A DNA stretch of 64,000 bases. It comes from Pseudoflavonifractor sp. MSJ-30. GTDB taxonomy: Bacteria; Bacillota; Clostridia; Oscillospirales; Oscillospiraceae. This document shows positions 1-64,000 of this stretch, one piece after another (positions within the stretch are counted from its first letter, which is position 1; every line of letters starts with the position of its first letter). The notes under the pieces were generated by a model. The model saw nothing but the letters and a program-made list of their open reading frames with translations, did no database searches and was not told the origin of the DNA. A program made the translations under genes and the position numbers. The stretch lies in NCBI RefSeq assembly GCF_018918045.1, contig NZ_JAHLPU010000048.1, positions 1-64,000 of the forward strand, in the 5' to 3' direction.

Positions 1-19
1 AGTGAAAGGAGATACAACT

Positions 20-790
20 ATGAAAAAACTGCCCGACTATTTGCCCCCGTATACCATTGTATCCGGTGCGCAGCCGCCTTTTTCCGTCAGATGGGAGGAA
101 CTCCAGGGATGGTTTCTTGTCCCAAGGCTTGGAGAAAAGCTCTCCTGGGGCATGTACGATATGCCCTCCCGGAAATGCGCCAATATTTACCATACTCAGG
201 TGACCGGAAGGGCCAGGGTTCACGGCATTGAGGGCGTGGAGCTGACCGCGGCGGAGGATCCCCGCCTCGGCGGAAAGGACACCATTCAGCGTACCTTTGT
301 CGCCCAGCTGACGGATACCCGCTGCCGCTATCTGGCGGCGCTTCGGACGGACGATGGCGTGCGCAATTACCTCACATTTCTGGACGGCGAGGAATTCATG
401 CTGAACTGGGGTTACGGCGCTGACAACTGCGGCAGGGAGGTCAGCCTTTCCCCCAAGGGCCTAATCCAACGGGACGGGAACACCATTACATCAGAAAACG
501 GGGAATTCCTTCTGGATATTGTTGGGAGATACACCGTCACCATCAACGGGAAAGCCTATGACACCGTATGCGTCATGGATATCGAAAGCCCCGGCTGCGC
601 CGTTATCACGGAACAGTTTCTGGATCAAAACGGCAGGACCATTCTTTGGCGCCGGTACAACCGGGACGACTGGGCCCTTGACCGATACGGCAAACTCTGG
701 AGTGCGCAGCTGCCGGCAAACGACCGGCTCACCGTCAACGGCATTACCTACGTGCATTGGTATGACTGCGTGACGGACTACATTCTCTAA
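20..790 (+). CDS. Hypothetical protein, 256 aa, family not recognised
   Basis: Starts at the ATG preceded by AAAGGAG at 5-11; an upstream in-frame GTG at 2 has no ribosome site. The product is soluble-looking, with no signal peptide or membrane segment, and rich in aromatic residues (motifs MPSRKCANIYH, NWGYGADNCGR, WRRYNRDDW). The pattern of short beta-like stretches suggests a mostly beta fold, but I do not recognise the family and propose no function. It is followed after 5 bp by a strong hairpin terminator, so it is the last gene of its transcript; anything upstream lies outside the window. Confidence 0.75.
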   Translation: MKKLPDYLPPYTIVSGAQPPFSVRWEELQGWFLVPRLGEKLSWGMYDMPSRKCANIYHTQVTGRARVHGIEGVELTAAEDPRLGGKDTIQRTFVAQLTDTRCRYLAALRTDDGVRNYLTFLDGEEFMLNWGYGADNCGREVSLSPKGLIQRDGNTITSENGEFLLDIVGRYTVTINGKAYDTVCVMDIESPGCAVITEQFLDQNGRTILWRRYNRDDWALDRYGKLWSAQLPANDRLTVNGITYVHWYDCVTDYIL

Positions 791-795
791 GGAAA

Positions 796-839
796 CAGGC
801 GCATGGTGTATTTTCACACCATGCGCCTGCTGTTTTTAT
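796..839. terminator. Bidirectional rho-independent terminator
   Basis: A perfect 14-bp stem (CAGGCGCATGGTGT at 796-809 and its complement at 816-829) with a 6-nt loop is followed by CTGTTTTTAT on the plus strand. It lies between two convergent genes and can serve both. Confidence 0.85.
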
Positions 840-2536
840 CGATAAAACGTATTCCCGCCGATAAACTCCCGGACAATACTTGTGGGTGGGATCTCGTCGT
901 CCACGTCCGCTTCCCGGATAAAGTCCAGAATCCTGACGATGTAGCGCACCTCGTCATACCAGCTGTCCTCCGGCTGAACGGCGGTAAGCAGAGGGTAAAT
1001 ATGCTTTTTCAGCACCGCCAGTTCATAGAGTGTGGAGCTGTTGAAGATCATGTCCGCATTCTCCTGGAAGGGGAATATCCAGCGCTTCTCTCCCTGCTGG
1101 ACGGATTCCCACATGGAAAGAGTATGCTGCACAGAGGAACCCCGGGTCTCGTAATCCCGGACGATCCGGCGCAGAAGCCGCAGATAGCTGGTGGGAATCC
1201 GGTTGTGGTCGTCCAGATTCAGCGGCAGCAGCGGGCTGACATAGAGCCGGAAGATCCGGCGCATATCCACACTTTCCGGCAGCATAGCAGGGTTCAGGGC
1301 ATGAAGGCCCTCGGCAATGATGACAGAATCCGCCGCCAACATCAGACGCTTGCCGGACCACTCCCGTTTGCCGGTTTTGAAATTGAAAGTGGGCAGCTCC
1401 ACCTCTTTCCCCGCCAGCAATTCGGAAATATCCTTTCGGAAGAGGTCACAGTCCAGCGTGTTGATATGCTCCAGATCCAGCTTGCCGTCAGGCCCCGGGG
1501 CGATCTTGTCCCGGTCGATATAGTAGTCGTCCAGGCTCATAAGCACGGGCTTTTTGCCATAGACCCGCAGCTGTGTCGCCAGACGGTGGGCGGAAGTGGT
1601 CTTTCCCGAAGAGCTGGGGCCTGCCAGCAGGACCACCCTGGCCCCCCGGCTGCTAACCAGATCCGCCGCCTGGGCAAAGCGTTTTTCATGGAGGGCCTCA
1701 TTGACCCGGATCAGCTCCCGGATGCGTCCGGAAACCGTCAGATCGTTCAGGTCTGCCGCGTTCTGGCATTCCATCAGGCGGCACCAGCGTTCTCCCTCGG
1801 AAAACACGCTGAAAAACTGGGGCATGGGACTGAGCTTCGCCAATCTGTCCGGGTCCAGATCATCCGGAAAGACGAAGAGAAAGCCTCCATCGGCGCTGAG
1901 TACGTCCCAAACCGTCAAAAAGCCCGTAGAGGGGGCCATTTCCCCGAAAAAGCTATCCGTGTAGTCTCCGTGGGTATATTCACTGCAATAGGGCAGGCTG
2001 CGCCAGGAGAGAAGCCGGGCCTTGTCCTGTCGCCCCATAGCGGCGTAGCGGGCAATGGCCTCCTCCCGGGACACCCGTCTGCGAAGCAGCGGAATATCCC
2101 GGGCAACCAGCTCCTGGATATGCTTTTTCAGTCGTTCCGCCGAAAAATTTTCCGCGCCCTCAACGGTCACATATACGCTGGAACCCAAGGTGCAGCCCAC
2201 CACAGCCCGGGCCTTGGGCCAGAGCTGCTGAAATGCCAGGAACATCAAAAACTGGGCCGTGCGGATATAGACCTCCTTGCCGGCGGAATCGCCGTAGCGC
2301 AGGAGCTTAATATTTCCGCCGGAAGCGGCCATGGCCCGCCGCATGGAAGGCCGGTCTCCTTCCCCGTCCTTTTCCCGCAGAGGGATATAATTCAATGTAA
2401 AGACCTCGCCCGCAATCCGGGCCGCAAGAGGCCGCTGAGACAGCTTTGGCGCGTCAAGCCCCAGCTTCGCCACCAGTGCTTTCAGGGACTGCTCCGGTTC
2501 TGCCTGGATGGTCTTTCCGTCAATATTCAGCTGCAT
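836..2536 (-). CDS. Uridine kinase-family nucleoside kinase with N-terminal ThrRS-like domain
   Basis: 566 aa. The N-terminal half resembles the TGS and second additional domain (SAD) of threonyl-tRNA synthetase; the C-terminal half is a phosphoribulokinase/uridine kinase domain with a P-loop GPSSSGKTT near residues 303-311 followed by SLDDYYIDRDKI. Proteins of this architecture are widespread in Clostridia and are usually annotated as nucleoside kinase; expected chemistry is NTP-dependent phosphorylation of a nucleoside in the cytoplasm, but the substrate is inferred only. The length is normal for this fused family. It lies downstream of spoIID on the same strand with a 47-bp gap. Confidence 0.85.
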   Translation of the reverse strand: MQLNIDGKTIQAEPEQSLKALVAKLGLDAPKLSQRPLAARIAGEVFTLNYIPLREKDGEGDRPSMRRAMAASGGNIKLLRYGDSAGKEVYIRTAQFLMFLAFQQLWPKARAVVGCTLGSSVYVTVEGAENFSAERLKKHIQELVARDIPLLRRRVSREEAIARYAAMGRQDKARLLSWRSLPYCSEYTHGDYTDSFFGEMAPSTGFLTVWDVLSADGGFLFVFPDDLDPDRLAKLSPMPQFFSVFSEGERWCRLMECQNAADLNDLTVSGRIRELIRVNEALHEKRFAQAADLVSSRGARVVLLAGPSSSGKTTSAHRLATQLRVYGKKPVLMSLDDYYIDRDKIAPGPDGKLDLEHINTLDCDLFRKDISELLAGKEVELPTFNFKTGKREWSGKRLMLAADSVIIAEGLHALNPAMLPESVDMRRIFRLYVSPLLPLNLDDHNRIPTSYLRLLRRIVRDYETRGSSVQHTLSMWESVQQGEKRWIFPFQENADMIFNSSTLYELAVLKKHIYPLLTAVQPEDSWYDEVRYIVRILDFIREADVDDEIPPTSIVREFIGGNTFYR

Positions 2537-2583
2537 AGAATCACCTACCCGTTATTTTTGCCTGTATTCTACCATAATCCGGG

Positions 2584-3519
2584 TCAGTTTTCAACAAATT
2601 CACCATAATTTAACAAAGCCGTTCCGGGGTAATAGTGTCTGAGTATTTCCCGGAAATCCGCCCCATCCGCCGCCATGGCGTTGGCTCCGTACTGGCTCAG
2701 CCCCACGCGGTGGCCATAGCCCCGGGTATCAAAACGCAGGGCATCCCCCTCCGGCGTAACGGTAAAGGCCGTAGAGCGCAATCCCAATGCCTTTCGCAGA
2801 TAGACGCCCAGAAAACGTTTGCCGCCCAGTTCAATCGTCTCCACCCCACCGCCGGACGTCAGCTGTACCGCGCCCGCCCAGGACGCGGCATTATCGCTCA
2901 ATGTGATCTCCAGTGCCGTTTCCAGTTCCCTTTTGGAAACCAGACGGCTGTCCGTGTCATATTTCGCGGCCTCCTCCCCGGGACTTTCCACGCTGCGAAG
3001 ATACGGATAGTCCGTGCCCCACACCGCAACGGCATCCTCCGTCCGGCCCCCTGAGCAGGAAAAGAAAGTCGCCTCGATCAGCGCCCCGTCGTAAGTCAGA
3101 ACCAGTGCATCCGTCTCCCGCACCGCGTCGGCAGCTTTTTCCCGCTCCTCCGGCGTAAAGGAGGTAAATGCCGCGGCGTCACAAAAAGCCTGGCAGCAGG
3201 TGCTGTCCGTGCAGAGCTTTCCCCCATGTTTTCCCCCGGCCATGGCCTTGGCCGTATAGGTCCTGGCCGCCACCGCCTGGGCCTTCAAGGCTTCTTTCTC
3301 AAAAGATATGGGCATCTCCCCCAGGAGCACCCGCTGCAAATAAGCATCCAAAGCCAGTTCCGTTCCGTCTGTCAGGCAAACGCTTACGGCACTGTCCTTT
3401 GTGTAAAAAGAAGGCATCTCTGCCTCTTCCGCCAGATTTCCCACGCCGCCAATCAGCAATACAGGCAGCAGCAGCCCCATAAGGATGGACTGCCGCAGCT
3501 GGGACGATTGTTTTTCCAT
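2584..3519 (-). CDS. spoIID: Stage II sporulation protein D (SpoIID)
   Basis: 311 aa with one N-terminal membrane anchor (about residues 12-28) and an extracellular SpoIID domain. Characteristic motifs include YLQRVLLGEMP, ALKAQAVAARTY, a central cysteine pair region and the C-terminal GHRVGLSQYGANAMA. SpoIID is a peptidoglycan lytic transglycosylase that works with SpoIIM and SpoIIP to drive septal membrane migration around the forespore. The start is the ATG behind a GGAGG-type site. It is divergent from the E2-like gene at 3656. Its presence is good evidence that the lineage can sporulate. Confidence 0.92.
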   Translation of the reverse strand: MEKQSSQLRQSILMGLLLPVLLIGGVGNLAEEAEMPSFYTKDSAVSVCLTDGTELALDAYLQRVLLGEMPISFEKEALKAQAVAARTYTAKAMAGGKHGGKLCTDSTCCQAFCDAAAFTSFTPEEREKAADAVRETDALVLTYDGALIEATFFSCSGGRTEDAVAVWGTDYPYLRSVESPGEEAAKYDTDSRLVSKRELETALEITLSDNAASWAGAVQLTSGGGVETIELGGKRFLGVYLRKALGLRSTAFTVTPEGDALRFDTRGYGHRVGLSQYGANAMAADGADFREILRHYYPGTALLNYGEFVEN

Positions 3520-3593
3520 AACACCCGCGCCTCCCCGGTAAATCTGCCGTCATAATAGCACAAGGGAGACAAAAAGGCCGTCGGAAATTTTAT

Positions 3594-3622
3594 TTGCAAT
3601 TGATACCAGATTCTGCTACAAT
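3594..3622 (+). promoter_or_regulatory. Sigma-A-type promoter for the E2-like gene
   Basis: TTGCAA (3594-3599) and TACAAT (3617-3622) are separated by 17 bp, 33 bp ahead of the start codon at 3656. Confidence 0.7.
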
Positions 3623-3655
3623 AGGGGCACTTGTGACCATACGGAGGGAATTATT

Positions 3656-4546
3656 ATGCCTGAGACCAAAAAGAAAAAATGGGGCGACCGACCTGATGCG
3701 GTATGGCTGAAGGATCTGCCCAGCATGAACCGGATTATGCCCTGCATCATGCCCAACCGGGCGGATAATGAGGCCTATATCAGCGTAGATATTGACTATA
3801 AGCCACTGGAAACCTATCTCGCCAAAAAGAACGAGGGCTTGACCGAAGATAAATACACCTTCTTCCACGTTATTGCCTGCGCCATCGGCAAGGCCTTTGT
3901 GCTGCGCCCCAAAATGAACCGGTTTGTCTGCAACAAACGGGTATACCAGCGGAATGACATTACCGTTGCCTTTACCGTCAAGAAGAAATTCGACGACCGG
4001 GCCGAGGAAGCTCTGGCCCATTTCAAGATCGGTGAAAAAGAGACCATGGACTCCTTCCATGAGAAGATTATGAAGGTCATCCACGTCACCAAAAGTGATA
4101 CGGAGAAAGACACCTCCACCGGTGCCATGGACATCGTGTCCAAACTGCCCCAGTGGACCATCAATCTTATTACGGGCTTCGTTCTCTGGCTGGACAAGCG
4201 CGGCTGGGCTCCCCAGAGCCTCATTGGCTCCGACCCCAACCACGCGGCAATCTTTCTGTCCAATCTGGGCTCTATCGGTCTGGAGGTAGGCTATCACCAT
4301 CTGGTGAACTGGGGCACCAACTCCTGCTTCATCGTTCTGGGCAAGAAGCATATGAAGATGTTCCACTATGCCGACGGCACCGAGGAACTGAAAGAGGTTG
4401 TTCCCCTTGGTATCACTCTGGACGAGCGGATCGCCGACGGCTATTACTACTCCGGCACCGTAGCGCTGGTCAAGAAGCTCCTGGAAAATCCCGAGCTTCT
4501 GGATATGCCCGCGGATACCCCTGTAGAATATTCCATCAAACGCTAA
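3656..4546 (+). CDS. E2-acyltransferase-like protein lacking the catalytic His
   Basis: 296 aa, matching the catalytic (chloramphenicol-acetyltransferase-like) domain of 2-oxo acid dehydrogenase E2 enzymes. There is no lipoyl domain and no E1/E3 binding domain. Recognisable core pieces are the SNLGSIG strand, the YHHL stretch and a C-terminal LDERIADG that aligns with the E2 motif DHRxxDG. The catalytic histidine is replaced by glutamate, so normal acyl transfer is doubtful. A paralogue with the same change sits at 25004-26422. The gene begins with GGAGGGAATT-type spacing and precedes the antiporter by 14 bp, probably in one transcript. True substrate unknown. Confidence 0.8.
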   Translation: MPETKKKKWGDRPDAVWLKDLPSMNRIMPCIMPNRADNEAYISVDIDYKPLETYLAKKNEGLTEDKYTFFHVIACAIGKAFVLRPKMNRFVCNKRVYQRNDITVAFTVKKKFDDRAEEALAHFKIGEKETMDSFHEKIMKVIHVTKSDTEKDTSTGAMDIVSKLPQWTINLITGFVLWLDKRGWAPQSLIGSDPNHAAIFLSNLGSIGLEVGYHHLVNWGTNSCFIVLGKKHMKMFHYADGTEELKEVVPLGITLDERIADGYYYSGTVALVKKLLENPELLDMPADTPVEYSIKR

Positions 4547-4560
4547 GGAGTTGTTACTGA

Positions 4561-5547
4561 ATGCTCATTCCTGTACTGCTGTTTGCCCTGGGGCTTGTCC
4601 TTCTCATTAAGGGCGGCGACTGGTTCGTTGACGGCGCTACCGGCATTGCCGAGCGGTTCCATGTGCCCGAGATCATCATTGGAGCTACCGTCGTCTCCAT
4701 CGGCACCACTCTGCCGGAGGTCATGGTCTCCGCCACCTCTGCCCTGACGGGCCACGGCGAGATCGCCTACGGCAACGCCATCGGTTCCATCATCTGCAAC
4801 ACCGCTCTGATAGCCGCCATCACCGTGGCTGTCCGCCCCGGCCCTGTGGACACCAAGGCATTGAAAACTCCCGTGCTGTTTTTCTTCGGCTCTGCCGCGA
4901 TCTACGTGGTCAACACCTATGTGACCGGCTACTTCGGCCGCCCTCTGGGTATTCTGCTGCTGGCCATCTTCGTTGTCTACCTGGTGGTTACTGTCCGGCA
5001 GGGTTTCAGGAACCCCGTTGAAGCCGCCGCGGAAGAAGAGGAAACGAAGGAAATTGAGGAAAAAGCCACTAAGAACTCCATGGGCAAGGACATTCTTTTG
5101 CTGGTGGTAGGCGCTGCTCTGGTAGCGGTGGGCGCTGATCTGCTGGTGGACAATGGCACGCTGATTGCTCAGGCTTTGGGTGTGCCCGAATCCGTCATTG
5201 CTTTGACCTTCGTAGCTCTGGGTACCAGTCTTCCCGAGCTGGTCACGGCCATCACCTCCCTGGCAAAGGGCCACGGTGCTCTGTCCCTGGGCAACGTCAT
5301 CGGCGCCAATCTTTTTAACCTGGTTCTGGTCAGCGGTATGTCCATGACACTGGCTCCTTTCTATATTCCGGAGTCCAGCACTCTCTTTGGCGTCAACGCC
5401 TCTCTTGTATTGGATATTCCGTTGATGCTTTTCGTCATGGCGTTTCTGACCCTGCCCGCCTTGAAAACCAAGAAGCTTTCCCGGTATCAGGGCATTGTGC
5501 TGCTGATTCTCTACGCCGCCTTCTGCGGAATTCAGTTTACCATGTAA
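4561..5547 (+). CDS. Calcium/sodium antiporter, CaCA (YrbG-like) family
   Basis: 328 aa membrane protein built from two inverted five-helix repeats. Each carries the diagnostic alpha-repeat motif: VSIGTTLPEVMVSATSA (about residues 46-62) and VALGTSLPELVTAITSL in the second half. A hydrophilic, Glu/Lys-rich cytosolic loop (around residues 155-180) separates them. Function: exchange of Ca2+ for Na+ (or H+) across the cytoplasmic membrane. It follows the E2-like gene by 14 bp with ribosome site AAGGAG, so the two are likely cotranscribed, though no functional link is evident. Confidence 0.92.
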   Translation: MLIPVLLFALGLVLLIKGGDWFVDGATGIAERFHVPEIIIGATVVSIGTTLPEVMVSATSALTGHGEIAYGNAIGSIICNTALIAAITVAVRPGPVDTKALKTPVLFFFGSAAIYVVNTYVTGYFGRPLGILLLAIFVVYLVVTVRQGFRNPVEAAAEEEETKEIEEKATKNSMGKDILLLVVGAALVAVGADLLVDNGTLIAQALGVPESVIALTFVALGTSLPELVTAITSLAKGHGALSLGNVIGANLFNLVLVSGMSMTLAPFYIPESSTLFGVNASLVLDIPLMLFVMAFLTLPALKTKKLSRYQGIVLLILYAAFCGIQFTM

Positions 5548-5549
5548 CC

Positions 5550-5716
5550 TAAGGAAACTCTGAATAAATCGTCTGCGGCTGAGCGGCGGTTCTTTTGCTT
5601 CCAGTCTGCGGTTTGAAAAATGGGAAATACATACAGTATTCCCTCATTTTCCAAACCTTGCCTGGAAACAAAATCTTTCGCCGTCAGCTCTTGGCGATTT
5701 AATCAGAGCTTCCCTA
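5550..5716. mobile_element. MITE-like element with 22-bp terminal inverted repeats
   Basis: The ends, 5550-5571 and the reverse complement of 5695-5716, match at 19 of 22 positions; the right arm reads TAGGGAAGCTCTGATTAAAT. Each end begins with TA, as if TA were the target duplication. Nested inside is a second inverted repeat (5610-5630 against 5636-5657, core GGTTTG..AAAATG), so the 167-bp unit can fold into a long hairpin. It has no coding capacity and lies 2 bp after the antiporter stop. No transposase is in the window. Confidence 0.75.
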
Positions 5717-5724
5717 ACGCCAAA

Positions 5725-5748
5725 GCCGCCCGGTTGGGCGGCTTTTTT
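5725..5748 (+). terminator. Rho-independent terminator
   Basis: GCCGCCC / GGGCGGC stem with loop GGTT, followed by six T. It terminates plus-strand transcription from the antiporter, beyond the MITE. Confidence 0.85.
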
Positions 5749-5766
5749 GATAGCAATCTGCATTGT

Positions 5767-6423
5767 TCACTTGTCCTCCGACAGCACCAGCCCGCCTCCG
5801 GCCAGAAAGGCACAGGTCATGCCGCAATACCGGGCAAATCCCGAACCCGGGACCATGCCGAGGAAGGTGTAGGCGCATTTCACAAGCCATGTATATTCCA
5901 AACACTCCACATACAACTGTAAAAAAGCAAGCAGGAGCGCCGCACAATAGCAAACGATCCAGGCAACACAGACCCCACGGATGATTTTTGCCCCGGCGAG
6001 GGGCTTGGGCTTCCAGATTCGCCGCAGCACATCCAGAAACAGCTGTCCCAGAGAAAAGTATACGCATGGTACAAGGATCAGCATCCTGTACCATTCCGGG
6101 ATCTTGTTATAGTACAGCTCCGCATAGCGTCGGGAAAATGGCGTAAGCCAGAGGGAGATGCCGAGCAGTGCGGCAACGATACTCAGCCGAATCCAAAAGG
6201 ACCAGCGATGACTGGTGACCTGCTGAGGTCCGTAAATAAGGTTCGTAACTTCCACATCCAACAGCTGGGATATTTTTACAAGGGTCTCCACATCCGGGCG
6301 GGACCGGCCCGTCTCATAGTTGGAGACTGTCTGTCTCGTTACAAACAGCAGCTCCGCCAGCTGCTCCTGGCTGCAGCCCTTCCGCTCCCGGGCCTGGCGG
6401 ATGTTCTTTCCGATATCACGCAT
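5767..6423 (-). CDS. XRE-family regulator with C-terminal membrane domain
   Basis: 218 aa from the ATG at 6423, which has AAAGGAGG nine bases upstream; an earlier in-frame start at 6456 lacks a ribosome site. Residues 5-60 are a Cro/C1 helix-turn-helix (QEQLAELLFVTRQTVSNYETG). The remainder has about four hydrophobic segments, so this is a membrane-tethered DNA-binding protein. The class is common in Clostridia as one-component sensors of envelope stress or antimicrobials, but the ligand here is unknown. It is a single gene, convergent with the antiporter transcript. Confidence 0.82.
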   Translation of the reverse strand: MRDIGKNIRQARERKGCSQEQLAELLFVTRQTVSNYETGRSRPDVETLVKISQLLDVEVTNLIYGPQQVTSHRWSFWIRLSIVAALLGISLWLTPFSRRYAELYYNKIPEWYRMLILVPCVYFSLGQLFLDVLRRIWKPKPLAGAKIIRGVCVAWIVCYCAALLLAFLQLYVECLEYTWLVKCAYTFLGMVPGSGFARYCGMTCAFLAGGGLVLSEDK

Positions 6424-6517
6424 AGTTCTCCGCCTCCTTTGCACCCAAGATAGCACACAGGGGCCGAAATGTCACGCAAAGATTCTTTGCAGCAGGGTAC
6501 CGCAGCACATTTTCCGT

Positions 6518-7081
6518 CTATTCTGTCTCTTCCGGCACAAACTCCCCGAAGCCGTCCGTATATTCTACATAGATGCTGCTATTCTCCGGCGAAGCGTAGA
6601 TCTTCTGTCCAACCTCAACGAGGCTGCCGGAAAAGTCACGGGTCGGCGCATTGGCATCATCCACGCACTGAACGCTGCCAACCAGAGCAAAGCCCTCCGG
6701 CAGGGGTTCGTCAAAGCCGTTGGCAGAGTACAGGTAAAGCGTCCCGTCATACATGATCTGAGGCCGCTGGACGCTGCCTGTTGGGTAGCCTGTAGGTGTG
6801 CTGCTGCCGCCCGACACATAAATGGCCGTGGGGCCGTCCGCACCGCCGATAATTCCGATGGAGCCGCGCCAGCTTGTAAACCAACTCACCAGCATGACAA
6901 CGCAGGCGACCCCCGCCAGAAACCACCAGGTTTTTGGATTCGCCAGATTCATGGTCCACCCCATGTTGTGGGGCTTTCGGACCACCCAATTGGTGTCCTC
7001 CGGGTTAGAATAGTTGTGGGTCCTTTGGCCTCTGTACCACAGCTGGACTTCTTCCGGTGTCCATTTGTGCTTTTCTCCCAT
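6518..7081 (-). CDS. Single-pass membrane protein with decarboxylase-beta GGADGPTAI motif
   Basis: 187 aa from the ATG at 7081, preceded by AAAAGGAGG; the longer frame to 7363 runs through the promoter region. About 45 cytosolic residues precede one membrane helix (roughly 48-67, WWFLAGVACVVMLVSWF), then GSIGIIGGADGPTAIYVSG, then about 100 hydrophilic residues. The IGGADGPTAI word is the signature of the Na+-pumping decarboxylase beta subunit (compare IGAADGPTAIF in the gene at 46537-47658), but the rest of that 10-helix protein is absent. Function unknown. It is divergent from blaI. Confidence 0.75.
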   Translation of the reverse strand: MGEKHKWTPEEVQLWYRGQRTHNYSNPEDTNWVVRKPHNMGWTMNLANPKTWWFLAGVACVVMLVSWFTSWRGSIGIIGGADGPTAIYVSGGSSTPTGYPTGSVQRPQIMYDGTLYLYSANGFDEPLPEGFALVGSVQCVDDANAPTRDFSGSLVEVGQKIYASPENSSIYVEYTDGFGEFVPEETE

Positions 7082-7166
7082 GACAGCACCCTCCTTTTCT
7101 GCTTTGATTGTACCTTTCATGTGCCAAAACGTCAAGCATGCGAAGGTTAATTCTTTCTTAACGCTC

Positions 7167-7221
7167 TTGACAAATTGGTCTATGTGTTGTAGACTATCCA
7201 TGAATCTACAAAGTATAGACC
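7167..7221 (+). promoter_or_regulatory. blaI-blaR1 promoter with paired BlaI-type operators
   Basis: TTGACA (7167-7172) and TAGACT (7190-7195) are 17 bp apart. Two 17-bp sites, 7177-7193 and 7205-7221, are inverted copies of each other (GGTCTAT-N4-TGTAGA) and each has TCTA..TAGA-type internal symmetry. One covers the spacer and -10, the other lies just before the ribosome site. This is the arrangement expected for an autorepressed BlaI/MecI operon. Confidence 0.8.
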
Positions 7222-7235
7222 AAGGAGGAATGCAT

Positions 7236-7598
7236 ATGGACGATTTGAAACTCGGCACTGTGGAAGCGCGGTTTGCTGATATTATCTGGCAGCATGAGCC
7301 CCTTACTTCCAGAGAACTGGTGGAGCTGTGCGGTCGGGAACTGGACTGGAAAAAATCCACCACCTACACCGTTCTGAAACGGCTGTGTGAGAAAGGTATT
7401 TTCCAAAATGAAAACGGCACGGTCACATCCCGGATGACAAAGGCGGAGTATGCCTCGGCCCAGAGTGAGAAATTTGTCACGGACATCTTCGGCGGCTCTC
7501 TGCCCGCCTTCCTGGTAGCCTTTACCCGGCGGAAAAAGCTTTCTGAGGCCGACCTTGCCGAGATTCAGGAAATGATCCGACAGATGAGAAAGGAGTAA
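7236..7598 (+). CDS. BlaI/MecI/CopY-family repressor
   Basis: 120 aa winged-helix repressor: VEARFADIIWQHEPLTSRELVEL, then the recognition region WKKSTTYTVLKRLCEKG. The start at 7236 has AAGGAGG 7 bp upstream; the ATG at 7230 lies too close to it. Dimers of this family block their own promoter until cleaved by the partner metalloprotease encoded downstream. The operator pair at 7177-7221 supports autoregulation. The C-terminal half (LPAFLVAF onward) is the dimerisation region. Confidence 0.92.
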   Translation: MDDLKLGTVEARFADIIWQHEPLTSRELVELCGRELDWKKSTTYTVLKRLCEKGIFQNENGTVTSRMTKAEYASAQSEKFVTDIFGGSLPAFLVAFTRRKKLSEADLAEIQEMIRQMRKE

Positions 7599-7603
7599 GA
7601 GAT

Positions 7604-9043
7604 ATGTACAGCGCTTTTGTAACGCTCCTGAATATGAGCGCCGCCTCCGCCATTCTGATTGGCGTTGTGATGCTTTTGCGGCTGATTTTCCGGAATTTTC
7701 CGAAAAGGTACCTTTGTATCCTCTGGCTTTTTGTGGCTCTGCGGTTATGCTGCCCGGTTACCTTTTCCAGTGGTCTTTCCGTATTCAATCATGTGGGTGC
7801 CTTTCACAATGGACAGCTCGAGTACATCCGCTACAACCAGAAATCCGAGAAACCCATGGCAGAGATCCCCTATTTTGCGGCTGCGCCCACGGAAGACGGC
7901 CCAACCGCAACGCTCCATACACCAAATGTCTATCTGCCCGCGGTGATGTGCATCTGGGCGGGAGGGGCCTGTGTCATGCTTCTGTACGCTGCGGTAAGCT
8001 ATGCACGGGTACGCAGACGGACGAAGGAAAGCATCCCCTATGAAGGCAACATCTATTTCTGTGACCGTATTCCCTCCCCCTTCGTTCTGGGGCTGGCGCG
8101 GCCAAAAATCTATCTCCCTTCTGACATGGAGGAAGCACAGATGCAGCCTGTCATCGCCCACGAGCGCACCCATATCGCGCGGCTGGATCCCTGGCGGAAG
8201 CTCCTGGGCTTCCTGCTGCTGAGCATCCACTGGTTCAACCCTCTGGTCTGGGCTGCCTATGGGCTGTTCTGCCGGGATATGGAATTTGCCTGTGATGAGC
8301 AAGTTATCCGAAATATGGCCCCAGCTGGTAAACAGGCATATTCCAAAGCGCTTCTCGCCTGCTCTGTTCCCGGAAAGTTTATAACTGCCTGTCCCGTCGC
8401 TTTCGGAGAAGCCAGCGTCAAGCAGCGGATCAGGGGAATCCTGAACTACCGAAAGCCCACCTTCCGTGCCATTCTGGCAGCTGTCGTCATCTGTCTGACT
8501 GTTGCGGCCTGCTTCCTGACGAATCCTGTACGGGCAGGCGACTATATGAAGCTCAAGAGCTATCATAACACCCCCTTTGATCCTCCGCAGACTGCGGAAA
8601 TTCAGCTGCACACCTCCACTTTCAACACCGCCGTGACCATTCACGCGGAGCTTTGGGAAAACGGGACCTGCACCCAGAGCATCCCGCTGGACATTCCCCA
8701 GGGCACAAAGAATGTCCGTCTGTCCCTGAATCGAGAGGCAAAGGACTACGCAACCACAGCCTATCAAATTCAGGTCGATACCGACTCTTCCGAAGAATCC
8801 CTGACCGCCTCCATTTTCCTGCCGGAAAACAGCTACCTGCTGAACAGCCTGGAATGGTCCGGAGCCAAAACCATCGATCTGACACCTGACAGGGATATTC
8901 TGCTCAGCGCCATGATCTTCGACCACGGCGAGGCCGGATTCTTCCTGTTTTCATTTGACAATGAGGATTACAGGGAAAACGGGTACAGATTACAGGAGGC
9001 ATCGGAGTGCGCTGTGATCGTCTGGATGTCAGCGCAGAACTAA
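7604..9043 (+). CDS. BlaR1-type M56 metalloprotease sensor without a penicillin-binding domain
   Basis: 479 aa. Membrane helices near the N-terminus (MSAASAILIGVVMLLRLIF, LCILWLFVALRL) and around residue 110, then the M56 zinc-protease motif HERTH (about residues 186-190) and a further helix AILAAVVICLTVAACFL. In classical BlaR1 the last helix is followed by a roughly 250-residue beta-lactam-acylated domain with SxxK. Here only about 160 residues follow and I see no SxxK/YxN/KTG set, so the signal is probably not a beta-lactam. Coupled to blaI with a 5-bp gap and AAAGGAG site. Confidence 0.87.
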   Translation: MYSAFVTLLNMSAASAILIGVVMLLRLIFRNFPKRYLCILWLFVALRLCCPVTFSSGLSVFNHVGAFHNGQLEYIRYNQKSEKPMAEIPYFAAAPTEDGPTATLHTPNVYLPAVMCIWAGGACVMLLYAAVSYARVRRRTKESIPYEGNIYFCDRIPSPFVLGLARPKIYLPSDMEEAQMQPVIAHERTHIARLDPWRKLLGFLLLSIHWFNPLVWAAYGLFCRDMEFACDEQVIRNMAPAGKQAYSKALLACSVPGKFITACPVAFGEASVKQRIRGILNYRKPTFRAILAAVVICLTVAACFLTNPVRAGDYMKLKSYHNTPFDPPQTAEIQLHTSTFNTAVTIHAELWENGTCTQSIPLDIPQGTKNVRLSLNREAKDYATTAYQIQVDTDSSEESLTASIFLPENSYLLNSLEWSGAKTIDLTPDRDILLSAMIFDHGEAGFFLFSFDNEDYRENGYRLQEASECAVIVWMSAQN

Positions 9044-9122
9044 CGCCGCGTGCCCGGTTTCTACACCTGCGGAACTTGCCTGCCGGTCACCTTGTTTCAT
9101 AGGCGGCAACCGTATTCAACTT

Positions 9123-9227
9123 TAGGGGGCGATGCCCACATCGTCCCGAAGGTTGGTCGATAGATCGGTACGAGATATGTACCAATCTATTGTCTGGCCC
9201 TCGGGGCCATGAAGGCATCGCCCCCTA
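9123..9227. mobile_element. MITE-like element with perfect 14-bp terminal inverted repeats
   Basis: TAGGGGGCGATGCC at 9123-9136 is exactly complementary to 9214-9227. An inner inverted repeat (CGATAGATCGGTAC against GTACCAATCTATTG) makes the 105-bp unit a long foldback. It is non-coding and fills most of the gap after the blaR1-like gene. Its ends resemble those of the element at 29373-29466. Confidence 0.7.
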
Positions 9228-9243
9228 CGATATTTCTGCTCTA

Positions 9244-9714
9244 TTACAGCTCTTTTCGCAAAAGAATCTTCTCTTCCGTCCGGCGTTCTTCCTGAAATCC
9301 ATGCTTCCGAAACAGCGATATGGCCGGGTTGTCGATGGCGATATCGTCATACAAAACAGAAACGCCCTTCTCCTTCGCCGCACCGCACAGCAGATCCAGC
9401 GCCTGAGCGCCGAAGCCCTTTCCTCTGTATTTGGCATAGACGATAACGTCCGCATGGAAAATATCTTCATCGGCGTCATAATGGTACGCAATTTCACCGA
9501 TAAAGTCCCCGGCTTCATTTTTCAGATACCGGTAGTACCGCTGACCTTCCGGATTTCCGACCCAGCGGTCATACCAGCCCGCCCACCGTTCCTCCGGGAA
9601 CGCAATGGTTCCGCCCCAGGCATGGTTGTAGGCCATGGTCGCCTCGTCGGCCAACATTTCCTGCCGGAACCAGAGGTCTTCATATTTAGGTTCATAAATG
9701 GTAAGCAATTCCAT
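9244..9714 (-). CDS. GNAT-family N-acetyltransferase
   Basis: 156 aa from the ATG at 9714; a TTG 45 bp upstream extends the frame but has no ribosome site. The GNAT core is clear: GEIAYHYDADEDIFHADVIVYAKYRGKGFGAQALDLL contains the acetyl-CoA pyrophosphate loop (R/Q-x-x-G-x-G/A, here YRGKGFG), and DNPAISLFRKHGFQ is the usual C-terminal motif. Transfers acetyl from acetyl-CoA to an unidentified amine substrate. Isolated between a MITE-like element and a TPR-like gene. Confidence 0.85.
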   Translation of the reverse strand: MELLTIYEPKYEDLWFRQEMLADEATMAYNHAWGGTIAFPEERWAGWYDRWVGNPEGQRYYRYLKNEAGDFIGEIAYHYDADEDIFHADVIVYAKYRGKGFGAQALDLLCGAAKEKGVSVLYDDIAIDNPAISLFRKHGFQEERRTEEKILLRKEL

Positions 9715-9819
9715 ACTCCCCCTATAGCTTGTCTTCCTATAATCGTTTTTCCGTGCCAACTATATTTTCGGAATATACAAAAAGGTGCCGCTTTGGGGAA
9801 CTATCTCATCTCTTTTGTG

Positions 9820-10491
9820 TCACCTTTTTATACCGTCCAAAAATATCCGACACTCCTTTGTGAGCTTAAGCTGTTCCTCATGCCCGTGTTTCTTCAAAAT
9901 GTCAAACAAAGCCCCTTTGAATCCCGGTTCCAGCATTTCAAAAATGTCATCATACGCATTATTTCTACGTTTCTCATCATCATAATGATCCGCAATAATG
10001 TAGTCTGCCACGGCCAACATGAATTGATTATTTAGTGCTGATCTGGAAAATTCATTCTCTGACAGGCAAAGCTCAAAATACGCCTCCAGCTTCTCAGAGT
10101 ACCGGAATCCGTCAGTGTGCATTTTCATATTCAGCAGACACCAGGGATAGCTTCCTCTGTAGCCGCCAATATGGTTTGGGAAAATTGATGTGTAGATTTC
10201 GTAGGCCTTTTGGTAACAGCCCGCTCTTTCGTAAATCATCCCCAGCATATCATAAGCGTGTACAGCATATCCCGGCTCACTTCCATACCTGGCGATTCCG
10301 AACTCAATCAGCTTTATGGATTCCTCCAGTCTCTCAACTGGAAGCCAATAAGCTGTAATATAGCAATGTTGAATTCTGCTCCAGTCATTTCCCGCTCTTT
10401 TAAGCAGTTTCTCATATTCCTGGAGCTTTTCATTCGTCACGCCGGTCTTGGTAAGTTCCTCTTCGAAACACTCAATTTTTGTTTTTGCCAC
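9820..10491 (-). CDS. TPR-like hypothetical protein
   Basis: About 223 aa from the GTG at 10491 (reading MAKTKIECFEEEL); GTG at 10500 and TTG at 10518 are alternatives, and none has a convincing ribosome site. The sequence is helical with repeat-like pairs, for example GYAVHAYDMLGMIYERAGCYQKAYEIY, which fits a tetratricopeptide repeat. No catalytic motif, signal peptide or membrane segment. It is less GC-rich than its neighbours and stands alone, so it may be acquired. Function unknown. Confidence 0.65.
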   Translation of the reverse strand: MAKTKIECFEEELTKTGVTNEKLQEYEKLLKRAGNDWSRIQHCYITAYWLPVERLEESIKLIEFGIARYGSEPGYAVHAYDMLGMIYERAGCYQKAYEIYTSIFPNHIGGYRGSYPWCLLNMKMHTDGFRYSEKLEAYFELCLSENEFSRSALNNQFMLAVADYIIADHYDDEKRRNNAYDDIFEMLEPGFKGALFDILKKHGHEEQLKLTKECRIFLDGIKR

Positions 10492-10612
10492 TCCATACAC
10501 ACCCCGCTTTTCTCGCAAATTAAGTAACGGCCTATATGGTGTATTATATCATCAAGCAGGAGATTACGCAAGAAATTACTATGCGCTCCATTTTTTCATC
10601 TGTTAGCTTGGC

Positions 10613-10641
10613 TTAAAAATCCGGAAATCGGGTTTTTAAGA
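10613..10641. other. Inverted repeat in non-coding gap
   Basis: CTTAAAAATCCG and CGGGTTTTTAAG flank GAAAT, an 11 of 12 bp stem. It lies in the 320-bp gap between the TPR-like gene and the tRNA. There is no T-run after it, so a terminator role is uncertain. Confidence 0.45.
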
Positions 10642-10695
10642 AAGTTGTGAAATTACGCGAAATCTGGTAAACATTACAGTTTATCGGCTAAAAAA

Positions 10696-10718
10696 TGGTG
10701 GACTTGAAGGGATTCGAA
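10696..10718 (-). repeat. Duplicate of the tRNA-Ala 3' end (23-bp direct repeat)
   Basis: These 23 bp are identical to 10843-10865, the CCA end, acceptor strand and T-arm of the adjacent tRNA-Ala. Duplicated tRNA 3' ends usually mark integration (att) sites; here the two copies enclose only 124 bp. Confidence 0.8.
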
Positions 10719-10729
10719 ACACTATGGAG

Positions 10730-10776
10730 CCATCGCCGTCCAGCCGGCGATGGGCAACGGTCCACCAGACCGTTGC
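10730..10776. repeat. Twin perfect hairpins between tRNA-derived repeats
   Basis: Hairpin A pairs CCATCGCCG (10730-10738) with CGGCGATGG (10745-10753). Hairpin B follows without a gap: GCAACGGTC (10754-10762) with GACCGTTGC (10768-10776) and loop CACCA. Short translations across this block are shadows. It looks like a structured repeat unit. Confidence 0.75.
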
Positions 10777-10807
10777 ATGGCATGGTTCGAATCCCCTTCC
10801 CAGGCAA

Positions 10808-10841
10808 AAATGAAGCACACCCTTTTGGGTGCGCTTCATTT
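10808..10841 (-). terminator. Terminator of the tRNA-Ala gene
   Basis: AAATGAAGC-x-CACCC pairs with GGGTG-x-GCTTCATTT across TTTT. On the minus strand it begins 2 bp after the CCA and ends in CATTTTTG. Confidence 0.8.
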
Positions 10842-10842
10842 T

Positions 10843-10918
10843 TGGTGGACTTGAAGGGATTCGAACCCTCGACCCCCACAATGCGAATGTGGTGCGCTCC
10901 CAGCTGCGCTACAAGCCC
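10843..10918 (-). tRNA. tRNA-Ala(CGC)
   Basis: 76 nt including an encoded CCA. The acceptor stem GGGCTTG/CAAGTCC contains the G3:U70 wobble that identifies alanine tRNAs. The anticodon loop TTCGCAT between CCACA and TGTGG gives anticodon CGC (codon GCG). The T-arm has GGTTCGAATCC. Promoter and terminator are both visible on the minus strand, so it is an independent single-gene transcript. Confidence 0.93.
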
Positions 10919-10942
10919 ATATCTTCTTCAATTGACTGGGAT

Positions 10943-10971
10943 ATTATACATCCGTTTCCCGGAAATGTCAA
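10943..10971 (-). promoter_or_regulatory. Consensus promoter of tRNA-Ala
   Basis: On the minus strand TTGACA (10966-10971) and TATAAT (10943-10948) are 17 bp apart, a perfect sigma-A promoter, 24 bp before the tRNA. Confidence 0.9.
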
Positions 10972-10980
10972 GTGAGAAAA

Positions 10981-11003
10981 TGCCTCCGGTACAGGCCGGA
11001 GGC
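10981..11003 (-). terminator. Terminator of the DUF711 operon
   Basis: TGCCTCCGG / CCGGAGGCA stem with a 5-nt loop, T-rich on both sides. It ends the minus-strand transcript of the genes at 11011-12941. Confidence 0.8.
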
Positions 11004-11010
11004 ATTTTTG

Positions 11011-12369
11011 TCAGTTTTTCAGACTTTGCAGCGGTGCCGGGATACGGCCGCCGCGGGCGATGAATGCCTCGCTGCTTTCACAATGGACGGGCATAACAGG
11101 AGCACTGCCAAGCAAGCCGCCCATTTCCACCCGGTCGCCGACGCCTTTCCCCAGAGCGGGGATAATGCGGACGGCGGTGGTCTTGGTGTTGACCATACCG
11201 ATTGCCGCCTCATCGGCGATAATTGCGGAAATTGTTGCCGCACTGGTGTCCCCAGGGACGGCGATCATGTCCAGACCAACAGAACAGACGCAGGTCATGG
11301 CTTCCAGCTTATCCAGCACCAGGGTGCCACGCTCGGCGGCGGCGATCATGCCCTCGTCCTCAGATACGGGGATGAACGCGCCGGACAGTCCGCCCACATG
11401 ATTGGAGGCCATAACGCCGCCCTTCTTCACAGCGTCGTTCAGCAAAGCCAAAGCGGCGGTTGTTCCGTGGGTGCCGCAGACTTCCAGCCCCATCTCCTCC
11501 AAGATTCTTGCCACGCTGTCGCCGATGGCGGGGGTGGGTGCCAGACTCAAATCCACAATGCCGAAGGGCACGCCCAGACGGCGGGAAGCCTCAACGCCTA
11601 CCAACTGGCCCATACGGGTAATGCGGAAGGCGGTCTTCTTCACAGTCTCTGCCACCACATCAAAGGGCTGCCCTTTGACGCTCTGCAGGGCATGGTACAC
11701 CACGCCGGGGCCGGAAACGCCCACATTGATGACGCACTCCGGCTCGCCCACACCATGGAACGCACCCGCCATAAAGGGATTGTCCTCCACAGCGTTGGCG
11801 AAGACCACCAGCTTGGCACAGCCCAGGCAGTCATTATCCCGGGTCAGCTCAGCGGTCTTTTTGACGACGCGGCCCATCTCGGCCACAGCGTCCATATTGA
11901 TGCCTGCCTTGGTAGAGCCGACGTTGACACTGGCACAGACCATATCCGTAGCCGCCATAGCCTCGGGGATAGACCGGATCAGCTTCCAGTCGCTCTCCGT
12001 ACAGCCCTTCTGCACCAGAGCGGAGAAACCGCCGATGAAATTGACGCCGCAGGTCTTGGCCGCCCTGTCCAGGGTCTTGGCGATCTCCACATAGCTGTCC
12101 GTCTGACAGGCAGCGGCAACCAATGAGATGGGGGTAACGGAGATGCGCTTATTGACAATGGGGATGCCGAATTCCGCTTCGATCTCCTGACCAACCCGAA
12201 CCAGATCTTTGGCGCAGCGGGTGATTTTGTTATAAATTTTCTCGCAGCAGATGGACAGATCCGGGTCTGCGCAGTCCAGCAGGCTGATGCCCATGGTAAT
12301 GGTCCGGATGTCCAGATGCTGATTGTCGATCATGTCCAGTGTGGACAGAATATCTTTTTGATCCAGCAT
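11011..12369 (-). CDS. PFL-family protein (DUF711 / UPF0210)
   Basis: 452 aa, full length for DUF711. Characteristic stretches include [16 protein letters not shown] near the start, [16 protein letters not shown], and Gly-rich loops such as FAHGxPG-like [24 protein letters not shown]711 proteins adopt a pyruvate-formate-lyase-like barrel fold, but their reaction is not established. The gene is nearly always paired with the ACT-domain gene directly upstream (here 9 bp away), which suggests allosteric control by a small molecule, probably an amino acid. Confidence 0.93.
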
Positions 12370-12378
12370 GGCGAACCC

Positions 12379-12648
12379 TCAGATACGGTGCATGGACTGG
12401 AAAATGTCTTCCCGCTGAACCCGGATGGACAGACCCATACGCACGCCCAGCTCGTCCATTCTCTGGACCAGTTCTGCCAGCGGGACATTGCAGGCAGAAA
12501 CTTCCGTGGCCATCATCATGGTGAAATAGCCCTGCATGACAGTCTGGCTGATGTCCAGCACGTTCACATTAAACTCGGCCAGCTTGGCGCAGACGGCGGC
12601 AATGATGCCCACCCGGTCCTGGCCAACAACGGTAACGATTGCTTTCAT
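12379..12648 (-). CDS. ACT domain protein (UPF0237)
   Basis: 89 aa, a single ACT domain: KAIVTVVGQDRVGIIAAVCAKLAEFNVNVLDISQTVMQGYFTMMM shows the beta-alpha-beta ligand-binding motif with VGQDRVGI. Length matches the UPF0237 family. It precedes the DUF711 gene by 9 bp and follows the Dabb gene by 11 bp, so the three form one operon. Predicted role: small-molecule sensing partner of the DUF711 protein. Confidence 0.93.
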   Translation of the reverse strand: MKAIVTVVGQDRVGIIAAVCAKLAEFNVNVLDISQTVMQGYFTMMMATEVSACNVPLAELVQRMDELGVRMGLSIRVQREDIFQSMHRI

Positions 12649-12659
12649 ATTCTCTCTCC

Positions 12660-12941
12660 TTATACCTCGTAGTCAGCGGGCATTCTGGCATCGACCCAGG
12701 GGAAGAAATGGGACTTTGCCTCCACGTGCAAGGGGTGATTGGCATAGATATTCAGGGATTCCCGGGAATCAAACTCGGAATAAAGTACAAAATCCGGGCC
12801 ACAGAAGCAGGGCCTGACCTCCATCTTCAGAAGGCCGGGAATCTGCCCTACCAGAGGCAGCAGGGCATCCTGAGCCGCAGCGATCACAGCGGGCTTATCT
12901 GCCTCTTCCTTCAATGTGAACAGAATAATATGTTTTACCAT
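12660..12941 (-). CDS. Dabb (stress-responsive A/B barrel) family protein
   Basis: 93 aa ferredoxin-like alpha/beta barrel. VKHIILFTLKEEAD at the N-terminus and DFVLYSEFDSRESLNIYANHPLHVE are typical Dabb motifs, including the conserved His-Pro. Members are dimeric, and some are ligand-binding or minor enzymes; no specific activity can be assigned. First gene of the operon with ACT and DUF711. Confidence 0.85.
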   Translation of the reverse strand: MVKHIILFTLKEEADKPAVIAAAQDALLPLVGQIPGLLKMEVRPCFCGPDFVLYSEFDSRESLNIYANHPLHVEAKSHFFPWVDARMPADYEV

Positions 12942-12965
12942 GACAAGTTTCCTTTCTATACTAAG

Positions 12966-12996
12966 AATACCGGGGCAGACAGGCTACCCCGGTATT
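12966..12996 (-). terminator. Terminator of the cmk / IspH-S1 transcript
   Basis: AATACCGGGG pairs with CCCCGGTATT around an 11-nt loop. It lies 15 bp beyond the stop of the IspH-S1 gene. The T-tract on the minus strand is short. Confidence 0.6.
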
Positions 12997-13010
12997 GCGT
13001 TCAGGAAAGA

Positions 13011-14948
13011 TTACTCGGCGTCCTCGCCGTCCTCCAGCAGAGCGCGGATGGACAGAGAAATACGCTTGTTCTCAGCGTCAACATCAGTGATCTTGACCTT
13101 GACCTCCTGACCCTCGGACAGAACATCCTCAGGCTTGCCGATACGGCGGTCAGCAATCTGGGAGATATGGATCAGACCGTCAACACCGGGCAGGATCTCC
13201 GCAAAAGCGCCGAAGGTCATCAGCTTCACAACTTTGGCATCCACCACATCACCAACGGCATAGTTGGTCATGAACTGGTTCCAGGGGTTCATCTCAGCGG
13301 TCTTGTAGCCCAGAGAGATTTTGTGCTTCTCGGGGTCAAAGGAGATGACATAAACATCGATCTCGTCGCCAACCTTCACAACGTCAGCGGGAGTCTTGAT
13401 GCGGTTCCAGCTCAGCTCGGAAACATGAACCATGCCGTCCACGCCGCCGATGTCCACAAAGGCGCCATAGGAAGTCAGGGACTTCACAACGCCGTGGTAC
13501 TTCTTGCCGACTTCGATCTCACTCCAGATCTTCTCCTGAGCAGCCTTGCGGTTCTCAGCGTTGACGGCACGGATGGAGCCGATAGCGCGGCGGCGGGCAC
13601 GGTTGACCTCGGTAATCTTCAGCTGAACGGGCTTGCCAACCATAGCAGCCATATCGCCGCCCTTGGCAACGCCGGACTGAGAAGCGGGGATGAACACACG
13701 GATGCCCTTCACATTGGCAACCAGACCGCCCTTGTTCTCTTCGGTGATGACGGCGTCGATGGTGGTCTTATTCTCCACATAGTCGGCCATCTCGTCCCAA
13801 ACCTTCAGGCCGTCCAGCTTCTTCTTGGACAGCTGCACGGTGCCCTCCTGATCGTTGACGCGAACGACGAAAACTTCGATCTGATCGCCAACCTTCAGAA
13901 TGTCCTCGGGCTTTACGGAAGGATCGGTGCTGACTTCATCATAAGGAATGTAACCGGCATGCTTGGTGCCCAGATCTACCTGGACTTCGGTATTGCCGAT
14001 TCCGGTAACGGTGCCGATAACCTTATCTCCTGTATTTAAAGTCTTGATGGACTGCTCGAGAAGTTCAGCGAAGTTCTCCTCCTGTACAGCCTCAACATTG
14101 GTAATTTCGCTCATAGTCTTGTTGACCTCCTTTATAATCCACGCCGGTGTAGACGCACCAGCCGTGATTCCAACATCAGTGATACCGGCGAAAAACGCGG
14201 GCTCCAGTTCGCTGGCATCGTCAACAAGAGCTACACGGTCGCAGTATTCCCGGCAAATCATGGCAAGGCGGCCGGTATTGGAGCTTTTTGCGTCCCCAAC
14301 CACAACCATCGCCTGGCACTGACGGCTCAAGCTAGCCGCCTCGGTCTGCCTATCCTCAGTCGCTTTACATATTGTATCAAAAATTTTCAAGTTAGTAAAC
14401 TGTTTTTTTGCAAATTCTCTGCATAATTTCCACAAATTTTCAGTAGAAGTTGTCTGGCAAACCATGCAAATTGGCAAGTCCGCAGCAATTTTGTCATCAA
14501 TGGCCCATTTTTTTAGTGATTCTGCACTATCAAAAATCTTACAGCTCCCGCACCAGCCGGCGATTCCCTCCACCTCCGGGTGGGTGGGCGTGCCAATAAT
14601 GACAGGAAGCCGTCCCTCCTGCTCTGCCTGGCTGACAAGCGTATGGATCCGCTTTACAAATGGGCAGGTGGCATCCACGATCTCCGCCCCCCGCGCTTCC
14701 AGGCGGCGGTACACATCCCGGCCCACACCGTGGGAGCGGATGATGACCGTATCGCCGGGGTTTGTCTGCTCCGGTGTGTCGATCACACCGACTCCTGCCT
14801 GGTGAAACGCCTCCACCACATGTCGATTGTGGATAATGGGCCCTAATGTCACCGTGCGTTTGCCCGCAGCGGCGGAGGACTGAACCAGCTCTACCGCCCG
14901 ATTGACGCCGAAGCAGAATCCGGCGCTTTTCGCTACCCGCACACTCAT
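13011..14948 (-). CDS. ispH: Bifunctional HMB-PP reductase IspH / ribosomal protein S1
   Basis: 645 aa fusion. Residues 1 to about 285 are IspH (AKSAGFCFGVNRAVE with the first Fe-S cysteine, DATCPFVKRIHTL with the second, and CREYCDRVALVDDASELE), which reduces HMB-PP to IPP/DMAPP in the last step of the MEP isoprenoid pathway. The rest has S1 RNA-binding OB-folds, for example GKKYHGVVKSLTSYGAFVDIGGVDGMVHVSELSW. The fusion is characteristic of many Clostridia. The start overlaps the stop of cmk by 4 bp (ATGA), giving translational coupling. Ends in an acidic tail. Confidence 0.95.
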   Translation of the reverse strand: MSVRVAKSAGFCFGVNRAVELVQSSAAAGKRTVTLGPIIHNRHVVEAFHQAGVGVIDTPEQTNPGDTVIIRSHGVGRDVYRRLEARGAEIVDATCPFVKRIHTLVSQAEQEGRLPVIIGTPTHPEVEGIAGWCGSCKIFDSAESLKKWAIDDKIAADLPICMVCQTTSTENLWKLCREFAKKQFTNLKIFDTICKATEDRQTEAASLSRQCQAMVVVGDAKSSNTGRLAMICREYCDRVALVDDASELEPAFFAGITDVGITAGASTPAWIIKEVNKTMSEITNVEAVQEENFAELLEQSIKTLNTGDKVIGTVTGIGNTEVQVDLGTKHAGYIPYDEVSTDPSVKPEDILKVGDQIEVFVVRVNDQEGTVQLSKKKLDGLKVWDEMADYVENKTTIDAVITEENKGGLVANVKGIRVFIPASQSGVAKGGDMAAMVGKPVQLKITEVNRARRRAIGSIRAVNAENRKAAQEKIWSEIEVGKKYHGVVKSLTSYGAFVDIGGVDGMVHVSELSWNRIKTPADVVKVGDEIDVYVISFDPEKHKISLGYKTAEMNPWNQFMTNYAVGDVVDAKVVKLMTFGAFAEILPGVDGLIHISQIADRRIGKPEDVLSEGQEVKVKITDVDAENKRISLSIRALLEDGEDAE

Positions 14949-15625
14949 TTGGCAAGCTTCTCCTCGATGATCTTCCGGATGGCGGCAACGGACTCCTCAA
15001 AGGTCATGTCCGAGGTATCCACCTTGACGGAATCCCGGCACATCTTCAGCGGGGCGATCTCCCGATGGGTATCCTGGTAATCCCGCTGCTGCACCTCCTT
15101 GAGCACCTGCTCGTACTTCGCCTTCTGGCCCTTTTCCAGCAGCTCCTTGTAGCGCCGCCGGGCCCGGACCTCCGGGCTGGCCGTCAGGAAAATCTTCACA
15201 GTTGCCTTGGGAAGCACCACGGAGCCGATGTCCCGGCCGTCCATGACCACATCGTACTGCTCCGCCATTTCCCGCTGCATATCCAGCAGTACATCCCGGA
15301 CAACAGCATGGGCGGAAATCAGGCTGGCCTTCTGGCCAATCTCCTGGGTTCGGATATCCGCCGTCACATCCATGCCGTTCATGATCATGTGCTGTACACC
15401 CTCATCATCGTATTCGATGCCAATGGTCAGCTCGTCAATGTACCGGTTCACACCGTCCACATCCTTGGGACTTACACCCCACAGGTCCATAAAATAGGCC
15501 ACGGTGCGGTAAATGGCGCCGGTGTCCACATAGCGATAGCCCAGTTCCCCGGCCAGCCGGCGGGCAATGGTGCTCTTCCCCGCACCGGCGGGGCCGTCAA
15601 TGGCTACTGAAATCTTCTTTCCCAT
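14945..15625 (-). CDS. cmk: Cytidylate kinase
   Basis: 226 aa. P-loop GPAGAGKST (residues 10-18), YRYVDTGAIYRTVAY and the VMDGRDIGSVVLPKATVKIFLTAS block are diagnostic. Phosphorylates CMP and dCMP with ATP. The cmk-ispH-rpsA order is conserved in Firmicutes. It follows the sigma-like gene by 33 bp. Confidence 0.96.
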   Translation of the reverse strand: MGKKISVAIDGPAGAGKSTIARRLAGELGYRYVDTGAIYRTVAYFMDLWGVSPKDVDGVNRYIDELTIGIEYDDEGVQHMIMNGMDVTADIRTQEIGQKASLISAHAVVRDVLLDMQREMAEQYDVVMDGRDIGSVVLPKATVKIFLTASPEVRARRRYKELLEKGQKAKYEQVLKEVQQRDYQDTHREIAPLKMCRDSVKVDTSDMTFEESVAAIRKIIEEKLAK

Positions 15626-15658
15626 TCTATCCTCATTTCTCGGCGCAGCACGCCGGAT

Positions 15659-16690
15659 TTATTTTTCTTCCCGCAGCATGGCAAGGGCCTTTGCCTCCCG
15701 CTGCAAAACCTGATCAACGGTCAGACCCAGTGCCTTACCTGTGTCCTCCGGGGACATGGGCAGGCCCTTTTCCAGGCCGAAGCGCAGCGTCAGAAGCTTG
15801 GCGTCCTCCTCCGGCAGCACGCTGAGCAACTCGGAGATCCGCTGGCGCATCTGGAAGTAGGCTGTGTCCTCCACGGCCTGCTCCTCCTCCGATGCTTCCT
15901 CTTCCTTGGGGGCAGTGGCCTGCTGGAGCATTCTGGCGTCCTCCAGGACCTTGCGGACGGTTTCCGCGTCCTCCGGAGTCATGTGCAGCTCCAGGGCAAT
16001 CTCCTCCAGAGTGGCGTTTCTGCCAAGCTCCGCAAGCAGCCGCTCATCCACGGCCCGATAGTCTTCCAGCGCCTGGCGCATTTTCTGGCCCACACCATTG
16101 GCCCGGGCCTGCAGAGTCACGGCTTTCGCCATGGCCGCGCGGATGGCCCTGTCCCGCCGGGTCAGGTAGTCGCCCTCCGGCACCTGAATGGCCTGCCAAA
16201 GGGCCAAACCGCCCTCCTGCAGAAGGTCCATCATCAGAACGCCGTAGCCCACAAACTCCGGCACGATTTCCACCACACGGTGCAGTCCCTGATGCATCAG
16301 CTGCTCCGCGGCCCGCTGGTCACCCTGAGCGACACGGTCTGCCAGAGCTTTCTCATCCGTCTGCCGGGGCATTTCCCGGATTTCCTCTAAGTACAGCCGC
16401 AGGGGGTCCGTGGGATTCAGTCCGGAAACATCCAATGCCTTTTCGGCAATTTCCGCCTCCTGCCGCAGCCGCAGAGCCGCCTGACCGGTATACTGCTTTA
16501 CAGGCAGGTCGGACACATCCAGCATCAGCTTTCGTTCATCCAGAGCCGCAAAGGCATCTTCTACGGCATCCTCCGTCTCCTGCTCCAGCAGCGTCAGAAA
16601 ATGCGCCGCAGAAATCCTGTCTCCTTCTCTTTTTCCGGACAGGAACAGTTCCCAGGGGCTGTTTTCAAAGGAAAAATCCAATTCGTTCAT
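15659..16690 (-). CDS. Degenerate sigma-70-like protein coupled to rpoD
   Basis: 343 aa from the ATG at 16690, which overlaps the rpoD stop by 4 bp. After about 95 residues of unique sequence it follows the sigma-70 plan: region 1.2 ([14 protein letters not shown]), region 2, a region 3-like HTH ([21 protein letters not shown]), an acidic insert (EEEASEEEQ), and region 4 ([15 protein letters not shown]...[19 protein letters not shown]). Region 2.3-2.4, which in the neighbouring RpoD reads [11 protein letters not shown], is here [13 protein letters not shown], so the promoter-melting aromatics are lost. It may be an alternative sigma, a sigma modulator, or an RNAP-binding decoy. Role unproven. 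Confidence 0.8.
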
Positions 16691-17565
16691 TCCAAAAAGT
16701 CCTCCAATCCCATGCTCGCGCCCATGGCCTGGAGCTTGTCCATGGCCTGTTTTTCCACCTGGCGCACCCGCTCCTTGGAGATGCCCAGCTTCTGGCCAAT
16801 CTCCTCCAGAGAATGACAGGTGCCGTCCTCCATGCCGAAATGGAGCCGCAAGATCATCTGCTGGCGCTCTGTCAGCGTGGAGAGCAGACGGTCTATGGTG
16901 TCGGTCAGCTCCTTGCGGACCAGTTCTTCCTGAGGCTGGGGCGCTTCCAGGTTTTCCAGGAGGTCCCCGAAGCTGCTCTTGTCCTCGTCTCCGACGGGTA
17001 CATCCAGCGAACAGATGTCCGGGGACAGCTGCAGCAGCTCCTCCACCTTTTCCCTGGGCATATCCACCCGCCTGGCAATCTCCTCCGCCGTGGGCTCCGT
17101 GCCCTCCTCCTGGCGCAGGACGGCCTGCGCCGCCTGAATCTTGCGCATCCGCTCCGCCGTATGGACCGGGACACGGATGGTGCCCGCATGGTTCAGCAGG
17201 CACCGGGTCACGCCCTGGCGGATCCATTTGGTGGCGTAAGTGGAAAAACGGTAATCCCGGGTGTAATCAAATTTCCTGGCCGCGGCCAGCAGGCCGATGC
17301 TCCCCTCCTGAATAAGGTCCAGCAGAGGCACGCCCCGCCCGGCATACTCCTTGGCAACGGAAACCACCAGACGCAGGTTGGCATTGACCATCTTGCGGAT
17401 GGCCTCTTCATCTCCCTGTGCGCAGCGGCGGGCCAGCTCCCGCTCCTCCTCCACAGTCAGCCGGGGGATCTGCCGGATCTCCCGGAGGTACTGGCGGATA
17501 TCGTCCTCATCCGTGGGAACCGGAATGGGCTGGGTGTCTTTTTCTTTATCCAAAAGTTCCGTCAT
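16687..17565 (-). CDS. rpoD: RNA polymerase primary sigma factor (RpoD/SigA type)
   Basis: 292 aa, short because region 1.1 is missing. Region 1.2 [13 protein letters not shown], region 2 [39 protein letters not shown] followed by [15 protein letters not shown], region 3, and region 4 [15 protein letters not shown]...[18 protein letters not shown] are all intact. Directs core RNAP to TTGACA/TATAAT promoters, which are plentiful in this window. Its start overlaps the dnaG stop by 4 bp, completing the classical dnaG-rpoD macromolecular synthesis operon. Confidence 0.9.
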
Positions 17566-19307
17566 GCTTTGATTCCTTTGCTCTCCTGTAGTTTCCGCTG
17601 TAATTCCATCAGCGTATCTTTCGTATCGGCGGTTTTGAATTCATGCATCTGCCGTATGACCTGAATGCTGTCGCGCATGGCCTGTTCGGAGACGGGACCC
17701 GGATTTCTCTGCAAAATCCCGGCGATATGGGCCATTTCCTCTCCCGTAAAATCGGTGAGGCCGGCCACGCTGGGAACCATCCCCTGTCTGCTTTGCTGCT
17801 GCAGCTGCTCAAAGACCCTGCCCAGCAAAGGCGAGGAAAAATCCTCTGGCTTCAGCCCTTCCGTCTCCGCGATCATGGCAGCGTCGCTCAGGCACTGGGC
17901 CAGAACGATCTCCTCTGCCATGGCGGAGCGTACATTGTCATAACGGATCGTCCGGCTCTTCGGCTGGGCCGCCACGGCCGGAGCCAAATCAATACGCTCC
18001 TGCTTCCGCTTTTCCCGGTACTGACGGCGCTTAAAGGCTTTATTGACCACAATCTTCATGGCATCGGAAGAAATTTTCCCCGCTTCCGCCACTCGGTTAC
18101 CGTAGATTTCCCGCTGGACGGCATTGCCGAGACTGCTGACCAGTTCCGCCGCCTCGCTGATGAATTTCACCCGATCCTCGTCCACATTCAAGTCGTACTT
18201 TTTCTGAATGGCCCGAAGCTGGTATTCCACTCGGTTGGAAGACTCCTCCAGAAGGAGCTTGAACCGGTCCGCGCCGAACTTTTTCAGGAATTCATCCGGG
18301 TCCTTGGCGTCCCGCATCTGCAGAACCTTTACCTGCAGCCCCGCTCTCTCCAGCATGGGGATGGCCCGCCTGGTAGCGTTCTGTCCCGCCTCATCGCCAT
18401 CGTAAATCAAAACCACCTGTTCCGTATACCGGGAGAGAAGCACCGCGTGCTCTTCCGTCAGAGATGTTCCCAGCGAAGCCACGGCACAGTCGAAGCCATA
18501 TTGGTGCAGCGCGATAGCGTCCATATAGCCTTCCACCAGAATAAGGTAACCCAGCTTGGTTTTTTTAGCAACATTCAGGGCAAACAGATTTTTTCGCTTG
18601 TTAAATATCTCCGTTTCCGGGGAATTCAGGTATTTGGGTGTGGAATTGTCCATGACCCGTCCGCCAAAACCGATCACATTCCCCCGCACATCGATAATGG
18701 GAAACATGAGCCGGTTGCGGAAGCGATCAAAGATATTCCCATTTTTCTGGGATACCGAAACCAGCCCGGCGTCCTTCAGTTCTTCATCCGTATAGCCCTT
18801 GGCCCGCATGGCCTTGCAGAGACTGTCCCAGCTGTCCGGAGCAAAGCCGATGCCAAACCGGGTCAGCGTTCCCTTGGACATCCCCCGGCTTTGGGCGTAA
18901 CGCAGGCCCTCTGCCCCTGTCGGAGCATAGAGCTGGGTCACAAAGAACCGCGCCGCTTCTTTGGCGAGGGCCCACAGCCGCTCCTGCTTCCGGTAGCGGC
19001 TCTGGTATTCCTCGTCGTCCGGCACCTCCATACCCACACGCTGGGCAAGGGCACGGACGGCATCCGGGTAACTCAGGCCCTCGATCTCCATTTCGAAATT
19101 GATAACACCGCCGCCCTTGTGGCAGCCGAAGCAATAGTAGATTCCCTTGTCCGGCGCTACGGAAAAAGACGGAGTCTTCTCCCCATGGAAAGGGCAGAGG
19201 CCGAAGAGGTTGGAGCCGGAGCGCTTGAGATTCACATACTGGCCAACGACCTCTTCAATTGGATTTCTGGCGGCCAACTCATCCAAAAATGCCGGTGGAA
19301 ACGGCAT
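17562..19307 (-). CDS. dnaG: DNA primase
   Basis: 581 aa. N-terminal CHC2 zinc finger ([13 protein letters not shown]...[10 protein letters not shown], about residues 38-62), then the catalytic core with Toprim motifs [13 protein letters not shown] and [14 protein letters not shown], and a C-terminal helicase-interaction region. Makes RNA primers for replication. The start is the ATG behind GAAGGAGGGG. Upstream dgt is 51 bp away on the same strand; downstream rpoD is coupled. Confidence 0.96.
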
Positions 19308-19358
19308 AGGCGCTCCCCTCCTTCTCTGCTTATTTCAATAGTTTATTATATCACAAGA

Positions 19359-20369
19359 TCACCGGACATTCCAGCCGGTCGGTACAAAAATCTCATTGAA
19401 TTTTCCCACGGCGTAGTTGTCCGTCATACCCGCGATATAGTCGCAGACCGTCCTGCCCAAGCCGTCAAAGGTCAGCTGGGGCTGAAAATCCTCCGGCAGT
19501 TCCTCGGGATTCTCCACATAATAGCGATAGAGCATTTGCAGCATATCCTTTGCTTTGCTCTCCTCCCCTTTGGCAATCGGGTTGCGGTAGACCCGCTCAA
19601 ACATGAAGCTGCGCAGGTCCGCCAGTGCCTTCTCAATATGGGGCGTCATGCAGATTTTCCCCGCCTCCCGGGATGTAAAAATCATGTCGCAGACCAGAGT
19701 ATTGATTCTGTCCCGCTGGTTTTCGCCCAAAATAGCGGCGATATCCCTCGGAATGTCCTCTGTGGTCAAAATGCCTGCCCGGATGGCATCGTCAATATCA
19801 TGGTTGACGTAGGCGATCTGATCCGAACGGCGGATGATCTGCCCCTCCAGGGTTTCCGGGATATAGGAGCCGGTATGGCCAAGAATGCCCATGCGGACTT
19901 CATTGCAGAGGTTCAGTCCCTGTCCATCCTTTTCCAGAATATCCACCACGCGCAGACTCTGCTCGTTGTGCCGGAAGGGCTTGCCCCAACATTCGGTCAA
20001 TGCGCCCTCTCCGGCGTGGCCAAAGGGGGTATGCCCCAGATCGTGGCCCATGGCAATGGCCTCCGCCAGATCCTCGTTCAGCCCCAGCGCACGGGTTATG
20101 GTTTTGGCAATGCGGGTGACCTCCAAAGTATGGGTCATGCGGGTACGGTAGTGGTCCCCCTCCGGGTTCAGGAACACCTGGGTCTTGTGCATAAGCCGGC
20201 GGAAAGATTTGCTGTGGACAATACGGTCCGTATCCCGCTGAAAACAGGTGCGCACGTCCTCCTCCCGCTCCGGCTCCGGCCTGGGGCGGCCTGTGGACTT
20301 GTCCGAAAAAGCCGCCAAAGGATTCAGCCGCCGATGCTCCAAACGTTCCAGCTCTTCCCGTACCGTCAT
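19359..20369 (-). CDS. dgt: Deoxyguanosinetriphosphate triphosphohydrolase-like HD protein
   Basis: 336 aa HD-superfamily hydrolase. Metal ligands are visible in RTRMTHTLEVTRIAKTI and AIAMGHDLGHTPFGHAGE; SFRRLMHKTQVFLNPEGDHYRTR is the family signature. Hydrolyses dNTPs to deoxynucleosides and triphosphate, and so influences the dNTP pool. Located just upstream of dnaG, as in many Clostridia, and probably cotranscribed. Confidence 0.92.
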   Translation of the reverse strand: MTVREELERLEHRRLNPLAAFSDKSTGRPRPEPEREEDVRTCFQRDTDRIVHSKSFRRLMHKTQVFLNPEGDHYRTRMTHTLEVTRIAKTITRALGLNEDLAEAIAMGHDLGHTPFGHAGEGALTECWGKPFRHNEQSLRVVDILEKDGQGLNLCNEVRMGILGHTGSYIPETLEGQIIRRSDQIAYVNHDIDDAIRAGILTTEDIPRDIAAILGENQRDRINTLVCDMIFTSREAGKICMTPHIEKALADLRSFMFERVYRNPIAKGEESKAKDMLQMLYRYYVENPEELPEDFQPQLTFDGLGRTVCDYIAGMTDNYAVGKFNEIFVPTGWNVR

Positions 20370-20387
20370 TGCCTTTCGCTCCTTCTC

Positions 20388-21029
20388 TTAGTCCTTTTCG
20401 TTTTCCTGTACCGGGAACGCCCGATACTCCGTGCCGGTTTCCATGGCTTCCACGGTCCCGGCGGTCATATCCGTAAGCCTTTCCAGAAATTCCGGCGTCT
20501 TCGCCTCCGGGAACAGCAGCTCCAGCTCCACCTCGGAGCCGAAGTCCGTATTGCGGATAATGCCGCCATAGGCCGCTGTTTCCAGCTTCACCCGCTCGTA
20601 CCAGGCATAAGGACAGGGCAGGTACAGCACCGTCCACACCCGCTTCATGGACTTTCCCGCGGCATCTACAGCGATTTTGGCCCCTTTGGTATAGGCCCGC
20701 ACCAGTCCTCCGGCGCCCAAAAGAATACCGCCGAAGTATCTGGTCACCACACAGACCGCATTGTAGAGTCCCTCCCGCTGCAAAACCTGGAGCATGGGCA
20801 TTCCCGCTGTACCGCCGGGCTCGCCGTCGTCGGAAAAACGGACGGCCCCGTCCCGGATGATGTAAGCCCAGCAGTTATGCGTGGCATCGTAATGCTGCTT
20901 TTTCATCTCCTGAATGCGGGCCAAAGCCTCCTCCTCCGTCTCCGCAGGCCAGAGTCTGCCGATGAAGCGGGACTTTTTCTCGATGAATTCGTCTTCTCCG
21001 AAGCCGGTGGGGACCAGATACTCTTCCAA
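20388..21029 (-). CDS. YigZ/IMPACT-family protein
   Basis: 213 aa with a TTG start at 21029 supported by AAGGAG 9 bp upstream. IMPACT domain: KKSRFIGRLWPAETEEEA, YDATHNCWAYI, FSDDGEPGGTAGMPML and VTRYFGGILLGAGGLVRAYT. The C-terminal domain is the EF-G-like UPF0029 fold. Members are linked to translation control or proline dipeptidase-like assignments, with no established bacterial reaction. Between hflX and dgt on the same strand, 4 bp from hflX. Confidence 0.9.
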   Translation of the reverse strand: MEEYLVPTGFGEDEFIEKKSRFIGRLWPAETEEEALARIQEMKKQHYDATHNCWAYIIRDGAVRFSDDGEPGGTAGMPMLQVLQREGLYNAVCVVTRYFGGILLGAGGLVRAYTKGAKIAVDAAGKSMKRVWTVLYLPCPYAWYERVKLETAAYGGIIRNTDFGSEVELELLFPEAKTPEFLERLTDMTAGTVEAMETGTEYRAFPVQENEKD

Positions 21030-21032
21030 GGC

Positions 21033-22298
21033 TCAATTCTCCTTTGTCACATACTCCCGCAGTCTTCCATAGAGGATATCATCCAGTACAGCGTCGATTT
21101 CGATTCCATTGGCGGTATAGTCAACGCTGTTGACCTTTGCCCCGCTGTGCAGGGCATCCACCTGGCCGCCCATGGAATAAGGCAGGCACAAAACCACATG
21201 GTGGCGGGCGTGGCCCAGCATCTGCTCGATTTTCTTCAGCAGCGCCTCCATGCCCACGCCGTTAGCGGCAGAGACGGCAACGGTGTCCTCCCCAACGGGG
21301 ATATCTTCCCGGCTCACCAGATCTGCCTTGTTATAACAGTAGAGTACCGGCGTTCCGGGCTTCGCCAGCGTGCCGATGAGCTTATCCACAACGGCAATAT
21401 GCTCCTGCCGGTTGGGGTCCGCGGAGTCAATGACGTGCAGCAACAAATCCGCGTATTCCAGCTCTTCCAGAGTCGCCCGGAAGGCATCCACCAGGTGGTG
21501 GGGCAGCTTGGCAATAAAGCCGACTGTGTCGGACAGAATCACATCCAGATTATCCGAAACCTTCAGCTGCCGGGACGTGGTATCCAGTGTGTCGAACAGG
21601 CGGTTGTTGGCCGGAATCCCCGCACCGGTCAGCCGGTTCAGCAGGGTAGATTTTCCGGCGTTGGTGTAGCCAACAATGGCGACTACCGGTACAGAGTTCT
21701 TCATCCGGCGCTCCCGCTGAACGCCCCGAACCTGCCGCACCTGGGCAAGCTCCGATTCCAGCCGGTTGATCCGCTCCCGGATATGCCGCCGGTCGCTTTC
21801 CAGCTTCGTTTCGCCGGGGCCTCGGGTGCCGATGCCGCCGCCCTGCCGGGAAAGACTCTTGCCCATACCGGAAAGCCTTGGCAGCAGGTACTTATACTGG
21901 GCCAGTTCCACCTGGAGCCGGCCTTCCTTCGTCTTCGCCCGCTGGGCGAAAATATCCATGATCAATGCGCTTCGGTCCAGCACCGTTACGCCGATGATTT
22001 CCTCCAGCGCCCGGATATTTCCCGGGGAAAGCTCATTGTCAAAAATCACCATGGTGGCTCCGGTGGCCTCCACCAGCATCCGGACCTCCCGGGCCTTGCC
22101 CTCGCCGATAAAGCTGTGGGGATCCGGGCTGGGCCGGTTCTGCAGCATCTTCCCGGTGCAGAAGCCTCCGGCGGTTTCCAAAAGCGCTTCCAGTTCCTCC
22201 AGCGTCTCGTCCGTAGCGGTCTGCTCCTGGGTAAAGCAGGCGGCGTTCAGGCCCACCAAGACCGCACGCTCTTGTTTCGTCTCAAAATTTCCTTCCAT
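21033..22298 (-). CDS. hflX: Ribosome-associated GTPase HflX
   Basis: 421 aa from the ATG at 22298 with GGAGG upstream; the frame opens earlier, at 22376, without a ribosome site. The N-terminal HflX domain has FDNELSPGNIRALEE and the Gly-rich linker GGGIGTRGPGETKLE. The G domain carries GYTNAGKST (G1), LSDTVGFI (G3) and NKADL (G4). HflX splits stalled or heat-damaged 70S ribosomes. First gene of the run that continues into yigZ. Confidence 0.95.
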   Translation of the reverse strand: MEGNFETKQERAVLVGLNAACFTQEQTATDETLEELEALLETAGGFCTGKMLQNRPSPDPHSFIGEGKAREVRMLVEATGATMVIFDNELSPGNIRALEEIIGVTVLDRSALIMDIFAQRAKTKEGRLQVELAQYKYLLPRLSGMGKSLSRQGGGIGTRGPGETKLESDRRHIRERINRLESELAQVRQVRGVQRERRMKNSVPVVAIVGYTNAGKSTLLNRLTGAGIPANNRLFDTLDTTSRQLKVSDNLDVILSDTVGFIAKLPHHLVDAFRATLEELEYADLLLHVIDSADPNRQEHIAVVDKLIGTLAKPGTPVLYCYNKADLVSREDIPVGEDTVAVSAANGVGMEALLKKIEQMLGHARHHVVLCLPYSMGGQVDALHSGAKVNSVDYTANGIEIDAVLDDILYGRLREYVTKEN

Positions 22299-22391
22299 TT
22301 TCTTCCTCCGTAATCTTCTCTTTTCAGTATACCACAGACACGGCCTTTTGGGCAACCGTCCAGCGAAAAAGTTCAAAGAAAATACAAAAAA

Positions 22392-22415
22392 CCCGCACTA
22401 CCAACGTAGTGCGGG
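22392..22415 (-). terminator. Terminator of rpmE
   Basis: CCCGCACTA / TAGTGCGGG stem with a 6-nt loop and TTTTTTG on the minus strand, 13 bp after the L31 stop. Confidence 0.9.
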
Positions 22416-22427
22416 TAATCGGATCTC

Positions 22428-22628
22428 TTACTTCAGGCCGAAGCGCTTGTTGAAGCGATCAACACGTCCACCGGTGTCAACCAGCTTCTGCTTGCCGGTA
22501 TAGAAAGGGTGGCACTTGGAGCAGATTTCAACGCGAATGTCCTTCTTGGTGGAACCGGTCGCGATGACGTTACCACATGCACAGCGGATGGTGGTCTGTT
22601 CGTAGTTAGGATGGATACCTTCCTTCAT
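22428..22628 (-). CDS. rpmE: 50S ribosomal protein L31
   Basis: 66 aa from the ATG at 22628 (GAGGTG site). [34 protein letters not shown] and [12 protein letters not shown] are hallmarks. Two Cys pairs (CAC and CSKC) make it the zinc-binding C+ form. It is a monocistronic unit with its own promoter and terminator. Confidence 0.97.
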
Positions 22629-22694
22629 TTCTTTCACCTCTTTCATATCAGTTAAAGGGCATAAATGTCCTTAGCAATCTTGAATCGCCTAGGT

Positions 22695-22723
22695 ATAATA
22701 TCACACAGGCGGCCAAAATGCAA
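22695..22723 (-). promoter_or_regulatory. rpmE promoter
   Basis: On the minus strand TTGCAT (22718-22723) and TATTAT (22695-22700) with a 17-bp spacer, leaving a leader of about 60 nt before L31. Confidence 0.7.
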
Positions 22724-22773
22724 GTCTTTTTTTTGATTTTCGAAAAAATCTTTTTGTGGTATTCTCCCGGCTC

Positions 22774-23997
22774 TCAGAACGCCCAGTTACCCTTCCGGAA
22801 GATGGCCTTGATGGAGCCATCGGCGCAGACGGCATCGATATTCATGCTGTCGCAGCCGATCATGAAGTCCTCATGGATCATGGAATCGTTGATGCCCAGC
22901 TCCCGGCACTCCTCCAGGGACTTATTCTGGAAGTCTTCAATAGTATCCGGGAAGCCCATACCCAGGGCCAGATGGCAGGCAGCATTCTCATCAAACAGAG
23001 TATTGTAGAACAACAGGCCGCTTTCGGCAATGGGGCTGGCCTGAGGAACCAGCGCGCACTCGCCCAGATAGGCGGCACCCTCGTCCATGGAAATCATGGA
23101 TTTCAGCAGTTCCTCGCCCTTCTCGGCGTGGACTTCTACAGCCTTGCCGCCCTCAAAGCGGATGGAGAAGCCTTCAATCAGCTGGCCGCGGTAGCTCAGA
23201 GGCTTGGTGGCGTAAACAATGCCCTCCGCCTGGCCCTTCATGGGAGAAATGAAGCATTCCTCAGTGGGAATATTGGGATTGAAGAACAGGCCGTCCCGGC
23301 TGGTCTCGCCGCCGCCGCAGAAGCGTCCCTGGGGGATCATTCCTACGGTAAAGTCCGTACCGTTGTCAGCGGTATAGTGCAGGGAGCGAATGCCGAGGCC
23401 GTTCAGATAGTCGCAGCGGGCCTGCAGGTCCTTGTCGTGCTCCTCCCATGCCTTGATGGGATCCTCGGTGACCCGGGAGGTAAACAGAATTGCCTCCCAG
23501 AGCTTTTCAACGGCAGTGCTGGTGCGCTCACCGGGGAATACCTTCTTCGCCCAGGCAGCGCCCGGGACGGCGGCAATGCACCACTGCTGGCGGTTTTCCA
23601 GCTGGTCCTTGTAGGGCTTGATAATGGGGTAGCTCATACGGCGGGCCTTGGTGACCTTCTCCATGTTGATACCCTTCAGGCCGTCGGGATCCTCGGACAT
23701 CAGGTGAATGCGGCAGGGCACCACGTCTACCTCATGCTGGTACTTGGCCTTCTGCCACTCCTCCACGGTGCCCATGGTCGTAACAGAACGATAGCGGGTG
23801 TGGATCTTGGTCAGGGGCTGATAGTTCCACTCCACGGTGACCTTTTTGGCCTTGGCCTTATAGGCTTCCTCCACCACCATCTGGACAAACTCCGGCTGAT
23901 CCAGATCGGCATAGATGACGACCTCCTGTCCCTTCTGGACATTGACGCCGCAGCGAACAATCAAGCGGGCATATTCCCGCAGTACGGTTTTCTTCAT
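22774..23997 (-). CDS. M29-family aminopeptidase
   Basis: 407 aa. N-terminal YARLIVRCGVNVQKGQEVVIYADLDQPEFVQMVVEEAY and the C-terminal block SGLLFYNTLFDENAACHLALGMGF plus NDSMIHEDFMIGCDSMNIDAV contain the conserved Glu, His, Tyr and Asp metal ligands of AmpS/PepS/aminopeptidase T. A cytosolic dimetallic exopeptidase releasing N-terminal amino acids. Monocistronic, divergent from the methyltransferase gene at 24127. Confidence 0.92.
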   Translation of the reverse strand: MKKTVLREYARLIVRCGVNVQKGQEVVIYADLDQPEFVQMVVEEAYKAKAKKVTVEWNYQPLTKIHTRYRSVTTMGTVEEWQKAKYQHEVDVVPCRIHLMSEDPDGLKGINMEKVTKARRMSYPIIKPYKDQLENRQQWCIAAVPGAAWAKKVFPGERTSTAVEKLWEAILFTSRVTEDPIKAWEEHDKDLQARCDYLNGLGIRSLHYTADNGTDFTVGMIPQGRFCGGGETSRDGLFFNPNIPTEECFISPMKGQAEGIVYATKPLSYRGQLIEGFSIRFEGGKAVEVHAEKGEELLKSMISMDEGAAYLGECALVPQASPIAESGLLFYNTLFDENAACHLALGMGFPDTIEDFQNKSLEECRELGINDSMIHEDFMIGCDSMNIDAVCADGSIKAIFRKGNWAF

Positions 23998-24030
23998 GGT
24001 TCAAAACTTCCTTTCTGAAAAATCTTTCCT

Positions 24031-24093
24031 ATTGTAGCAGATTTTCGGAAAAAGGTCAACGGTATTGCAATTCTTACCCAATTCCTTTATAAT
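24031..24093. promoter_or_regulatory. Back-to-back promoters for the aminopeptidase and methyltransferase genes
   Basis: Minus strand: TTGACC (24054-24059) and TACAAT (24031-24036), 17-bp spacer. Plus strand: TTGCAA (24065-24070) and TATAAT (24088-24093), 17-bp spacer. The two -35 boxes are only 5 bp apart. Confidence 0.8.
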
Positions 24094-24126
24094 ATACCCA
24101 TCTTCGGAAACTGAGGTAAATTTTTT

Positions 24127-25011
24127 ATGCTGACAAAAGAAGCTTTTTCCGCGCTGGTTTCTCAGGGCCCCTGTTTGCTGGACGGCGCTACCGGTTCCTA
24201 TCTGCGGGCCAAGGGCATGCCCAGAGACTGCGCTACCGAGGAATGGGTGCTGCGCAACCCCGAGGTTCTGGTGGAACTGCAGCGTGGCTACGCCGAGGCG
24301 GGCTCTCAAATCATCTACGCTCCCACTTTCCAGGCCCAGCCCATTGCCCTGAAAAAAATCGGCCTGGAGCACCACACGGAAGCCATCAACGCCCAGCTTA
24401 TCGCCCTGAGCCGCTCCGCCGCTCCCGGCTGCCTGATTGCGGGCGACATCGCCACTCTGGCCGCCTTCTGCGACAGCTGGGACCCGGACAACTTTGATCT
24501 GCTGGTAGAGAACTACCGCCGTCAGATCCGGGGGCTCATTGACGGCGGGGCAGACCTGCTTGTGGGCGAGACCCTGCTCTATCCCCAGGAAGCGGAGGCA
24601 ATTCTGACCGCCGCGGAGCTGGAAGGGGCGCAAACCACCATGATTTCCTTCTCCATGCAGTCCGGTGGCTTCCTCTACAGCGGCCACGACGCGGGTCCGC
24701 TGATGGAGCAATTGGAGCAGTGGGGGGCCTGCGCCGTGGGCTTTAACTGCGTGGCCGCTGATGACATGACAGCCCATCTGGTAAGCAAGCTGCGGCGACA
24801 TACCAGACTTCCCCTGATTTCCAAACCCAACGCCGGAAATCCCACAATCAATGCCGAGGGTCTGGCTGAATACAAGCTGGAGCCGGAACCCTTTGCCCAA
24901 ATCCAGCTGGATGCCTTTCATAACGGAGCCGCCCTCTTAGGTGGCTGCTGCGGCACCACGCCCCGGCATATGAAAGCCCTGAAACGTCTTTTGGAGGACT
25001 GTCATGAATAA
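24127..25011 (+). CDS. Homocysteine S-methyltransferase-family protein
   Basis: 294 aa barrel: LLDGATGSYLRAKGMP near the N-terminus, GADLLVGETLLYPQEAEA, and zinc-binding cysteines in VGFNC and GGCCGTTPRHMKAL. Expected chemistry is methyl transfer to homocysteine, as in MmuM, or in the N-terminal module of MetH when partnered with a corrinoid protein. No cobalamin domain is nearby. The ribosome site is weak (GAGG 10 bp upstream). Its 3' end overlaps the next gene by 8 bp. Confidence 0.88.
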   Translation: MLTKEAFSALVSQGPCLLDGATGSYLRAKGMPRDCATEEWVLRNPEVLVELQRGYAEAGSQIIYAPTFQAQPIALKKIGLEHHTEAINAQLIALSRSAAPGCLIAGDIATLAAFCDSWDPDNFDLLVENYRRQIRGLIDGGADLLVGETLLYPQEAEAILTAAELEGAQTTMISFSMQSGGFLYSGHDAGPLMEQLEQWGACAVGFNCVAADDMTAHLVSKLRRHTRLPLISKPNAGNPTINAEGLAEYKLEPEPFAQIQLDAFHNGAALLGGCCGTTPRHMKALKRLLEDCHE

Positions 25012-26422
25012 AAATGTTCACTTTTATGTTCAACCCAAAAGTGCCATTGTGGCACTGATGGCCCTGTGCCTGAGTCTCTCGGCGGTGGGACGGATCTATC
25101 TCTACTGTTCTTCTGATCTCCCCACATACACCAACGTATGGCTGCAGCTGGTGCTGCCTGTGGCGGCCACGGTGCTGTATATGCTGACGGTGCTGCTGGA
25201 CGGTCAGGAGCGGTTTTACAAAACCGCCATTCCCGTGTGGCTGTTTGCGCTGTTTTCCGCCGTCTGGGTGCGTCACAATCTGAACGGGCGGATGCTGATT
25301 GCCTTAAGCTGGATGGCCCTGTTTTTCTTTTGTTTCATCTATACGGACCTGACCTCCGGTATCCGGCTCCACCGGTCCTGGCTGCTGTTTCCCTTGATGC
25401 TGGCCCCTATGGCCACGGTGGTTTTTTACAACCGTCAGGCGATTTTTCTCCGGGACTGGAACGCCGTTGTGCTGCTGCTTCCCAATACCCTGCTGTTCTT
25501 AGGGTGTACGGCTCTGATTTTCGCCATTCGGGTCCATCCCGCCGGGGAATACCACCCCACCTGGGGTGACCGGGTGGATGGTCGGAGAATTCGCTCCCTG
25601 CCCCCGGTCAACCAGATCATCCCCTATATTATGGTAAACCGCAACGGCTCCTCCAATCTCTTTGAACAGGCTTTTGAAATCACCAATGTGGACCGCTATA
25701 TCCGGCAGAAGCGCCGGGAGGGACTGAGCAGCTTTGGTCTGACCCATGTGTTTCTTACGGCCTATTGCCGGGCCATTGCCAAGTATCCCGGAATCAACCG
25801 GTTTGTTGCCGGTCAGAAAATTTACTCCCGGGGCGAGGACATCCAGTTCAGCATGACCATCAAAAAGGAAATGAGCACCGATGGCGCGGAAACGGAAATC
25901 AAACTTCACCTCAGCCCCAGAGATACCGTCTACGATGTCTACAAAAAGATGAATGATGAAATCACCAAGGCCAAGAATGCGCCTTTGGATGCCGGGGTGG
26001 ACAACGCCGCCTATGCTTTGACATTGGTTCCCGGCGTGTTTCTGAAATTTACGGTGTGGCTGCTGAAAACTCTGGATTATTTTGGGCTGCTGCCAAAAGC
26101 CCTTTTGGAACTGAGCCCCTTCCATGGCAGCGTGTATTTTACCTCCATGGGTTCTCTGGGCATCCCCCCTGTTTATCACCATCTGTATGACTTTGGCAAT
26201 CTTCCCGTATTCGGCGCCTTCGGCTGCAAGCGCAAGGAATTGGAGGTTCAGGAGGACGGCTCCGTTGTCCAGAAAAAGTACGTGGACTTCCGCTTTACCC
26301 TGGACGAGCGCATTGTTGACGGCTTTTATTATGCCTCTTTCCTCAAGCATCTTCGTCGCCTGATCCAGCACCCGGAGGTACTGGACCTGGCACCCGAGGA
26401 AGTCGTAAAGGATGTAGAATAA
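25004..26422 (+). CDS. Membrane-anchored E2-acyltransferase-like protein lacking the catalytic His
   Basis: 472 aa. The first 175 residues hold about five hydrophobic helices (for example LQLVLPVAATVLYMLTVLL, ALSWMALFFFCFIY). The rest is an E2-type acyltransferase domain paralogous to the protein at 3656-4546: MVNRNGSSN, HVFLTAYCRAIAKYPGINRFV, TSMGSLGIPPVYHHLYDFG and LDERIVDGFYY. As in the paralogue, the HxxxDG histidine is Glu. The fusion places the domain on the inner membrane. Overlaps the upstream stop by 8 bp and the birA start by 1 bp. Substrate unknown. Confidence 0.8.
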   Translation: MNKNVHFYVQPKSAIVALMALCLSLSAVGRIYLYCSSDLPTYTNVWLQLVLPVAATVLYMLTVLLDGQERFYKTAIPVWLFALFSAVWVRHNLNGRMLIALSWMALFFFCFIYTDLTSGIRLHRSWLLFPLMLAPMATVVFYNRQAIFLRDWNAVVLLLPNTLLFLGCTALIFAIRVHPAGEYHPTWGDRVDGRRIRSLPPVNQIIPYIMVNRNGSSNLFEQAFEITNVDRYIRQKRREGLSSFGLTHVFLTAYCRAIAKYPGINRFVAGQKIYSRGEDIQFSMTIKKEMSTDGAETEIKLHLSPRDTVYDVYKKMNDEITKAKNAPLDAGVDNAAYALTLVPGVFLKFTVWLLKTLDYFGLLPKALLELSPFHGSVYFTSMGSLGIPPVYHHLYDFGNLPVFGAFGCKRKELEVQEDGSVVQKKYVDFRFTLDERIVDGFYYASFLKHLRRLIQHPEVLDLAPEEVVKDVE

Positions 26423-27216
26423 TGAAAGACGCCATTTTAAATGCCCTGTCCCCGGATTACCCCTGGGCAGACCGCTTTCATTACTTTAACACCGTCGATT
26501 CCACCAATAACTATCTGAAACGGCAGGCTCTTCTGGGCGCACCCCACGGCACGGTAGCCGTGGCGGACTGCCAGACCGGCGGCAAAGGGCGGTTGGGCAG
26601 AAGCTTTCAGTCCCCCGGGGGCGTGGGCATTTACCTGAGCATGCTGCTCAGGCCCGACTGTCCCCAGAAGCAGCTGATGCACCTGACCTGCGCCGTGGGT
26701 ACGGCCATGTGCGACGCTTTGGAAGAGGCCGCGGGCGTAAGGCCCGGCATCAAATGGACCAATGATCTGGTCTGCGAAAAACGGAAGCTCTCCGGCATTC
26801 TGGTGGAGCTGCTGAACGACACCCAGGGAAAGCTGTGCGTGATTATCGGCATCGGTGTCAACTGCTGCCAGCAGCTGACGGATTTTCCGGAGGAGCTGCG
26901 GGACCGGGCCGGTTCCCTGGCCATGGTCACGGGCCATAGAATTGACCGCCCTAAGGTGGCTGCCGCCATGATGGAGGCTCTGGCGAACATGGACAGGAAC
27001 CTGCTCACCGGCAAAGAAGCCATGCTGGAACAGTACCGCCGGGACTGTGTGACCCTTGGTCAGAAAATCTCCGTGGTCCGGGGAGACGAGATTCGCCACG
27101 GCACGGCACTGGATATCGGCGACGACGGTGATCTGATCGTCCGCTTTGATGACGGCCACACGGAAGCCGTAAGCAGCGGCGAGGTCAGCATCCGCGGGAT
27201 GTACGGGTACGTATAA
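26422..27216 (+). CDS. birA: Biotin-[acetyl-CoA-carboxylase] ligase
   Basis: 264 aa catalytic BirA without the N-terminal DNA-binding domain, so an enzyme but not a biotin repressor. VDSTNNYLKRQ, ADCQTGGKGRLGRSFQSPGG (biotin/ATP loop GRGR-like), KWTNDLVCEKRKLSGILVEL and GIGVNC are diagnostic. Attaches biotin to carboxylase carrier domains. Start overlaps the preceding stop (TAATG). Confidence 0.95.
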   Translation: MKDAILNALSPDYPWADRFHYFNTVDSTNNYLKRQALLGAPHGTVAVADCQTGGKGRLGRSFQSPGGVGIYLSMLLRPDCPQKQLMHLTCAVGTAMCDALEEAAGVRPGIKWTNDLVCEKRKLSGILVELLNDTQGKLCVIIGIGVNCCQQLTDFPEELRDRAGSLAMVTGHRIDRPKVAAAMMEALANMDRNLLTGKEAMLEQYRRDCVTLGQKISVVRGDEIRHGTALDIGDDGDLIVRFDDGHTEAVSSGEVSIRGMYGYV

Positions 27217-27222
27217 CACACA

Positions 27223-27250
27223 AATGGGCACGCCTGACGGCGTGCCCATT
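27223..27250. terminator. Bidirectional terminator after birA
   Basis: ATGGGCACGCC / GGCGTGCCCAT stem with a TGAC loop, T-rich on the plus side, between two convergent genes. Confidence 0.85.
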
Positions 27251-27253
27251 ATT

Positions 27254-28819
27254 TTATTCTTCTGTCAACTGGCTCACGGGCTTGCGCTCCATGGGGATCT
27301 CCCGATAGCTATTCAGAATTTCCCGCGCTTCCGTTTGGGTAATGGTCTTGGCGATTTGCGTTCCGCCCAGCCCCAGGCCCCAGACATCGTTGGCAGAATC
27401 ATAAACCACACACTGCTGCACCACCAGGCTGGCATCCTCTACGGTGTAGAAGGTATAGAGCTTATAGGCGTTATTCACTTCCACATAGGTTCCCAGAATA
27501 TTGCCCTCATACAGCTTCAGTTCTCCATCCAGACCTACCATTTCCTTCTCCCGCAGGCCCACAAAGGTGGTCTTGCCGTCCTTCATTGCGTAAAGCTGCG
27601 GACGTCCGCTCTGCCAGAAGACGCACTCGTCCTGCCCGTCCCCGTTCAGGTCAAGCAATGTGTACTCAGCAGCGGTCATGACCTTACTCAAGGCAGCAAA
27701 GCTGTCCTGCCGGAAGGGATTGTCCTGCTCCAGCATGGCATCGTATTCCGCGTCCTCCTTTTGAATTTTGGGCAGCACCGCATCCATATCCGGCTTACGG
27801 GGCCGGATGGAGAAATCAATGTGCTCTGCGAGCCATTCGATATCCTGGTCGGACATCTCCATCCGGGGGCCCTCTCCGTCGTTCAGATACCAGACAGTCG
27901 TAAAACGTGCGTAGAGGAACGCGTCCTCCCGGTCGCAGATCAGGTAAGTCCAGTCGTTGGCGGGCTGAACAGGGTCCGTGGAAATCGCAATCAGGATCTT
28001 TTGTCCGTCGCTGCGGGTATAGGTCCATTCCCTTATGTTGGCCGCGTTGTTTGTCACGAAGGTAGTCGTATTCATGTAGCCCTTCTGGGCGTAGCAAAGG
28101 AAAATGCCAACGGGATTCTCCCAGGTAAACGCCGGATCCGTCACCTTCAGATCAGCTCCAAAGGTTGCGTTTCCGGATTCATAGAAACTGCAGAATCGCA
28201 GATTCTCCGCATCCTCGGTGTCACTGACGAAATCCCTCGGCAGCCCCAGAGCGTTCCAGCCAAGCTCCCAGTCGTAGTGATAGGCCATAGCCTCCCGCCC
28301 CAGAATCTGCAAATCATATTTCCGTGCGATTTCCTCCAGCTTGTCCACCATTTCCTGGGAGTATACGTCATAGGCCGCGTATTCCTCCGGTGCCTGGAAC
28401 TTTCCCTTATTTGCCAGGTAGATATCATTATTGGGATCATAGCTTTTGCAGAACTGATACCATTCCAGCGCCGCCTTCTGCTCCGGGGTATCCCGGACGC
28501 CCTGGAGGGACAGAACCGTTTTTGTCACTTCCCGCGCCTCATGGCGCTGGCCGTCCCCATCGATCCAGGCGGGGGCCGTGGTCTGGTACTCGTCCAGCTT
28601 CAGGTCCTTGGTGCTGAGGGCCGCAACAGCGCAGCCCATAAAAATCGCCATTGCGGTAATGATGGCCGCAATCAATAGAGGTTTCTTAACTTTCATAATC
28701 CGTTTCCTTTCCGCAGGCCGATGACCGGAGGCGGACAGGATGTTTTCCAGAAGAGCATCTTTCTCCTTCTGCGTCAAAGCGACGGATTCAAACGCTTCCT
28801 GAATGTTCTGTTTTTTCAT
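27254..28819 (-). CDS. Membrane-anchored partner of an ECF sigma factor
   Basis: 521 aa. A cytosolic N-terminal stretch of about 45 residues, one membrane helix (PLLIAAIITAMAIFMGCAVAAL) and a large extracytoplasmic domain. Near residue 380 a Ca-binding-like LLDLNGDGQDECVFW occurs, as in FG-GAP/dockerin-type loops. Its start overlaps the ECF sigma stop by 4 bp, the usual sign of an anti-sigma factor, although I see no zinc-binding anti-sigma motif. The output and the signal sensed are unknown. Confidence 0.78.
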   Translation of the reverse strand: MKKQNIQEAFESVALTQKEKDALLENILSASGHRPAERKRIMKVKKPLLIAAIITAMAIFMGCAVAALSTKDLKLDEYQTTAPAWIDGDGQRHEAREVTKTVLSLQGVRDTPEQKAALEWYQFCKSYDPNNDIYLANKGKFQAPEEYAAYDVYSQEMVDKLEEIARKYDLQILGREAMAYHYDWELGWNALGLPRDFVSDTEDAENLRFCSFYESGNATFGADLKVTDPAFTWENPVGIFLCYAQKGYMNTTTFVTNNAANIREWTYTRSDGQKILIAISTDPVQPANDWTYLICDREDAFLYARFTTVWYLNDGEGPRMEMSDQDIEWLAEHIDFSIRPRKPDMDAVLPKIQKEDAEYDAMLEQDNPFRQDSFAALSKVMTAAEYTLLDLNGDGQDECVFWQSGRPQLYAMKDGKTTFVGLREKEMVGLDGELKLYEGNILGTYVEVNNAYKLYTFYTVEDASLVVQQCVVYDSANDVWGLGLGGTQIAKTITQTEAREILNSYREIPMERKPVSQLTEE

Positions 28820-29304
28820 TCCAAATCACCGCCTAACATGGATTTCAGTTGTTTTCGGGCACGGGCAAGCCGGGTGCGGACCGTTGGCTGGGGACAGCGT
28901 AAGAATTTCGCGATTTCCGCCGTGGTATAGCCCTCGTAATAGTAGAGATACACCACCGTTTTGTAGTCCCGGGGCAGGCTGAGAATTGCCTCCAGCACCG
29001 GGTTTTCCTTTGGCCCAAGGTCCCCCGCAATGTCCGCGTGGTCGTCCAGATCCTCGTCCTTTCGGTAGAACCTCTTCAGCTGGTCCTTGCACAGGTTGGA
29101 CGCCGTCACGACGAGCCAGGCCTTTTCGTGCCGTGGGTTTTCGAAGGTCTTCCCGGAAGCGATGAGCCGCAGGAAGGTCTCCTGGACCATATCCTCCGCC
29201 TCCGGCTTGTTTTTCATAAAGGAATAGCAGATACGGTAGACCGTATCGACCTGACGATGATAGATTTCCGTGATCTCTTTGTCCGTACGCAACAAAGAAG
29301 CCAT
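28816..29304 (-). CDS. ECF-type RNA polymerase sigma factor
   Basis: 162 aa from the ATG at 29304 (AGGAGG 9 bp upstream; a GTG at 29313 is less likely). Region 2: VDTVYRICYSFMKNKPEAEDMVQETFLRLI; region 4: LPRDYKTVVYLYYYEGYTTAEIAKFLRCPQPTVRTRLARARKQLK. The upstream promoter has TGAAAC...CGTA, the kind that ECF sigmas of the SigW type read, so it probably activates itself. Coupled to its membrane partner at 27254. Confidence 0.9.
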   Translation of the reverse strand: MASLLRTDKEITEIYHRQVDTVYRICYSFMKNKPEAEDMVQETFLRLIASGKTFENPRHEKAWLVVTASNLCKDQLKRFYRKDEDLDDHADIAGDLGPKENPVLEAILSLPRDYKTVVYLYYYEGYTTAEIAKFLRCPQPTVRTRLARARKQLKSMLGGDLE

Positions 29305-29329
29305 GGTCACCACCTCCTCTCACCCAAGA

Positions 29330-29356
29330 TACGACTGAAACGGGACGGATGTTTCA
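29330..29356 (-). promoter_or_regulatory. ECF-type autoregulatory promoter
   Basis: On the minus strand TGAAAC (29351-29356) is 17 bp from CGTA (29330-29333), close to the SigW-class consensus, and lies 26 bp before the sigma start. Confidence 0.65.
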
Positions 29357-29372
29357 GAAAATGCAAAAAAAC

Positions 29373-29466
29373 AGGGACGGCAATCCGACGCCCGTCGGGT
29401 AGCGAAATTGAGCGATCGTTTTTCTGCTCAGTTTCATTACGCCGCGCGCGGCAGATTACCGCCCCT
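29373..29466. mobile_element. MITE-like foldback element
   Basis: The ends AGGGACGGCAATCCG and (reverse complement of the right end) AGGGGCGGTAATCTG agree at 12 of 15 positions. 94 bp, non-coding, between pgsA and the ECF operon. The termini resemble those of the element at 9123-9227. Confidence 0.6.
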
Positions 29467-29481
29467 ACATAAGAATTCTGC

Positions 29482-30012
29482 TTAATCCCAGAGACAGCTC
29501 CAGTTCTTAACGAAGTACTCCACGCCGGAGTACACCGTGGTCAGCACGATGACGGCGGAGACCACCAGACCCACCACCATGTCTGTGGGGAAGATCAGCC
29601 AGGCAATGATGCCCACCATGGTGCTGGCGGTCTTCACTTTGCCGCTCCAGGCGGCGGCAATGACCTTACCCTTGGGGGCGGCCACCAGACGCAGGCCGGT
29701 GACAGCAAACTCCCGGGTAAGAACGATCATCAGCGCCCAGGCGGGGAAGCGCCCCCACTGGGTGAACATGGTCATGACGGCAATGGTCAGCAGCTTGTCG
29801 GCCAAGGGATCCAGGAACTTGCCGAAGTCCGTCACCTGATTGCAGCGCCGGGCGATCTGGCCATCCAGAAAGTCGCTGAGGCTGCCCAGAATGAAAATTG
29901 CCAGGGAGACCCACATCCAGATGTCGCTCTGACCGCCGCTTAAGTACAGGGTCACCATCATGACCGGGATCAGAAATACACGAAAAAGCGTAATTTTACT
30001 AGCTGTTGTCAT
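29482..30012 (-). CDS. pgsA: CDP-diacylglycerol-glycerol-3-phosphate 3-phosphatidyltransferase
   Basis: 176 aa membrane enzyme with the CDP-alcohol phosphotransferase signature DGQIARRCNQVTDFGKFLDP plus LADK (DGxxAR-x8-GxxxDxxxD). Makes phosphatidylglycerol-phosphate from CDP-DAG. Four to five hydrophobic helices. Start overlaps the rimO stop by 1 bp (TAATG), the last gene of the recA-recX-rimO-pgsA run. Confidence 0.94.
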   Translation of the reverse strand: MTTASKITLFRVFLIPVMMVTLYLSGGQSDIWMWVSLAIFILGSLSDFLDGQIARRCNQVTDFGKFLDPLADKLLTIAVMTMFTQWGRFPAWALMIVLTREFAVTGLRLVAAPKGKVIAAAWSGKVKTASTMVGIIAWLIFPTDMVVGLVVSAVIVLTTVYSGVEYFVKNWSCLWD

Positions 30013-31343
30013 TATTCTTCCTCCGTTACATAGCCTGCCAGATCACCGTCAATACAACCGTCGATGGTCACATTTACAAAATCTCCCTCATGGAGCGGTT
30101 CCTCCGAAGCAATCCATACCCTGCCGTCAATATCCGGAGAATCGGCATAGGTCCGTCCATAGAACTGCTCCTGCTCCTCGTCATAGCCGTCCACCAGAAC
30201 CTCCAGGGTTTTGCCGATCTGGGCCGCGTTGTACTCGTCCATAATCTGGGACTGGATCATCTCCAGAGTCTGCGCCCGCTCCCTGGCGACCTCCTCATCC
30301 ACATGCTCCATGGTCGCGGCGGGGGTACCCTCCTCCGGAGAGAAGACAAAAGCGCCTACCCGCTCCATGCGCTGCTCCCGCAGGAACTGGCACAGTTCCT
30401 GGAATTCCTCTTCCCCCTCGCCGGGCAGGCCGGCAATCAGGCTGGTGCGGATAACCAGACCGGGGATCCGGGCGCGCAGCTTGGCGAACAGCTCTTCGAT
30501 CAGCTTCTTGTCCCCCCGGCGATGCATGGTGGAAAGGATCTTATCATTACAATGCTGAATGGGAATATCCAGATACTTGACGATTTTGGGTTCGCTGGCA
30601 ATCACATCGATAAGTTCGTCATCGATCTCGTCCGGGTACACATAATGCACCCGGATCCAGTGCAGCCCGTCGATCTTGCACAACTCCCGCAGCAGTTCCG
30701 GCAGCAGACGCTTGTGCTCCGGGAAGTCCGTACCGTAGCGGCTGGTGTCCTGGGCCACAACGATCAGCTCCTTGGTGCCGTTGGCGGCCAGCACACGGGC
30801 TTCGTACAACACATCGTCCAGTTGACGGCTGCGGTACTTGCCTCGCAGATAGGGGATGATGCAGAAAGCGCAGCGGTTGTTGCAGCCCTCAGCGATCTTG
30901 ATATAGGAGAAGTGCTCCGGGGTGGTGACTACACGGCCTATTTCCTCCTCCGGGGCATCGATGGAGCCAAAATCCACCACCTTGTGACCGCTGAGCAGCT
31001 GCTCAATGGCGGGAACAATTTTCGTATAGCTGCCGGTGCCCAGAATGCCATCCACCTCGGGCATCTCCTGAAGAATATCCCCCTGATAGCGCTGGGACAG
31101 GCAGCCTGTCACCAGAATCTTGCCCACCTGGCCTTCCGCTTTCAGCGCGGCGGTCTGCAAAATATAATCAATTGCCTCGCTTTTGGCGGAGTCAATAAAG
31201 CCGCAGGTGTTGATGACCACCACATCACTGCCCACAATGCCCTCGTTTACCGTATATCCGGCTTCCTGCACCCGGAACATCATCCGCTCGCAGTCCACCT
31301 GGTTCTTGGCGCAGCCAAGAGAAATAAATCCGATCGTTGCCAT
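30012..31343 (-). CDS. rimO: Ribosomal protein S12 methylthiotransferase
   Basis: 443 aa. N-terminal UPF0004 domain (GFISLGCAKNQVDCERM, VVINTCGFIDSAK), radical SAM core with CNNRCAFCIIPYLRGKYRSR (CX3CX2C), and a C-terminal TRAM domain. Adds a methylthio group to Asp of S12, using two 4Fe-4S clusters. The GCAKNQVD and LRGKYRS words separate RimO from MiaB. Coupled to recX (TAATG). Confidence 0.95.
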   Translation of the reverse strand: MATIGFISLGCAKNQVDCERMMFRVQEAGYTVNEGIVGSDVVVINTCGFIDSAKSEAIDYILQTAALKAEGQVGKILVTGCLSQRYQGDILQEMPEVDGILGTGSYTKIVPAIEQLLSGHKVVDFGSIDAPEEEIGRVVTTPEHFSYIKIAEGCNNRCAFCIIPYLRGKYRSRQLDDVLYEARVLAANGTKELIVVAQDTSRYGTDFPEHKRLLPELLRELCKIDGLHWIRVHYVYPDEIDDELIDVIASEPKIVKYLDIPIQHCNDKILSTMHRRGDKKLIEELFAKLRARIPGLVIRTSLIAGLPGEGEEEFQELCQFLREQRMERVGAFVFSPEEGTPAATMEHVDEEVARERAQTLEMIQSQIMDEYNAAQIGKTLEVLVDGYDEEQEQFYGRTYADSPDIDGRVWIASEEPLHEGDFVNVTIDGCIDGDLAGYVTEEE

Positions 31344-31972
31344 TATTCTTCCTCCGGGAAATCATCTGTGTCTAGGGAAAGCTCGCTGAGCGCCTGCCGA
31401 ATGGCTCCATAGCTGTGGCCCCGGCGCAAAAGCGCATCAATGGCCCGCTTTTGCAGCTTGGGATCCGTGCTGCCGTTCAGCTTTGCCCGGAGAAAATCAG
31501 CGATTTTCTCCGACTGGTCGGGATAATCCTCCAGGGCCGCCTCCCAAAGCTCCCGGGGAATTCGTTTTTCATACAGGACTTGCTTTGCCCGGGCCTTTCC
31601 ATAGCCCTTGGCAATACAGGAACGGACCACTGTCTCCGCCGTGGCGCTGTCGTCGATCAGATGCAGATCTGACAGCCACCCCACCGCTTTCCGGGCCTGA
31701 AGGGGATCTTCCCCTTTTCGCACCAGACGGCTCTCCAGATCCCTTTTGGAAACATTGGAGGCGGAAACGATTCGCACCGCCCGCATTTTCGCGGACATTT
31801 CAGAGGCCGCCGCCAATAGCTTTTTGTATTGCGCCTCGTCCAGTTCCAGCCCTATAGAAAGGCCAAAGTCCTCTATCGTCTGGCGGTAGAGCCGCAGGAT
31901 GCTGCCGTCTTCAAAGCGCAGGGTGTACCGCCCCGAACGGTCCGGGGCGGTTTTCAGGTACTCAATCCTCAT
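31343..31972 (-). CDS. recX: Regulatory protein RecX
   Basis: 209 aa, composed of three-helix RecX repeats: [35 protein letters not shown] and [24 protein letters not shown]. Binds in the groove of RecA filaments and modulates their activity. Its start lies 11 bp inside the end of recA, so the two are translationally linked. Confidence 0.92.
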
Positions 31973-33068
31973 CGCTGAAATCGTCAGCGCTTACGGCGAT
32001 GGGCTTCTCCGCCGCCTTGGCAGGGGCCTTGGGTGCTCCGCCGGAAATCTTCCAGAGATTCTCCCGAACCTCTGCCTCCACCTGCTCGGCCAACTCCGGC
32101 CGCTCCTGCAAATAGGTCTTTACGCTTTCCTTACCCTGGCCGATGCGATCGTCGCCCATAGAGAACCAGCTGCCGCTCTTCTGGATGATCTCCATCTGGA
32201 CGGCCAGATCAATCAGCTCGCTCCACTTGGAGATGCCCTGACCATACATGATATCGAACACAGCCTCCTTGAAGGGGGGCGCTACCTTATTCTTGACCAC
32301 CTTGACTCGGGTCTTGTTGCCGATAACATTGCCGCCCTCCTTGATCTGCTCGATACGCCGCACATCCAAACGGACGGAGGCATAGAATTTCAGGGCATTG
32401 CCGCCGGTGGTGGTCTCAGGGTTTCCGTACATAACGCCGATCTTCATACGCAGCTGGTTGATGAAGATGACCACGCAGTTGGTCTTGTTGATGGTGCCGG
32501 CCAGCTTCCGCAGTGCCTGAGACATCAGTCTCGCCTGGAGGCCCACGAAAGTATCGCCCATCTCCCCCTCAATTTCCTGCTTGGGGACCAGTGCCGCCAC
32601 AGAGTCCACGACCACGGCATCGACGGCACCGGAGCGGACCAGGGCATCGGTGATCTCCAATGCCTGCTCACCGGTATCGGGCTGGGAAACCAGCAGATTG
32701 TCGATGTCCACGCCCAGCGCGGCGGCATAAACGGGGTCCAGCGCATGCTCTGCGTCCACAAAAGCCACCTCTCCGCCACGCTTCTGGGCCTCTGCCAGAA
32801 TATGCAGGGCCAGAGTGGTCTTGCCGGAGGATTCCGGGCCGTAGATTTCAATGATCCGCCCCTTGGGCACACCGCCGATGCCAAGGGCGGCATCCAGTGC
32901 CAGAGAGCCGGTGGGGATTGCCTCCACATTCATCTCGGGACGATCGCCCAGACGCATAACGGTGCCCTTGCCAAATGTCTTGTCCAGCTGGCTCAGAGCC
33001 GTCTGCAGAGCCTTTTTCTTGTCCGAGGCGGGAGTCGGTGCTTCATAAGGAGTCTTTTTTGTAGCCAT
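31962..33068 (-). CDS. recA: Recombinase RecA
   Basis: 368 aa. Walker [23 protein letters not shown], the L2 region around [19 protein letters not shown] and the usual acidic C-terminus. Catalyses strand exchange and activates LexA cleavage. The start has GGAAAGGAAT upstream; prmC ends 3 bp before. I see no clear LexA box immediately upstream because the gene is internal to a gene run. Confidence 0.97.
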
Positions 33069-33071
33069 GAT

Positions 33072-33947
33072 TCATATTCCTTTCCTGCCGTACTGAGCCA
33101 GCACGGCGCGTTCTCTTTCATTAAAATCCAAGGTCCGTTCCAGAACGGTAAAACCGTTCTCCTCCAGTATGGCGCAGACCGCGTCCCCCTGGCCCATGCC
33201 GAACTCATAGCACAGGAATCCACCGGGCTTCAAAAGGCCACGGAAATTTTTCGTAATGGCACGGTAGAAATTCAGGCCGTCCGTTCCGCCGAACAGGGCC
33301 ATATGGGGTTCGTATTTCTTCACGCTGCCCGGCAGTTCCTCCATTTCGGAGGCCGTCACATAGGGAGGGTTGGAGACGATCATATCGAATTTCCCCAAAA
33401 AGGCCGGCGGCGCTTCCATGGCATCCACCTGAACACAGCTGACCCGGCCGCCCATATGGTTGCGCTGGATGTTCTTCCGGGCAACGGACAGCGCAGGCCC
33501 GGAGAGGTCCGCCAGGGTTACCCTGGCATCCTTCAAGCGGCTGGCAATTGCCAGACCAATACATCCGGAGCCGCAGCAGAGATCCAGGATCCGAGGATTT
33601 TGGTCCAGAAACAGTCCCCGATGGATGGCCAATTCCGCCACGGCGCATGTATCATCCCGGGGAATCAGCACATCAGGGCTTACATACAGATCCAGGCCGT
33701 AAAACGTCCACTCCCCCAGCACATAGGGCAGAGGCTCTCCGGCTAAGTACCGATCCACCGCCATATCCACCCGGGCTGTGAGTTCCTCCGGAACAGGCTT
33801 GTCCCGTTCTGCCAGAAAGGCTTCCTGAGTCATGCCGGAGAGGGTGCTGACCAGATCCCGCGCCATGGGGCCGGCAGTCTCCGGGGTCTCCGTCAGCGTC
33901 AGCCGGTCACGAGTCCTGATATACAGGTCGCCGTAGGTCTTCACCAC
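33072..33947 (-). CDS. prmC: Release-factor glutamine methyltransferase
   Basis: 291 aa. GTG start, preceded by AAGGAGG, inside the end of yqhQ. SAM-binding ILDLCCGSGCIGLAIA and the signature NPPY (VSNPPYVTASE) that positions the glutamine amide. Methylates the GGQ glutamine of RF1/RF2. YVLGEWTFYGLDLYVSPDVLIPRDDT is the N-terminal hallmark. Confidence 0.95.
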   Translation of the reverse strand: MVKTYGDLYIRTRDRLTLTETPETAGPMARDLVSTLSGMTQEAFLAERDKPVPEELTARVDMAVDRYLAGEPLPYVLGEWTFYGLDLYVSPDVLIPRDDTCAVAELAIHRGLFLDQNPRILDLCCGSGCIGLAIASRLKDARVTLADLSGPALSVARKNIQRNHMGGRVSCVQVDAMEAPPAFLGKFDMIVSNPPYVTASEMEELPGSVKKYEPHMALFGGTDGLNFYRAITKNFRGLLKPGGFLCYEFGMGQGDAVCAILEENGFTVLERTLDFNERERAVLAQYGRKGI

Positions 33948-34924
33948 CGGTCAGAGCCCTCCTTCTCAGGCAGCACAGCCTTGACTGCCGCAATGCCCAC
34001 CTCGATCATGCTGTCGTCCGGCTCATTGGTGGTAAAGTGCTGCATGAGCATGCCGGGCTTGGTGATTACTCTGGTAAAGCCGTTGTCATGGCGGCCCGCC
34101 CAGCGATTGATCTCATAGGTAACGCCTACCACCAGCGGCAGCAGCAGGAGCTTGAAAACAATCATCAGCAGCCGGTAGCCGAAGGTGCCCCGGATGGCAT
34201 TCAGCCCCGGAAAAACGGCCAGCAGCAGCGAAGATGCGATGGAAAAAATCAGAATGGAAATGACCATGACCACCAACAGGAAGCTGGTGCCGCAGCGGGG
34301 ATGGAACCGGGACATTCCCCGGATATTTTCCACGGTCAGGGGCAGCCCCGCCTCATAGCAACGGATGGTTTTATGCTCCGCGCCGTGGTAGGAGAAAACC
34401 CGCTTCATTTCCCCCATTTTGGAGATTAGAATCATATAACCCATAAAAATGGCCATACGAATGACGCCTTCCACCAGGTTCAGCAGAAGATTGCTTGTGA
34501 TTATCTTGTCAAAGAAAGACGCAATGGTCATGGGCAGCAGGAAAAACAGCAGCACCGACAGTCCAACGCCCATTGCCACCGCAATACCTACAATAGCCTT
34601 CTGGAATTTTTCACCACCCAGGGTCTTTTCCAGCCACTGGTCAAACTTGCTGGGCTCCTCCTGCTCTTCCTCCGGCACCAGCTCGGCAGAGCGCATCAGT
34701 GCCTTGACGCCCACTACCTGGGAATCAAAGAAGTTGAAAATGCCCCGGATAAAGGGTTTGCTTTTCCAGGACTCCGGCGGATTCACCTTCCGGTCACTGA
34801 CCTCCAATGTCAGGCCATCGGCTCCCCGGATGACAATGGCATCCTTCTCCGGTCCCCGCATAAGAATTCCCTCGATCAAGGCCTGGCCGCCGATGGAGGT
34901 TTTGAACTGTTCTTTTGTTTCCAT
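33941..34924 (-). CDS. DUF1385 membrane protein (YqhQ-like)
   Basis: 327 aa. N-terminal IGGQALIEGILMRGPEKDAI is the DUF1385 signature; four to five hydrophobic segments follow, with HGAEHKTIRCYE and RFHPRCGTSFL between them. Conserved in spore-forming Firmicutes and often adjacent to prmC/prfA; its molecular role is not settled. Overlaps prmC by 7 bp. Confidence 0.93.
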   Translation of the reverse strand: METKEQFKTSIGGQALIEGILMRGPEKDAIVIRGADGLTLEVSDRKVNPPESWKSKPFIRGIFNFFDSQVVGVKALMRSAELVPEEEQEEPSKFDQWLEKTLGGEKFQKAIVGIAVAMGVGLSVLLFFLLPMTIASFFDKIITSNLLLNLVEGVIRMAIFMGYMILISKMGEMKRVFSYHGAEHKTIRCYEAGLPLTVENIRGMSRFHPRCGTSFLLVVMVISILIFSIASSLLLAVFPGLNAIRGTFGYRLLMIVFKLLLLPLVVGVTYEINRWAGRHDNGFTRVITKPGMLMQHFTTNEPDDSMIEVGIAAVKAVLPEKEGSDRW

Positions 34925-35023
34925 GTGTTTCCTTTCCGCTGTGGGTTTTATTCATATTGCAATGGCCGCAACCTGCTGCCATACGACGCCCGCGGCTGGA
35001 CGTCTTCTCTCAGGAGAAGGCTC

Positions 35024-36448
35024 TTATTCCTGGGATGCGGGCAGGGCGATGGTCACCAGGGTTCCGCCGCCCTCGGCGTTCTCCAAGGTCAGGGTACCGC
35101 CGTGGAGCTGAACAATCTCATCGCAGACAGCCAGACCAATGCCGGTTCCCCGGGCCTTGGAGCTGCCCTTGTAGAATTTCTTTTTCACCAGCGGCAGCTC
35201 ATCCTCAGGAATGCCGGGGCCGTGGTCCCGAATGCGGACAATGACCTGATCATTCTCATAGGCAATGCTGGCTTCGATTTTCTTGCCATCCTTGCCATGC
35301 TTGGCGGCGTTATCCAAAATGTTCAGGAACACCTGCCGCAAACGCTTGGGGTCACAGGGGATTTCAGGAATCTCCTCGTCATTTTCCAGATATTCCAGAG
35401 TGATGCCATCCTGTGCCAATCGGCTGCCGTACATGAAGATGGTGTCCTCAAACTCTCCGCGAATATCCGTTTGCTCCACATTCAAGGTCATGCGGCCGTC
35501 CTGAAGTCTCGTAAAGTCCAGCAGTTCCATGACCATTTCCGTCAGGCGCTTGGCCTCGGAAGAGATGATCTTCAGGCCCTGTGCCGTATCGGCATCCAGC
35601 GATTCGTCCGCAAGCAATGTCTCACTCCAGCCGTTGATGACAGTCAGAGGCGTCCGCAGTTCATGGGAAAGCTGGGAGATGAACTCCGCCTGCATCTTCT
35701 CGTTCTGACTGATCTTCACGGACATCTCGTTGATGGTCTCCGCCAGATCGGCAATCTCGTCATTGTATTTTGTCTTGATCTGTGCGCCGTAGCTTCCGTT
35801 GGCAATGCGCTTTGCCTTTTCCGTAATCTGCTCCACAGGCAGCATGACGGAACGGATGAAGAAGCTGCTGAACAGCAGCACCACCACCAATGCCGCCGCC
35901 AGCACAGTGACGCTGATAAAGGCAATGCTGACAATCTCCCGGTCCATAACAGAGGTAGAAGTCACATACCGCAGCACACCGATTACCTGGCCGTTGCTGT
36001 AGATCATGGGGCTGCTCACCGCCATGATCCGCTCCCCGGTGTCCGGGTCCCGCCCCACGAAGGGTTGGATGGTGCGGGTAGACACCGCCTCCGCAATCTC
36101 CGGCGTTCTGGGAGACACCGCCGCCCAGCTGCCATAGGAGGAAGCCACAATCTTCCCCCACTGGTCGATGAACTGCAGCTCCAAAGCGTCGCCGTTTTCA
36201 AAGGTCTCGGCATAGGTGATGCAGGACTGATAAAAGGTATCATAGTCCTGACCGATATACTCCTTGAAAAACTCCGTCGTACTGCGGGCACGGTTTTGCA
36301 GATCCGCGTCCATATTCCGGTAGCAGTAGGCCGCATAGGATGCGGTAATGGCTGCCACACATACCAGGCCCACCGCCACAATGACCAGCGTAATATTTGT
36401 CAGCCAGCGCTTATGAAGGTTTCCGATTTTTTTGAGTTCCAGTTTCAT
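35024..36448 (-). CDS. Sensor histidine kinase
   Basis: 474 aa: membrane helix (LTNITLVIVAVGLVCVAAITASYAAY), an extracellular sensor of about 130 residues containing PFVGRDPDTGERIMAVSSPM, a second helix, HAMP, HisKA with SHELRTPLTVINGW (phospho-His), and HATPase with NILDNAAKHG, DHGPGIPED and GTGIGLAVCDEI. Phosphorylates the response regulator encoded 6 bp upstream. The ligand is unknown. Confidence 0.93.
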   Translation of the reverse strand: MKLELKKIGNLHKRWLTNITLVIVAVGLVCVAAITASYAAYCYRNMDADLQNRARSTTEFFKEYIGQDYDTFYQSCITYAETFENGDALELQFIDQWGKIVASSYGSWAAVSPRTPEIAEAVSTRTIQPFVGRDPDTGERIMAVSSPMIYSNGQVIGVLRYVTSTSVMDREIVSIAFISVTVLAAALVVVLLFSSFFIRSVMLPVEQITEKAKRIANGSYGAQIKTKYNDEIADLAETINEMSVKISQNEKMQAEFISQLSHELRTPLTVINGWSETLLADESLDADTAQGLKIISSEAKRLTEMVMELLDFTRLQDGRMTLNVEQTDIRGEFEDTIFMYGSRLAQDGITLEYLENDEEIPEIPCDPKRLRQVFLNILDNAAKHGKDGKKIEASIAYENDQVIVRIRDHGPGIPEDELPLVKKKFYKGSSKARGTGIGLAVCDEIVQLHGGTLTLENAEGGGTLVTIALPASQE

Positions 36449-36454
36449 GCCGGG

Positions 36455-37141
36455 TTACGCGCCCCACTTATAGCCCAGACCCCAGACCGTAGTGATATAG
36501 GTGGGATTGGCCGTATCGTCCTCGATTTTAATGCGAAGACGGCGGATATTCACGTCCACGATCTTCAATTCCCCCTCATAGTCCTTGCCCCAAACGGCGG
36601 AAAGAATGTCCTCCCGGGACAGGGCTCTGCCTGGATTCTGCATAAACAGCTTCAAAATGGCATACTCCACCTGGGTCAGGCGAATGCGCTCCCCGTTCTT
36701 TTCCAGAGTATGGTTCCGGGTATTCATGGCAAAGGGGCCCTGGGTCAACAGCTCGGGACTGGCCGTGCTGTCACCGCCGATGCGGCGGTAGAGGGCATCG
36801 ATCCGGGCAGTCAGCTCCGCCGGGGAGAAGGGCTTCGTCACATAGTCGTCCGCGCCGGTCATCAGGCCCGTGACCTTGTCCATTTCCTGGGTGCGGGCAG
36901 TGAGCATAATGATACCCATCTGCTTGTTGGTGGCGCGGATCCGGCGGCAGACCTCGAAGCCGTCGATATCCGGCAACATGATATCCAGAATGGCCACACC
37001 GATATCCGGATTCTCGGAAAGCCGGTCCAGAGCCTCCTGACCGGTGCCTGCCTCGATCACATCATAGCCCGCCCGGCGCAGATTGATGACCACAAAGCTG
37101 CGGATATTCACTTCATCTTCCAGAATTAGTACCTTTTTCAT
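36455..37141 (-). CDS. OmpR/PhoB-family response regulator
   Basis: 228 aa. Receiver domain with acidic pocket EDE (residues 8-10), phosphoacceptor Asp in VAILDIMLPDIDG, Lys in DDYVTKPFSPAEL; C-terminal winged helix LTQVEYAILKLFMQNPGRALSREDILSAVWG. Partner of the kinase immediately downstream; follows the lipoprotein gene by 3 bp. Confidence 0.95.
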   Translation of the reverse strand: MKKVLILEDEVNIRSFVVINLRRAGYDVIEAGTGQEALDRLSENPDIGVAILDIMLPDIDGFEVCRRIRATNKQMGIIMLTARTQEMDKVTGLMTGADDYVTKPFSPAELTARIDALYRRIGGDSTASPELLTQGPFAMNTRNHTLEKNGERIRLTQVEYAILKLFMQNPGRALSREDILSAVWGKDYEGELKIVDVNIRRLRIKIEDDTANPTYITTVWGLGYKWGA

Positions 37142-37144
37142 TTC

Positions 37145-38470
37145 TTATCCTTCCTGTTTCCAATCCACGCCGATCAGGCTGAAATCCTGGGTCAAAGACT
37201 CCTGGGTAATGCCGTAGACTCCGGAACCGACCTCCAGCTTTCCGGCAAAAACCACATTTTCGCCCCGGTACAGCGGGAAGCGGTTATTTTCTGTAGCCAG
37301 TTCCTCCCGCTCCTTTCCCGTAAAGGAATAGACGGTGAAGAGCGGGACAGCCCCCTCGTTGGTCTCATCCCATATGTAGAAGGTATAGCCGCTTCCGTTC
37401 TTGGAGACCGCCAGGCGCTCAGCCGTCATGCTGTCCAGATTCAGCCGCAGATACCAGCCCCCATCCACATTGTGGAAGGTAAAGAGTTTTTTGATCTCGT
37501 AGCCCTCCGAATCGATGGAATACCAGTAGACCAGCTGCTGGCGTTTGCCGTCCGTCTGGCCCGGAGCCGCCCGGAGGTCCATCAGGTTCGGAAGCTCCAT
37601 TACGCCGTCGCCGTCAATATCATCCATGTAGAGGAAGTAATTGCGCAGGGTCCGCACACTGTAGGCCAGCTTATTGCCGCTGTTCAGATTGATCAGTTCC
37701 CCATCCTTCACGGTCAGCACATCGGTGACGATGGCACTGTCGTTCATGGAACTGGAGATATAGAGAGCAGTTTCTCCGCTTTGCAGACGGCTGACCTTTG
37801 TACGCTTCACCTGCTCAATGCGCTGGGACAGCCGAATCTCTCTGGAGCGCACCATGGCGTCATTTTCGTAGGTATAGAGTACAGCGGTACCGGCAGAGAC
37901 ATCCGTCTCCCCTTCCCGCAGCACCAGCAGGTCCGCCTTGCCGTCGGAATCCATATCCGTGGTATAAAACTTGGCATAGATGGTATTAATCAGCTGGTTG
38001 CTCTGGCCGTCCGCAAAGGAAAACACCGCCGCGATCCGCATCATCTGGTCGCTGAGTCTGCGGCCTACCACCAGCTCGCTGCCGGGACGGCCGTCCACAT
38101 CCACATAGTCCACCTGTTCAAAGGCAGAGCCGTTCATCTGCAGCATTTCCAGCAGAACATATTTCCCGTTGTCCGTTTCGTGGAAAATCAAAATTTTCAA
38201 AGGCTTCTCGGAATTGCCCCGGGCAAACACCAGATATTCCTGCTTGCCGTCGCCGTCCAGATCCGCGCTCTGGACCATCTGCTGGTTGTCTCCATAGGAG
38301 GGCGAGGCAAATTCCAGTCCGTCCATGGCCTGCTCAATGGTATTCTGCAAAATGGTATACTCCTCTGTCCTGCGGGGGATGCAGTACATCTGATCTACCG
38401 TTCGGAAACCGCAGCCGGTAAGAAGCGACGCCAGCAGCACAAGTCCTATGGCAAAAAATTTCTTTTTCAA
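37145..38470 (-). CDS. Lipoprotein with Asp-rich repeat loops, in a two-component operon
   Basis: 441 aa from a TTG at 38470 with GGGGAG 8 bp upstream, which gives a clean lipoprotein signal (KKKFFAIGLVLLASLLTGCG, lipobox LTGC). The mature part contains several DxDxDG-type loops (DLDGDGKQEYLVFARG, DMDSDGKADLLVL, DIDGDGVMELPNL), resembling FG-GAP/VCBS beta-propeller blades. First gene of the operon with the response regulator and kinase, so it may bind the signal at the outer membrane face. This role is inferred. Confidence 0.82.
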   Translation of the reverse strand: MKKKFFAIGLVLLASLLTGCGFRTVDQMYCIPRRTEEYTILQNTIEQAMDGLEFASPSYGDNQQMVQSADLDGDGKQEYLVFARGNSEKPLKILIFHETDNGKYVLLEMLQMNGSAFEQVDYVDVDGRPGSELVVGRRLSDQMMRIAAVFSFADGQSNQLINTIYAKFYTTDMDSDGKADLLVLREGETDVSAGTAVLYTYENDAMVRSREIRLSQRIEQVKRTKVSRLQSGETALYISSSMNDSAIVTDVLTVKDGELINLNSGNKLAYSVRTLRNYFLYMDDIDGDGVMELPNLMDLRAAPGQTDGKRQQLVYWYSIDSEGYEIKKLFTFHNVDGGWYLRLNLDSMTAERLAVSKNGSGYTFYIWDETNEGAVPLFTVYSFTGKEREELATENNRFPLYRGENVVFAGKLEVGSGVYGITQESLTQDFSLIGVDWKQEG

Positions 38471-38534
38471 GGCATCAACTCCCCAAACTGTCAGATTTCT
38501 TTTTATTATAACACATTCATTTGAAAATGAAAAG

Positions 38535-41500
38535 CTATTTGAGCACAACATTCCCGTCTCCCAGGACATTTTTCAGCTCCCGCAGCATGTTTTCCCGGAA
38601 ATCACAGGTGGTGCCCCGGCGGGCCCGGGTATCCTCAAAGAACAAAACCGTCTTCTGGGTGCCCGGGAACATGTTGAGGATGGCCTTGATCTTGGGATAG
38701 AGCTTCCCCTGCTCCCCCGGCAGCCGCAGATACAATGTCTGGGGCATCTGAGGCCGAGGGGCCTCCTGTGGTCTCCCGGCGGCATAGTCGGAAATGGGCC
38801 GCACACGGTTTATCAGGATCTGCGGGTCCTTATCGTCCCGCAGGGAGAGCCTGCCTGTGACAACAACGGCGGAATTCTCCCGGATATAGCCGCCGTACTG
38901 GCCCAGAACACTGGCGAAGGCCAGCATTTCAATAGAAGCCGTATCGTCCTCCATGGTCACATAGGCCATCACGGAATTGTTCCGGGTTGTCTTGGTCTTC
39001 ACTGTTTGAATGATGCCCGCCACGGAGACAATCTGGTCATCCTGAAAGCGCTTCTCCTCGTCCATCAAATCGCCAATGGGAAGCACATGGGTGTTTTTCA
39101 GCAGCTTGCGGTAGTCGTCCATGGGGTGACCGGAGAGATAAATGCCTGTGGTCTCCTTCTCCATGGCCATGAGCTCCGCCCGGCTGTATTCTTCTTTATG
39201 GGGAATGTCCATTTTGCTGGGGCCCTCGTCCTCCAGCATAGCGAACAGGCCCATCTGTCCCTCCAGATTCTGCTTGCGGCTGGCGGCGATGGAATCCATC
39301 ATGGCTTCATAGACCCCGATCAGTTCGCTTCTGTGACAGCCGAAGCCGTCCATAGCGCCGCAGCGAATCAGATTCTCAACCGCCCGCTTGTTCAGCTCGC
39401 CCTCGTCCATCCGCTCCAGAAAATCCTGCATGGAGCGGAAGGGGCCACCTTCCCGGCGCTTTGCCGCCATACTGCGGATCAGGCCTCTGCCGATGTTCTT
39501 CACCGCGCCCAGACCAAAGCGGATGCCGCCCTCCTCCACAGAGAAATGATCCTCGGAGTGGTTGATATCCGGCGGCAGCAACGCGATACCCAGTTCCTTG
39601 CACTCGGCAATGTAGGCAGAGATCTTCACGGCGGAATCCAGCACGGAGGTCATCAGCGCCGCCATATACTGCCTGGGATAGTGGCATTTCAGATAAGCCG
39701 TCTGATAGGACACCACCGCGTAACACACGGCATGGGACTTGTTGAAAGCGTAGTTGGCAAAATCGACGATTTCGTCGTAGATAGACTGGGCCGCCGCCTC
39801 ACTGACGCCCTTGGCAATGGCACCGGAGATCCCCTGGTCTTTGTCGCCATAGACGAAAACTTTTCGCTCCGCTTCAATGACCTTCAGCTTTTTCTTGGAA
39901 ATGGCCCGGCGAATATTATCCGCCTGCCCCATGGTGTAGCCTCCCAGAGTCCGGAAAATCTCAATGACCTGCTCCTGGTAGACGATGCAGCCGTAGGTCA
40001 CCCGCAGGATGGGCTCCAGCAGCGGCGTTTTATAGGTCACTTTGGAGGGATCCAGCTTGTTGGCAACAAATCTGGGAATGGAATCCATAGGGCCGGGTCG
40101 GTACAGCGCCACGATAGCCGTGATGTCTTCGATGGAACTGGGTTTCATGCTGATGCAAACGCCGGTCATACCGGCAGACTCCATTTGGAACACGCCGGAG
40201 GTCTTTCCCTCGGAGAGCATCCGGAAGGTCTCCGGGTCGTTGTCCGGAATCCGGTCAATGCGGAACGCCGGCTCCTTCTGCTGGATCTGCTGTTCCGCGT
40301 CCTGGATCACCGTCAGGTTCCGCAATCCCAGAAAATCCATTTTCAGAAGGCCCAGTTCCTCAATGGTGGTCATGGTATACTGGGTAACAATGGTATCATC
40401 GTTTTTGGAAAGCGGCACATAGCTGCACACGGGGTCTGCCGTAATCACCACGCCCGCGGCGTGGGTGGAGGAATTGCGGGGCATTCCCTCCAGGCGCATA
40501 GCGGTATCGATGAGCTTTTTGACCCGTTCATCCCCATTGTACATCTCCCGGAACTTGGGAGACTCCTCCAAAGCGGATTTCAGCGTCACATGGGGGCCAG
40601 CGGGCACCAGTTTTGCCACCACATCCGTCTCGGCAAAGGTGAAGTTCAGGGCACGGCCCACATCCCGGATGGCGCCCCGGGCAGCCATGGTGCCAAAGGT
40701 CACGATCTGGGCTACATGATCCGCGCCGTACTTCCGGTACACATAGTCAATGACCTCACCCCGGCGCTCCTGACAGAAGTCCGTGTCAAAATCAGGCATA
40801 CTGACCCGCTCCGGATTCAGGAAGCGCTCGAAGATCAGGCCGTACTTCATAGGATCCACTTCCGTAATGTGAATGCAGTATGCCACAATGGAGCCGGCGC
40901 CGGAGCCACGGCCGGGGCCCACGGGAATGCCCGCACTCTTGGCATAGTGGATAAAGTCCCAGACGATCAGATAATAGTTTACATACCCCATGGAGCTGAT
41001 GACCTTGATCTCGTACTCCATGCGTTCCCGATATTCCTCAGGCGCGTCCGGGTAGCGCTCCTGAAAGCCCTCATAGCAGAGCTTCCGGAAGTACTCCTCG
41101 TTGGTATAGCCCTCCGGCACGGGATAGGCCGGCAAATGGTACTCATGGAAGGTAAACTCCACATTACAACGCTCGGCAATTTTGACTGTATTTTCAAAAG
41201 CCTCGTCGCAGCCGGGGAACAGACTGCGCAGCTCCTCTTCGCTTTTCAGGTAGAATTCCTGGGTCTCGAACCGCATTCGGTTGATATCGTCCACGGATTT
41301 CCCCGTCTGGATGCACAGCAGCACATCCTGAATATCCGCGTCCTCTTTGCGCAGATAGTGGGCATCGTTGGTGATGACCATGGGCAGCCCTGTTTCCCGG
41401 GCCAGACGCTGAATGCCCTGGTTCACGGGGCGCTGGGCGGCAATGCCGTGGTCCTGCATCTCCAGATAGAAATTGTCCTGCCCGAATATCCGGGACAGCT

Positions 41501-41978
41501 CCAGAGCTGTTGCTCTGGCCTTGTCATAGTCCTCGTTCATCAAAGCCTGGGGAATGGCCCCCGCAAGGCAGGCGGACAGGGCGATCAATCCCTCATGGTG
41601 GGCTTCCAGCAACTCCAGATCCACCCGGGGTTTCCCGTAAAAGCCATGCAGAAAGGCCTCCGACACCAGATAGCAGAGGTTTTCATAGCCCGTTCTGTCC
41701 TTGCAGAGCAGAACCAGATGGTAGGGGTCGTTGTCCAGACCGTGGACACGATCCGTCATTTTCCGGCGCGCCACATAGACCTCGCAGCCGATAATCGGCT
41801 TGACGCCCGCTGCCTTGGCCGCTTTATAGAAATCGATACAGCCGTACATGACGCCGTGATCCGTCAGGGCAATGGCCGTCTGCCCAAGCTCCTTGACCCG
41901 GTCCATCATGCTGTCAATGCGGCAGGCGCCGTCCAGAAGGCTGTACTCGCTATGGACATGCAGATGTGCAAAACTCAT
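38535..41978 (-). CDS. dnaE: DNA polymerase III subunit alpha
   Basis: 1147 aa. N-terminal PHP domain (HLHVHSEYSLLDGACRI), palm catalytic region with PDFDTDFCQERRGEVIDYVYRKYG, thumb and fingers (GSGAGSIVAYCIHITEVDPM), HhH and an OB-fold near the C-terminus (VSVAGIIQTVKTK). The DnaE1-type polymerase. Starts in the last 4 bp of whiA. Two large plus-strand frames over this gene are shadows. Confidence 0.97.
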   Translation of the reverse strand: MSFAHLHVHSEYSLLDGACRIDSMMDRVKELGQTAIALTDHGVMYGCIDFYKAAKAAGVKPIIGCEVYVARRKMTDRVHGLDNDPYHLVLLCKDRTGYENLCYLVSEAFLHGFYGKPRVDLELLEAHHEGLIALSACLAGAIPQALMNEDYDKARATALELSRIFGQDNFYLEMQDHGIAAQRPVNQGIQRLARETGLPMVITNDAHYLRKEDADIQDVLLCIQTGKSVDDINRMRFETQEFYLKSEEELRSLFPGCDEAFENTVKIAERCNVEFTFHEYHLPAYPVPEGYTNEEYFRKLCYEGFQERYPDAPEEYRERMEYEIKVISSMGYVNYYLIVWDFIHYAKSAGIPVGPGRGSGAGSIVAYCIHITEVDPMKYGLIFERFLNPERVSMPDFDTDFCQERRGEVIDYVYRKYGADHVAQIVTFGTMAARGAIRDVGRALNFTFAETDVVAKLVPAGPHVTLKSALEESPKFREMYNGDERVKKLIDTAMRLEGMPRNSSTHAAGVVITADPVCSYVPLSKNDDTIVTQYTMTTIEELGLLKMDFLGLRNLTVIQDAEQQIQQKEPAFRIDRIPDNDPETFRMLSEGKTSGVFQMESAGMTGVCISMKPSSIEDITAIVALYRPGPMDSIPRFVANKLDPSKVTYKTPLLEPILRVTYGCIVYQEQVIEIFRTLGGYTMGQADNIRRAISKKKLKVIEAERKVFVYGDKDQGISGAIAKGVSEAAAQSIYDEIVDFANYAFNKSHAVCYAVVSYQTAYLKCHYPRQYMAALMTSVLDSAVKISAYIAECKELGIALLPPDINHSEDHFSVEEGGIRFGLGAVKNIGRGLIRSMAAKRREGGPFRSMQDFLERMDEGELNKRAVENLIRCGAMDGFGCHRSELIGVYEAMMDSIAASRKQNLEGQMGLFAMLEDEGPSKMDIPHKEEYSRAELMAMEKETTGIYLSGHPMDDYRKLLKNTHVLPIGDLMDEEKRFQDDQIVSVAGIIQTVKTKTTRNNSVMAYVTMEDDTASIEMLAFASVLGQYGGYIRENSAVVVTGRLSLRDDKDPQILINRVRPISDYAAGRPQEAPRPQMPQTLYLRLPGEQGKLYPKIKAILNMFPGTQKTVLFFEDTRARRGTTCDFRENMLRELKNVLGDGNVVLK

Positions 41979-42886
41979 TGTGCCGCCTCCTTTGCCATGG
42001 CAACAATGCGCTGCAGACGGTGGTTCATGGCTGGCTTGGTGATAGGCGGCTCCATCATTGCCGCCAGTTCGGAAAGGGATGCCTCCGGGTTCTCTTCCCG
42101 GGCCCTGGCCGCCTGAGCAATCTTCTGGGGCAGCTTTTCCAGCTCTCCCCGCTCCCGCAAAACGCGAATGGCGCTGAGCTGCTCCTGAGCCGCCTCCACC
42201 ACCTTGGAGGTATTGGCGTCGTCACAGTTGCAGCAGCGGTTGACCTGGTTGTTAAGCTCCTTTTCCAACTTCGCCTCCATAATGCCCATGGAGGCGACGG
42301 GAGCGCCCAAAAAGGTGAGAAAATCGGAGATCAGGTCGCTTTGCTTGAGATAGAGTACCTGCGCTCCCGCACGGGAGGCGGTTTTGGGCGAAAAGCCCAC
42401 GGTCTCATGGAGCAGAGTATAGCATTCCCGGGCCACGCTCTTGTGTGTAGTGGTGAACTCCAGATGGTACGCCTTGGCGGGACTGGTCACACTGCCGCCC
42501 GCCAGAAAGGCCCCCCGCAGAAAGGCTGCTTTGCAGCAGTCCTCCTCCACTACGGGCAGATTGATATGCAGGGACAGGGTGTCCCCTCTGGTAAAGCCGA
42601 AGGCATCCATAATGGCGGCGATTTTGTTTGGGGCGGTGATCTGGAATACCAGCTTCCCGGTGCCCCCATCCTCCGGCAGCTGGTCAAAGCTCACGCCGAA
42701 AGCCTTGCGGAAGAGCCTGGGCAGCAGCTTTCCGAAGTCCTGGCTCTCCGTAATGATCTTGATCTGTGTGTCCTGAAAGCAATTGCAAAAGAGCAGAATG
42801 CCGAAGCATTCCGCCAGGGCGCAGCAGGTATTCTGAGGATATTCCCGGCAGATCTCCGCCTTGGCGGATGCGGAAAAGGATTGCAT
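41975..42886 (-). CDS. whiA: Sporulation/cell-division regulator WhiA
   Basis: 303 aa from the ATG at 42886; an upstream start at 42910 lacks a good site. N-terminal LAGLIDADG-like domain (FLRGAFLAGGSVTSPAKAYHLEF), then a C-terminal HTH (ASLSELAAMMEPPITKPAMNHRLQRIV). In Firmicutes WhiA affects division and chromosome segregation. Sits between murB (17 bp) and dnaE (overlapping). Confidence 0.94.
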   Translation of the reverse strand: MQSFSASAKAEICREYPQNTCCALAECFGILLFCNCFQDTQIKIITESQDFGKLLPRLFRKAFGVSFDQLPEDGGTGKLVFQITAPNKIAAIMDAFGFTRGDTLSLHINLPVVEEDCCKAAFLRGAFLAGGSVTSPAKAYHLEFTTTHKSVARECYTLLHETVGFSPKTASRAGAQVLYLKQSDLISDFLTFLGAPVASMGIMEAKLEKELNNQVNRCCNCDDANTSKVVEAAQEQLSAIRVLRERGELEKLPQKIAQAARAREENPEASLSELAAMMEPPITKPAMNHRLQRIVAMAKEAAQ

Positions 42887-42903
42887 GGCTTCCCTTCTTT
42901 CTT

Positions 42904-43815
42904 TTACCAAACACGAACCTCCGGTTCCAGCTGAATGCCGGATTTCTCTTTTACGATACGTGCCACGTCCGCAAGCAGCCGCTTGACCTGTTCCGCCGTG
43001 GCATTGCCTAAATTCACGGCAAAGCCCGCGTGCTTTTCGGAAATGGCGGCGTCTCCCACCCTGTAGCCCCGAAGTCCCGCCTCATCGATAAGCGCGGCGG
43101 CATAGCCCTGGCTGGGACGCTTGAAGGCAGATCCGGCGCTGGGATAGTTCAGAGGCTGAGAGGCAGACCGCTTGGCCTGCAGCTCCTTCATACGCTGCCG
43201 GATCTGCTCCGGATCCCCCGGCGTCAGCTCCAGCAACGCGCTGAGCACAATATCCCCGGTCTCCTCCAGGCAGCTATGGCGATAGGAGAAGGCCATCTCC
43301 TCCCGGGTTCGGGTATAGCGGACACCGGTACTTGTCATCAGCTCCGCCTCCACGCAGACCCGGGCGATCTCGCCGCCGTAGGCCCCGGCGTTCATATACA
43401 CACCGCCGCCGATGGTACCCGGAATGCCATGGGCGAATTCCAGACCGCTGAGTCCCTCCTTCGCCGCAAACATGGCGCAGCGGGTCATGGTCACACCCGC
43501 CATGACTCGAATATGGGTCTCGTCCACCCGCTCCATGCCGTCCAGGCAGTCCTTCAGGCAGATGGCAAGGCCGGGAAGGCCCTCGTCCGGCGCCAATACG
43601 TTGGTTCCTGCGCCAAGGATAACCGGTTTACGGTCCAATAAAGCGGACTTATTCAAAAGCTCGGAAAGTTCCTCTCCGTTTTTGGGAAAAGCCATCACTT
43701 CCGCCGGGCCTCCGATGCGGAAGGAGGTATGCTTTGCCAGGCTTTCGCCGAAGCTCAGAGATATTTCCGGGAAAAAGGCAGCGGTTTTCCGCTGAAAATC
43801 GGTCAATTCAGTCAT
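42904..43815 (-). CDS. murB: UDP-N-acetylenolpyruvoylglucosamine reductase
   Basis: 303 aa from the ATG at 43815 with GGAGG; the frame upstream of it is not coding. FAD-binding SFRIGGPAEVMAFP, VILGAGTNVLAPDEG, and the catalytic region GIPGTIGGGVYMNAGAYGGE, NYPSAGSAFKRP and the C-terminal Glu (QLEPEVRVW). Completes UDP-MurNAc synthesis with NADPH. First of murB-whiA-dnaE. Confidence 0.96.
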   Translation of the reverse strand: MTELTDFQRKTAAFFPEISLSFGESLAKHTSFRIGGPAEVMAFPKNGEELSELLNKSALLDRKPVILGAGTNVLAPDEGLPGLAICLKDCLDGMERVDETHIRVMAGVTMTRCAMFAAKEGLSGLEFAHGIPGTIGGGVYMNAGAYGGEIARVCVEAELMTSTGVRYTRTREEMAFSYRHSCLEETGDIVLSALLELTPGDPEQIRQRMKELQAKRSASQPLNYPSAGSAFKRPSQGYAAALIDEAGLRGYRVGDAAISEKHAGFAVNLGNATAEQVKRLLADVARIVKEKSGIQLEPEVRVW

Positions 43816-43880
43816 AAACGCCTCCGGGTGTATGAATCCAGAATAGTATACCACACCCGGGGCGATTATGCAACGAAAAA

Positions 43881-43901
43881 TCCCGGGGCACTGCCCCGGG
43901 A
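43881..43901 (-). terminator. Terminator of the xpaC-telA transcript
   Basis: TCCCGGGGCA / TGCCCCGGGA around a single-nucleotide centre, with TTTTTCG on the minus strand, 10 bp after telA. Confidence 0.85.
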
Positions 43902-43910
43902 TATGTGAAC

Positions 43911-45056
43911 TTATTTCGTCCCGCGGATCTGCAGGAGCTTGTCTTTCAGCTGCTGCTCCATCTTTGCCATCTCGGCCTCGGCGGCCATGCGCTGGGTGCG
44001 GCCGTCGGCCTGGATCTTCATCACATCGTCCAGAGTCTGAATCAGATCGGCGTTGGTCTTCTTCAGAGTCTCGATATCCACGATGCCCCGCTCCGCTTCC
44101 TTGGCGGTCTCTACAGAGGCCATGTGCAGTTTTTCCGCATTGGATTTCAGCAGCGCGTTTGTCACATCGTTGACCTGCCGCTGGGCCTGAGCGGCCTCGG
44201 AGGAATGGGCAATGCCCAAGGCCAGAACCATCTGGTTCTTCCACAAGGGAATGGTGTTTACCAGCGTGGTCTGGATCTTTTCCACCATAACGGTGTCATT
44301 ATTCTGGATCATGCGAATCTGAGGGGCTGTCTGGATGGAAATGGTCCGGGTCAGCTCCAGATCGTAGATTTTCTTTTCAAACCGATTGCACTTCTCAGCC
44401 AGATCTCGGGCAGTCTGGGCATCCTCCGCCAGACCCGTTTGCTGGGCCTTGGCCTCCAGTTCCTTGAGTTTGCCCTCTCGGACCTCCTGGAGCTTCTGCT
44501 TGCCGGCCATGATATACATGGTCAGCTCCTTGAAGTAGGCAAGGTTCTGCTCGTACATCTTATCCAGTACGGCGGAATCCTTCAGCAGCCGCACCTGATG
44601 CTGCTGCAACGCATCGCTGATTTTTTCCACATTGACCTCAGCCTTGGCATAACGGCTCTTCATCAGCTCCAGCTTGTCTGCCTGCTTCTTGAAGAAACCA
44701 AGAAAGCCCTTCTGCTCCTCCTTGTCGAAGCCCTGCAGTTCGCCGACTACATTGACAATCAGATCGCCAACCTCACCCAGATCCTGGGTCTTCACGTTTG
44801 CCAGCGCGGCATCCGAGAAATCTGCCATTTTCTTCTGGGCAGCGGCACCGTACTGCAAAATCTGGGTGGTGTTTTCCAGATCGATTTTGGCAGCAAAGTC
44901 CGTGACCATTTTCTGCTCCTGCTCGGTCAGAACAGGCTGCTGCATGGGCTTCTCCACAGGCGCGGTCTGCTCCTTCACAGTCAGCTCCTGTTTCTCCTCC
45001 AGCTCCGGCTCCAGAGTCAGGCTGGGGACGGCGTCCATATCAAATTCGTTGCTCAT
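43911..45056 (-). CDS. TelA-family toxic-anion-resistance-like protein
   Basis: 381 aa, mostly helical, no membrane segment. The family core LELMKSRYAKAEVNVEKISDALQQHQ, LEAKAQQTGLAEDAQTARDLAEKCNRFEKKIYDLELTRTIS and WKNQMVLALGIAHS is clear. TelA/YaaN homologues are associated with tellurite and envelope-stress resistance; the molecular action is not known. It follows the xpaC-like gene by 12 bp, the same pair as xpaC-yaaN in Bacillus. Confidence 0.92.
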   Translation of the reverse strand: MSNEFDMDAVPSLTLEPELEEKQELTVKEQTAPVEKPMQQPVLTEQEQKMVTDFAAKIDLENTTQILQYGAAAQKKMADFSDAALANVKTQDLGEVGDLIVNVVGELQGFDKEEQKGFLGFFKKQADKLELMKSRYAKAEVNVEKISDALQQHQVRLLKDSAVLDKMYEQNLAYFKELTMYIMAGKQKLQEVREGKLKELEAKAQQTGLAEDAQTARDLAEKCNRFEKKIYDLELTRTISIQTAPQIRMIQNNDTVMVEKIQTTLVNTIPLWKNQMVLALGIAHSSEAAQAQRQVNDVTNALLKSNAEKLHMASVETAKEAERGIVDIETLKKTNADLIQTLDDVMKIQADGRTQRMAAEAEMAKMEQQLKDKLLQIRGTK

Positions 45057-45068
45057 AGTACTCTCTCC

Positions 45069-46277
45069 TTATTCTACCGGTTTGTTTTTCGAAAAATCAT
45101 CGCCCGTCAGGCCCTCCTGGGCCAGCAGGGTTTGCAGGACGGAAATATCGCTGGACACGTCCATGGCCGTATCCTGAAATACGGAATCCAGCAGCTTTTC
45201 AAAGGCCAGATTCAAGGTATCCAAAGTGTCGTCGATCTCCTTCTTGGAGGCCTGAATCGTCTCGCCCTGGATTGGCTGACGGTCCATGTCCGCATAGGCG
45301 TTCAAAAGCTTGATGGTCATGGGCAGATAATAATCCATGAGCTTTTTGAGGTCCGGAATAATCTCCGGATGGGCCTCAGCCCGCTCGATAATCTTCCGCA
45401 CAATGGATTCCATCCGGGATATCTTCGCGGAGATTTCGTCCCCGGGAATTTCATCGTTGCACCGGCGGATCTCCCGCAGATAAGCATTTCCCCGGTCCAG
45501 AACCTCCTGAACCTTGGGGGAAACCGCGCTCCGCGCCTGCTCCGCCTGTTTCTCCGCCTGAGCCTTCTGCCGGGCTTCCAGTTCCAGGCGGCTGGCCTCA
45601 TAGTGCTGATAGGTCTCATCGCTGGTGATCAGGTTGTTCTCTTCCTTGTCCAGGTGACCTTCCAGGAACAGGCCCTCGTCAATCATGCCGCGGAGCTCCT
45701 TGCGGACGAACTTCACAGGCTTGCCCACACCGCGGGCCAGCTTTTCCAGAGCAATGTGGGTCTTCTGATCCAGCGTCTTCAAATAGACCTTATAACGGCT
45801 GACCTTCCCCAGAGATCGAATACCGCCGCTGAGCAGGAAGCCGCCTACACCCAGACTGCCTACGCCGAAAACCAGAGGTGCGGCAATGGACCCGGCAGCA
45901 AAGCCCACCAGATGGAAAATGCCGGAGATCAGAGAAAGGGTAAAGCCTGTAATAGAGAGAATGCCGCCAAAAACGGTTTTGAGAATACCCTTTGCTGTCT
46001 CGCCGTTGGCGCTGCCGTATAGGGCGGGAAGATTGGTTTTCTGAACGGGTTCCGGCCGCATAGGCTCCACCGTGATCGTTTTTCTGGGCTTCGTCGCGCC
46101 GGACATATCCAGTGCCCGCCACAGGGCATCGGAACCGGTGCGGGCGGCCTTGTCAATGGTGCTGGTGATATTGCGGCTCAGCTCCCGATAGTTCTGGGAA
46201 TTGATTGCCTTGTCAATGATATCTTCAATGCTTCGGCCCAGGGAATCCCACTCCTGGTTCTGCTTTTCGTTCGCCAT
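45069..46277 (-). CDS. XpaC-like protein (5-bromo-4-chloroindolyl phosphate hydrolysis family)
   Basis: 402 aa. Two adjacent hydrophobic segments (TVFGGILSITGFTLSLISGIF and APLVFGVGSLGVGGFLL) followed by a long helical cytosolic region rich in charged residues, as in XpaC. It is always found next to TelA, which implies a common complex. Function not established despite the family name. Start has GGGAGGG 6 bp upstream. Confidence 0.88.
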   Translation of the reverse strand: MANEKQNQEWDSLGRSIEDIIDKAINSQNYRELSRNITSTIDKAARTGSDALWRALDMSGATKPRKTITVEPMRPEPVQKTNLPALYGSANGETAKGILKTVFGGILSITGFTLSLISGIFHLVGFAAGSIAAPLVFGVGSLGVGGFLLSGGIRSLGKVSRYKVYLKTLDQKTHIALEKLARGVGKPVKFVRKELRGMIDEGLFLEGHLDKEENNLITSDETYQHYEASRLELEARQKAQAEKQAEQARSAVSPKVQEVLDRGNAYLREIRRCNDEIPGDEISAKISRMESIVRKIIERAEAHPEIIPDLKKLMDYYLPMTIKLLNAYADMDRQPIQGETIQASKKEIDDTLDTLNLAFEKLLDSVFQDTAMDVSSDISVLQTLLAQEGLTGDDFSKNKPVE

Positions 46278-46304
46278 GGTGTCCCTCCCATAAATACTTT
46301 TTCT

Positions 46305-46333
46305 ATTATAGCTTTTCTTCCGGGAAAAAACAA
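46305..46333 (-). promoter_or_regulatory. Promoter of xpaC-telA
   Basis: On the minus strand TTGTTT (46328-46333) and TATAAT (46305-46310), 17-bp spacer, 27 bp before the start codon. Confidence 0.7.
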
Positions 46334-46370
46334 TAGGTATCCGAAAAAACAGCGAAAAGATACCAAATGT

Positions 46371-46390
46371 CCCCGGCGTTTCCGCCGGGG
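46371..46390 (-). terminator. Terminator of the oadB-like transcript
   Basis: CCCCGGCG / CGCCGGGG stem with a 4-nt loop, 7 bp after the 41-residue gene; the downstream T-run is weak on the minus strand. Confidence 0.7.
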
Positions 46391-46397
46391 ATCCCTC

Positions 46398-46523
46398 TTA
46401 TCTGTTTGTCAGCTTGTTCAGAATCGCCGTTGCCAGGACAATCACGCCGATGACCAGGAAAACCCCGGCCATGCCCTTGGTGAGCATGGGAAGCGTCTGG
46501 GCCAGTGCGTCAGGATGCAGCAT
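46398..46523 (-). CDS. Small membrane protein, possible minimal decarboxylase gamma subunit
   Basis: 41 aa, with an ideal AGGAGGTGGAGAGA ribosome site. It has an N-terminal MLHPDALAQTLPML, one membrane helix (GVFLVIGVIVLATAIL) and a C-terminal NKLTNR. Gamma (OadG) subunits are small single-helix proteins encoded beside the beta subunit; this one keeps the helix but lacks the usual Pro/Lys-rich tail. It begins 13 bp after the beta-subunit stop. Assignment rests on position and topology only. Confidence 0.7.
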   Translation of the reverse strand: MLHPDALAQTLPMLTKGMAGVFLVIGVIVLATAILNKLTNR

Positions 46524-46536
46524 TCTCTCCACCTCC

Positions 46537-47658
46537 TCAGACACCCATCAGGGTGAGGATCAGGCCGCCCGCGATGACCGAAGCGATCTGGCCGGAAACA
46601 TTGACGCTGATGGAGTACATCAGCAGGAAATTCTGATTGTCCTCCTTCAGTCCCATCTGGTTCACCACTCTGCCGCTCATGGGGAAGGCGGAAATGCCCG
46701 CCGCGCCGATCATGGGATTGATCTTCTTGCCCTCCGGCAGGAAGAGGTTGATGAGCTTGGCAAACAGCACGCCGCCGATGGTGTCGCCAATAAAGGCCAC
46801 CAGGCCCAGAGCCAGAATCAACAAGGTGTCCGGCCGGACGAACTGCTCCGCAGTCATCTGGCTGGCAACCGTAAGGCCAAGTACAATGGTAATGAGATTG
46901 GTCAGCGTACTCTGGGCGGTTTCGGACAGGGCGTTCAGCACGCCGCATTCCCGCAGCAGGTTGCCGAACATCAGGAAACCCACCAGACTTGCGCTGGCCG
47001 GGGCCACCAGTCCGGCGGCAACGGTAACAAGAATCGGGAACAGAATCCGGGTCAGACGGCTGACGTTGCCCTTCTGATAAGGCATCCGGATTCGCCGTTC
47101 CTTTTTGGTGGTCACCAGCCGAATCACCGGCGGTTGGACGATGGGAACCAGAGCCATGTAGCTGTAGGCCGCCACCATAATGGCTCCCAGATATTTGGAG
47201 CCCAGCGTATTGGCTACGAAAATGGCCGTAGGCCCGTCCGCCGCGCCGATAACGGCGATGGAGGCAGCATCCTTCAAATCAAAGAAGAAGCCCGCCAGCA
47301 CCAGCGTCAGGAAAATGCCGAACTGTGCCGCCGCGCCAAACAGCAGCAGCCAGGGCTTTTCCAGCAGAGGGCCAAAATCGATCATGGCCCCGATGCCGAT
47401 AAACAGCAGCAGCGGGAACAGCTCATTGGACATGCCCGCTTGAAACAGAACGCTGAGGGCTCCTTCAACGTCCCCTTGCGTAATTGCCCCGGACAGTGGG
47501 AGATTGACAAGAATTGCGCCGAAACCCATGGGCAGCAGCAGACTGGGCTCCATCTTCCGGGCAATTGCCAGATAGATAAGGAGTCCGCCGATAGCCCACA
47601 TAAGGACCATCTGGGGTGTGATGTTTGTGAGATTGGAGAAAAGCGCGAGAATTTCCAT
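46537..47658 (-). CDS. Na+-translocating decarboxylase beta subunit (OadB/GcdB-type)
   Basis: 373 aa from the ATG at 47658 (AAGGAGGG); upstream frame is leader RNA. About ten membrane helices with the diagnostic AVIGAADGPTAIFVANTLGSK (Na+-site aspartate in ADGPT), SGRVVNQMG and the conserved GAAGISAFPMSGR. Decarboxylates carboxybiotin and exports Na+. No carboxyltransferase (alpha) or biotin carrier gene is in the window, so the substrate (oxaloacetate, malonyl, methylmalonyl, glutaconyl) cannot be read. BirA at 26422 could supply biotinylation. Preceded by a riboswitch-like leader. Confidence 0.92.
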   Translation of the reverse strand: MEILALFSNLTNITPQMVLMWAIGGLLIYLAIARKMEPSLLLPMGFGAILVNLPLSGAITQGDVEGALSVLFQAGMSNELFPLLLFIGIGAMIDFGPLLEKPWLLLFGAAAQFGIFLTLVLAGFFFDLKDAASIAVIGAADGPTAIFVANTLGSKYLGAIMVAAYSYMALVPIVQPPVIRLVTTKKERRIRMPYQKGNVSRLTRILFPILVTVAAGLVAPASASLVGFLMFGNLLRECGVLNALSETAQSTLTNLITIVLGLTVASQMTAEQFVRPDTLLILALGLVAFIGDTIGGVLFAKLINLFLPEGKKINPMIGAAGISAFPMSGRVVNQMGLKEDNQNFLLMYSISVNVSGQIASVIAGGLILTLMGV

Positions 47659-47690
47659 AAATACCCTCCTTACAGGCGCGCTGTGAAGAG

Positions 47691-47823
47691 GATAAAAAAG
47701 AAGACCTCCATCACAGCAGAAAAACTGTGATAAAAGTCTCAAGCTTACCACATGGCCCCGGGCGAAACGCCGTGATGACGAGACCATGCAGCGGGAACAC
47801 CCCGCCCTTTACTCCCTTTTACC
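47691..47823 (-). ncRNA. Candidate yybP-ykoY-type (Mn2+) riboswitch with terminator
   Basis: Minus strand leader: GGTAAAAG opens an aptamer containing GGGAGTA and TCGTCATCACGG, features of the yybP-ykoY class, and closes with CTTTTATC (47729-47736), which pairs with GGTAAAAG. The closing strand overlaps a terminator: GAGAC..ATCACAG pairs with CTGTGAT..GTCTTC, then TTTTTT (47691-47740). Helix P1 and the terminator are mutually exclusive, as in an ON switch. Class assignment from memory of the consensus; a Na+ riboswitch is the alternative. Confidence 0.62.
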
Positions 47824-47831
47824 TTGGGAAT

Positions 47832-47860
47832 ATTATATGTATTTCCAGTGAAAAAGTCAA
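47832..47860 (-). promoter_or_regulatory. Promoter of the riboswitch-oadB transcript
   Basis: On the minus strand TTGACT (47855-47860) and TATAAT (47832-47837), 17-bp spacer, 9 bp ahead of the aptamer. Confidence 0.88.
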
Positions 47861-47915
47861 CCGAAAAAACGCGTCCGGCAGGAAAATCCTGCCGGACGCA
47901 GATGGGAATGATGAA

Positions 47916-48737
47916 TCAGAGATAGCGGATGAAGAACTTCTGCGCTGCCTGCACCCGTTCCTTCTCGCCGCTTTCATGGGCAAAACCCGGGAGGATCTCC
48001 AGCTCCGCATGGACGCCGTTGTCCCGCAGATTCTTTTGCAGACTCTTCATGCGGTCTACGCGGTTGTTGCCATAAGGGGAGTCACCGATGAACTTGTTGT
48101 CCAGTTCCCCGACCGTAATCAGGACAGGCACCTTCCGAACGGCATCCAGGTCTACATCATAGCCGAAATAATCCTTGAAATCCCGAATTCCCCAGAAGTA
48201 GTCCTCATCCGGGTTCAGGAAGGTGGGCCGGCCCGGCGCGCCGATGGAGCAGGCCTTCATCCGGTCCGGATGGGCAAACAGGAAGCGGTTGACAAACTGG
48301 CCGCCGCCGGAATGGCCGAACATAAAGAACTTATCCGTATGGACACCGGGGTAACGCTTCGCCATGTCCTCAATCATATCCAGCAGGATCAGATCATACC
48401 GGATCCCATCGCAGGAAAGCAGCTTATAGCTGTTGAAGTCATCCCTCTGGATCAAGCCGCCGGGGAACATAGGTGCCAGAACCGCCATATGGTACTTGTC
48501 AGACAGTTCTTTGGCCTGCTTGATATATTCCTCCGTAGCGCACCCGGTGCCATGGATAATGACCATCAGAGAATAGTTGTGCTCGGCCTCGTCATAGTAG
48601 CAGTCCGGCAGATGAACCCAGTAGTGGAACCGCTGGTCCGTAGGGCAGTGCCAGAGCATATTCAGATACGCGTTGCCGAATAGATTTTTCTGCTGCTCCA
48701 GTGTCAGGTTGGCAGCAAGGGGGTTCGTATTTGCCAT
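47916..48737 (-). CDS. Alpha/beta-hydrolase, esterase/PHB-depolymerase-like
   Basis: 273 aa without signal peptide. Oxyanion-hole HGTGCATEEY, nucleophile elbow GHSGGGQ (Ser in MFGHSGGGQF), acid region TVGELDNKFIG and catalytic His in LPGFAHESGEKER. Resembles predicted dienelactone hydrolase/PHB-depolymerase-type esterases; the substrate is unknown. It sits 15 bp after the 2-hydroxycarboxylate transporter, so it may release a carboxylate that is transported or made by its neighbour. Confidence 0.85.
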   Translation of the reverse strand: MANTNPLAANLTLEQQKNLFGNAYLNMLWHCPTDQRFHYWVHLPDCYYDEAEHNYSLMVIIHGTGCATEEYIKQAKELSDKYHMAVLAPMFPGGLIQRDDFNSYKLLSCDGIRYDLILLDMIEDMAKRYPGVHTDKFFMFGHSGGGQFVNRFLFAHPDRMKACSIGAPGRPTFLNPDEDYFWGIRDFKDYFGYDVDLDAVRKVPVLITVGELDNKFIGDSPYGNNRVDRMKSLQKNLRDNGVHAELEILPGFAHESGEKERVQAAQKFFIRYL

Positions 48738-48752
48738 GATAAGCCTCTTTCC

Positions 48753-50057
48753 TTACAGGAATTTTCCGAATACAAAGCTGGCAATCACCAGCATGATGGC
48801 GCCGCCGATTCTGGAGGAGATCTGCGCATAGGACATGAGTTCCATACGGTGCGCGGCGCCCAGACACTGCACGTCGCCGGAACCGCCGCCATTGGCCATG
48901 CAGAGGCCCGCGGTCAGCATGGATTCCACGGGATAGAAGTGGAACAGTTTGCCCATAAGCAGGGTTCCGATCATAGCGCCGATAACGGTAGCCATAATAA
49001 TCAGGATGTAAGCGGGGTTGGTAAAGACCTTGGCATAGTCGCTCAGGTTGGTGCCGATACCGACGGTAATCATCAGCGGGAAGGACATGTATTTGACAAA
49101 GAACATCTGCATGCCTCTTGCGCCGGCCTTCACATTCTCGGGCAGGATGTTGGAGATATTCAGAATCGCGATCAGGATGACCATGAACGCAAAGGTATGG
49201 ATGGTAAAGCCCAGGTTCGCGTGGTTGATGATAGAGATCTTCTTCGCGTACAGGTTGGCGACGTTGTAGCACACAACGCCCAGCGCCAGGCCGGTGGCGT
49301 AGTCGCCCACGGTGGGCTTCACATCGTTTGCCTTGTTCTCCAGCTTCTCCTCGCCTTCCATCAGGCGGCCGTTGCCGGTGAGAGAGGGCTTGGCCTGGCC
49401 CAGCTTATTGAGCAGGGCACTCATAAACACGGCGCACAGGTTGCCGATACTGATAATGGCGAAAGCGGAGGCGTACCAGGTGGAGGCATCGCCGCCGGTC
49501 GCGGCAGCCCACATCTTGCTCATGGGAGTGATACCCGCACCGTTGCCGCCGCCCATGACGGGGATGGCATAGGTTGCGATGGCATCGATGGCGCCCACAC
49601 CGGTGACAGCGCCTACCAGACCGGCCAGTGCCAGAGCACCAACGATACCAGCCAGAATGGTGGGGATAAAGCCCGCAAAGGACTTAATCAGCATCTTGCG
49701 GTCAACGGACAGCACAGAGCCGGTAATCAGCACCAGAATGTACAGATCCAGGAAGCCGGTGGAGCCATTGAAAGTGTTCAGTGCTTCCCTGGAGCCCTCG
49801 CCGATCAGATTGAAGGTGTTCAGGGCTCCTGCCACCAGACAGGCAAACAGCATACCGCCGCCGAACCAGGTCTTCCAAACGGGAATGTGGTCGCCCACCC
49901 AGCCAAGCAGCGTACCGATGATCATGGCGAAGGCCAGAGCGCCGACCATATTGGTCAGCATCCAGTCATTGGCGGCCATGAGGAGCATCAGGGCACTTAA
50001 GATCAGGTACATCCACAGTGGGAATCCCAGGATTTTTGTCTCTTTCAGTTTATTCAC
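48753..50057 (-). CDS. 2-hydroxycarboxylate transporter family (citrate/malate:Na+ symporter type)
   Basis: 434 aa, GTG start with AGGAGGG. Eleven or so membrane helices and the two family loops: GGGNGAGITP and NGGGSGDVQCLGAAHRMELMSYAQISSRIGGA, the latter ending in the substrate-carboxylate-binding Arg region. CitS, MaeN and CimH belong here; whether the substrate is citrate, malate or another 2-hydroxyacid cannot be decided. Neighbouring OadB-like and LysR genes fit an Na+-linked carboxylate fermentation module. Confidence 0.92.
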   Translation of the reverse strand: MNKLKETKILGFPLWMYLILSALMLLMAANDWMLTNMVGALAFAMIIGTLLGWVGDHIPVWKTWFGGGMLFACLVAGALNTFNLIGEGSREALNTFNGSTGFLDLYILVLITGSVLSVDRKMLIKSFAGFIPTILAGIVGALALAGLVGAVTGVGAIDAIATYAIPVMGGGNGAGITPMSKMWAAATGGDASTWYASAFAIISIGNLCAVFMSALLNKLGQAKPSLTGNGRLMEGEEKLENKANDVKPTVGDYATGLALGVVCYNVANLYAKKISIINHANLGFTIHTFAFMVILIAILNISNILPENVKAGARGMQMFFVKYMSFPLMITVGIGTNLSDYAKVFTNPAYILIIMATVIGAMIGTLLMGKLFHFYPVESMLTAGLCMANGGGSGDVQCLGAAHRMELMSYAQISSRIGGAIMLVIASFVFGKFL

Positions 50058-50124
50058 GATTGACCCTCCTATTTTCTTTTTCTTTGTGCAGTTTGAAGCC
50101 TTTACCGGTAAATTTCACAATAGC

Positions 50125-50154
50125 ATTATATATCATGCCGTATGAATTGTGCAA
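50125..50154 (-). promoter_or_regulatory. Promoter of the 2-hydroxycarboxylate transporter, with LysR-box-like dyad
   Basis: On the minus strand TTGCAC (50149-50154) and TATAAT (50125-50130), 18-bp spacer. Around the -35 an ATTG-N13-CAAT dyad (50146-50166) could be a LysR-type site; this is tentative. Confidence 0.6.
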
Positions 50155-50224
50155 TAGTTCCGCAATTCCCCTTTGTGGCAGCCATCATAACCATTTGGAA
50201 TCATTGCATGTATATTATAAAAAC

Positions 50225-50255
50225 GCAGCCCCGGAAAGCCGTGTTCCGAGACTGC
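50225..50255 (-). terminator. Terminator of the lysR-type gene
   Basis: GCAGTCTCGGAA pairs over 12 positions (including G-U) with TTCCGGGGCTGC, followed by GTTTTTA on the minus strand. Confidence 0.8.
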
Positions 50256-50293
50256 ATTTTTTGTGAATAAGTTATGACATTGATTCCAAAAGG

Positions 50294-51223
50294 TTATCGA
50301 TTTTTTGCGGATATTCCAACCCTGAACCGCCACACTGTCTCGGCGGCCGGGGAAAGCTGCCGTCCCTTCTTTCGCGCGACAACAACGTAGCGATAGAGGT
50401 TGTCCCCTTCTACCATGCCATAGATCTCATTCTGGCCTCTTTTCGATTCCCGAATGGTCACATGGGGCAGCAGCGCGATCCCGCAGCCACTGCACGCCAC
50501 CAGATAGCGGGTATCCACATAATCGACCCTCTGCGGATGGATCGGCGTGACGCGGTACTTTTTGAAAAAGGCGTTCTCCGCGTAATAAAGTCCCTGTCCC
50601 GGCGTTGCCAGCACATAGCGAAGGGACGGATTCCGGAATCGCTGGGCATCGATATGCAAGGGATTCTCCAGACTGTTGCCGGATGTATCCAGGCCCTCCA
50701 GAATGGGTGAATTTCTGGGAATCACAAAAATCAGAGGATCCTCCTGGACCGGCATATATTCCAGCTTTTCCGAACGAACCGGTTCCGTATAGATGGCCAG
50801 ATCCGCTGTCTCGTTTTCCAGATCCTCTTCACATTGGGACGAGGAACGGTTTGTGTACTCCAGAGGGATTTCCGGATGCTCCAGCATAAAGGACGCCGCC
50901 TGAGACCCTGCATAAGTGCCGCCCCGATGGGTCGTGGCGATGCGGACAGGCTCTGTCTGCACGGAGGTAAACTGCCGCAGGCTCTCCAGAAGCTCCCGCT
51001 CCATATTCACGTAGCGATGGGCAAACTCCAGGAATATCTCCCCCTGGGGCGTTACGGTAATGGGACTTCTGGTACGGTCGAAGAGCTGAAACCCCAACTC
51101 TTTTTCCAGCTTGTTCAGCTGCTTGCTCAACGCAGGCTGAGAGATAAACAGATGTTTGGCAGCCAAGGTGATATTCTTACTCTCTTCCACTTCCAGACAA
51201 TAGTGGAACACATTGGTATCCAT
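50294..51223 (-). CDS. LysR-family transcriptional regulator
   Basis: 309 aa from the ATG at 51223 with GGGAGG 5 bp upstream. N-terminal winged HTH: YCLEVEESKNITLAAKHLFISQPALSKQLNKLEKELGFQLFDR. C-terminal periplasmic-binding-like effector domain. Most likely regulates the adjacent transporter/esterase operon, which lies directly downstream on the same strand; its effector would then be a carboxylate. Confidence 0.92.
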   Translation of the reverse strand: MDTNVFHYCLEVEESKNITLAAKHLFISQPALSKQLNKLEKELGFQLFDRTRSPITVTPQGEIFLEFAHRYVNMERELLESLRQFTSVQTEPVRIATTHRGGTYAGSQAASFMLEHPEIPLEYTNRSSSQCEEDLENETADLAIYTEPVRSEKLEYMPVQEDPLIFVIPRNSPILEGLDTSGNSLENPLHIDAQRFRNPSLRYVLATPGQGLYYAENAFFKKYRVTPIHPQRVDYVDTRYLVACSGCGIALLPHVTIRESKRGQNEIYGMVEGDNLYRYVVVARKKGRQLSPAAETVWRFRVGISAKNR

Positions 51224-51268
51224 TTGCAACCTCCCGTTTTTTACGGAAACGCCCGATGTTTCCGAATA

Positions 51269-51502
51269 TCAGAATTCCTTCAATATTTCCAGAATCTGAG
51301 CCTCATAGTCTCCTTCAAAATCCTCGCTTCGTCCGGCAGAGCGGACGTTGCTTTCCGCCCCCCTCTCCGGGGCCGGATACTCCCAGATATGGTAGGAAAG
51401 ACCTTTGTGGATAAAGTGGATGCTGCCGCTGTCGTTGTCCTCCCAGTATTCAAAGGGCATATTTTTTGCCCGCAGGCAGTTCTGAATGGCTTCCAGACGC
51501 AT
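51269..51502 (-). CDS. Small conserved hypothetical protein, 77 aa
   Basis: Starts at ATG behind AAAAGGAG. Acidic soluble protein, containing SIHFIHKGLSYHIWEYPAPERGAESN and a C-terminal ILEILKEF; the word WEYPAPERGAESNVRSAGR looks strongly conserved, and I recall related small proteins in Clostridia without assigned function. No motif points to an activity. Stands between lysR and the flippase on the same strand. Confidence 0.8.
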   Translation of the reverse strand: MRLEAIQNCLRAKNMPFEYWEDNDSGSIHFIHKGLSYHIWEYPAPERGAESNVRSAGRSEDFEGDYEAQILEILKEF

Positions 51503-51585
51503 AAAAAGCTCCTTTTGTGTTTGCTTTTATGATTGTGTTTGCATTTATTATACAGGAAAACGCCAAAAAAGCAACCCCTCCGAAA

Positions 51586-53064
51586 TTACATTGTCGAATG
51601 GAAAAGCCGACGGAACCAGTGGAGGTCGGCCCGGCGGAGCGTCCCCGTCAGCAGCAGCGCCGCAAACAGCGCCAGTGCATACAGGCCGCACCCGGCGATG
51701 CCGCCTGCGTAAGTGCAGACCCACAATGTCCCGGCGGCGCAGAAAATAGCGGCAAAAGCAAACCGCAGGTCAATCTTTTCCCCGGTAATGGCAAGCAGAC
51801 GCTGCATACTGAGGATGAAATTGATCACATGGGTGATGAGAAAGCTGGCATAATACCCCCGGATGCCGAAAACCGGCAGCAGGAAGAAGAGCAGCGCCAC
51901 ATCCAGCGCGTTGGTGAAGATATTGATGGCCATGGCCCACTTCTGCTGGCCAAGGCCCTTGGTCATGGCATCGGTGACGGCATCGCAGTAGAGCATGGGC
52001 GCCAGCAGGGCGAACCAGCGCAGCAATATACCCGCCTGACTGTTCTTATACAGCCGCAGACACAGCACATCCGCTGACAGGAACAGCCAGCCTCCCCAGA
52101 GCAGCCCATACAGCAGGGCTACCCGCAGGCTCCTGTGCAGGAGATAGCGGATGCGCTTTTCCTCCCCGGCACAGTGGCACCGGGCCATTTCCGGAATCAG
52201 CAGCTCTGACAGCCCGAAGAGAATGCAGGCAGGAAACATGAGCACGGGAAAGACCATACCGGTGACGATTCCGAAAAGAGCCAAAGGGTTGCTGACCGCC
52301 AGAGCCAGGCGCTTGGGCACCAGCATATGCTCCAGCGTGGAAATGCCGGATTTTGCGGTGTCCGCCAGGGCCAAAGGCCCCGCGGCCTGCAGCACCCGGC
52401 GGCTCATGGGTTCCCGCCTGCCCTTGGGGACGCGCCGCAAAAGGGTCAGCAGCGTCAGTACCAGCAGCGTCAGGCAGCTGCCCATGGCGCTGCCCAGAAT
52501 CACGCACCGGCATGCCCGGCCGGAGTCCCTGCCCGCCCAGAAGTGGAGGCAAACCATGGTGACCGTCATGGAGAACAGCTGCTCGATGACCTCCACAACC
52601 GCCAGTGTACCAATACGGTTCTGGCCTGTAAAGAAGCCCGTCATCAGGGCGCACAGGCAGCTTGCCGGCAGAAAGCAGGAAAACAGCCGCAGGGCGGAGG
52701 TCACGGCACTGTTGCCGATCCAGGAGGCGGCAATTTTCGGGGCCAGCAGGTACAGGACCACGCTCACGCCAAGGCTGCAAAGAATACTGTAGACAGCGCA
52801 GCCGGAGAGCACCGACCGCAGTCCCCAGGGGCGTTTTCTTCCCAGCTCTTCGGCGGTCAGGTACATGGCAGCCGTCCGGATGCCGCCGATGCCCGCGATC
52901 ATGGCAAGGCTGCCCACGGACATGGTCAGCTGCAAAAGCCCAATACCCTCCGGGCCGATTTTCCGGGACAAGTAGACCTGAAATACGGTTCCGGCCATAC
53001 GCAGAGCCAGGTTCACGGCGGTCAGCAGCATTGCACTGTAAAACAGTGGTTTTTTTCGGGCCAA
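51586..53064 (-). CDS. SpoVB/MATE-like polysaccharide-lipid flippase
   Basis: 492 aa from a TTG at 53064, which has AAGGGGG 8 bp upstream; a TTG at 53088 is an alternative. Twelve to fourteen hydrophobic helices; N-terminal MLLTAVNLALRMAGTVFQVYLSRKIGPEGIGL is typical of the SpoVB/MurJ (MOP) exporters, and GGIRTAAMYLTAEE of the stage V sporulation protein B branch. Predicted to flip lipid-linked glycans across the membrane, for spore cortex or wall. Its ribosome site is inside a strong hairpin. Confidence 0.87.
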   Translation of the reverse strand: MARKKPLFYSAMLLTAVNLALRMAGTVFQVYLSRKIGPEGIGLLQLTMSVGSLAMIAGIGGIRTAAMYLTAEELGRKRPWGLRSVLSGCAVYSILCSLGVSVVLYLLAPKIAASWIGNSAVTSALRLFSCFLPASCLCALMTGFFTGQNRIGTLAVVEVIEQLFSMTVTMVCLHFWAGRDSGRACRCVILGSAMGSCLTLLVLTLLTLLRRVPKGRREPMSRRVLQAAGPLALADTAKSGISTLEHMLVPKRLALAVSNPLALFGIVTGMVFPVLMFPACILFGLSELLIPEMARCHCAGEEKRIRYLLHRSLRVALLYGLLWGGWLFLSADVLCLRLYKNSQAGILLRWFALLAPMLYCDAVTDAMTKGLGQQKWAMAINIFTNALDVALLFFLLPVFGIRGYYASFLITHVINFILSMQRLLAITGEKIDLRFAFAAIFCAAGTLWVCTYAGGIAGCGLYALALFAALLLTGTLRRADLHWFRRLFHSTM

Positions 53065-53072
53065 AGAAGCAC

Positions 53073-53107
53073 ACCCCCTTGTCCACAAACTATGCGGACA
53101 AGGGGGT
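53073..53107 (-). promoter_or_regulatory. Hairpin sequestering the flippase ribosome site
   Basis: Perfect 12-bp stem: ACCCCCTTGTCC (53073-53084) with GGACAAGGGGGT (53096-53107), 11-nt loop. On the minus strand the 3' arm is the AAGGGGG ribosome site itself. No T-run follows, so it is either a translational control element or a weak terminator of nth. Confidence 0.6.
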
Positions 53108-53115
53108 GAATAGAA

Positions 53116-53754
53116 TTATTGCTTTGCCGCGGGATTTGCTTCCTGGCAGAAGGGGCTCAGGGGGCATTCCCCGCACTTGGGGCTGCGGGCCGTACAGATT
53201 TCCCGGCCGAAGAGGACAAGGCGGTGGCAGAAGTCGTTGCTCTTTTCCGGGGGCAGGATCTTACGGAGCTGCCGCTCTACCTTTTCCGGATCCTTGCCAT
53301 GGCTCAGACCCAATTTGCCGCAGATGCGGATGCAGTGGGTATCGCAGACCACACTGCCGGGGACCTTGTAAATGTCGCCCAGCAGCAGATTAGCCGTCTT
53401 CCGCCCCACGCCGGGCAGGCGAAGCAGCTCCTCCATAGTGCCGGGAACCTTCCCGCCGTAGTCACTGATGAGCATCTGGCAGGCCAGAACGATGTCCCGG
53501 GCCTTGTGCTTGTAAAAGCCGCAGGAGCGGACATAGTTCTCCACATCTTCAATAGGCGCCGCCGCCATAGCTTCCAGCGTGGGGTAGGCGGCAAACAGCG
53601 CGGGGGTCACCAGATTCACCCGGGCGTCCGTACACTGGGCGGACAGGCGAACGGCGATCATCAGCTCATAGTCCTTTCCGTAATGCAGAGCACACATGGA
53701 TTCCGGATAGCGGTTTTCCAGAATTTCCAGAATGGCCTGAACTTTCTCTTCCAT
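53116..53754 (-). CDS. nth: Endonuclease III
   Basis: 212 aa HhH-GPD DNA glycosylase/AP lyase. LRLPGVGRKTANLLLGD contains the hairpin-helix-hairpin and catalytic Lys; VCDTHCIRICGKLGL the catalytic Asp region (VDTHxxR); C-terminal CTARSPKCGECPLSPFC binds the 4Fe-4S cluster. Removes oxidised pyrimidines. The genes run nth then flippase on the same strand. Confidence 0.95.
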   Translation of the reverse strand: MEEKVQAILEILENRYPESMCALHYGKDYELMIAVRLSAQCTDARVNLVTPALFAAYPTLEAMAAAPIEDVENYVRSCGFYKHKARDIVLACQMLISDYGGKVPGTMEELLRLPGVGRKTANLLLGDIYKVPGSVVCDTHCIRICGKLGLSHGKDPEKVERQLRKILPPEKSNDFCHRLVLFGREICTARSPKCGECPLSPFCQEANPAAKQ

Positions 53755-53816
53755 AGGATCAGCATCCTTTTCTGTTTTTCTTCAGAATACCACATTTCCG
53801 CCCGATTTTCAATCGT

Positions 53817-54431
53817 TCAGAGGAATGGATTTTCCTCCGTCTGGGCGGTGAGGGCGGATACCTCATAGGCCGTCCGTTCCTGAGCCCCGTCCTCGGTGAG
53901 CTTGGTATAGACCCGGCTTTGGAGCCTGCCCTGGATGGACAGCCGGTCCCGGGTGCGGCATCTGGCCCCCAGCTGGGCGGTGGAGCCCCAAAGGATGCAG
54001 GGAATGTAATCCGCCCGCCGGGTAGTCCGGGGCACCGCCAGCATCACATCGCATATCTCCCGCCCCAGGGGCGTTTTCCGATAATTGGAATCCCGGCACA
54101 GGCTGCCGCAGAGGGCAATATCATTGGCTGGCGGGCCGTCCTCGGCGGTAAGCGTCTGGGCAAAGACGAAGATCAGCAGCCTGCGCCCGTCCTCCCGGCG
54201 GAGATTGTGGGAACGGATCTGCCCCGTCACCGCCAGCATACGGCCTCCGGAAAGGTCCAGCGTTTCCAGAATGCGCTCCCGGACAATGACCGGCAGGGTG
54301 TCCACCGCGCCGGAAAGCCGTGGGACTTCCAGAAGAAATCGGTAAAAGCGGTCCCCGCCGCTTTCGTGAGAAAAGGCAGGCAGCTCCAGAAGACTGCCCC
54401 GGAGGAAGGCCTGATTGGTCGGATATTCCAT
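53817..54431 (-). CDS. SSB-like protein with two OB folds
   Basis: 204 aa from the ATG at 54431. Two consecutive OB-fold halves with similar layout: residues about 8-100 (LRGSLLELP..., RFYRFLLEVPRLSG, MLAVTGQIRSHN) and about 105-195 (LCGSLCRDSNYRKTPLGREICDVMLAVPR, ADYIPCILWG, LSIQGRLQSRVY). The second matches SSB/PriB proteins closely. There is no acidic SSB tail, so it is likely an accessory single-stranded DNA binding protein. Confidence 0.78.
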   Translation of the reverse strand: MEYPTNQAFLRGSLLELPAFSHESGGDRFYRFLLEVPRLSGAVDTLPVIVRERILETLDLSGGRMLAVTGQIRSHNLRREDGRRLLIFVFAQTLTAEDGPPANDIALCGSLCRDSNYRKTPLGREICDVMLAVPRTTRRADYIPCILWGSTAQLGARCRTRDRLSIQGRLQSRVYTKLTEDGAQERTAYEVSALTAQTEENPFL

Positions 54432-54502
54432 AAGTACCACCCCAAAATTTTCGTAGGATAGCACATCCTATGCGCCCCCGGGACAAACAGAACGCCCGGC
54501 TG

Positions 54503-54531
54503 TTGACTTCTCCCCGGCCGTAGGATAAAAT
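54503..54531 (+). promoter_or_regulatory. Promoter of the small membrane protein pair
   Basis: TTGACT (54503-54508) and TAAAAT (54526-54531), 17-bp spacer, 20 bp before the start codon at 54552. Confidence 0.75.
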
Positions 54532-54551
54532 GTGCCCAAGAGGTGATGCGC

Positions 54552-55193
54552 ATGATACAATGGCTCCACAATATTCGGGCCCCAAAAAAGCGGTACACCG
54601 TCTGGCAGGGCATCCGGCGGAGCTTACTCTGCCTGCTCCTGGGCGCTGCTCTGGGGGCGCTGGCAAAACAGCTGGACCTGGCCAGCTGCAGCGGCGCGAC
54701 CTTCTGGGAAAGGGTGCTGGAATGGCTGGATCTTCGGAATTTTCTGTCTGATTTCCCCTTCTGGCTGGCAGTCGGGCTGGCCATTGCGGTCTATGCCCCC
54801 TCGGCTTTCCAGGCCGGGGACGGAGTGTTTTTCTTCTTTCTGGGCATGTGCGGCGCGTACCACTGGTACAGCATACAATTCGGCGGCTTCAATCCCAGCG
54901 GGTATATGCGCATCTGGTACGGCCTGACGGCTCTTTCACCGGTGCTTGGTTGGCTGTGCTGGTACGCCAAGGGCAAGGGACCGGCTGCGGCGTGCATCCA
55001 AACGCTGATTCTGACGGTACTGCTCCTGAGCTGCTTTGGCATTGGCTTTTGGTACTTTGACTTCCGGGGAATTCTCTATACAGCCGCGTTTCTGGTCTGC
55101 GTGTTTATGCTGAACGCAAACTCCAAGCGAACCCTTGCGTGCCTGGGGAGCGCGGTTCTGTTGGCTTTTCTGCTGAGAGGTACTGTTTTATGA
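54552..55193 (+). CDS. Hypothetical membrane protein, 213 aa
   Basis: Start at the ATG at 54552, 6 bp after AAGAGGTG; ATG at 54546 overlaps the ribosome site. Six hydrophobic helices, with a striking Trp/Tyr-rich stretch (GAYHWYSIQFGGFNPSGYMRIWYGL) in the middle. No family recognised. Translationally coupled to the next small membrane protein through ATGA. Confidence 0.72.
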   Translation: MIQWLHNIRAPKKRYTVWQGIRRSLLCLLLGAALGALAKQLDLASCSGATFWERVLEWLDLRNFLSDFPFWLAVGLAIAVYAPSAFQAGDGVFFFFLGMCGAYHWYSIQFGGFNPSGYMRIWYGLTALSPVLGWLCWYAKGKGPAAACIQTLILTVLLLSCFGIGFWYFDFRGILYTAAFLVCVFMLNANSKRTLACLGSAVLLAFLLRGTVL

Positions 55194-55411
55194 AAAAACC
55201 GGATCAATTTTTGCATACCCTGTTTTGGGCAGCACCCGGAGTATTTGCGGGCATTGCCCTGTACGAATACATCGACTTCAGGGTCCGCCCCGGACTGTAC
55301 GCCATGCAGTCGGCCCCATGGTATGTGGGATTGCTTCCGCCGGGGGTGGTATGTCTCATGGTTATGGCAGCCGCCTGGGTGCTGCGCAGGGTGATCCGGA
55401 AGTGGCTTTGA
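55190..55411 (+). CDS. Small hypothetical membrane protein, 73 aa
   Basis: Start ATG overlaps the previous stop by 4 bp. Two hydrophobic helices (LHTLFWAAPGVFAGIALYEYI and VGLLPPGVVCLMVMAAAWVLR) ending in a basic RRVIRKWL tail. Probably works with the 213-aa partner; function unknown. Confidence 0.72.
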   Translation: MKKPDQFLHTLFWAAPGVFAGIALYEYIDFRVRPGLYAMQSAPWYVGLLPPGVVCLMVMAAAWVLRRVIRKWL

Positions 55412-55443
55412 GGAACGCGAAAGCGCCGCAAGAACAGAGATTA

Positions 55444-55479
55444 CGCAGAGGTCGACGGAGCGTCCGCCTCTGCGTTTTT
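55444..55479 (+). terminator. Rho-independent terminator
   Basis: CGCAGAGG / CCTCTGCG stem with a 15-nt loop and TTTTT, 32 bp after the 73-aa gene. Confidence 0.85.
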
Positions 55480-55586
55480 GTTTTCATCTGATAGCCAGCA
55501 CAGAAATTTTGGGAACACGCAACCTGTTCCCTCCCTGAATCGTTTGGTATACAGAAAGTACTTTCCAACATACAAAGGAGCTGCTT

Positions 55587-56059
55587 ATGAAGCTATCAGC
55601 TGAGGACGCGTTCCGTCAGTTCGGCGACCGGGTGTTTTCCACCGCGTTCAGCGCAACGGGGAACAAAGAGGACGCCGACGACGTAGTGCAGGACACATTT
55701 CTGAAATACTGGAATACGGACCAGGATTTTGCGGACGAAAACCATATCAAAGCCTGGCTGCTGCGGATGTCCATCAACCGGTCCCGGGATCTGCTGCGGT
55801 CCTTCTGGCATAGAAAAAAGGTGCCATGGGAGGACTGCTTCCTTTTGCGGAGCCGGAGGACAAGAACCTGTTTGAGGCGGTTATGGAGCTGCCACGGAAA
55901 TACCGGGTGACCATCCATCTGCATTATTACGAGGACCTGTCCGTTTCGGAAATCGCGGGAATCCTGCATACCACCGAGGGCACCGTGAAAAGCCAGCTGA
56001 GCAGAGGAAGAAAGCTCCTGAAAACCAAACTGATGGAGGCGTGGGACGATGACGAATAA
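55587..56059 (+). pseudogene. ECF sigma factor split by a frameshift
   Basis: Starts at ATG with AAAGGAG. Frame 1 (55587-55910) encodes region 2 of an ECF sigma: FGDRVFSTAFSATGNKEDADDVVQDTFLKYW and KAWLLRMSINRSRDLL. Near 55840 the homology moves by one base to the frame ending at 56059, which encodes region 4: LPRKYRVTIHLHYYEDLSVSEIAGILHTTEGTVKSQLSRGRKLLK. I see no slippery heptamer in the overlap (CTTCCTTTTG), so a one-base deletion, or a sequence error, is the likely cause. The partner gene downstream is intact. Confidence 0.82.
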
Positions 56060-56636
56060 GGAAAAATACCGGCGTGCCTTTGGTGTGCTGCACGCCTCCG
56101 ACGATTTTTTGACGGAGGCAAAAACCATGAAAATGAAAAAATTCACCGTGCGCAAGGCAGTCATTCTGTGCGCCGCGGCTGTGCTGATCCTGGGCATGGG
56201 GACGGTCGGCTACGCGGAAAACATCGGCGGCATTCGCCGTACCGTTCAGCTCTGGATCCACGGAGACCAGACTGATGCCGTCATGGACATTGAAAACGGA
56301 AACTATAGCCTTTCCTATGAAGACGAACAGGGCAGCCACGAGCGGGGCGGCGGCGGCGTAGCCATCGACAACTTTGGCCGGGAGCGGCCCTTGACGGACG
56401 AGGAGCTTCTGGAGGAGATCAGCAGCAACGTGGACGTGGAATATAAGGACGACGGTACCGTCTGGGTCTATTATCAGGACCAGGCCATGGAGATCACGGA
56501 TCTGTTTGATGAAAACAAGGTCTGCTATGTCCAGATCAAAACCGGAACGGAAACGATCTACGTCACCGTAAAGTACGGCGGAAGCCTTTCCTGGAGCAGT
56601 TTCGGCTATGTCCAGCCGGAGGAATTTTCAGATTAA
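56049..56636 (+). CDS. Membrane-anchored partner (anti-sigma-like) of the frameshifted ECF sigma
   Basis: 195 aa. Short cytosolic N-terminus, one membrane helix (AVILCAAAVLILGMGTVGYA, about residues 38-57) and an extracytoplasmic part with TVQLWIHGDQTDAVMDIENGNYSLSY. It begins 11 bp inside the sigma gene end, as anti-sigma genes do. No zinc motif. Structure parallels, but is shorter than, the partner at 27254. Confidence 0.78.
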   Translation: MTNKEKYRRAFGVLHASDDFLTEAKTMKMKKFTVRKAVILCAAAVLILGMGTVGYAENIGGIRRTVQLWIHGDQTDAVMDIENGNYSLSYEDEQGSHERGGGGVAIDNFGRERPLTDEELLEEISSNVDVEYKDDGTVWVYYQDQAMEITDLFDENKVCYVQIKTGTETIYVTVKYGGSLSWSSFGYVQPEEFSD

Positions 56637-56681
56637 TACAAAGGTGCCGCCGCATAAAGCGGCAGCCCAATATAAACAATG

Positions 56682-56705
56682 CACCCAGTGAATTTTCACT
56701 GGGTG
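56682..56705 (+). terminator. Terminator of the ECF/anti-sigma operon
   Basis: CACCCAGTGAA / TTCACTGGGTG perfect 11-bp stem with a 2-nt loop, followed by TTATTGTTCTTT. Confidence 0.85.
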
Positions 56706-56708
56706 TTA

Positions 56709-56755
56709 TTGTTCTTTCTGGGAATATGTGTTATTTTGTCAATGCAAATAACACA
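56709..56755 (+). promoter_or_regulatory. Promoter/dyad region of the secreted peptide gene
   Basis: TTGTTC (56709-56714), 17-bp spacer, TATTTT (56732-56737). Immediately upstream of the -10 is ATATGTGTTAT (56724-56734), repeated before the exporter at 59410. A perfect 10-bp dyad, TGTGTTATTT / AAATAACACA (56727-56755), overlaps the -10. Good candidate operator. Confidence 0.55.
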
Positions 56756-56770
56756 CAGGGGGGCAACATT

Positions 56771-56920
56771 GTGAAGAAAAAATTGGCACTGTTTATGGCT
56801 CTCTTGGCCATTTGCCTATCCATGGCAAACGTGTCTGCACGGGCGGACCATACGTACAGACATAATGCAGCACCCTATTCAGAGTCTAGTCCGCCTCGTG
56901 AGATACCAATTGAAGACTAG
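56771..56920 (+). CDS. Small secreted peptide, candidate signalling pheromone
   Basis: 49 aa from a GTG at 56771 with a GGGGGG site. A signal peptide (KKKLALFMALLAICLSMANVSA) precedes about 26 residues that begin RADHTYRHNAAPYS and end with SSPPREIPIED. Its last 35 bp overlap the 3' end of the convergent Rgg/PlcR-like regulator gene, the layout of streptococcal group III SHP-Rgg pairs and of short pheromone genes in RRNPP systems. A mature C-terminal fragment is the inferred signal. No homologue is recalled. Confidence 0.62.
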   Translation: MKKKLALFMALLAICLSMANVSARADHTYRHNAAPYSESSPPREIPIED

Positions 56921-57854
56921 GCGTGATCCCCAAATGTCGTTTCATGTCGTCAGAAATTGCTTGTTCTGCCACTTTATCTTCTGTTATGACAGCGAAGGCA
57001 TAAGCATGTAGGAAAAATTCCCTGCCACGGTCCGGTTTTCTCAGGAAGCAATTCGCTTCTGCCAATTCGTCCAGAAATTCTACCAACGGAAAGTAATAGG
57101 AGTTTTCCAGGCAAAGGCGCCGGCCTTCCTCCGCAAGGCATATGGCCTGCGCATATTGCTCTTCGAGCATCAAAGATCGTACATAATTCGATATGATTGG
57201 GCAGAGGTAGGACTTTGCTATTGGAATTTCCTGGAAATTTTTCTTTACATACGTATACAATTGCTGAAAAAAAGATGCTGCTTCGCTCTTATTCGGCTCC
57301 AAAAGATAGGTTATTCCAAGCTGGTTCAATATTCTTATCTCAAATGTAGAATACCTCCCCTTTGCAATGTTATGCACATCGAATTTGGGACAAGTCATAC
57401 GAATAACACTGAATAGCTTCTCCCGTTTTTCCAAGGGTGTATAGGGCCTGCCCTCCTTCCCAAGAGTCAGTTGCGCGCAGACAATCCGCTGCTGGGTAAA
57501 CACGTCAAAATGTATTGTATCTGCCTTTAGCTCCTCTACGATTTGCGAAACCTCTTTTCGGATTCTGTTTTCGTCAGTGCTGTTCTTTTCATACTGCGCA
57601 ACCAGCGCATCCATCCTTTTCAGCAGGAATTCCGTGTGCTGTTCCGCGTTAAAGGCCCACAGGAAGTAACGGTTTTCCGGCAGGTCCAGCCTGCCAAGAA
57701 TCGCCCGCAGCAGCGGAAGCTTTGGGCTTTGTATACCGCTCTCAATTCTGGAGATGGAGACAACGCTGCAAATGCCATCCGCCAAATCTGCCTGGGTCAG
57801 CCCCAATGCCTCCCGTTTTTGCCGGATAACATCTCCAATATATGCTTCACTCAT
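56886..57854 (-). CDS. Rgg/PlcR-like (RRNPP-type) transcriptional regulator
   Basis: 322 aa. N-terminal XRE HTH (GDVIRQKREALGLTQADLADGICSVVSISRIESG, about residues 6-42), then a long helical region of TPR-like repeats (for example YTPLEKREKLFSVIRMTC and YVRSLMLEEQYAQAICLAEEGRRL) that in this superfamily binds imported peptides. It is divergent from the radical SAM gene (89 bp between starts) and convergent, with overlap, to the secreted peptide gene. Likely controls the locus; peptide binding is inferred from fold and context. Confidence 0.82.
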   Translation of the reverse strand: MSEAYIGDVIRQKREALGLTQADLADGICSVVSISRIESGIQSPKLPLLRAILGRLDLPENRYFLWAFNAEQHTEFLLKRMDALVAQYEKNSTDENRIRKEVSQIVEELKADTIHFDVFTQQRIVCAQLTLGKEGRPYTPLEKREKLFSVIRMTCPKFDVHNIAKGRYSTFEIRILNQLGITYLLEPNKSEAASFFQQLYTYVKKNFQEIPIAKSYLCPIISNYVRSLMLEEQYAQAICLAEEGRRLCLENSYYFPLVEFLDELAEANCFLRKPDRGREFFLHAYAFAVITEDKVAEQAISDDMKRHLGITPSLQLVSHEAD

Positions 57855-57943
57855 GTTCCTTCCTCACGCTTTTATAGATTCCTTATGATAATACTACAGC
57901 TTTCAAACATTTTCAATACTTTTATTGCAAAAGGAGAATCGAA

Positions 57944-59188
57944 ATGAATCGAAACAAAGAGAAGCGTCTTCAAATATCCGCAAGATATGCACTTCAATTC
58001 TATGGAGAATCACTTTACCTGTTCGATACCTATCACGGATTTGAAGAATATCAACTTAACAGTGTCGAAGCAGATATTCTTCTCCTGATAAATAAATTGC
58101 ATAACTTACATAACGTATTTTCACAACTTAGTAAGGACTACAACCTTTCTGCTGATTCAACAGAAGTACACGAATTATTTGATGCTTTCATTTCGAGAAT
58201 GGAAAGACGCGAGATTCTTGAAACAGGAAATCTGGAGCATCTGGTTGTCGGAGTCCCTAACACTTGTTATCCTATAATATTTGCAATTGAATTAACCGAC
58301 AGATGTAATTTTGAATGTAGCCATTGCTATAAGGATGCAATGAAACGAAATTCCTGCTACATCCCCACTCAATTTGTAGAGACACTTTTTGAAGATATCT
58401 CCGGGAAAACATGGCATGTTGAATTCACCGGTGGAGAAGCAACGCTGCATCCAGATTTTGAACACATAATTGAGAAGGCAAATTTTCCTTCTATGGCGTT
58501 GTTGACAAATGGGTCTAGATTATCAGAAATTTCTCTAGATATTCTAAAGAAGTTTAATAACATCCAGATATCTTGCTACGGGGCGTCAGCCAACGAATAT
58601 CAGGAATACACAAAATCTGGAGCATTTAACAGTTTTTGTGCCGGAATCAAACGATTAACAGCAGAAAATGTCGATACAACCATCGCATTGATCCTCCGAA
58701 AGACAAACTTCCAAAGACTTGAAGAATATGCAAGTATGTTTTCAGATTTGGGCGTGAAGGATATTCGATTTGGACTTACCCGAAAACTTGGACGAAACTC
58801 TGACGGGGTCACTGAATGGGATATGTCGTATGATGAATGTTTACTATTTGATGATGTACTTAGTGAAGTAAAACAAAAATTTCCATCCCTGCAATTTCTT
58901 CCGTTTAATTGGAAGCATGACTATGAATCGTCTTTTGTTACGAAGGAGCATTATCAAATCGGTTGCTCCGCTGGAAGAAAGTCAATTGTTATTTCGGAAC
59001 ATGAGATGGTTCGCCCCTGTACAATGATGCCAGCCGATTATTTTGGAAAGTATTCCTAGGATGAATATAAAAAAATAATTGATTCAGGAAATCAGTTCGA
59101 TTTTTCAGGGTGCGTTGAGAATTGCTTGCAGGCTTATAAAAAGCAAGGAAAACGCCTTGATTCTATTTGTGAACATGCCTTTATCTAA
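57944..59188 (+). pseudogene. Radical SAM/SPASM RiPP maturase interrupted by an amber codon
   Basis: Start at ATG with AAAGGAG. Residues 1-95: PqqD-like RRE (YQLNSVEADILLLINKL, VHELFDAFISRMERREIL). Radical SAM core with CX3CX2C at C121, C125 and C128 (DRCNFECSHCY) and FTGGEATLHPDF. SPASM begins at GCSAGRKSIVI..VRPCTMMP. Codon 372 (59057-59059) is TAG; the same frame continues 42 codons to TAA at 59188 with GCVENC and SIC, which are the remaining SPASM cysteines. Without readthrough the 371-aa product loses those ligands. GC content here is near 37%, well below the flanks. Confidence 0.85.
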
Positions 59189-59213
59189 AAACCTCACGCA
59201 AATTTTTATCGAT

Positions 59214-59235
59214 TTCAATGGAATTCTCCATTGAA
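59214..59235. repeat. Hairpin upstream of the RiPP precursor
   Basis: TTCAATGGA / TCCATTGAA perfect 9-bp stem with loop ATTC, between the maturase and the precursor. No T-run on the plus strand; it could be a processing site, weak attenuator or protein-binding dyad. Confidence 0.55.
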
Positions 59236-59264
59236 TATATTCCATATTAAAAGGAGGTGGCAAT

Positions 59265-59393
59265 ATGAAAAATCAGGAAGCATTTCTGGCGGCACTGAAG
59301 AATCCCGGCCCAATTTTCACTCCGCAGTGCAATCACCAGACCGGATGCGGGACTACTACCACTGCTCCGAACCATAACAAGGATCACATCTAG
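59265..59393 (+). CDS. Candidate RiPP precursor peptide, 42 aa
   Basis: ATG at 59265 with a near-perfect AAGGAGGTGG 4 bp upstream. No signal peptide. Leader-like MKNQEAFLAALKNPGPIF, then a core-like C-terminus with Cys21 and Cys28 (CNHQTGC) followed by GTTTTAPNHN. Small size, the Cys/Thr/Asn/His-rich tail, position after an RRE-radical SAM gene and before two ABC genes all fit a sactipeptide or ranthipeptide precursor. The cross-links and mature product are unknown. I do not recall a homologue. Confidence 0.75.
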   Translation: MKNQEAFLAALKNPGPIFTPQCNHQTGCGTTTTAPNHNKDHI

Positions 59394-59438
59394 TTGACAC
59401 CCGTCCGGCATATGTGTTATAACATGCATATGCCGGAC
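59394..59438 (+). promoter_or_regulatory. Exporter promoter with overlapping 12-bp dyad
   Basis: TTGACA (59394-59399) and TATAAC (59418-59423) are 18 bp apart. A perfect 12-bp inverted repeat, GTCCGGCATATG (59403-59414) and CATATGCCGGAC (59427-59438), brackets the -10. The word ATATGTGTTAT (59410-59420) is shared with the peptide promoter. As RNA it would also form a hairpin right after the precursor stop, so it could act as attenuator or as operator. Confidence 0.6.
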
Positions 59439-59475
59439 ACTTTATGTACAAATTCCAAGAAAAGGATGCGAAAGA

Positions 59476-60993
59476 ATGGATATATCTATTGGCGCTGCAT
59501 TCCAAAAATCTCTGGTCATGGGCTGCGCCTATCGGTTGTTTCGTGCCGGAAGCTCGCTTTGCTGCGCCTGGCTGATCTCTCAGCTGTTTCAGCGCGCCGT
59601 GGCGGGGAACTTCGGGGCGGTGGCCAATCTGGCAGGGCTGCTCTGCGCCGCGGTGGCCATCGGGAGCTTCGGATGCCTCGGATTGACGAAGAAGAATGAA
59701 CGCGTCTGCGCGGCAGAGCGCCAGGATTTTCGGGCGCTTCAGCAGCAGCGGATCCTGAACTTCCGCCTGCCGGCGGCTTCCCCCGGAGAAATGGAGACGC
59801 GGCTGAATGAGGATGGCGGCGTTATCGCGGACCACTACCAAAAAATACTGCCGGACGCCGTGGAGGGCGTCACCATGATCGTGGGAAGCGTTCTCCTGAT
59901 GTGCCGGACCAATCCCTGGATATCCGTGATCCTGCTGGGGTGCAGCCTGCTGCAAATGGTCCCCACCATCGTATATCAGAAATGGGCAAAGCGGATCTAT
60001 GAATCTATTGCGGACCACGAAGAAGAGGAATGGGATTGGCTGGCCCAGGGCGTGGAGGGACTGCGCACGCTAAAGCTCTACAGCCGGGAGCAATGGTACA
60101 TTGGCCGCTACCGGGAAATCGGCCGGATGTGCGTCACAGCAGGTGGACAGGCGGAATTTACCGGCGGCATCGAGAACATCATTTTTGAGGGCATCCACGC
60201 TTTCCTCAGCTACGGAGCCTATTTTCTGCTTGGCGTTTTCCTGTTTCGCGGAGCGTTGACGGCGGGACAGGCTCCCGGCATGATCGTGCTGAGCGGCTAT
60301 CTGTTTTCCAATGTAAACGCCTTATTCAACCTGAGCATTCAATCGGCGGTATTCCGGACGGCAAAGGAGCGCCTGACCTGCCGCGCGGCCCCGGCGGCAG
60401 GCGAAGCAAAGGGGGCGCTCCTGGAGGTTTGCGATGTCAGCAAAGCGTTCAAAAAGAAAACCGTGCTTTCGCGTCTCAGCTTTGCCATAGAGTCCGGTCA
60501 GCGTATCCGGGTGCAGGGGCCCAACGGATCCGGGAAATCCACCCTTCTGCGGCTCATTACAGGCGTTTTGTCCCCGGACAGCGGAGAGATCCGCAGACAG
60601 GCAGAGATCGCCTGGTCCATGCAGGAGGAGCCGGAACTGCTGCTGACGGGGGACGCGCTGCTGGCGGCGGTCCGGTCCACCGGATGCCTGGACGAAAATA
60701 CGTTCCGGCGGCATTGCCGCGGCTTCCGCATTCCGGAGGCGCTGTTTGCCCAGCCCGTGGGCAGCTGGTCCATGGGCGAACGCAAAAAGCTGTTTCTGGC
60801 GCTGGCCCTGGCAAAAAAGGCGGAGCTTCTGATCCTGGACGAGCCAACCAACCACATAGATACGGACGCCCGCGGCTATCTGAAGGACCAGCTGGCGCAA
60901 TATCCCGGGGCTATGCTGGTCTGCACCCATGATCCATATCTGGATATCCCCTGGGACCGCGTGGTGTATCTGAAGGGAGGCGAGCGGATATGA
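59476..60993 (+). CDS. ABC exporter half-transporter (permease-ATPase) A
   Basis: 505 aa. An N-terminal membrane domain with about six helices, then an ATPase domain: Walker A GPNGSGKST (near residue 348), a divergent signature SMGERKK in place of LSGGQ (near residue 431), Walker B LLILDEPTNHID. No C39 peptidase domain, so leader removal must be done elsewhere. The start ATG has a weak GGA site. Ends with the ATGA overlap of half-transporter B. Presumed to export the RiPP or confer immunity. Confidence 0.85.
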   Translation: MDISIGAAFQKSLVMGCAYRLFRAGSSLCCAWLISQLFQRAVAGNFGAVANLAGLLCAAVAIGSFGCLGLTKKNERVCAAERQDFRALQQQRILNFRLPAASPGEMETRLNEDGGVIADHYQKILPDAVEGVTMIVGSVLLMCRTNPWISVILLGCSLLQMVPTIVYQKWAKRIYESIADHEEEEWDWLAQGVEGLRTLKLYSREQWYIGRYREIGRMCVTAGGQAEFTGGIENIIFEGIHAFLSYGAYFLLGVFLFRGALTAGQAPGMIVLSGYLFSNVNALFNLSIQSAVFRTAKERLTCRAAPAAGEAKGALLEVCDVSKAFKKKTVLSRLSFAIESGQRIRVQGPNGSGKSTLLRLITGVLSPDSGEIRRQAEIAWSMQEEPELLLTGDALLAAVRSTGCLDENTFRRHCRGFRIPEALFAQPVGSWSMGERKKLFLALALAKKAELLILDEPTNHIDTDARGYLKDQLAQYPGAMLVCTHDPYLDIPWDRVVYLKGGERI

Positions 60994-62579
60994 CCGATTT
61001 TTCCGCAAAGCAGGCCCGCAGGGAATGCCGGAGCTATATCTGGCCCTGCGCTTTTTTGTATCTTCTCCAGGATCTGAGCGGGTTCGTGGTGCCGACGGTG
61101 GCCTCCGTGCTGATCGGCAGCATGGCGGACAGCCTGCTGGCACTGGATATGGCGGCCGTAAAGGGGCAGCTCCTGCCCTTTCTCGCCGCGCTGCTGATGC
61201 AGACCGTGGTGATGCAGCTGCTGGAAATGGCGGGAAATATCACCATCGTCAAAAGATGCTACGCCTATACTGCGCATCTGATCGCGCGCTTTCTGCGCCG
61301 GCCCCTGGCGCAGACGGAGCAGATCCGCCCGGGGGCCTTTGTAGAGCGGGTCACGACGGATATACCAGGTTTCTTTTACAACCAGATCTGGAAATATACC
61401 GCCCCGGTCTGCTTTTCTCTCTATGGCCTGCTGATGGTCGTTTTACTGCTGCGGGCGAAAATCGAGCCGGTATTTGTGCTTGCGGTGCTGGCCCTTTCGG
61501 CGGTACCGGTCATCCGCGCGAAGATCATCGCGCCCAAGCGCGCCAAGGTGGATACGCTTGTCCGGGAGTTTGAGGAGAAACGGAAGCGGGAGGAATACGC
61601 GCTGTTTCAGTCCCGTGAATTTGTCCATGGCTTCCATCTGGAGGGCTTCTTCCTGGAGGGGCTTCAGCAGCGGTTCCAGGCGTTTCTCGCGGGGGCGCAC
61701 AGCGCCCGGCGCAGACTGAACGCCGAGGACGCGGTGCTGGAACAGCTCTGTCAGTATGGCGTCCCGCTGGGGGTATTGACGATCGGGGCGCTACTGCTTG
61801 CCCGGGGCCGGTTAAGCGCCGGAGAACTGGTGGCGGGATATCTGCTGCTGCCGACCATAACCCGTTTCTACAAAACGGCAGCGCGTCAGATTCTGGAGCG
61901 CCGGGCCGAGCCGGAAAAGCTGGAACGACTCCGGATTTTTTATGGGGATGAACAGGAACGGCTTTCGCCGGAGAACATCCCGGAAAGCGAGGACGCATCC
62001 GCGGCAGAGCTGCGCATGGAGGATATCCGCTTCGGCTATCCCGGCCAGACGAAGCCGGTTCTGGAGCATTACAGCCGTACATTCTCCGCGGACGCCCGGG
62101 AAATTCTCTCAGGGGCCAACGGAAGCGGAAAAACGACCATACTGTCGCTGCTGTGCGGGTTATATGAACCCCAGGCGGGCAAAATCACAGATGCAAACGG
62201 CAGGACGCTTCCCCCGGAGGTCCGTGGAGGGCTTATCACCATGCAGGAACAGAACGGAAAGCTTTTCTCCGGAACGGTTGCGGAGAACCTGTTCCTTTCC
62301 CCGGAGCAAATGGAGGAAGGGGCGGCAGTCTTGCGGGGAATGGGGTTTGAAAAGCCCCTGGATCAGGCGGTGCTGTCCAATGGAAGCAACCTGTCCCCCG
62401 GCGAACGGGAAAAAATCATTCTGACCCGCGCGCTGCTGCGGAATACGGCGTTTCTGGCCCTGGATGAACCCTTAAACCATCTGGATGCCAAGGGCCGGGA
62501 ATTTCTGAAGCAGTATCTCGATCAACGCAAAGCTGGACTTATCCTTGTGAACCACCAAAAGGAAGAGAACCAAAGCTGA
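60990..62579 (+). CDS. ABC exporter half-transporter (permease-ATPase) B
   Basis: 529 aa. Six-helix membrane domain (for example LLPFLAALLMQTVVMQLLEMAG) with EEKRKREEYALFQSREFVHGFHLEGFF, then Walker A GANGSGKTT (near residue 376), signature LSPGEREKIILTRALL, Walker B FLALDEPLNHLDAKG. Overlaps A by 4 bp, so the two form a heterodimer with unequal signature motifs. High-GC, unlike the precursor/maturase part of the locus. Confidence 0.85.
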   Translation: MTDFSAKQARRECRSYIWPCAFLYLLQDLSGFVVPTVASVLIGSMADSLLALDMAAVKGQLLPFLAALLMQTVVMQLLEMAGNITIVKRCYAYTAHLIARFLRRPLAQTEQIRPGAFVERVTTDIPGFFYNQIWKYTAPVCFSLYGLLMVVLLLRAKIEPVFVLAVLALSAVPVIRAKIIAPKRAKVDTLVREFEEKRKREEYALFQSREFVHGFHLEGFFLEGLQQRFQAFLAGAHSARRRLNAEDAVLEQLCQYGVPLGVLTIGALLLARGRLSAGELVAGYLLLPTITRFYKTAARQILERRAEPEKLERLRIFYGDEQERLSPENIPESEDASAAELRMEDIRFGYPGQTKPVLEHYSRTFSADAREILSGANGSGKTTILSLLCGLYEPQAGKITDANGRTLPPEVRGGLITMQEQNGKLFSGTVAENLFLSPEQMEEGAAVLRGMGFEKPLDQAVLSNGSNLSPGEREKIILTRALLRNTAFLALDEPLNHLDAKGREFLKQYLDQRKAGLILVNHQKEENQS

Positions 62580-62580
62580 A

Positions 62581-62627
62581 AAAGGGGCTGTCTCACATGA
62601 TTTCTCATCATGCTGCGACAGCCCTTT
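62581..62627. terminator. Bidirectional terminator after the exporter
   Basis: AAGGGGCTGTC pairs with GACAGCCCTTT, with an inner ATGAT/ATCAT helix. On the minus strand it ends in CCCCTTTTTC, so it also serves the lipoprotein transcript. Confidence 0.75.
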
Positions 62628-62645
62628 CCTATTCACACAAACGCG

Positions 62646-62888
62646 CTACGGCGTCGTCTCCATGGCCTCCCCTCTCTGGGCAGAGCGAAGCTCCGCGGGA
62701 ACATAGTCGATTTTCAGCTTGTCCTCGTCCGGAAGCGTGTTGTACCATTCCAGCCATTCCAGTGTCTCCCTGGAAAGCGCGGCGGCACTGTAGGTCCGTC
62801 CCTCATATTGGACGGTCTTTCCGCAGCCGGTCAGAAGCAGTCCGCACAGGCAGCAGGCAAGGAATACCTTTGCTCTCAAAGAGTTCAC
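62646..62888 (-). CDS. Small lipoprotein
   Basis: 80 aa from the GTG at 62888, or 77 aa from the TTG at 62879, which has better spacing to AAAAGGGG. Lipoprotein signal RAKVFLACCLCGLLLTGCG with lipobox LTGC, then about 58 residues including TYSAAALSRETLEWLEWYNTLPDEDKLKIDYVP. Function unknown. 7 bp beyond the rhomboid-like gene on the same strand, likely one transcript. Confidence 0.75.
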   Translation of the reverse strand: MNSLRAKVFLACCLCGLLLTGCGKTVQYEGRTYSAAALSRETLEWLEWYNTLPDEDKLKIDYVPAELRSAQRGEAMETTP

Positions 62889-62895
62889 GCCCCTT

Positions 62896-63771
62896 TTACT
62901 GAATATGGGTATGGTTGTTGATATGGTCGCTGCAATAGCAATAGTAGCCGCTGCACTTGGAGCAGTACCGGAATTCCAGCTCCGGGTTGGATACGTCTGT
63001 CCTGCCGCAGACGGTGCATTTGTGGGTGTAGGCAGGGGTTTCCGCCTTCTTGGGCTGCTCGGTCACATGGAAATGAATGATCTTCGGCTGCTGCTTGGGG
63101 GCCTTGTGGAAAAGCCGGCGCAGCTTGTTCTGCCAGGAAAGGGGCACCACATTCAGTACATCCTTGCCGAAGAACAGGAAGTAGTTACCCAGAGCCACCA
63201 GCGGGAACAGATTCGCCGCGGTGAATGGCGTATGGAACAGGCCCGCGAAAATGACCACCAGATCAAACAGCGCAAAGGCCCAGGCCTTGATGGGGATAAT
63301 GAAGAACAGCAGGAACTGCGCCTGAGGGTACAGCGTGGCGTAGCCCAGGAACAGGCTCATGTTCAGATAGTACACATCCGCCTGGCAGTTGAAGAGCATG
63401 CCGTATACATCCATCAGCACCACGCCGGTGAAATAGAAAATGTTGAATTTCAGCGTGCCCCACTGCCGCTCCATGGCGGTTCCAAGAGAATAGTAGCACA
63501 GCAGGGAAATGAGCATAAAAAAGATGTTGCTGTTCAGAAGGGTCAGCGGGTAGGTGACGAGCCGCCAGATCTGCCCGTGCAGGATGGCTGTACGGTTGAA
63601 GCAAAGCAGATTGTAAAGCAGGTAATTCCCCGCCAGGGCACTGATCAGGTAGACAACGGCATTGCCCAGGGAGACATAGAGCATCAGATTCGGGATGCCC
63701 TTATTCCGGTTGGCAAAGCAGTACCGTTCAAAATTACGGCGCAGGTTTTTCAATGGGGTCAACTCCTTCAA
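62896..63771 (-). CDS. Rhomboid-like membrane pseudoprotease with C-terminal zinc ribbon
   Basis: 291 aa. Six membrane helices with rhomboid landmarks GQIWRLVTYPL and GTAMERQWGTLKFNIFYFTG. The GxSG catalytic serine motif is not preserved (the aligned stretch reads YLNMSLFLGYATLYP) and the His of the last helix is absent, so proteolysis is unlikely. The C-terminal 40 residues form a Cys/His-rich zinc ribbon (CTVCGRTD, YCSKCSGYYCYCSDHINNH). A possible membrane-bound recognition protein. Followed closely by the lipoprotein gene. Confidence 0.78.
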   Translation of the reverse strand: MKELTPLKNLRRNFERYCFANRNKGIPNLMLYVSLGNAVVYLISALAGNYLLYNLLCFNRTAILHGQIWRLVTYPLTLLNSNIFFMLISLLCYYSLGTAMERQWGTLKFNIFYFTGVVLMDVYGMLFNCQADVYYLNMSLFLGYATLYPQAQFLLFFIIPIKAWAFALFDLVVIFAGLFHTPFTAANLFPLVALGNYFLFFGKDVLNVVPLSWQNKLRRLFHKAPKQQPKIIHFHVTEQPKKAETPAYTHKCTVCGRTDVSNPELEFRYCSKCSGYYCYCSDHINNHTHIQ

Positions 63772-63851
63772 TGTTTGCGTTTATTCTACCAGCATTGCCC
63801 CGTTTTGTCTATGAAAGAAATGTTAATTTTGCCGATTTGTTTCCAAAGGGC

Positions 63852-63880
63852 TTGACATTTTCAGGGGGATTCTGTAGAAT
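63852..63880 (+). promoter_or_regulatory. Promoter of the SAM-I riboswitch transcript
   Basis: TTGACA (63852-63857) and TAGAAT (63875-63880), 17-bp spacer, 20 bp before the aptamer. The gene it controls lies beyond the window. Confidence 0.87.
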
Positions 63881-63900
63881 ACAGAAAACTGCATATGTAG

Positions 63901-63989
63901 CCTTATCAAGAGTGGTGGAGGGAACGGCCCGATGAAACCCGGCAACCTGTTTATCAAGGTGCTAAATCCGGCGGCAACGAAAGATGAGG
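63901..63989 (+). ncRNA. SAM-I (S-box) riboswitch aptamer
   Basis: Conserved S-box landmarks in order: CTTATCAAGAG, GGAGGGA, GGCCCGATGAAACCCGGCAA, AAGGTGCTAAATCC and GAAAGATGAGG. P1 is formed by CTTATC with GATGAG. The expression platform and target, typically a methionine or SAM biosynthesis or uptake gene, are cut off by the window end. Confidence 0.95.
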
Positions 63990-64000
63990 ATTCGATTCAT

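Follow-up and report, generated by a model that had tools for sequence, protein, structure and literature searches.

A candidate PlcR-type quorum-sensing pair beside a putative radical SAM RiPP cassette with an interrupted maturase gene in Pseudoflavonifractor

In the window, i.e., the whole stretch of 64,000 nucleotides of Pseudoflavonifractor sp. MSJ-30 DNA that was analysed, a small open reading frame (ORF) of 49 aa (plus strand), a convergent regulator gene (minus strand), a radical SAM gene, a 42-aa ORF, and two genes for ABC half-transporters (all on the plus strand) follow one another in this order. The preliminary description had listed these parts as adjacent members of a single locus, and their positions are mostly borne out, the frame of the maturase being the exception. 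Upstream of the locus, a terminator-like hairpin with an 11-bp perfect inverted repeat (56681–56706, plus strand) lies between sigma-factor/membrane-protein genes and the peptide gene. A scan for consensus promoters gave no excess over shuffled sequences.

The first gene (56771–56920, plus strand) is a candidate pheromone propeptide gene of 49 aa, MKKKLALFMALLAICLSMANVSARADHTYRHNAAPYSESSPPREIPIED, which begins with GTG, ends with a TAG stop at 56918–56920, and has a signal peptide-like start, so that the secreted small peptide described earlier is indeed present as an ORF; its mature part contains no Cys. It overlaps by 35 bp with the 3′ end of the regulator gene (56886–57854, minus strand), which encodes a PlcR-like RRNPP receptor/regulator of 322 aa with an HTH domain and TPR helices. 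The top sequence match of this regulator in the PDB is PlcR (2qfc, E 3.4e-6), and its Pfam matches are HTH_3 and, weakly and under the cut-off of that family, RNPP_C. An AlphaFold model (pLDDT 88) has the N-terminal HTH and the C-terminal TPR superhelix of the RRNPP fold, and its top fold match is the PlcR-PapR7-DNA complex (3u3w, E 1.4e-7), followed by ComR and Rgg2, with the identity to PlcR being low (18–19% in the fold alignment). By sequence and predicted fold, the former label “Rgg/PlcR-like” narrows to PlcR-like, and the convergent position assigned to the regulator stands. A small gene for a predicted exported propeptide adjoins an RRNPP receptor here; assignment of the signalling half to the RRNPP systems is well supported by comparison with other loci, and the signalling arm looks intact in the sequenced genome.

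The radical SAM gene (57944–59059, plus strand) encodes, as it stands, an SkfB/AlbA-like maturase of 371 aa (PF04055, E 2.2e-14) with an intact CxxxCxxC motif. SkfB (6efn) is its top match in the PDB (E 1e-18, residues 36–360); the first aligned residue, 36, falls within the N-terminal region, and no RRE/PqqD match was found in Pfam. The maturase scores under the curated NCBIfam cut-offs (79.9 of 300 bits for TIGR04403 and 78.2 of 850 bits for NF012164) and falls outside the SkfB/AlbA equivalogs by these scores. It had been taken for one intact frame covering 57944–59188. The start at 57944 holds, but codon 372 is an in-frame TAG (59057–59059, plus strand) that truncates the protein. The detached C-terminal tail (59060–59188, plus strand; DEYKK...CVENC...CEHAFI) continues in the same frame for 42 uninterrupted codons, contains three Cys, and has AT-rich third positions like the main part. 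Alignment to SkfB and other relatives shows that the final three cysteines are lost with the tail, and a complete radical SAM enzyme is thus not encoded in a single frame: CxxxCxxC is present, while the last three C-terminal cysteines lie beyond the TAG. The simplest reading of the TAG is a recent nonsense mutation, or it may be an assembly error or a strain variant, as a single assembly is at hand. With the C-terminal cysteines removed by the nonsense codon, the RiPP arm probably has little or no activity in the sequenced strain. A search of 99 relatives, 391 genomes of the class, 398 of the phylum, and 136 of the genus, and of collections of genomic and viral contigs, gave no close relative of the maturase; the nearest relatives found share about 22–28% identity, and matches in plasmids and phages are at most about 30% identical.

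Behind the maturase gene lies the candidate RiPP precursor (59265–59393, plus strand), a 42-aa ORF, MKNQEAFLAALKNPGPIFTPQCNHQTGCGTTTTAPNHNKDHI, proposed from its position, its strong RBS (AAAAGGAGGTGG), and its Cys/Thr-rich second half, which has two Cys plus a Thr run. No other small plus-strand ORF in any intergenic stretch of the locus has a consensus RBS. In dinucleotide shuffles of the gap, ORFs that start with ATG and run for 42 codons or more appeared in 28%, and ones that have a strong RBS as well in 0.12%. The ORF has no family match in NCBIfam and Pfam and no homologue in the collections searched; weak matches were in other reading frames or to unrelated proteins and were judged to be due to chance. 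The 42-residue precursor claimed at the outset is retained as an ORF with an RBS, not as a conserved gene: a short candidate precursor does stand beside the maturase, and because it is unique, conservation gives no support to its translation or to its role as a substrate. On present comparisons, the maturase/precursor half appears to stand alone for now.

Two half-transporter genes complete the locus, in agreement with the heterodimeric ABC exporter noted earlier. Half-transporter 1 (505 aa; 59476–60993, plus strand) matches Pfam ABC_membrane and ABC_tran; half-transporter 2 (529 aa; 60990–62579, plus strand), whose start overlaps the stop of half-transporter 1, matches ABC_tran above the cut-off and ABC_membrane just under it (E 8e-5). 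Between the precursor and exporter genes is an inverted repeat with 12-bp arms (59403–59438) that carries TGTGTTATAACA and may be a terminator of the precursor transcript or an operator. GC3 is 0.33 in the maturase gene and 0.29 in its detached tail, in contrast to 0.72–0.73 in the ABC genes and about 0.72 in host-like genes. This marks the maturase as the most foreign gene of the region. The ABC genes have the look of resident genes, and in the same genus relatives of the pair follow other HTH regulators, with no RiPP alongside. Because of this GC3 contrast and the RiPP-less relatives, the exporter may be outside the cassette, and its genes may be an older unit of their own.

The surroundings of the locus are variable. 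In genome G030, the rhomboid gene directly adjoins the match of window positions 53820–54464, whereas the window has 8.4 kb between them; genomes G013 and G019 have different genes at the position of this region. This makes the 8.4-kb stretch a variable insertion. An ECF sigma gene some 2 kb upstream of the maturase gene is frameshifted, with region 2 and region 4 in separate frames.

Relatives of the regulator were found in other genomes. Receptors of the same genus are 34–37% identical to the window regulator, and a profile made from them detected further regulators in MAGs of Oscillospirales as well as in the isolate Pseudoflavonifractor An44. Convergent peptides were scored mechanically, as a convergent ORF with an RBS and a hydrophobic signal at the 3′ end of a gene, and other genes on the same contigs served as controls. 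A convergent secreted-peptide ORF was present at 13 of the 24 distinct regulator loci (19 of 33 when duplicates are counted) vs. none of 138 controls. The ends of these ORFs lie at most a few tens of bases from the regulator 3′ end, and the 49-aa peptide of the window is similar to the signal-type peptides of these other loci. At one more locus, L085, a convergent ORF is visible by eye and failed the mechanical criteria.

Three loci in other Oscillospirales genomes, L084 (in the same-genus genome G002), L088, and L089, bring together a regulator, a convergent peptide, a short Cys precursor, a radical SAM enzyme, and an ABC exporter. Their precursors are Cys-containing peptides of 31–37 aa with a common MEV[VI] start (MEVVATKLPLAINSRFFDTIVNNVAGCGCKK; MEVIAAKKPLSVLAHARDINNNCKGCRPPIPPANACD; MEVVESKRSLIAAVCRNGNGTCGNNSFCPDVL), and their RiPP genes are divergent from the regulator gene. 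The sister radical SAM/SPASM enzymes are 51–57% identical, and the ABC exporters 49–50% identical, to those of L084; the radical SAM gene of L088 is intact by tblastn. Two sister enzymes that were tested score under every NCBIfam cut-off, with TIGR04463 being the nearest. The precursor gene comes before the maturase gene in the sister loci and after it in the window. In L085, a precursor-like ORF and an ABC gene are kept, and the maturase is a fragment. Furthermore, the genome of the window itself harbors a second locus, L080, with a regulator, a convergent 47-aa peptide, a 31-aa Cys ORF, a radical SAM enzyme, and an ABC exporter. The preliminary description had looked to homologous neighbourhoods in other genomes as a check on its proposal; these were found for the regulator/peptide half, while the 42-aa frame and the window maturase have no close relative in the collections searched. 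Since the sister loci have the same kind of control unit, they lend support to the RiPP half as well, though the window's own is unique and probably damaged.

The sister loci also share a candidate operator. A 42-bp palindrome, ATCGTTTTRTGTTA-N8-TAACACAAAACGAT, and variants of it with fixed spacing precede the peptide gene as well as the RiPP operon in L084, L088, and L089; L085 has the palindrome before the peptide gene and a weaker copy before the exporter. These sites were chosen by eye prior to scoring, and a leave-one-out ranking was the fair test: with a matrix built from the remaining loci, the own sites of each left-out locus were the top matches in 9.7–17 kb. Another receptor subfamily has different long palindromes before its peptide genes, and most of the related loci have analogous ones at the same place. 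In the window, a perfect inverted repeat with 10-bp arms, TGTGTTATTT-N9-AAATAACACA (56727–56755), lies just before the peptide gene and is a candidate operator of the regulator; with up to 3 mismatches allowed, it occurs once in the window, and it did not appear in 100 shuffles. The operator form of the sister loci is absent from the window, where its highest-scoring places (4.4 bits at most) have no relation to the locus, and the half-site pattern TGTGTTA...TAACA was not enriched genome-wide in comparison with a reversed control pattern. No palindrome was found in the window before the maturase gene, so that control of this gene by the regulator is suggested by adjacency.

We regard it as fairly probable that the locus combines an RRNPP quorum-sensing pair with an attached radical SAM RiPP cassette, with the maturase damaged by a nonsense codon and the RiPP arm probably inactive or weakly active. 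Most likely, the cassette is a recently acquired one of the RRNPP-controlled RaS-RiPP type. Or the RiPP half may be a decaying relic of a transferred cassette, in which the maturase has been lost and selection acts only on the signalling pair and the exporter, the latter for immunity or drug efflux; we rate this slightly below an even balance. The TAG inside the maturase frame, the frameshifted ECF sigma gene, the atypical GC3 of the maturase, the fragmentary maturase beside a kept precursor and ABC gene in L085, and the lack of the 8.4-kb region between the same flanking genes in G030 all point to it. However, the maturase and its tail carry no further lesion, by which the loss would be recent, and in a single assembly the TAG may be a strain variant or an error.

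That the 42-aa ORF is not the precursor, and that the maturase acts on a substrate elsewhere, e.g., the 49-aa secreted peptide or a distant genomic precursor, seems unlikely. The lack of a homologue of this ORF in the collections searched and the precursor-first order of the sister loci would fit such a substrate. Against it, the ORF is of suitable size, follows a strong RBS, and encodes two Cys and a run of Thr; there is no second small ORF with a consensus RBS in an intergenic stretch of the locus, and the 49-aa peptide is Cys-free in its mature part and resembles the signal-type peptides of other loci. Also unlikely is that the pair of regulator and peptide acts on no genes but its own and perhaps those of the exporter, with the radical SAM gene and the precursor being independent neighbours: the maturase gene has no preceding palindrome and an inverted repeat precedes the ABC genes, but the same regulator family in the three sister loci has its sites exactly before the precursor-radical SAM operon. 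It is very improbable that the TAG is read through by a suppressor tRNA, pyrrolysine, or a reassigned code into a full-length maturase, as might be imagined from the 42 intact codons of matching codon bias behind it, since TAG also terminates the peptide and precursor ORFs of the locus and no pyrrolysyl-tRNA synthetase (PylS) above the cut-off was found in the genome; TAG is an ordinary stop here.

If the favoured quorum-sensing reading is right, the 49-aa peptide would be exported by its Sec signal and trimmed outside the cell, and the trimmed form would be taken up again to bind the TPR domain of the PlcR-like receptor. The regulator might then act at the palindrome before the peptide gene, giving positive feedback, and also directly on the neighbouring RiPP genes, including that of the maturase. 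The maturase would use its N-terminal region to hold the 42-aa precursor and would form thioether bridges from Cys within the QCNHQTGCGTTTT region, and export of the product or protection of the cell may fall to the two ABC half-transporters. The initial proposal that a peptide signal switches on production of a thioether-type RiPP fares unevenly: peptide control has strong comparative support from the sister loci, their shared palindromes, and L080, while the product is doubtful in this strain, because the maturase is interrupted, no palindrome precedes its gene, and the ABC genes are possibly separate.

Similar and different features are seen in known systems. In the PlcR/PapR system of the Bacillus cereus group, which provides the top sequence and fold match of the window regulator, the PapR gene lies downstream of plcR in the same orientation, unlike the convergent and overlapping peptide gene of the window. 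The window propeptide, which is long and Sec-type with an acidic, Pro-containing C-terminus (REIPIED), presumably recalls PapR. The maturase shares CxxxCxxC and a similar C-terminal Cys pattern with SkfB and AlbA, but it is truncated by the TAG, and the precursor has no match among known families. Streptococcal RaS-RiPP loci under Rgg/SHP control are established for streptide, streptosactin, and tryglysin, and there too an RRNPP receptor and an exported peptide adjoin a precursor, a radical SAM enzyme, and a transporter (PMC13361665). In group III Rgg/SHP loci, the peptide gene is convergent and overlapping, as in the window (PMC13361665; PMC3679016). However, the window receptor is nearer to PlcR than to Rgg, the host belongs to Oscillospiraceae, and the precursor and maturase families differ, with the window maturase being interrupted. 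Moreover, the peptides found here are 41–63 aa long with Sec-type signals, vs. 22–26 aa for the SHP examples (PMC3679016), and the 49-aa window peptide with such a signal is not the short hydrophobic peptide with a conserved Asp/Glu that defines an SHP. The RRNPP_detector catalogue contains 196 BGCs beside RRNPP systems, with RiPPs as the most frequent class, and the families listed include Clostridiaceae, Peptoniphilaceae, and Tissierellaceae, Oscillospiraceae not being among them (PMC10075063). Since peptide-controlled RaS-RiPPs are known in streptococci and RRNPP-adjacent BGCs have been catalogued, the locus is a variation on a known theme. A literature search linking Oscillospiraceae or Ruminococcaceae with radical SAM, RiPP, and quorum sensing found no report, and PlcR-type, Sec-peptide control of a RaS-RiPP in Oscillospiraceae appears to be new.

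It is about an even question whether gut Oscillospirales have an undescribed PlcR-type pheromone family, in which a Sec propeptide gene converges on and overlaps the 3′ end of the receptor gene and each receptor subfamily has a long palindromic operator of its own, serving as a portable control unit for exchangeable, unrelated radical SAM RiPP cassettes (the MEV-leader Cys peptides, the L080 type, and the SkfB-like type of the window). Little is known about the signal peptides and the products of uncultured gut Oscillospiraceae. The sister loci offer a concrete circuit of receptor, propeptide, 42-bp operator, precursor, maturase, and exporter, and with it a handle for induction of silent RiPPs by synthetic peptides. 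In the window, a control unit of the same kind is joined to another cassette, whose maturase is interrupted, and this is informative on how such cassettes are exchanged and lost.

The stretch at window 54465-62895 is a variable site: the genes that flank it are direct neighbours in genome G030, and enclose other cargo in G013 and G019. An ECF sigma-factor gene (window 55587-56059) is divided by a frameshift, so that sigma region 2 (55587-55910) is encoded in its own frame and sigma region 4 (55826-56059) in a different one. Close to the window end, a SAM riboswitch (RF00162, 74 bits) is found at 63900-63990.

The same genome harbors a second locus composed of an RRNPP regulator, a radical SAM gene and an ABC gene (L080, G000:C30, 3931-8290). 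Its Cys ORF encodes 31 aa, MKILVEASKIVHMSRGCAHGHDSKHDMDPFG, and its peptide promoter carries a palindrome, CCATGCCGTAAT..GGAAAA, that is common to a Lachnospiraceae locus (L092).

Regulators of the second subfamily adjoin tandem arrays of similar lipoproteins at three loci, L082 (4849-10000), L083 (1321-4947) and L091 (9055-10710). The lipoprotein signal in these arrays reads ...ACGPAP..TET..NPFTQ, and at least two of the regulators are accompanied by convergent peptides.

In the small plasmid p12B2_p3 of Vagococcus fluvialis, a region (L030, 3734-5171) encodes a regulator of the HTH type and a hypothetical protein of 59 aa, along with a radical SAM enzyme that has 26% identity to that of the window and is followed by an ABC-like frame; it is possibly a plasmid RiPP cassette.

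In L085 (7515-7857), a sister locus like L084, L088 and L089, only a fragment of the radical SAM gene is left, next to a precursor-like ORF that is retained. This locus is a second instance of maturase loss within the group.
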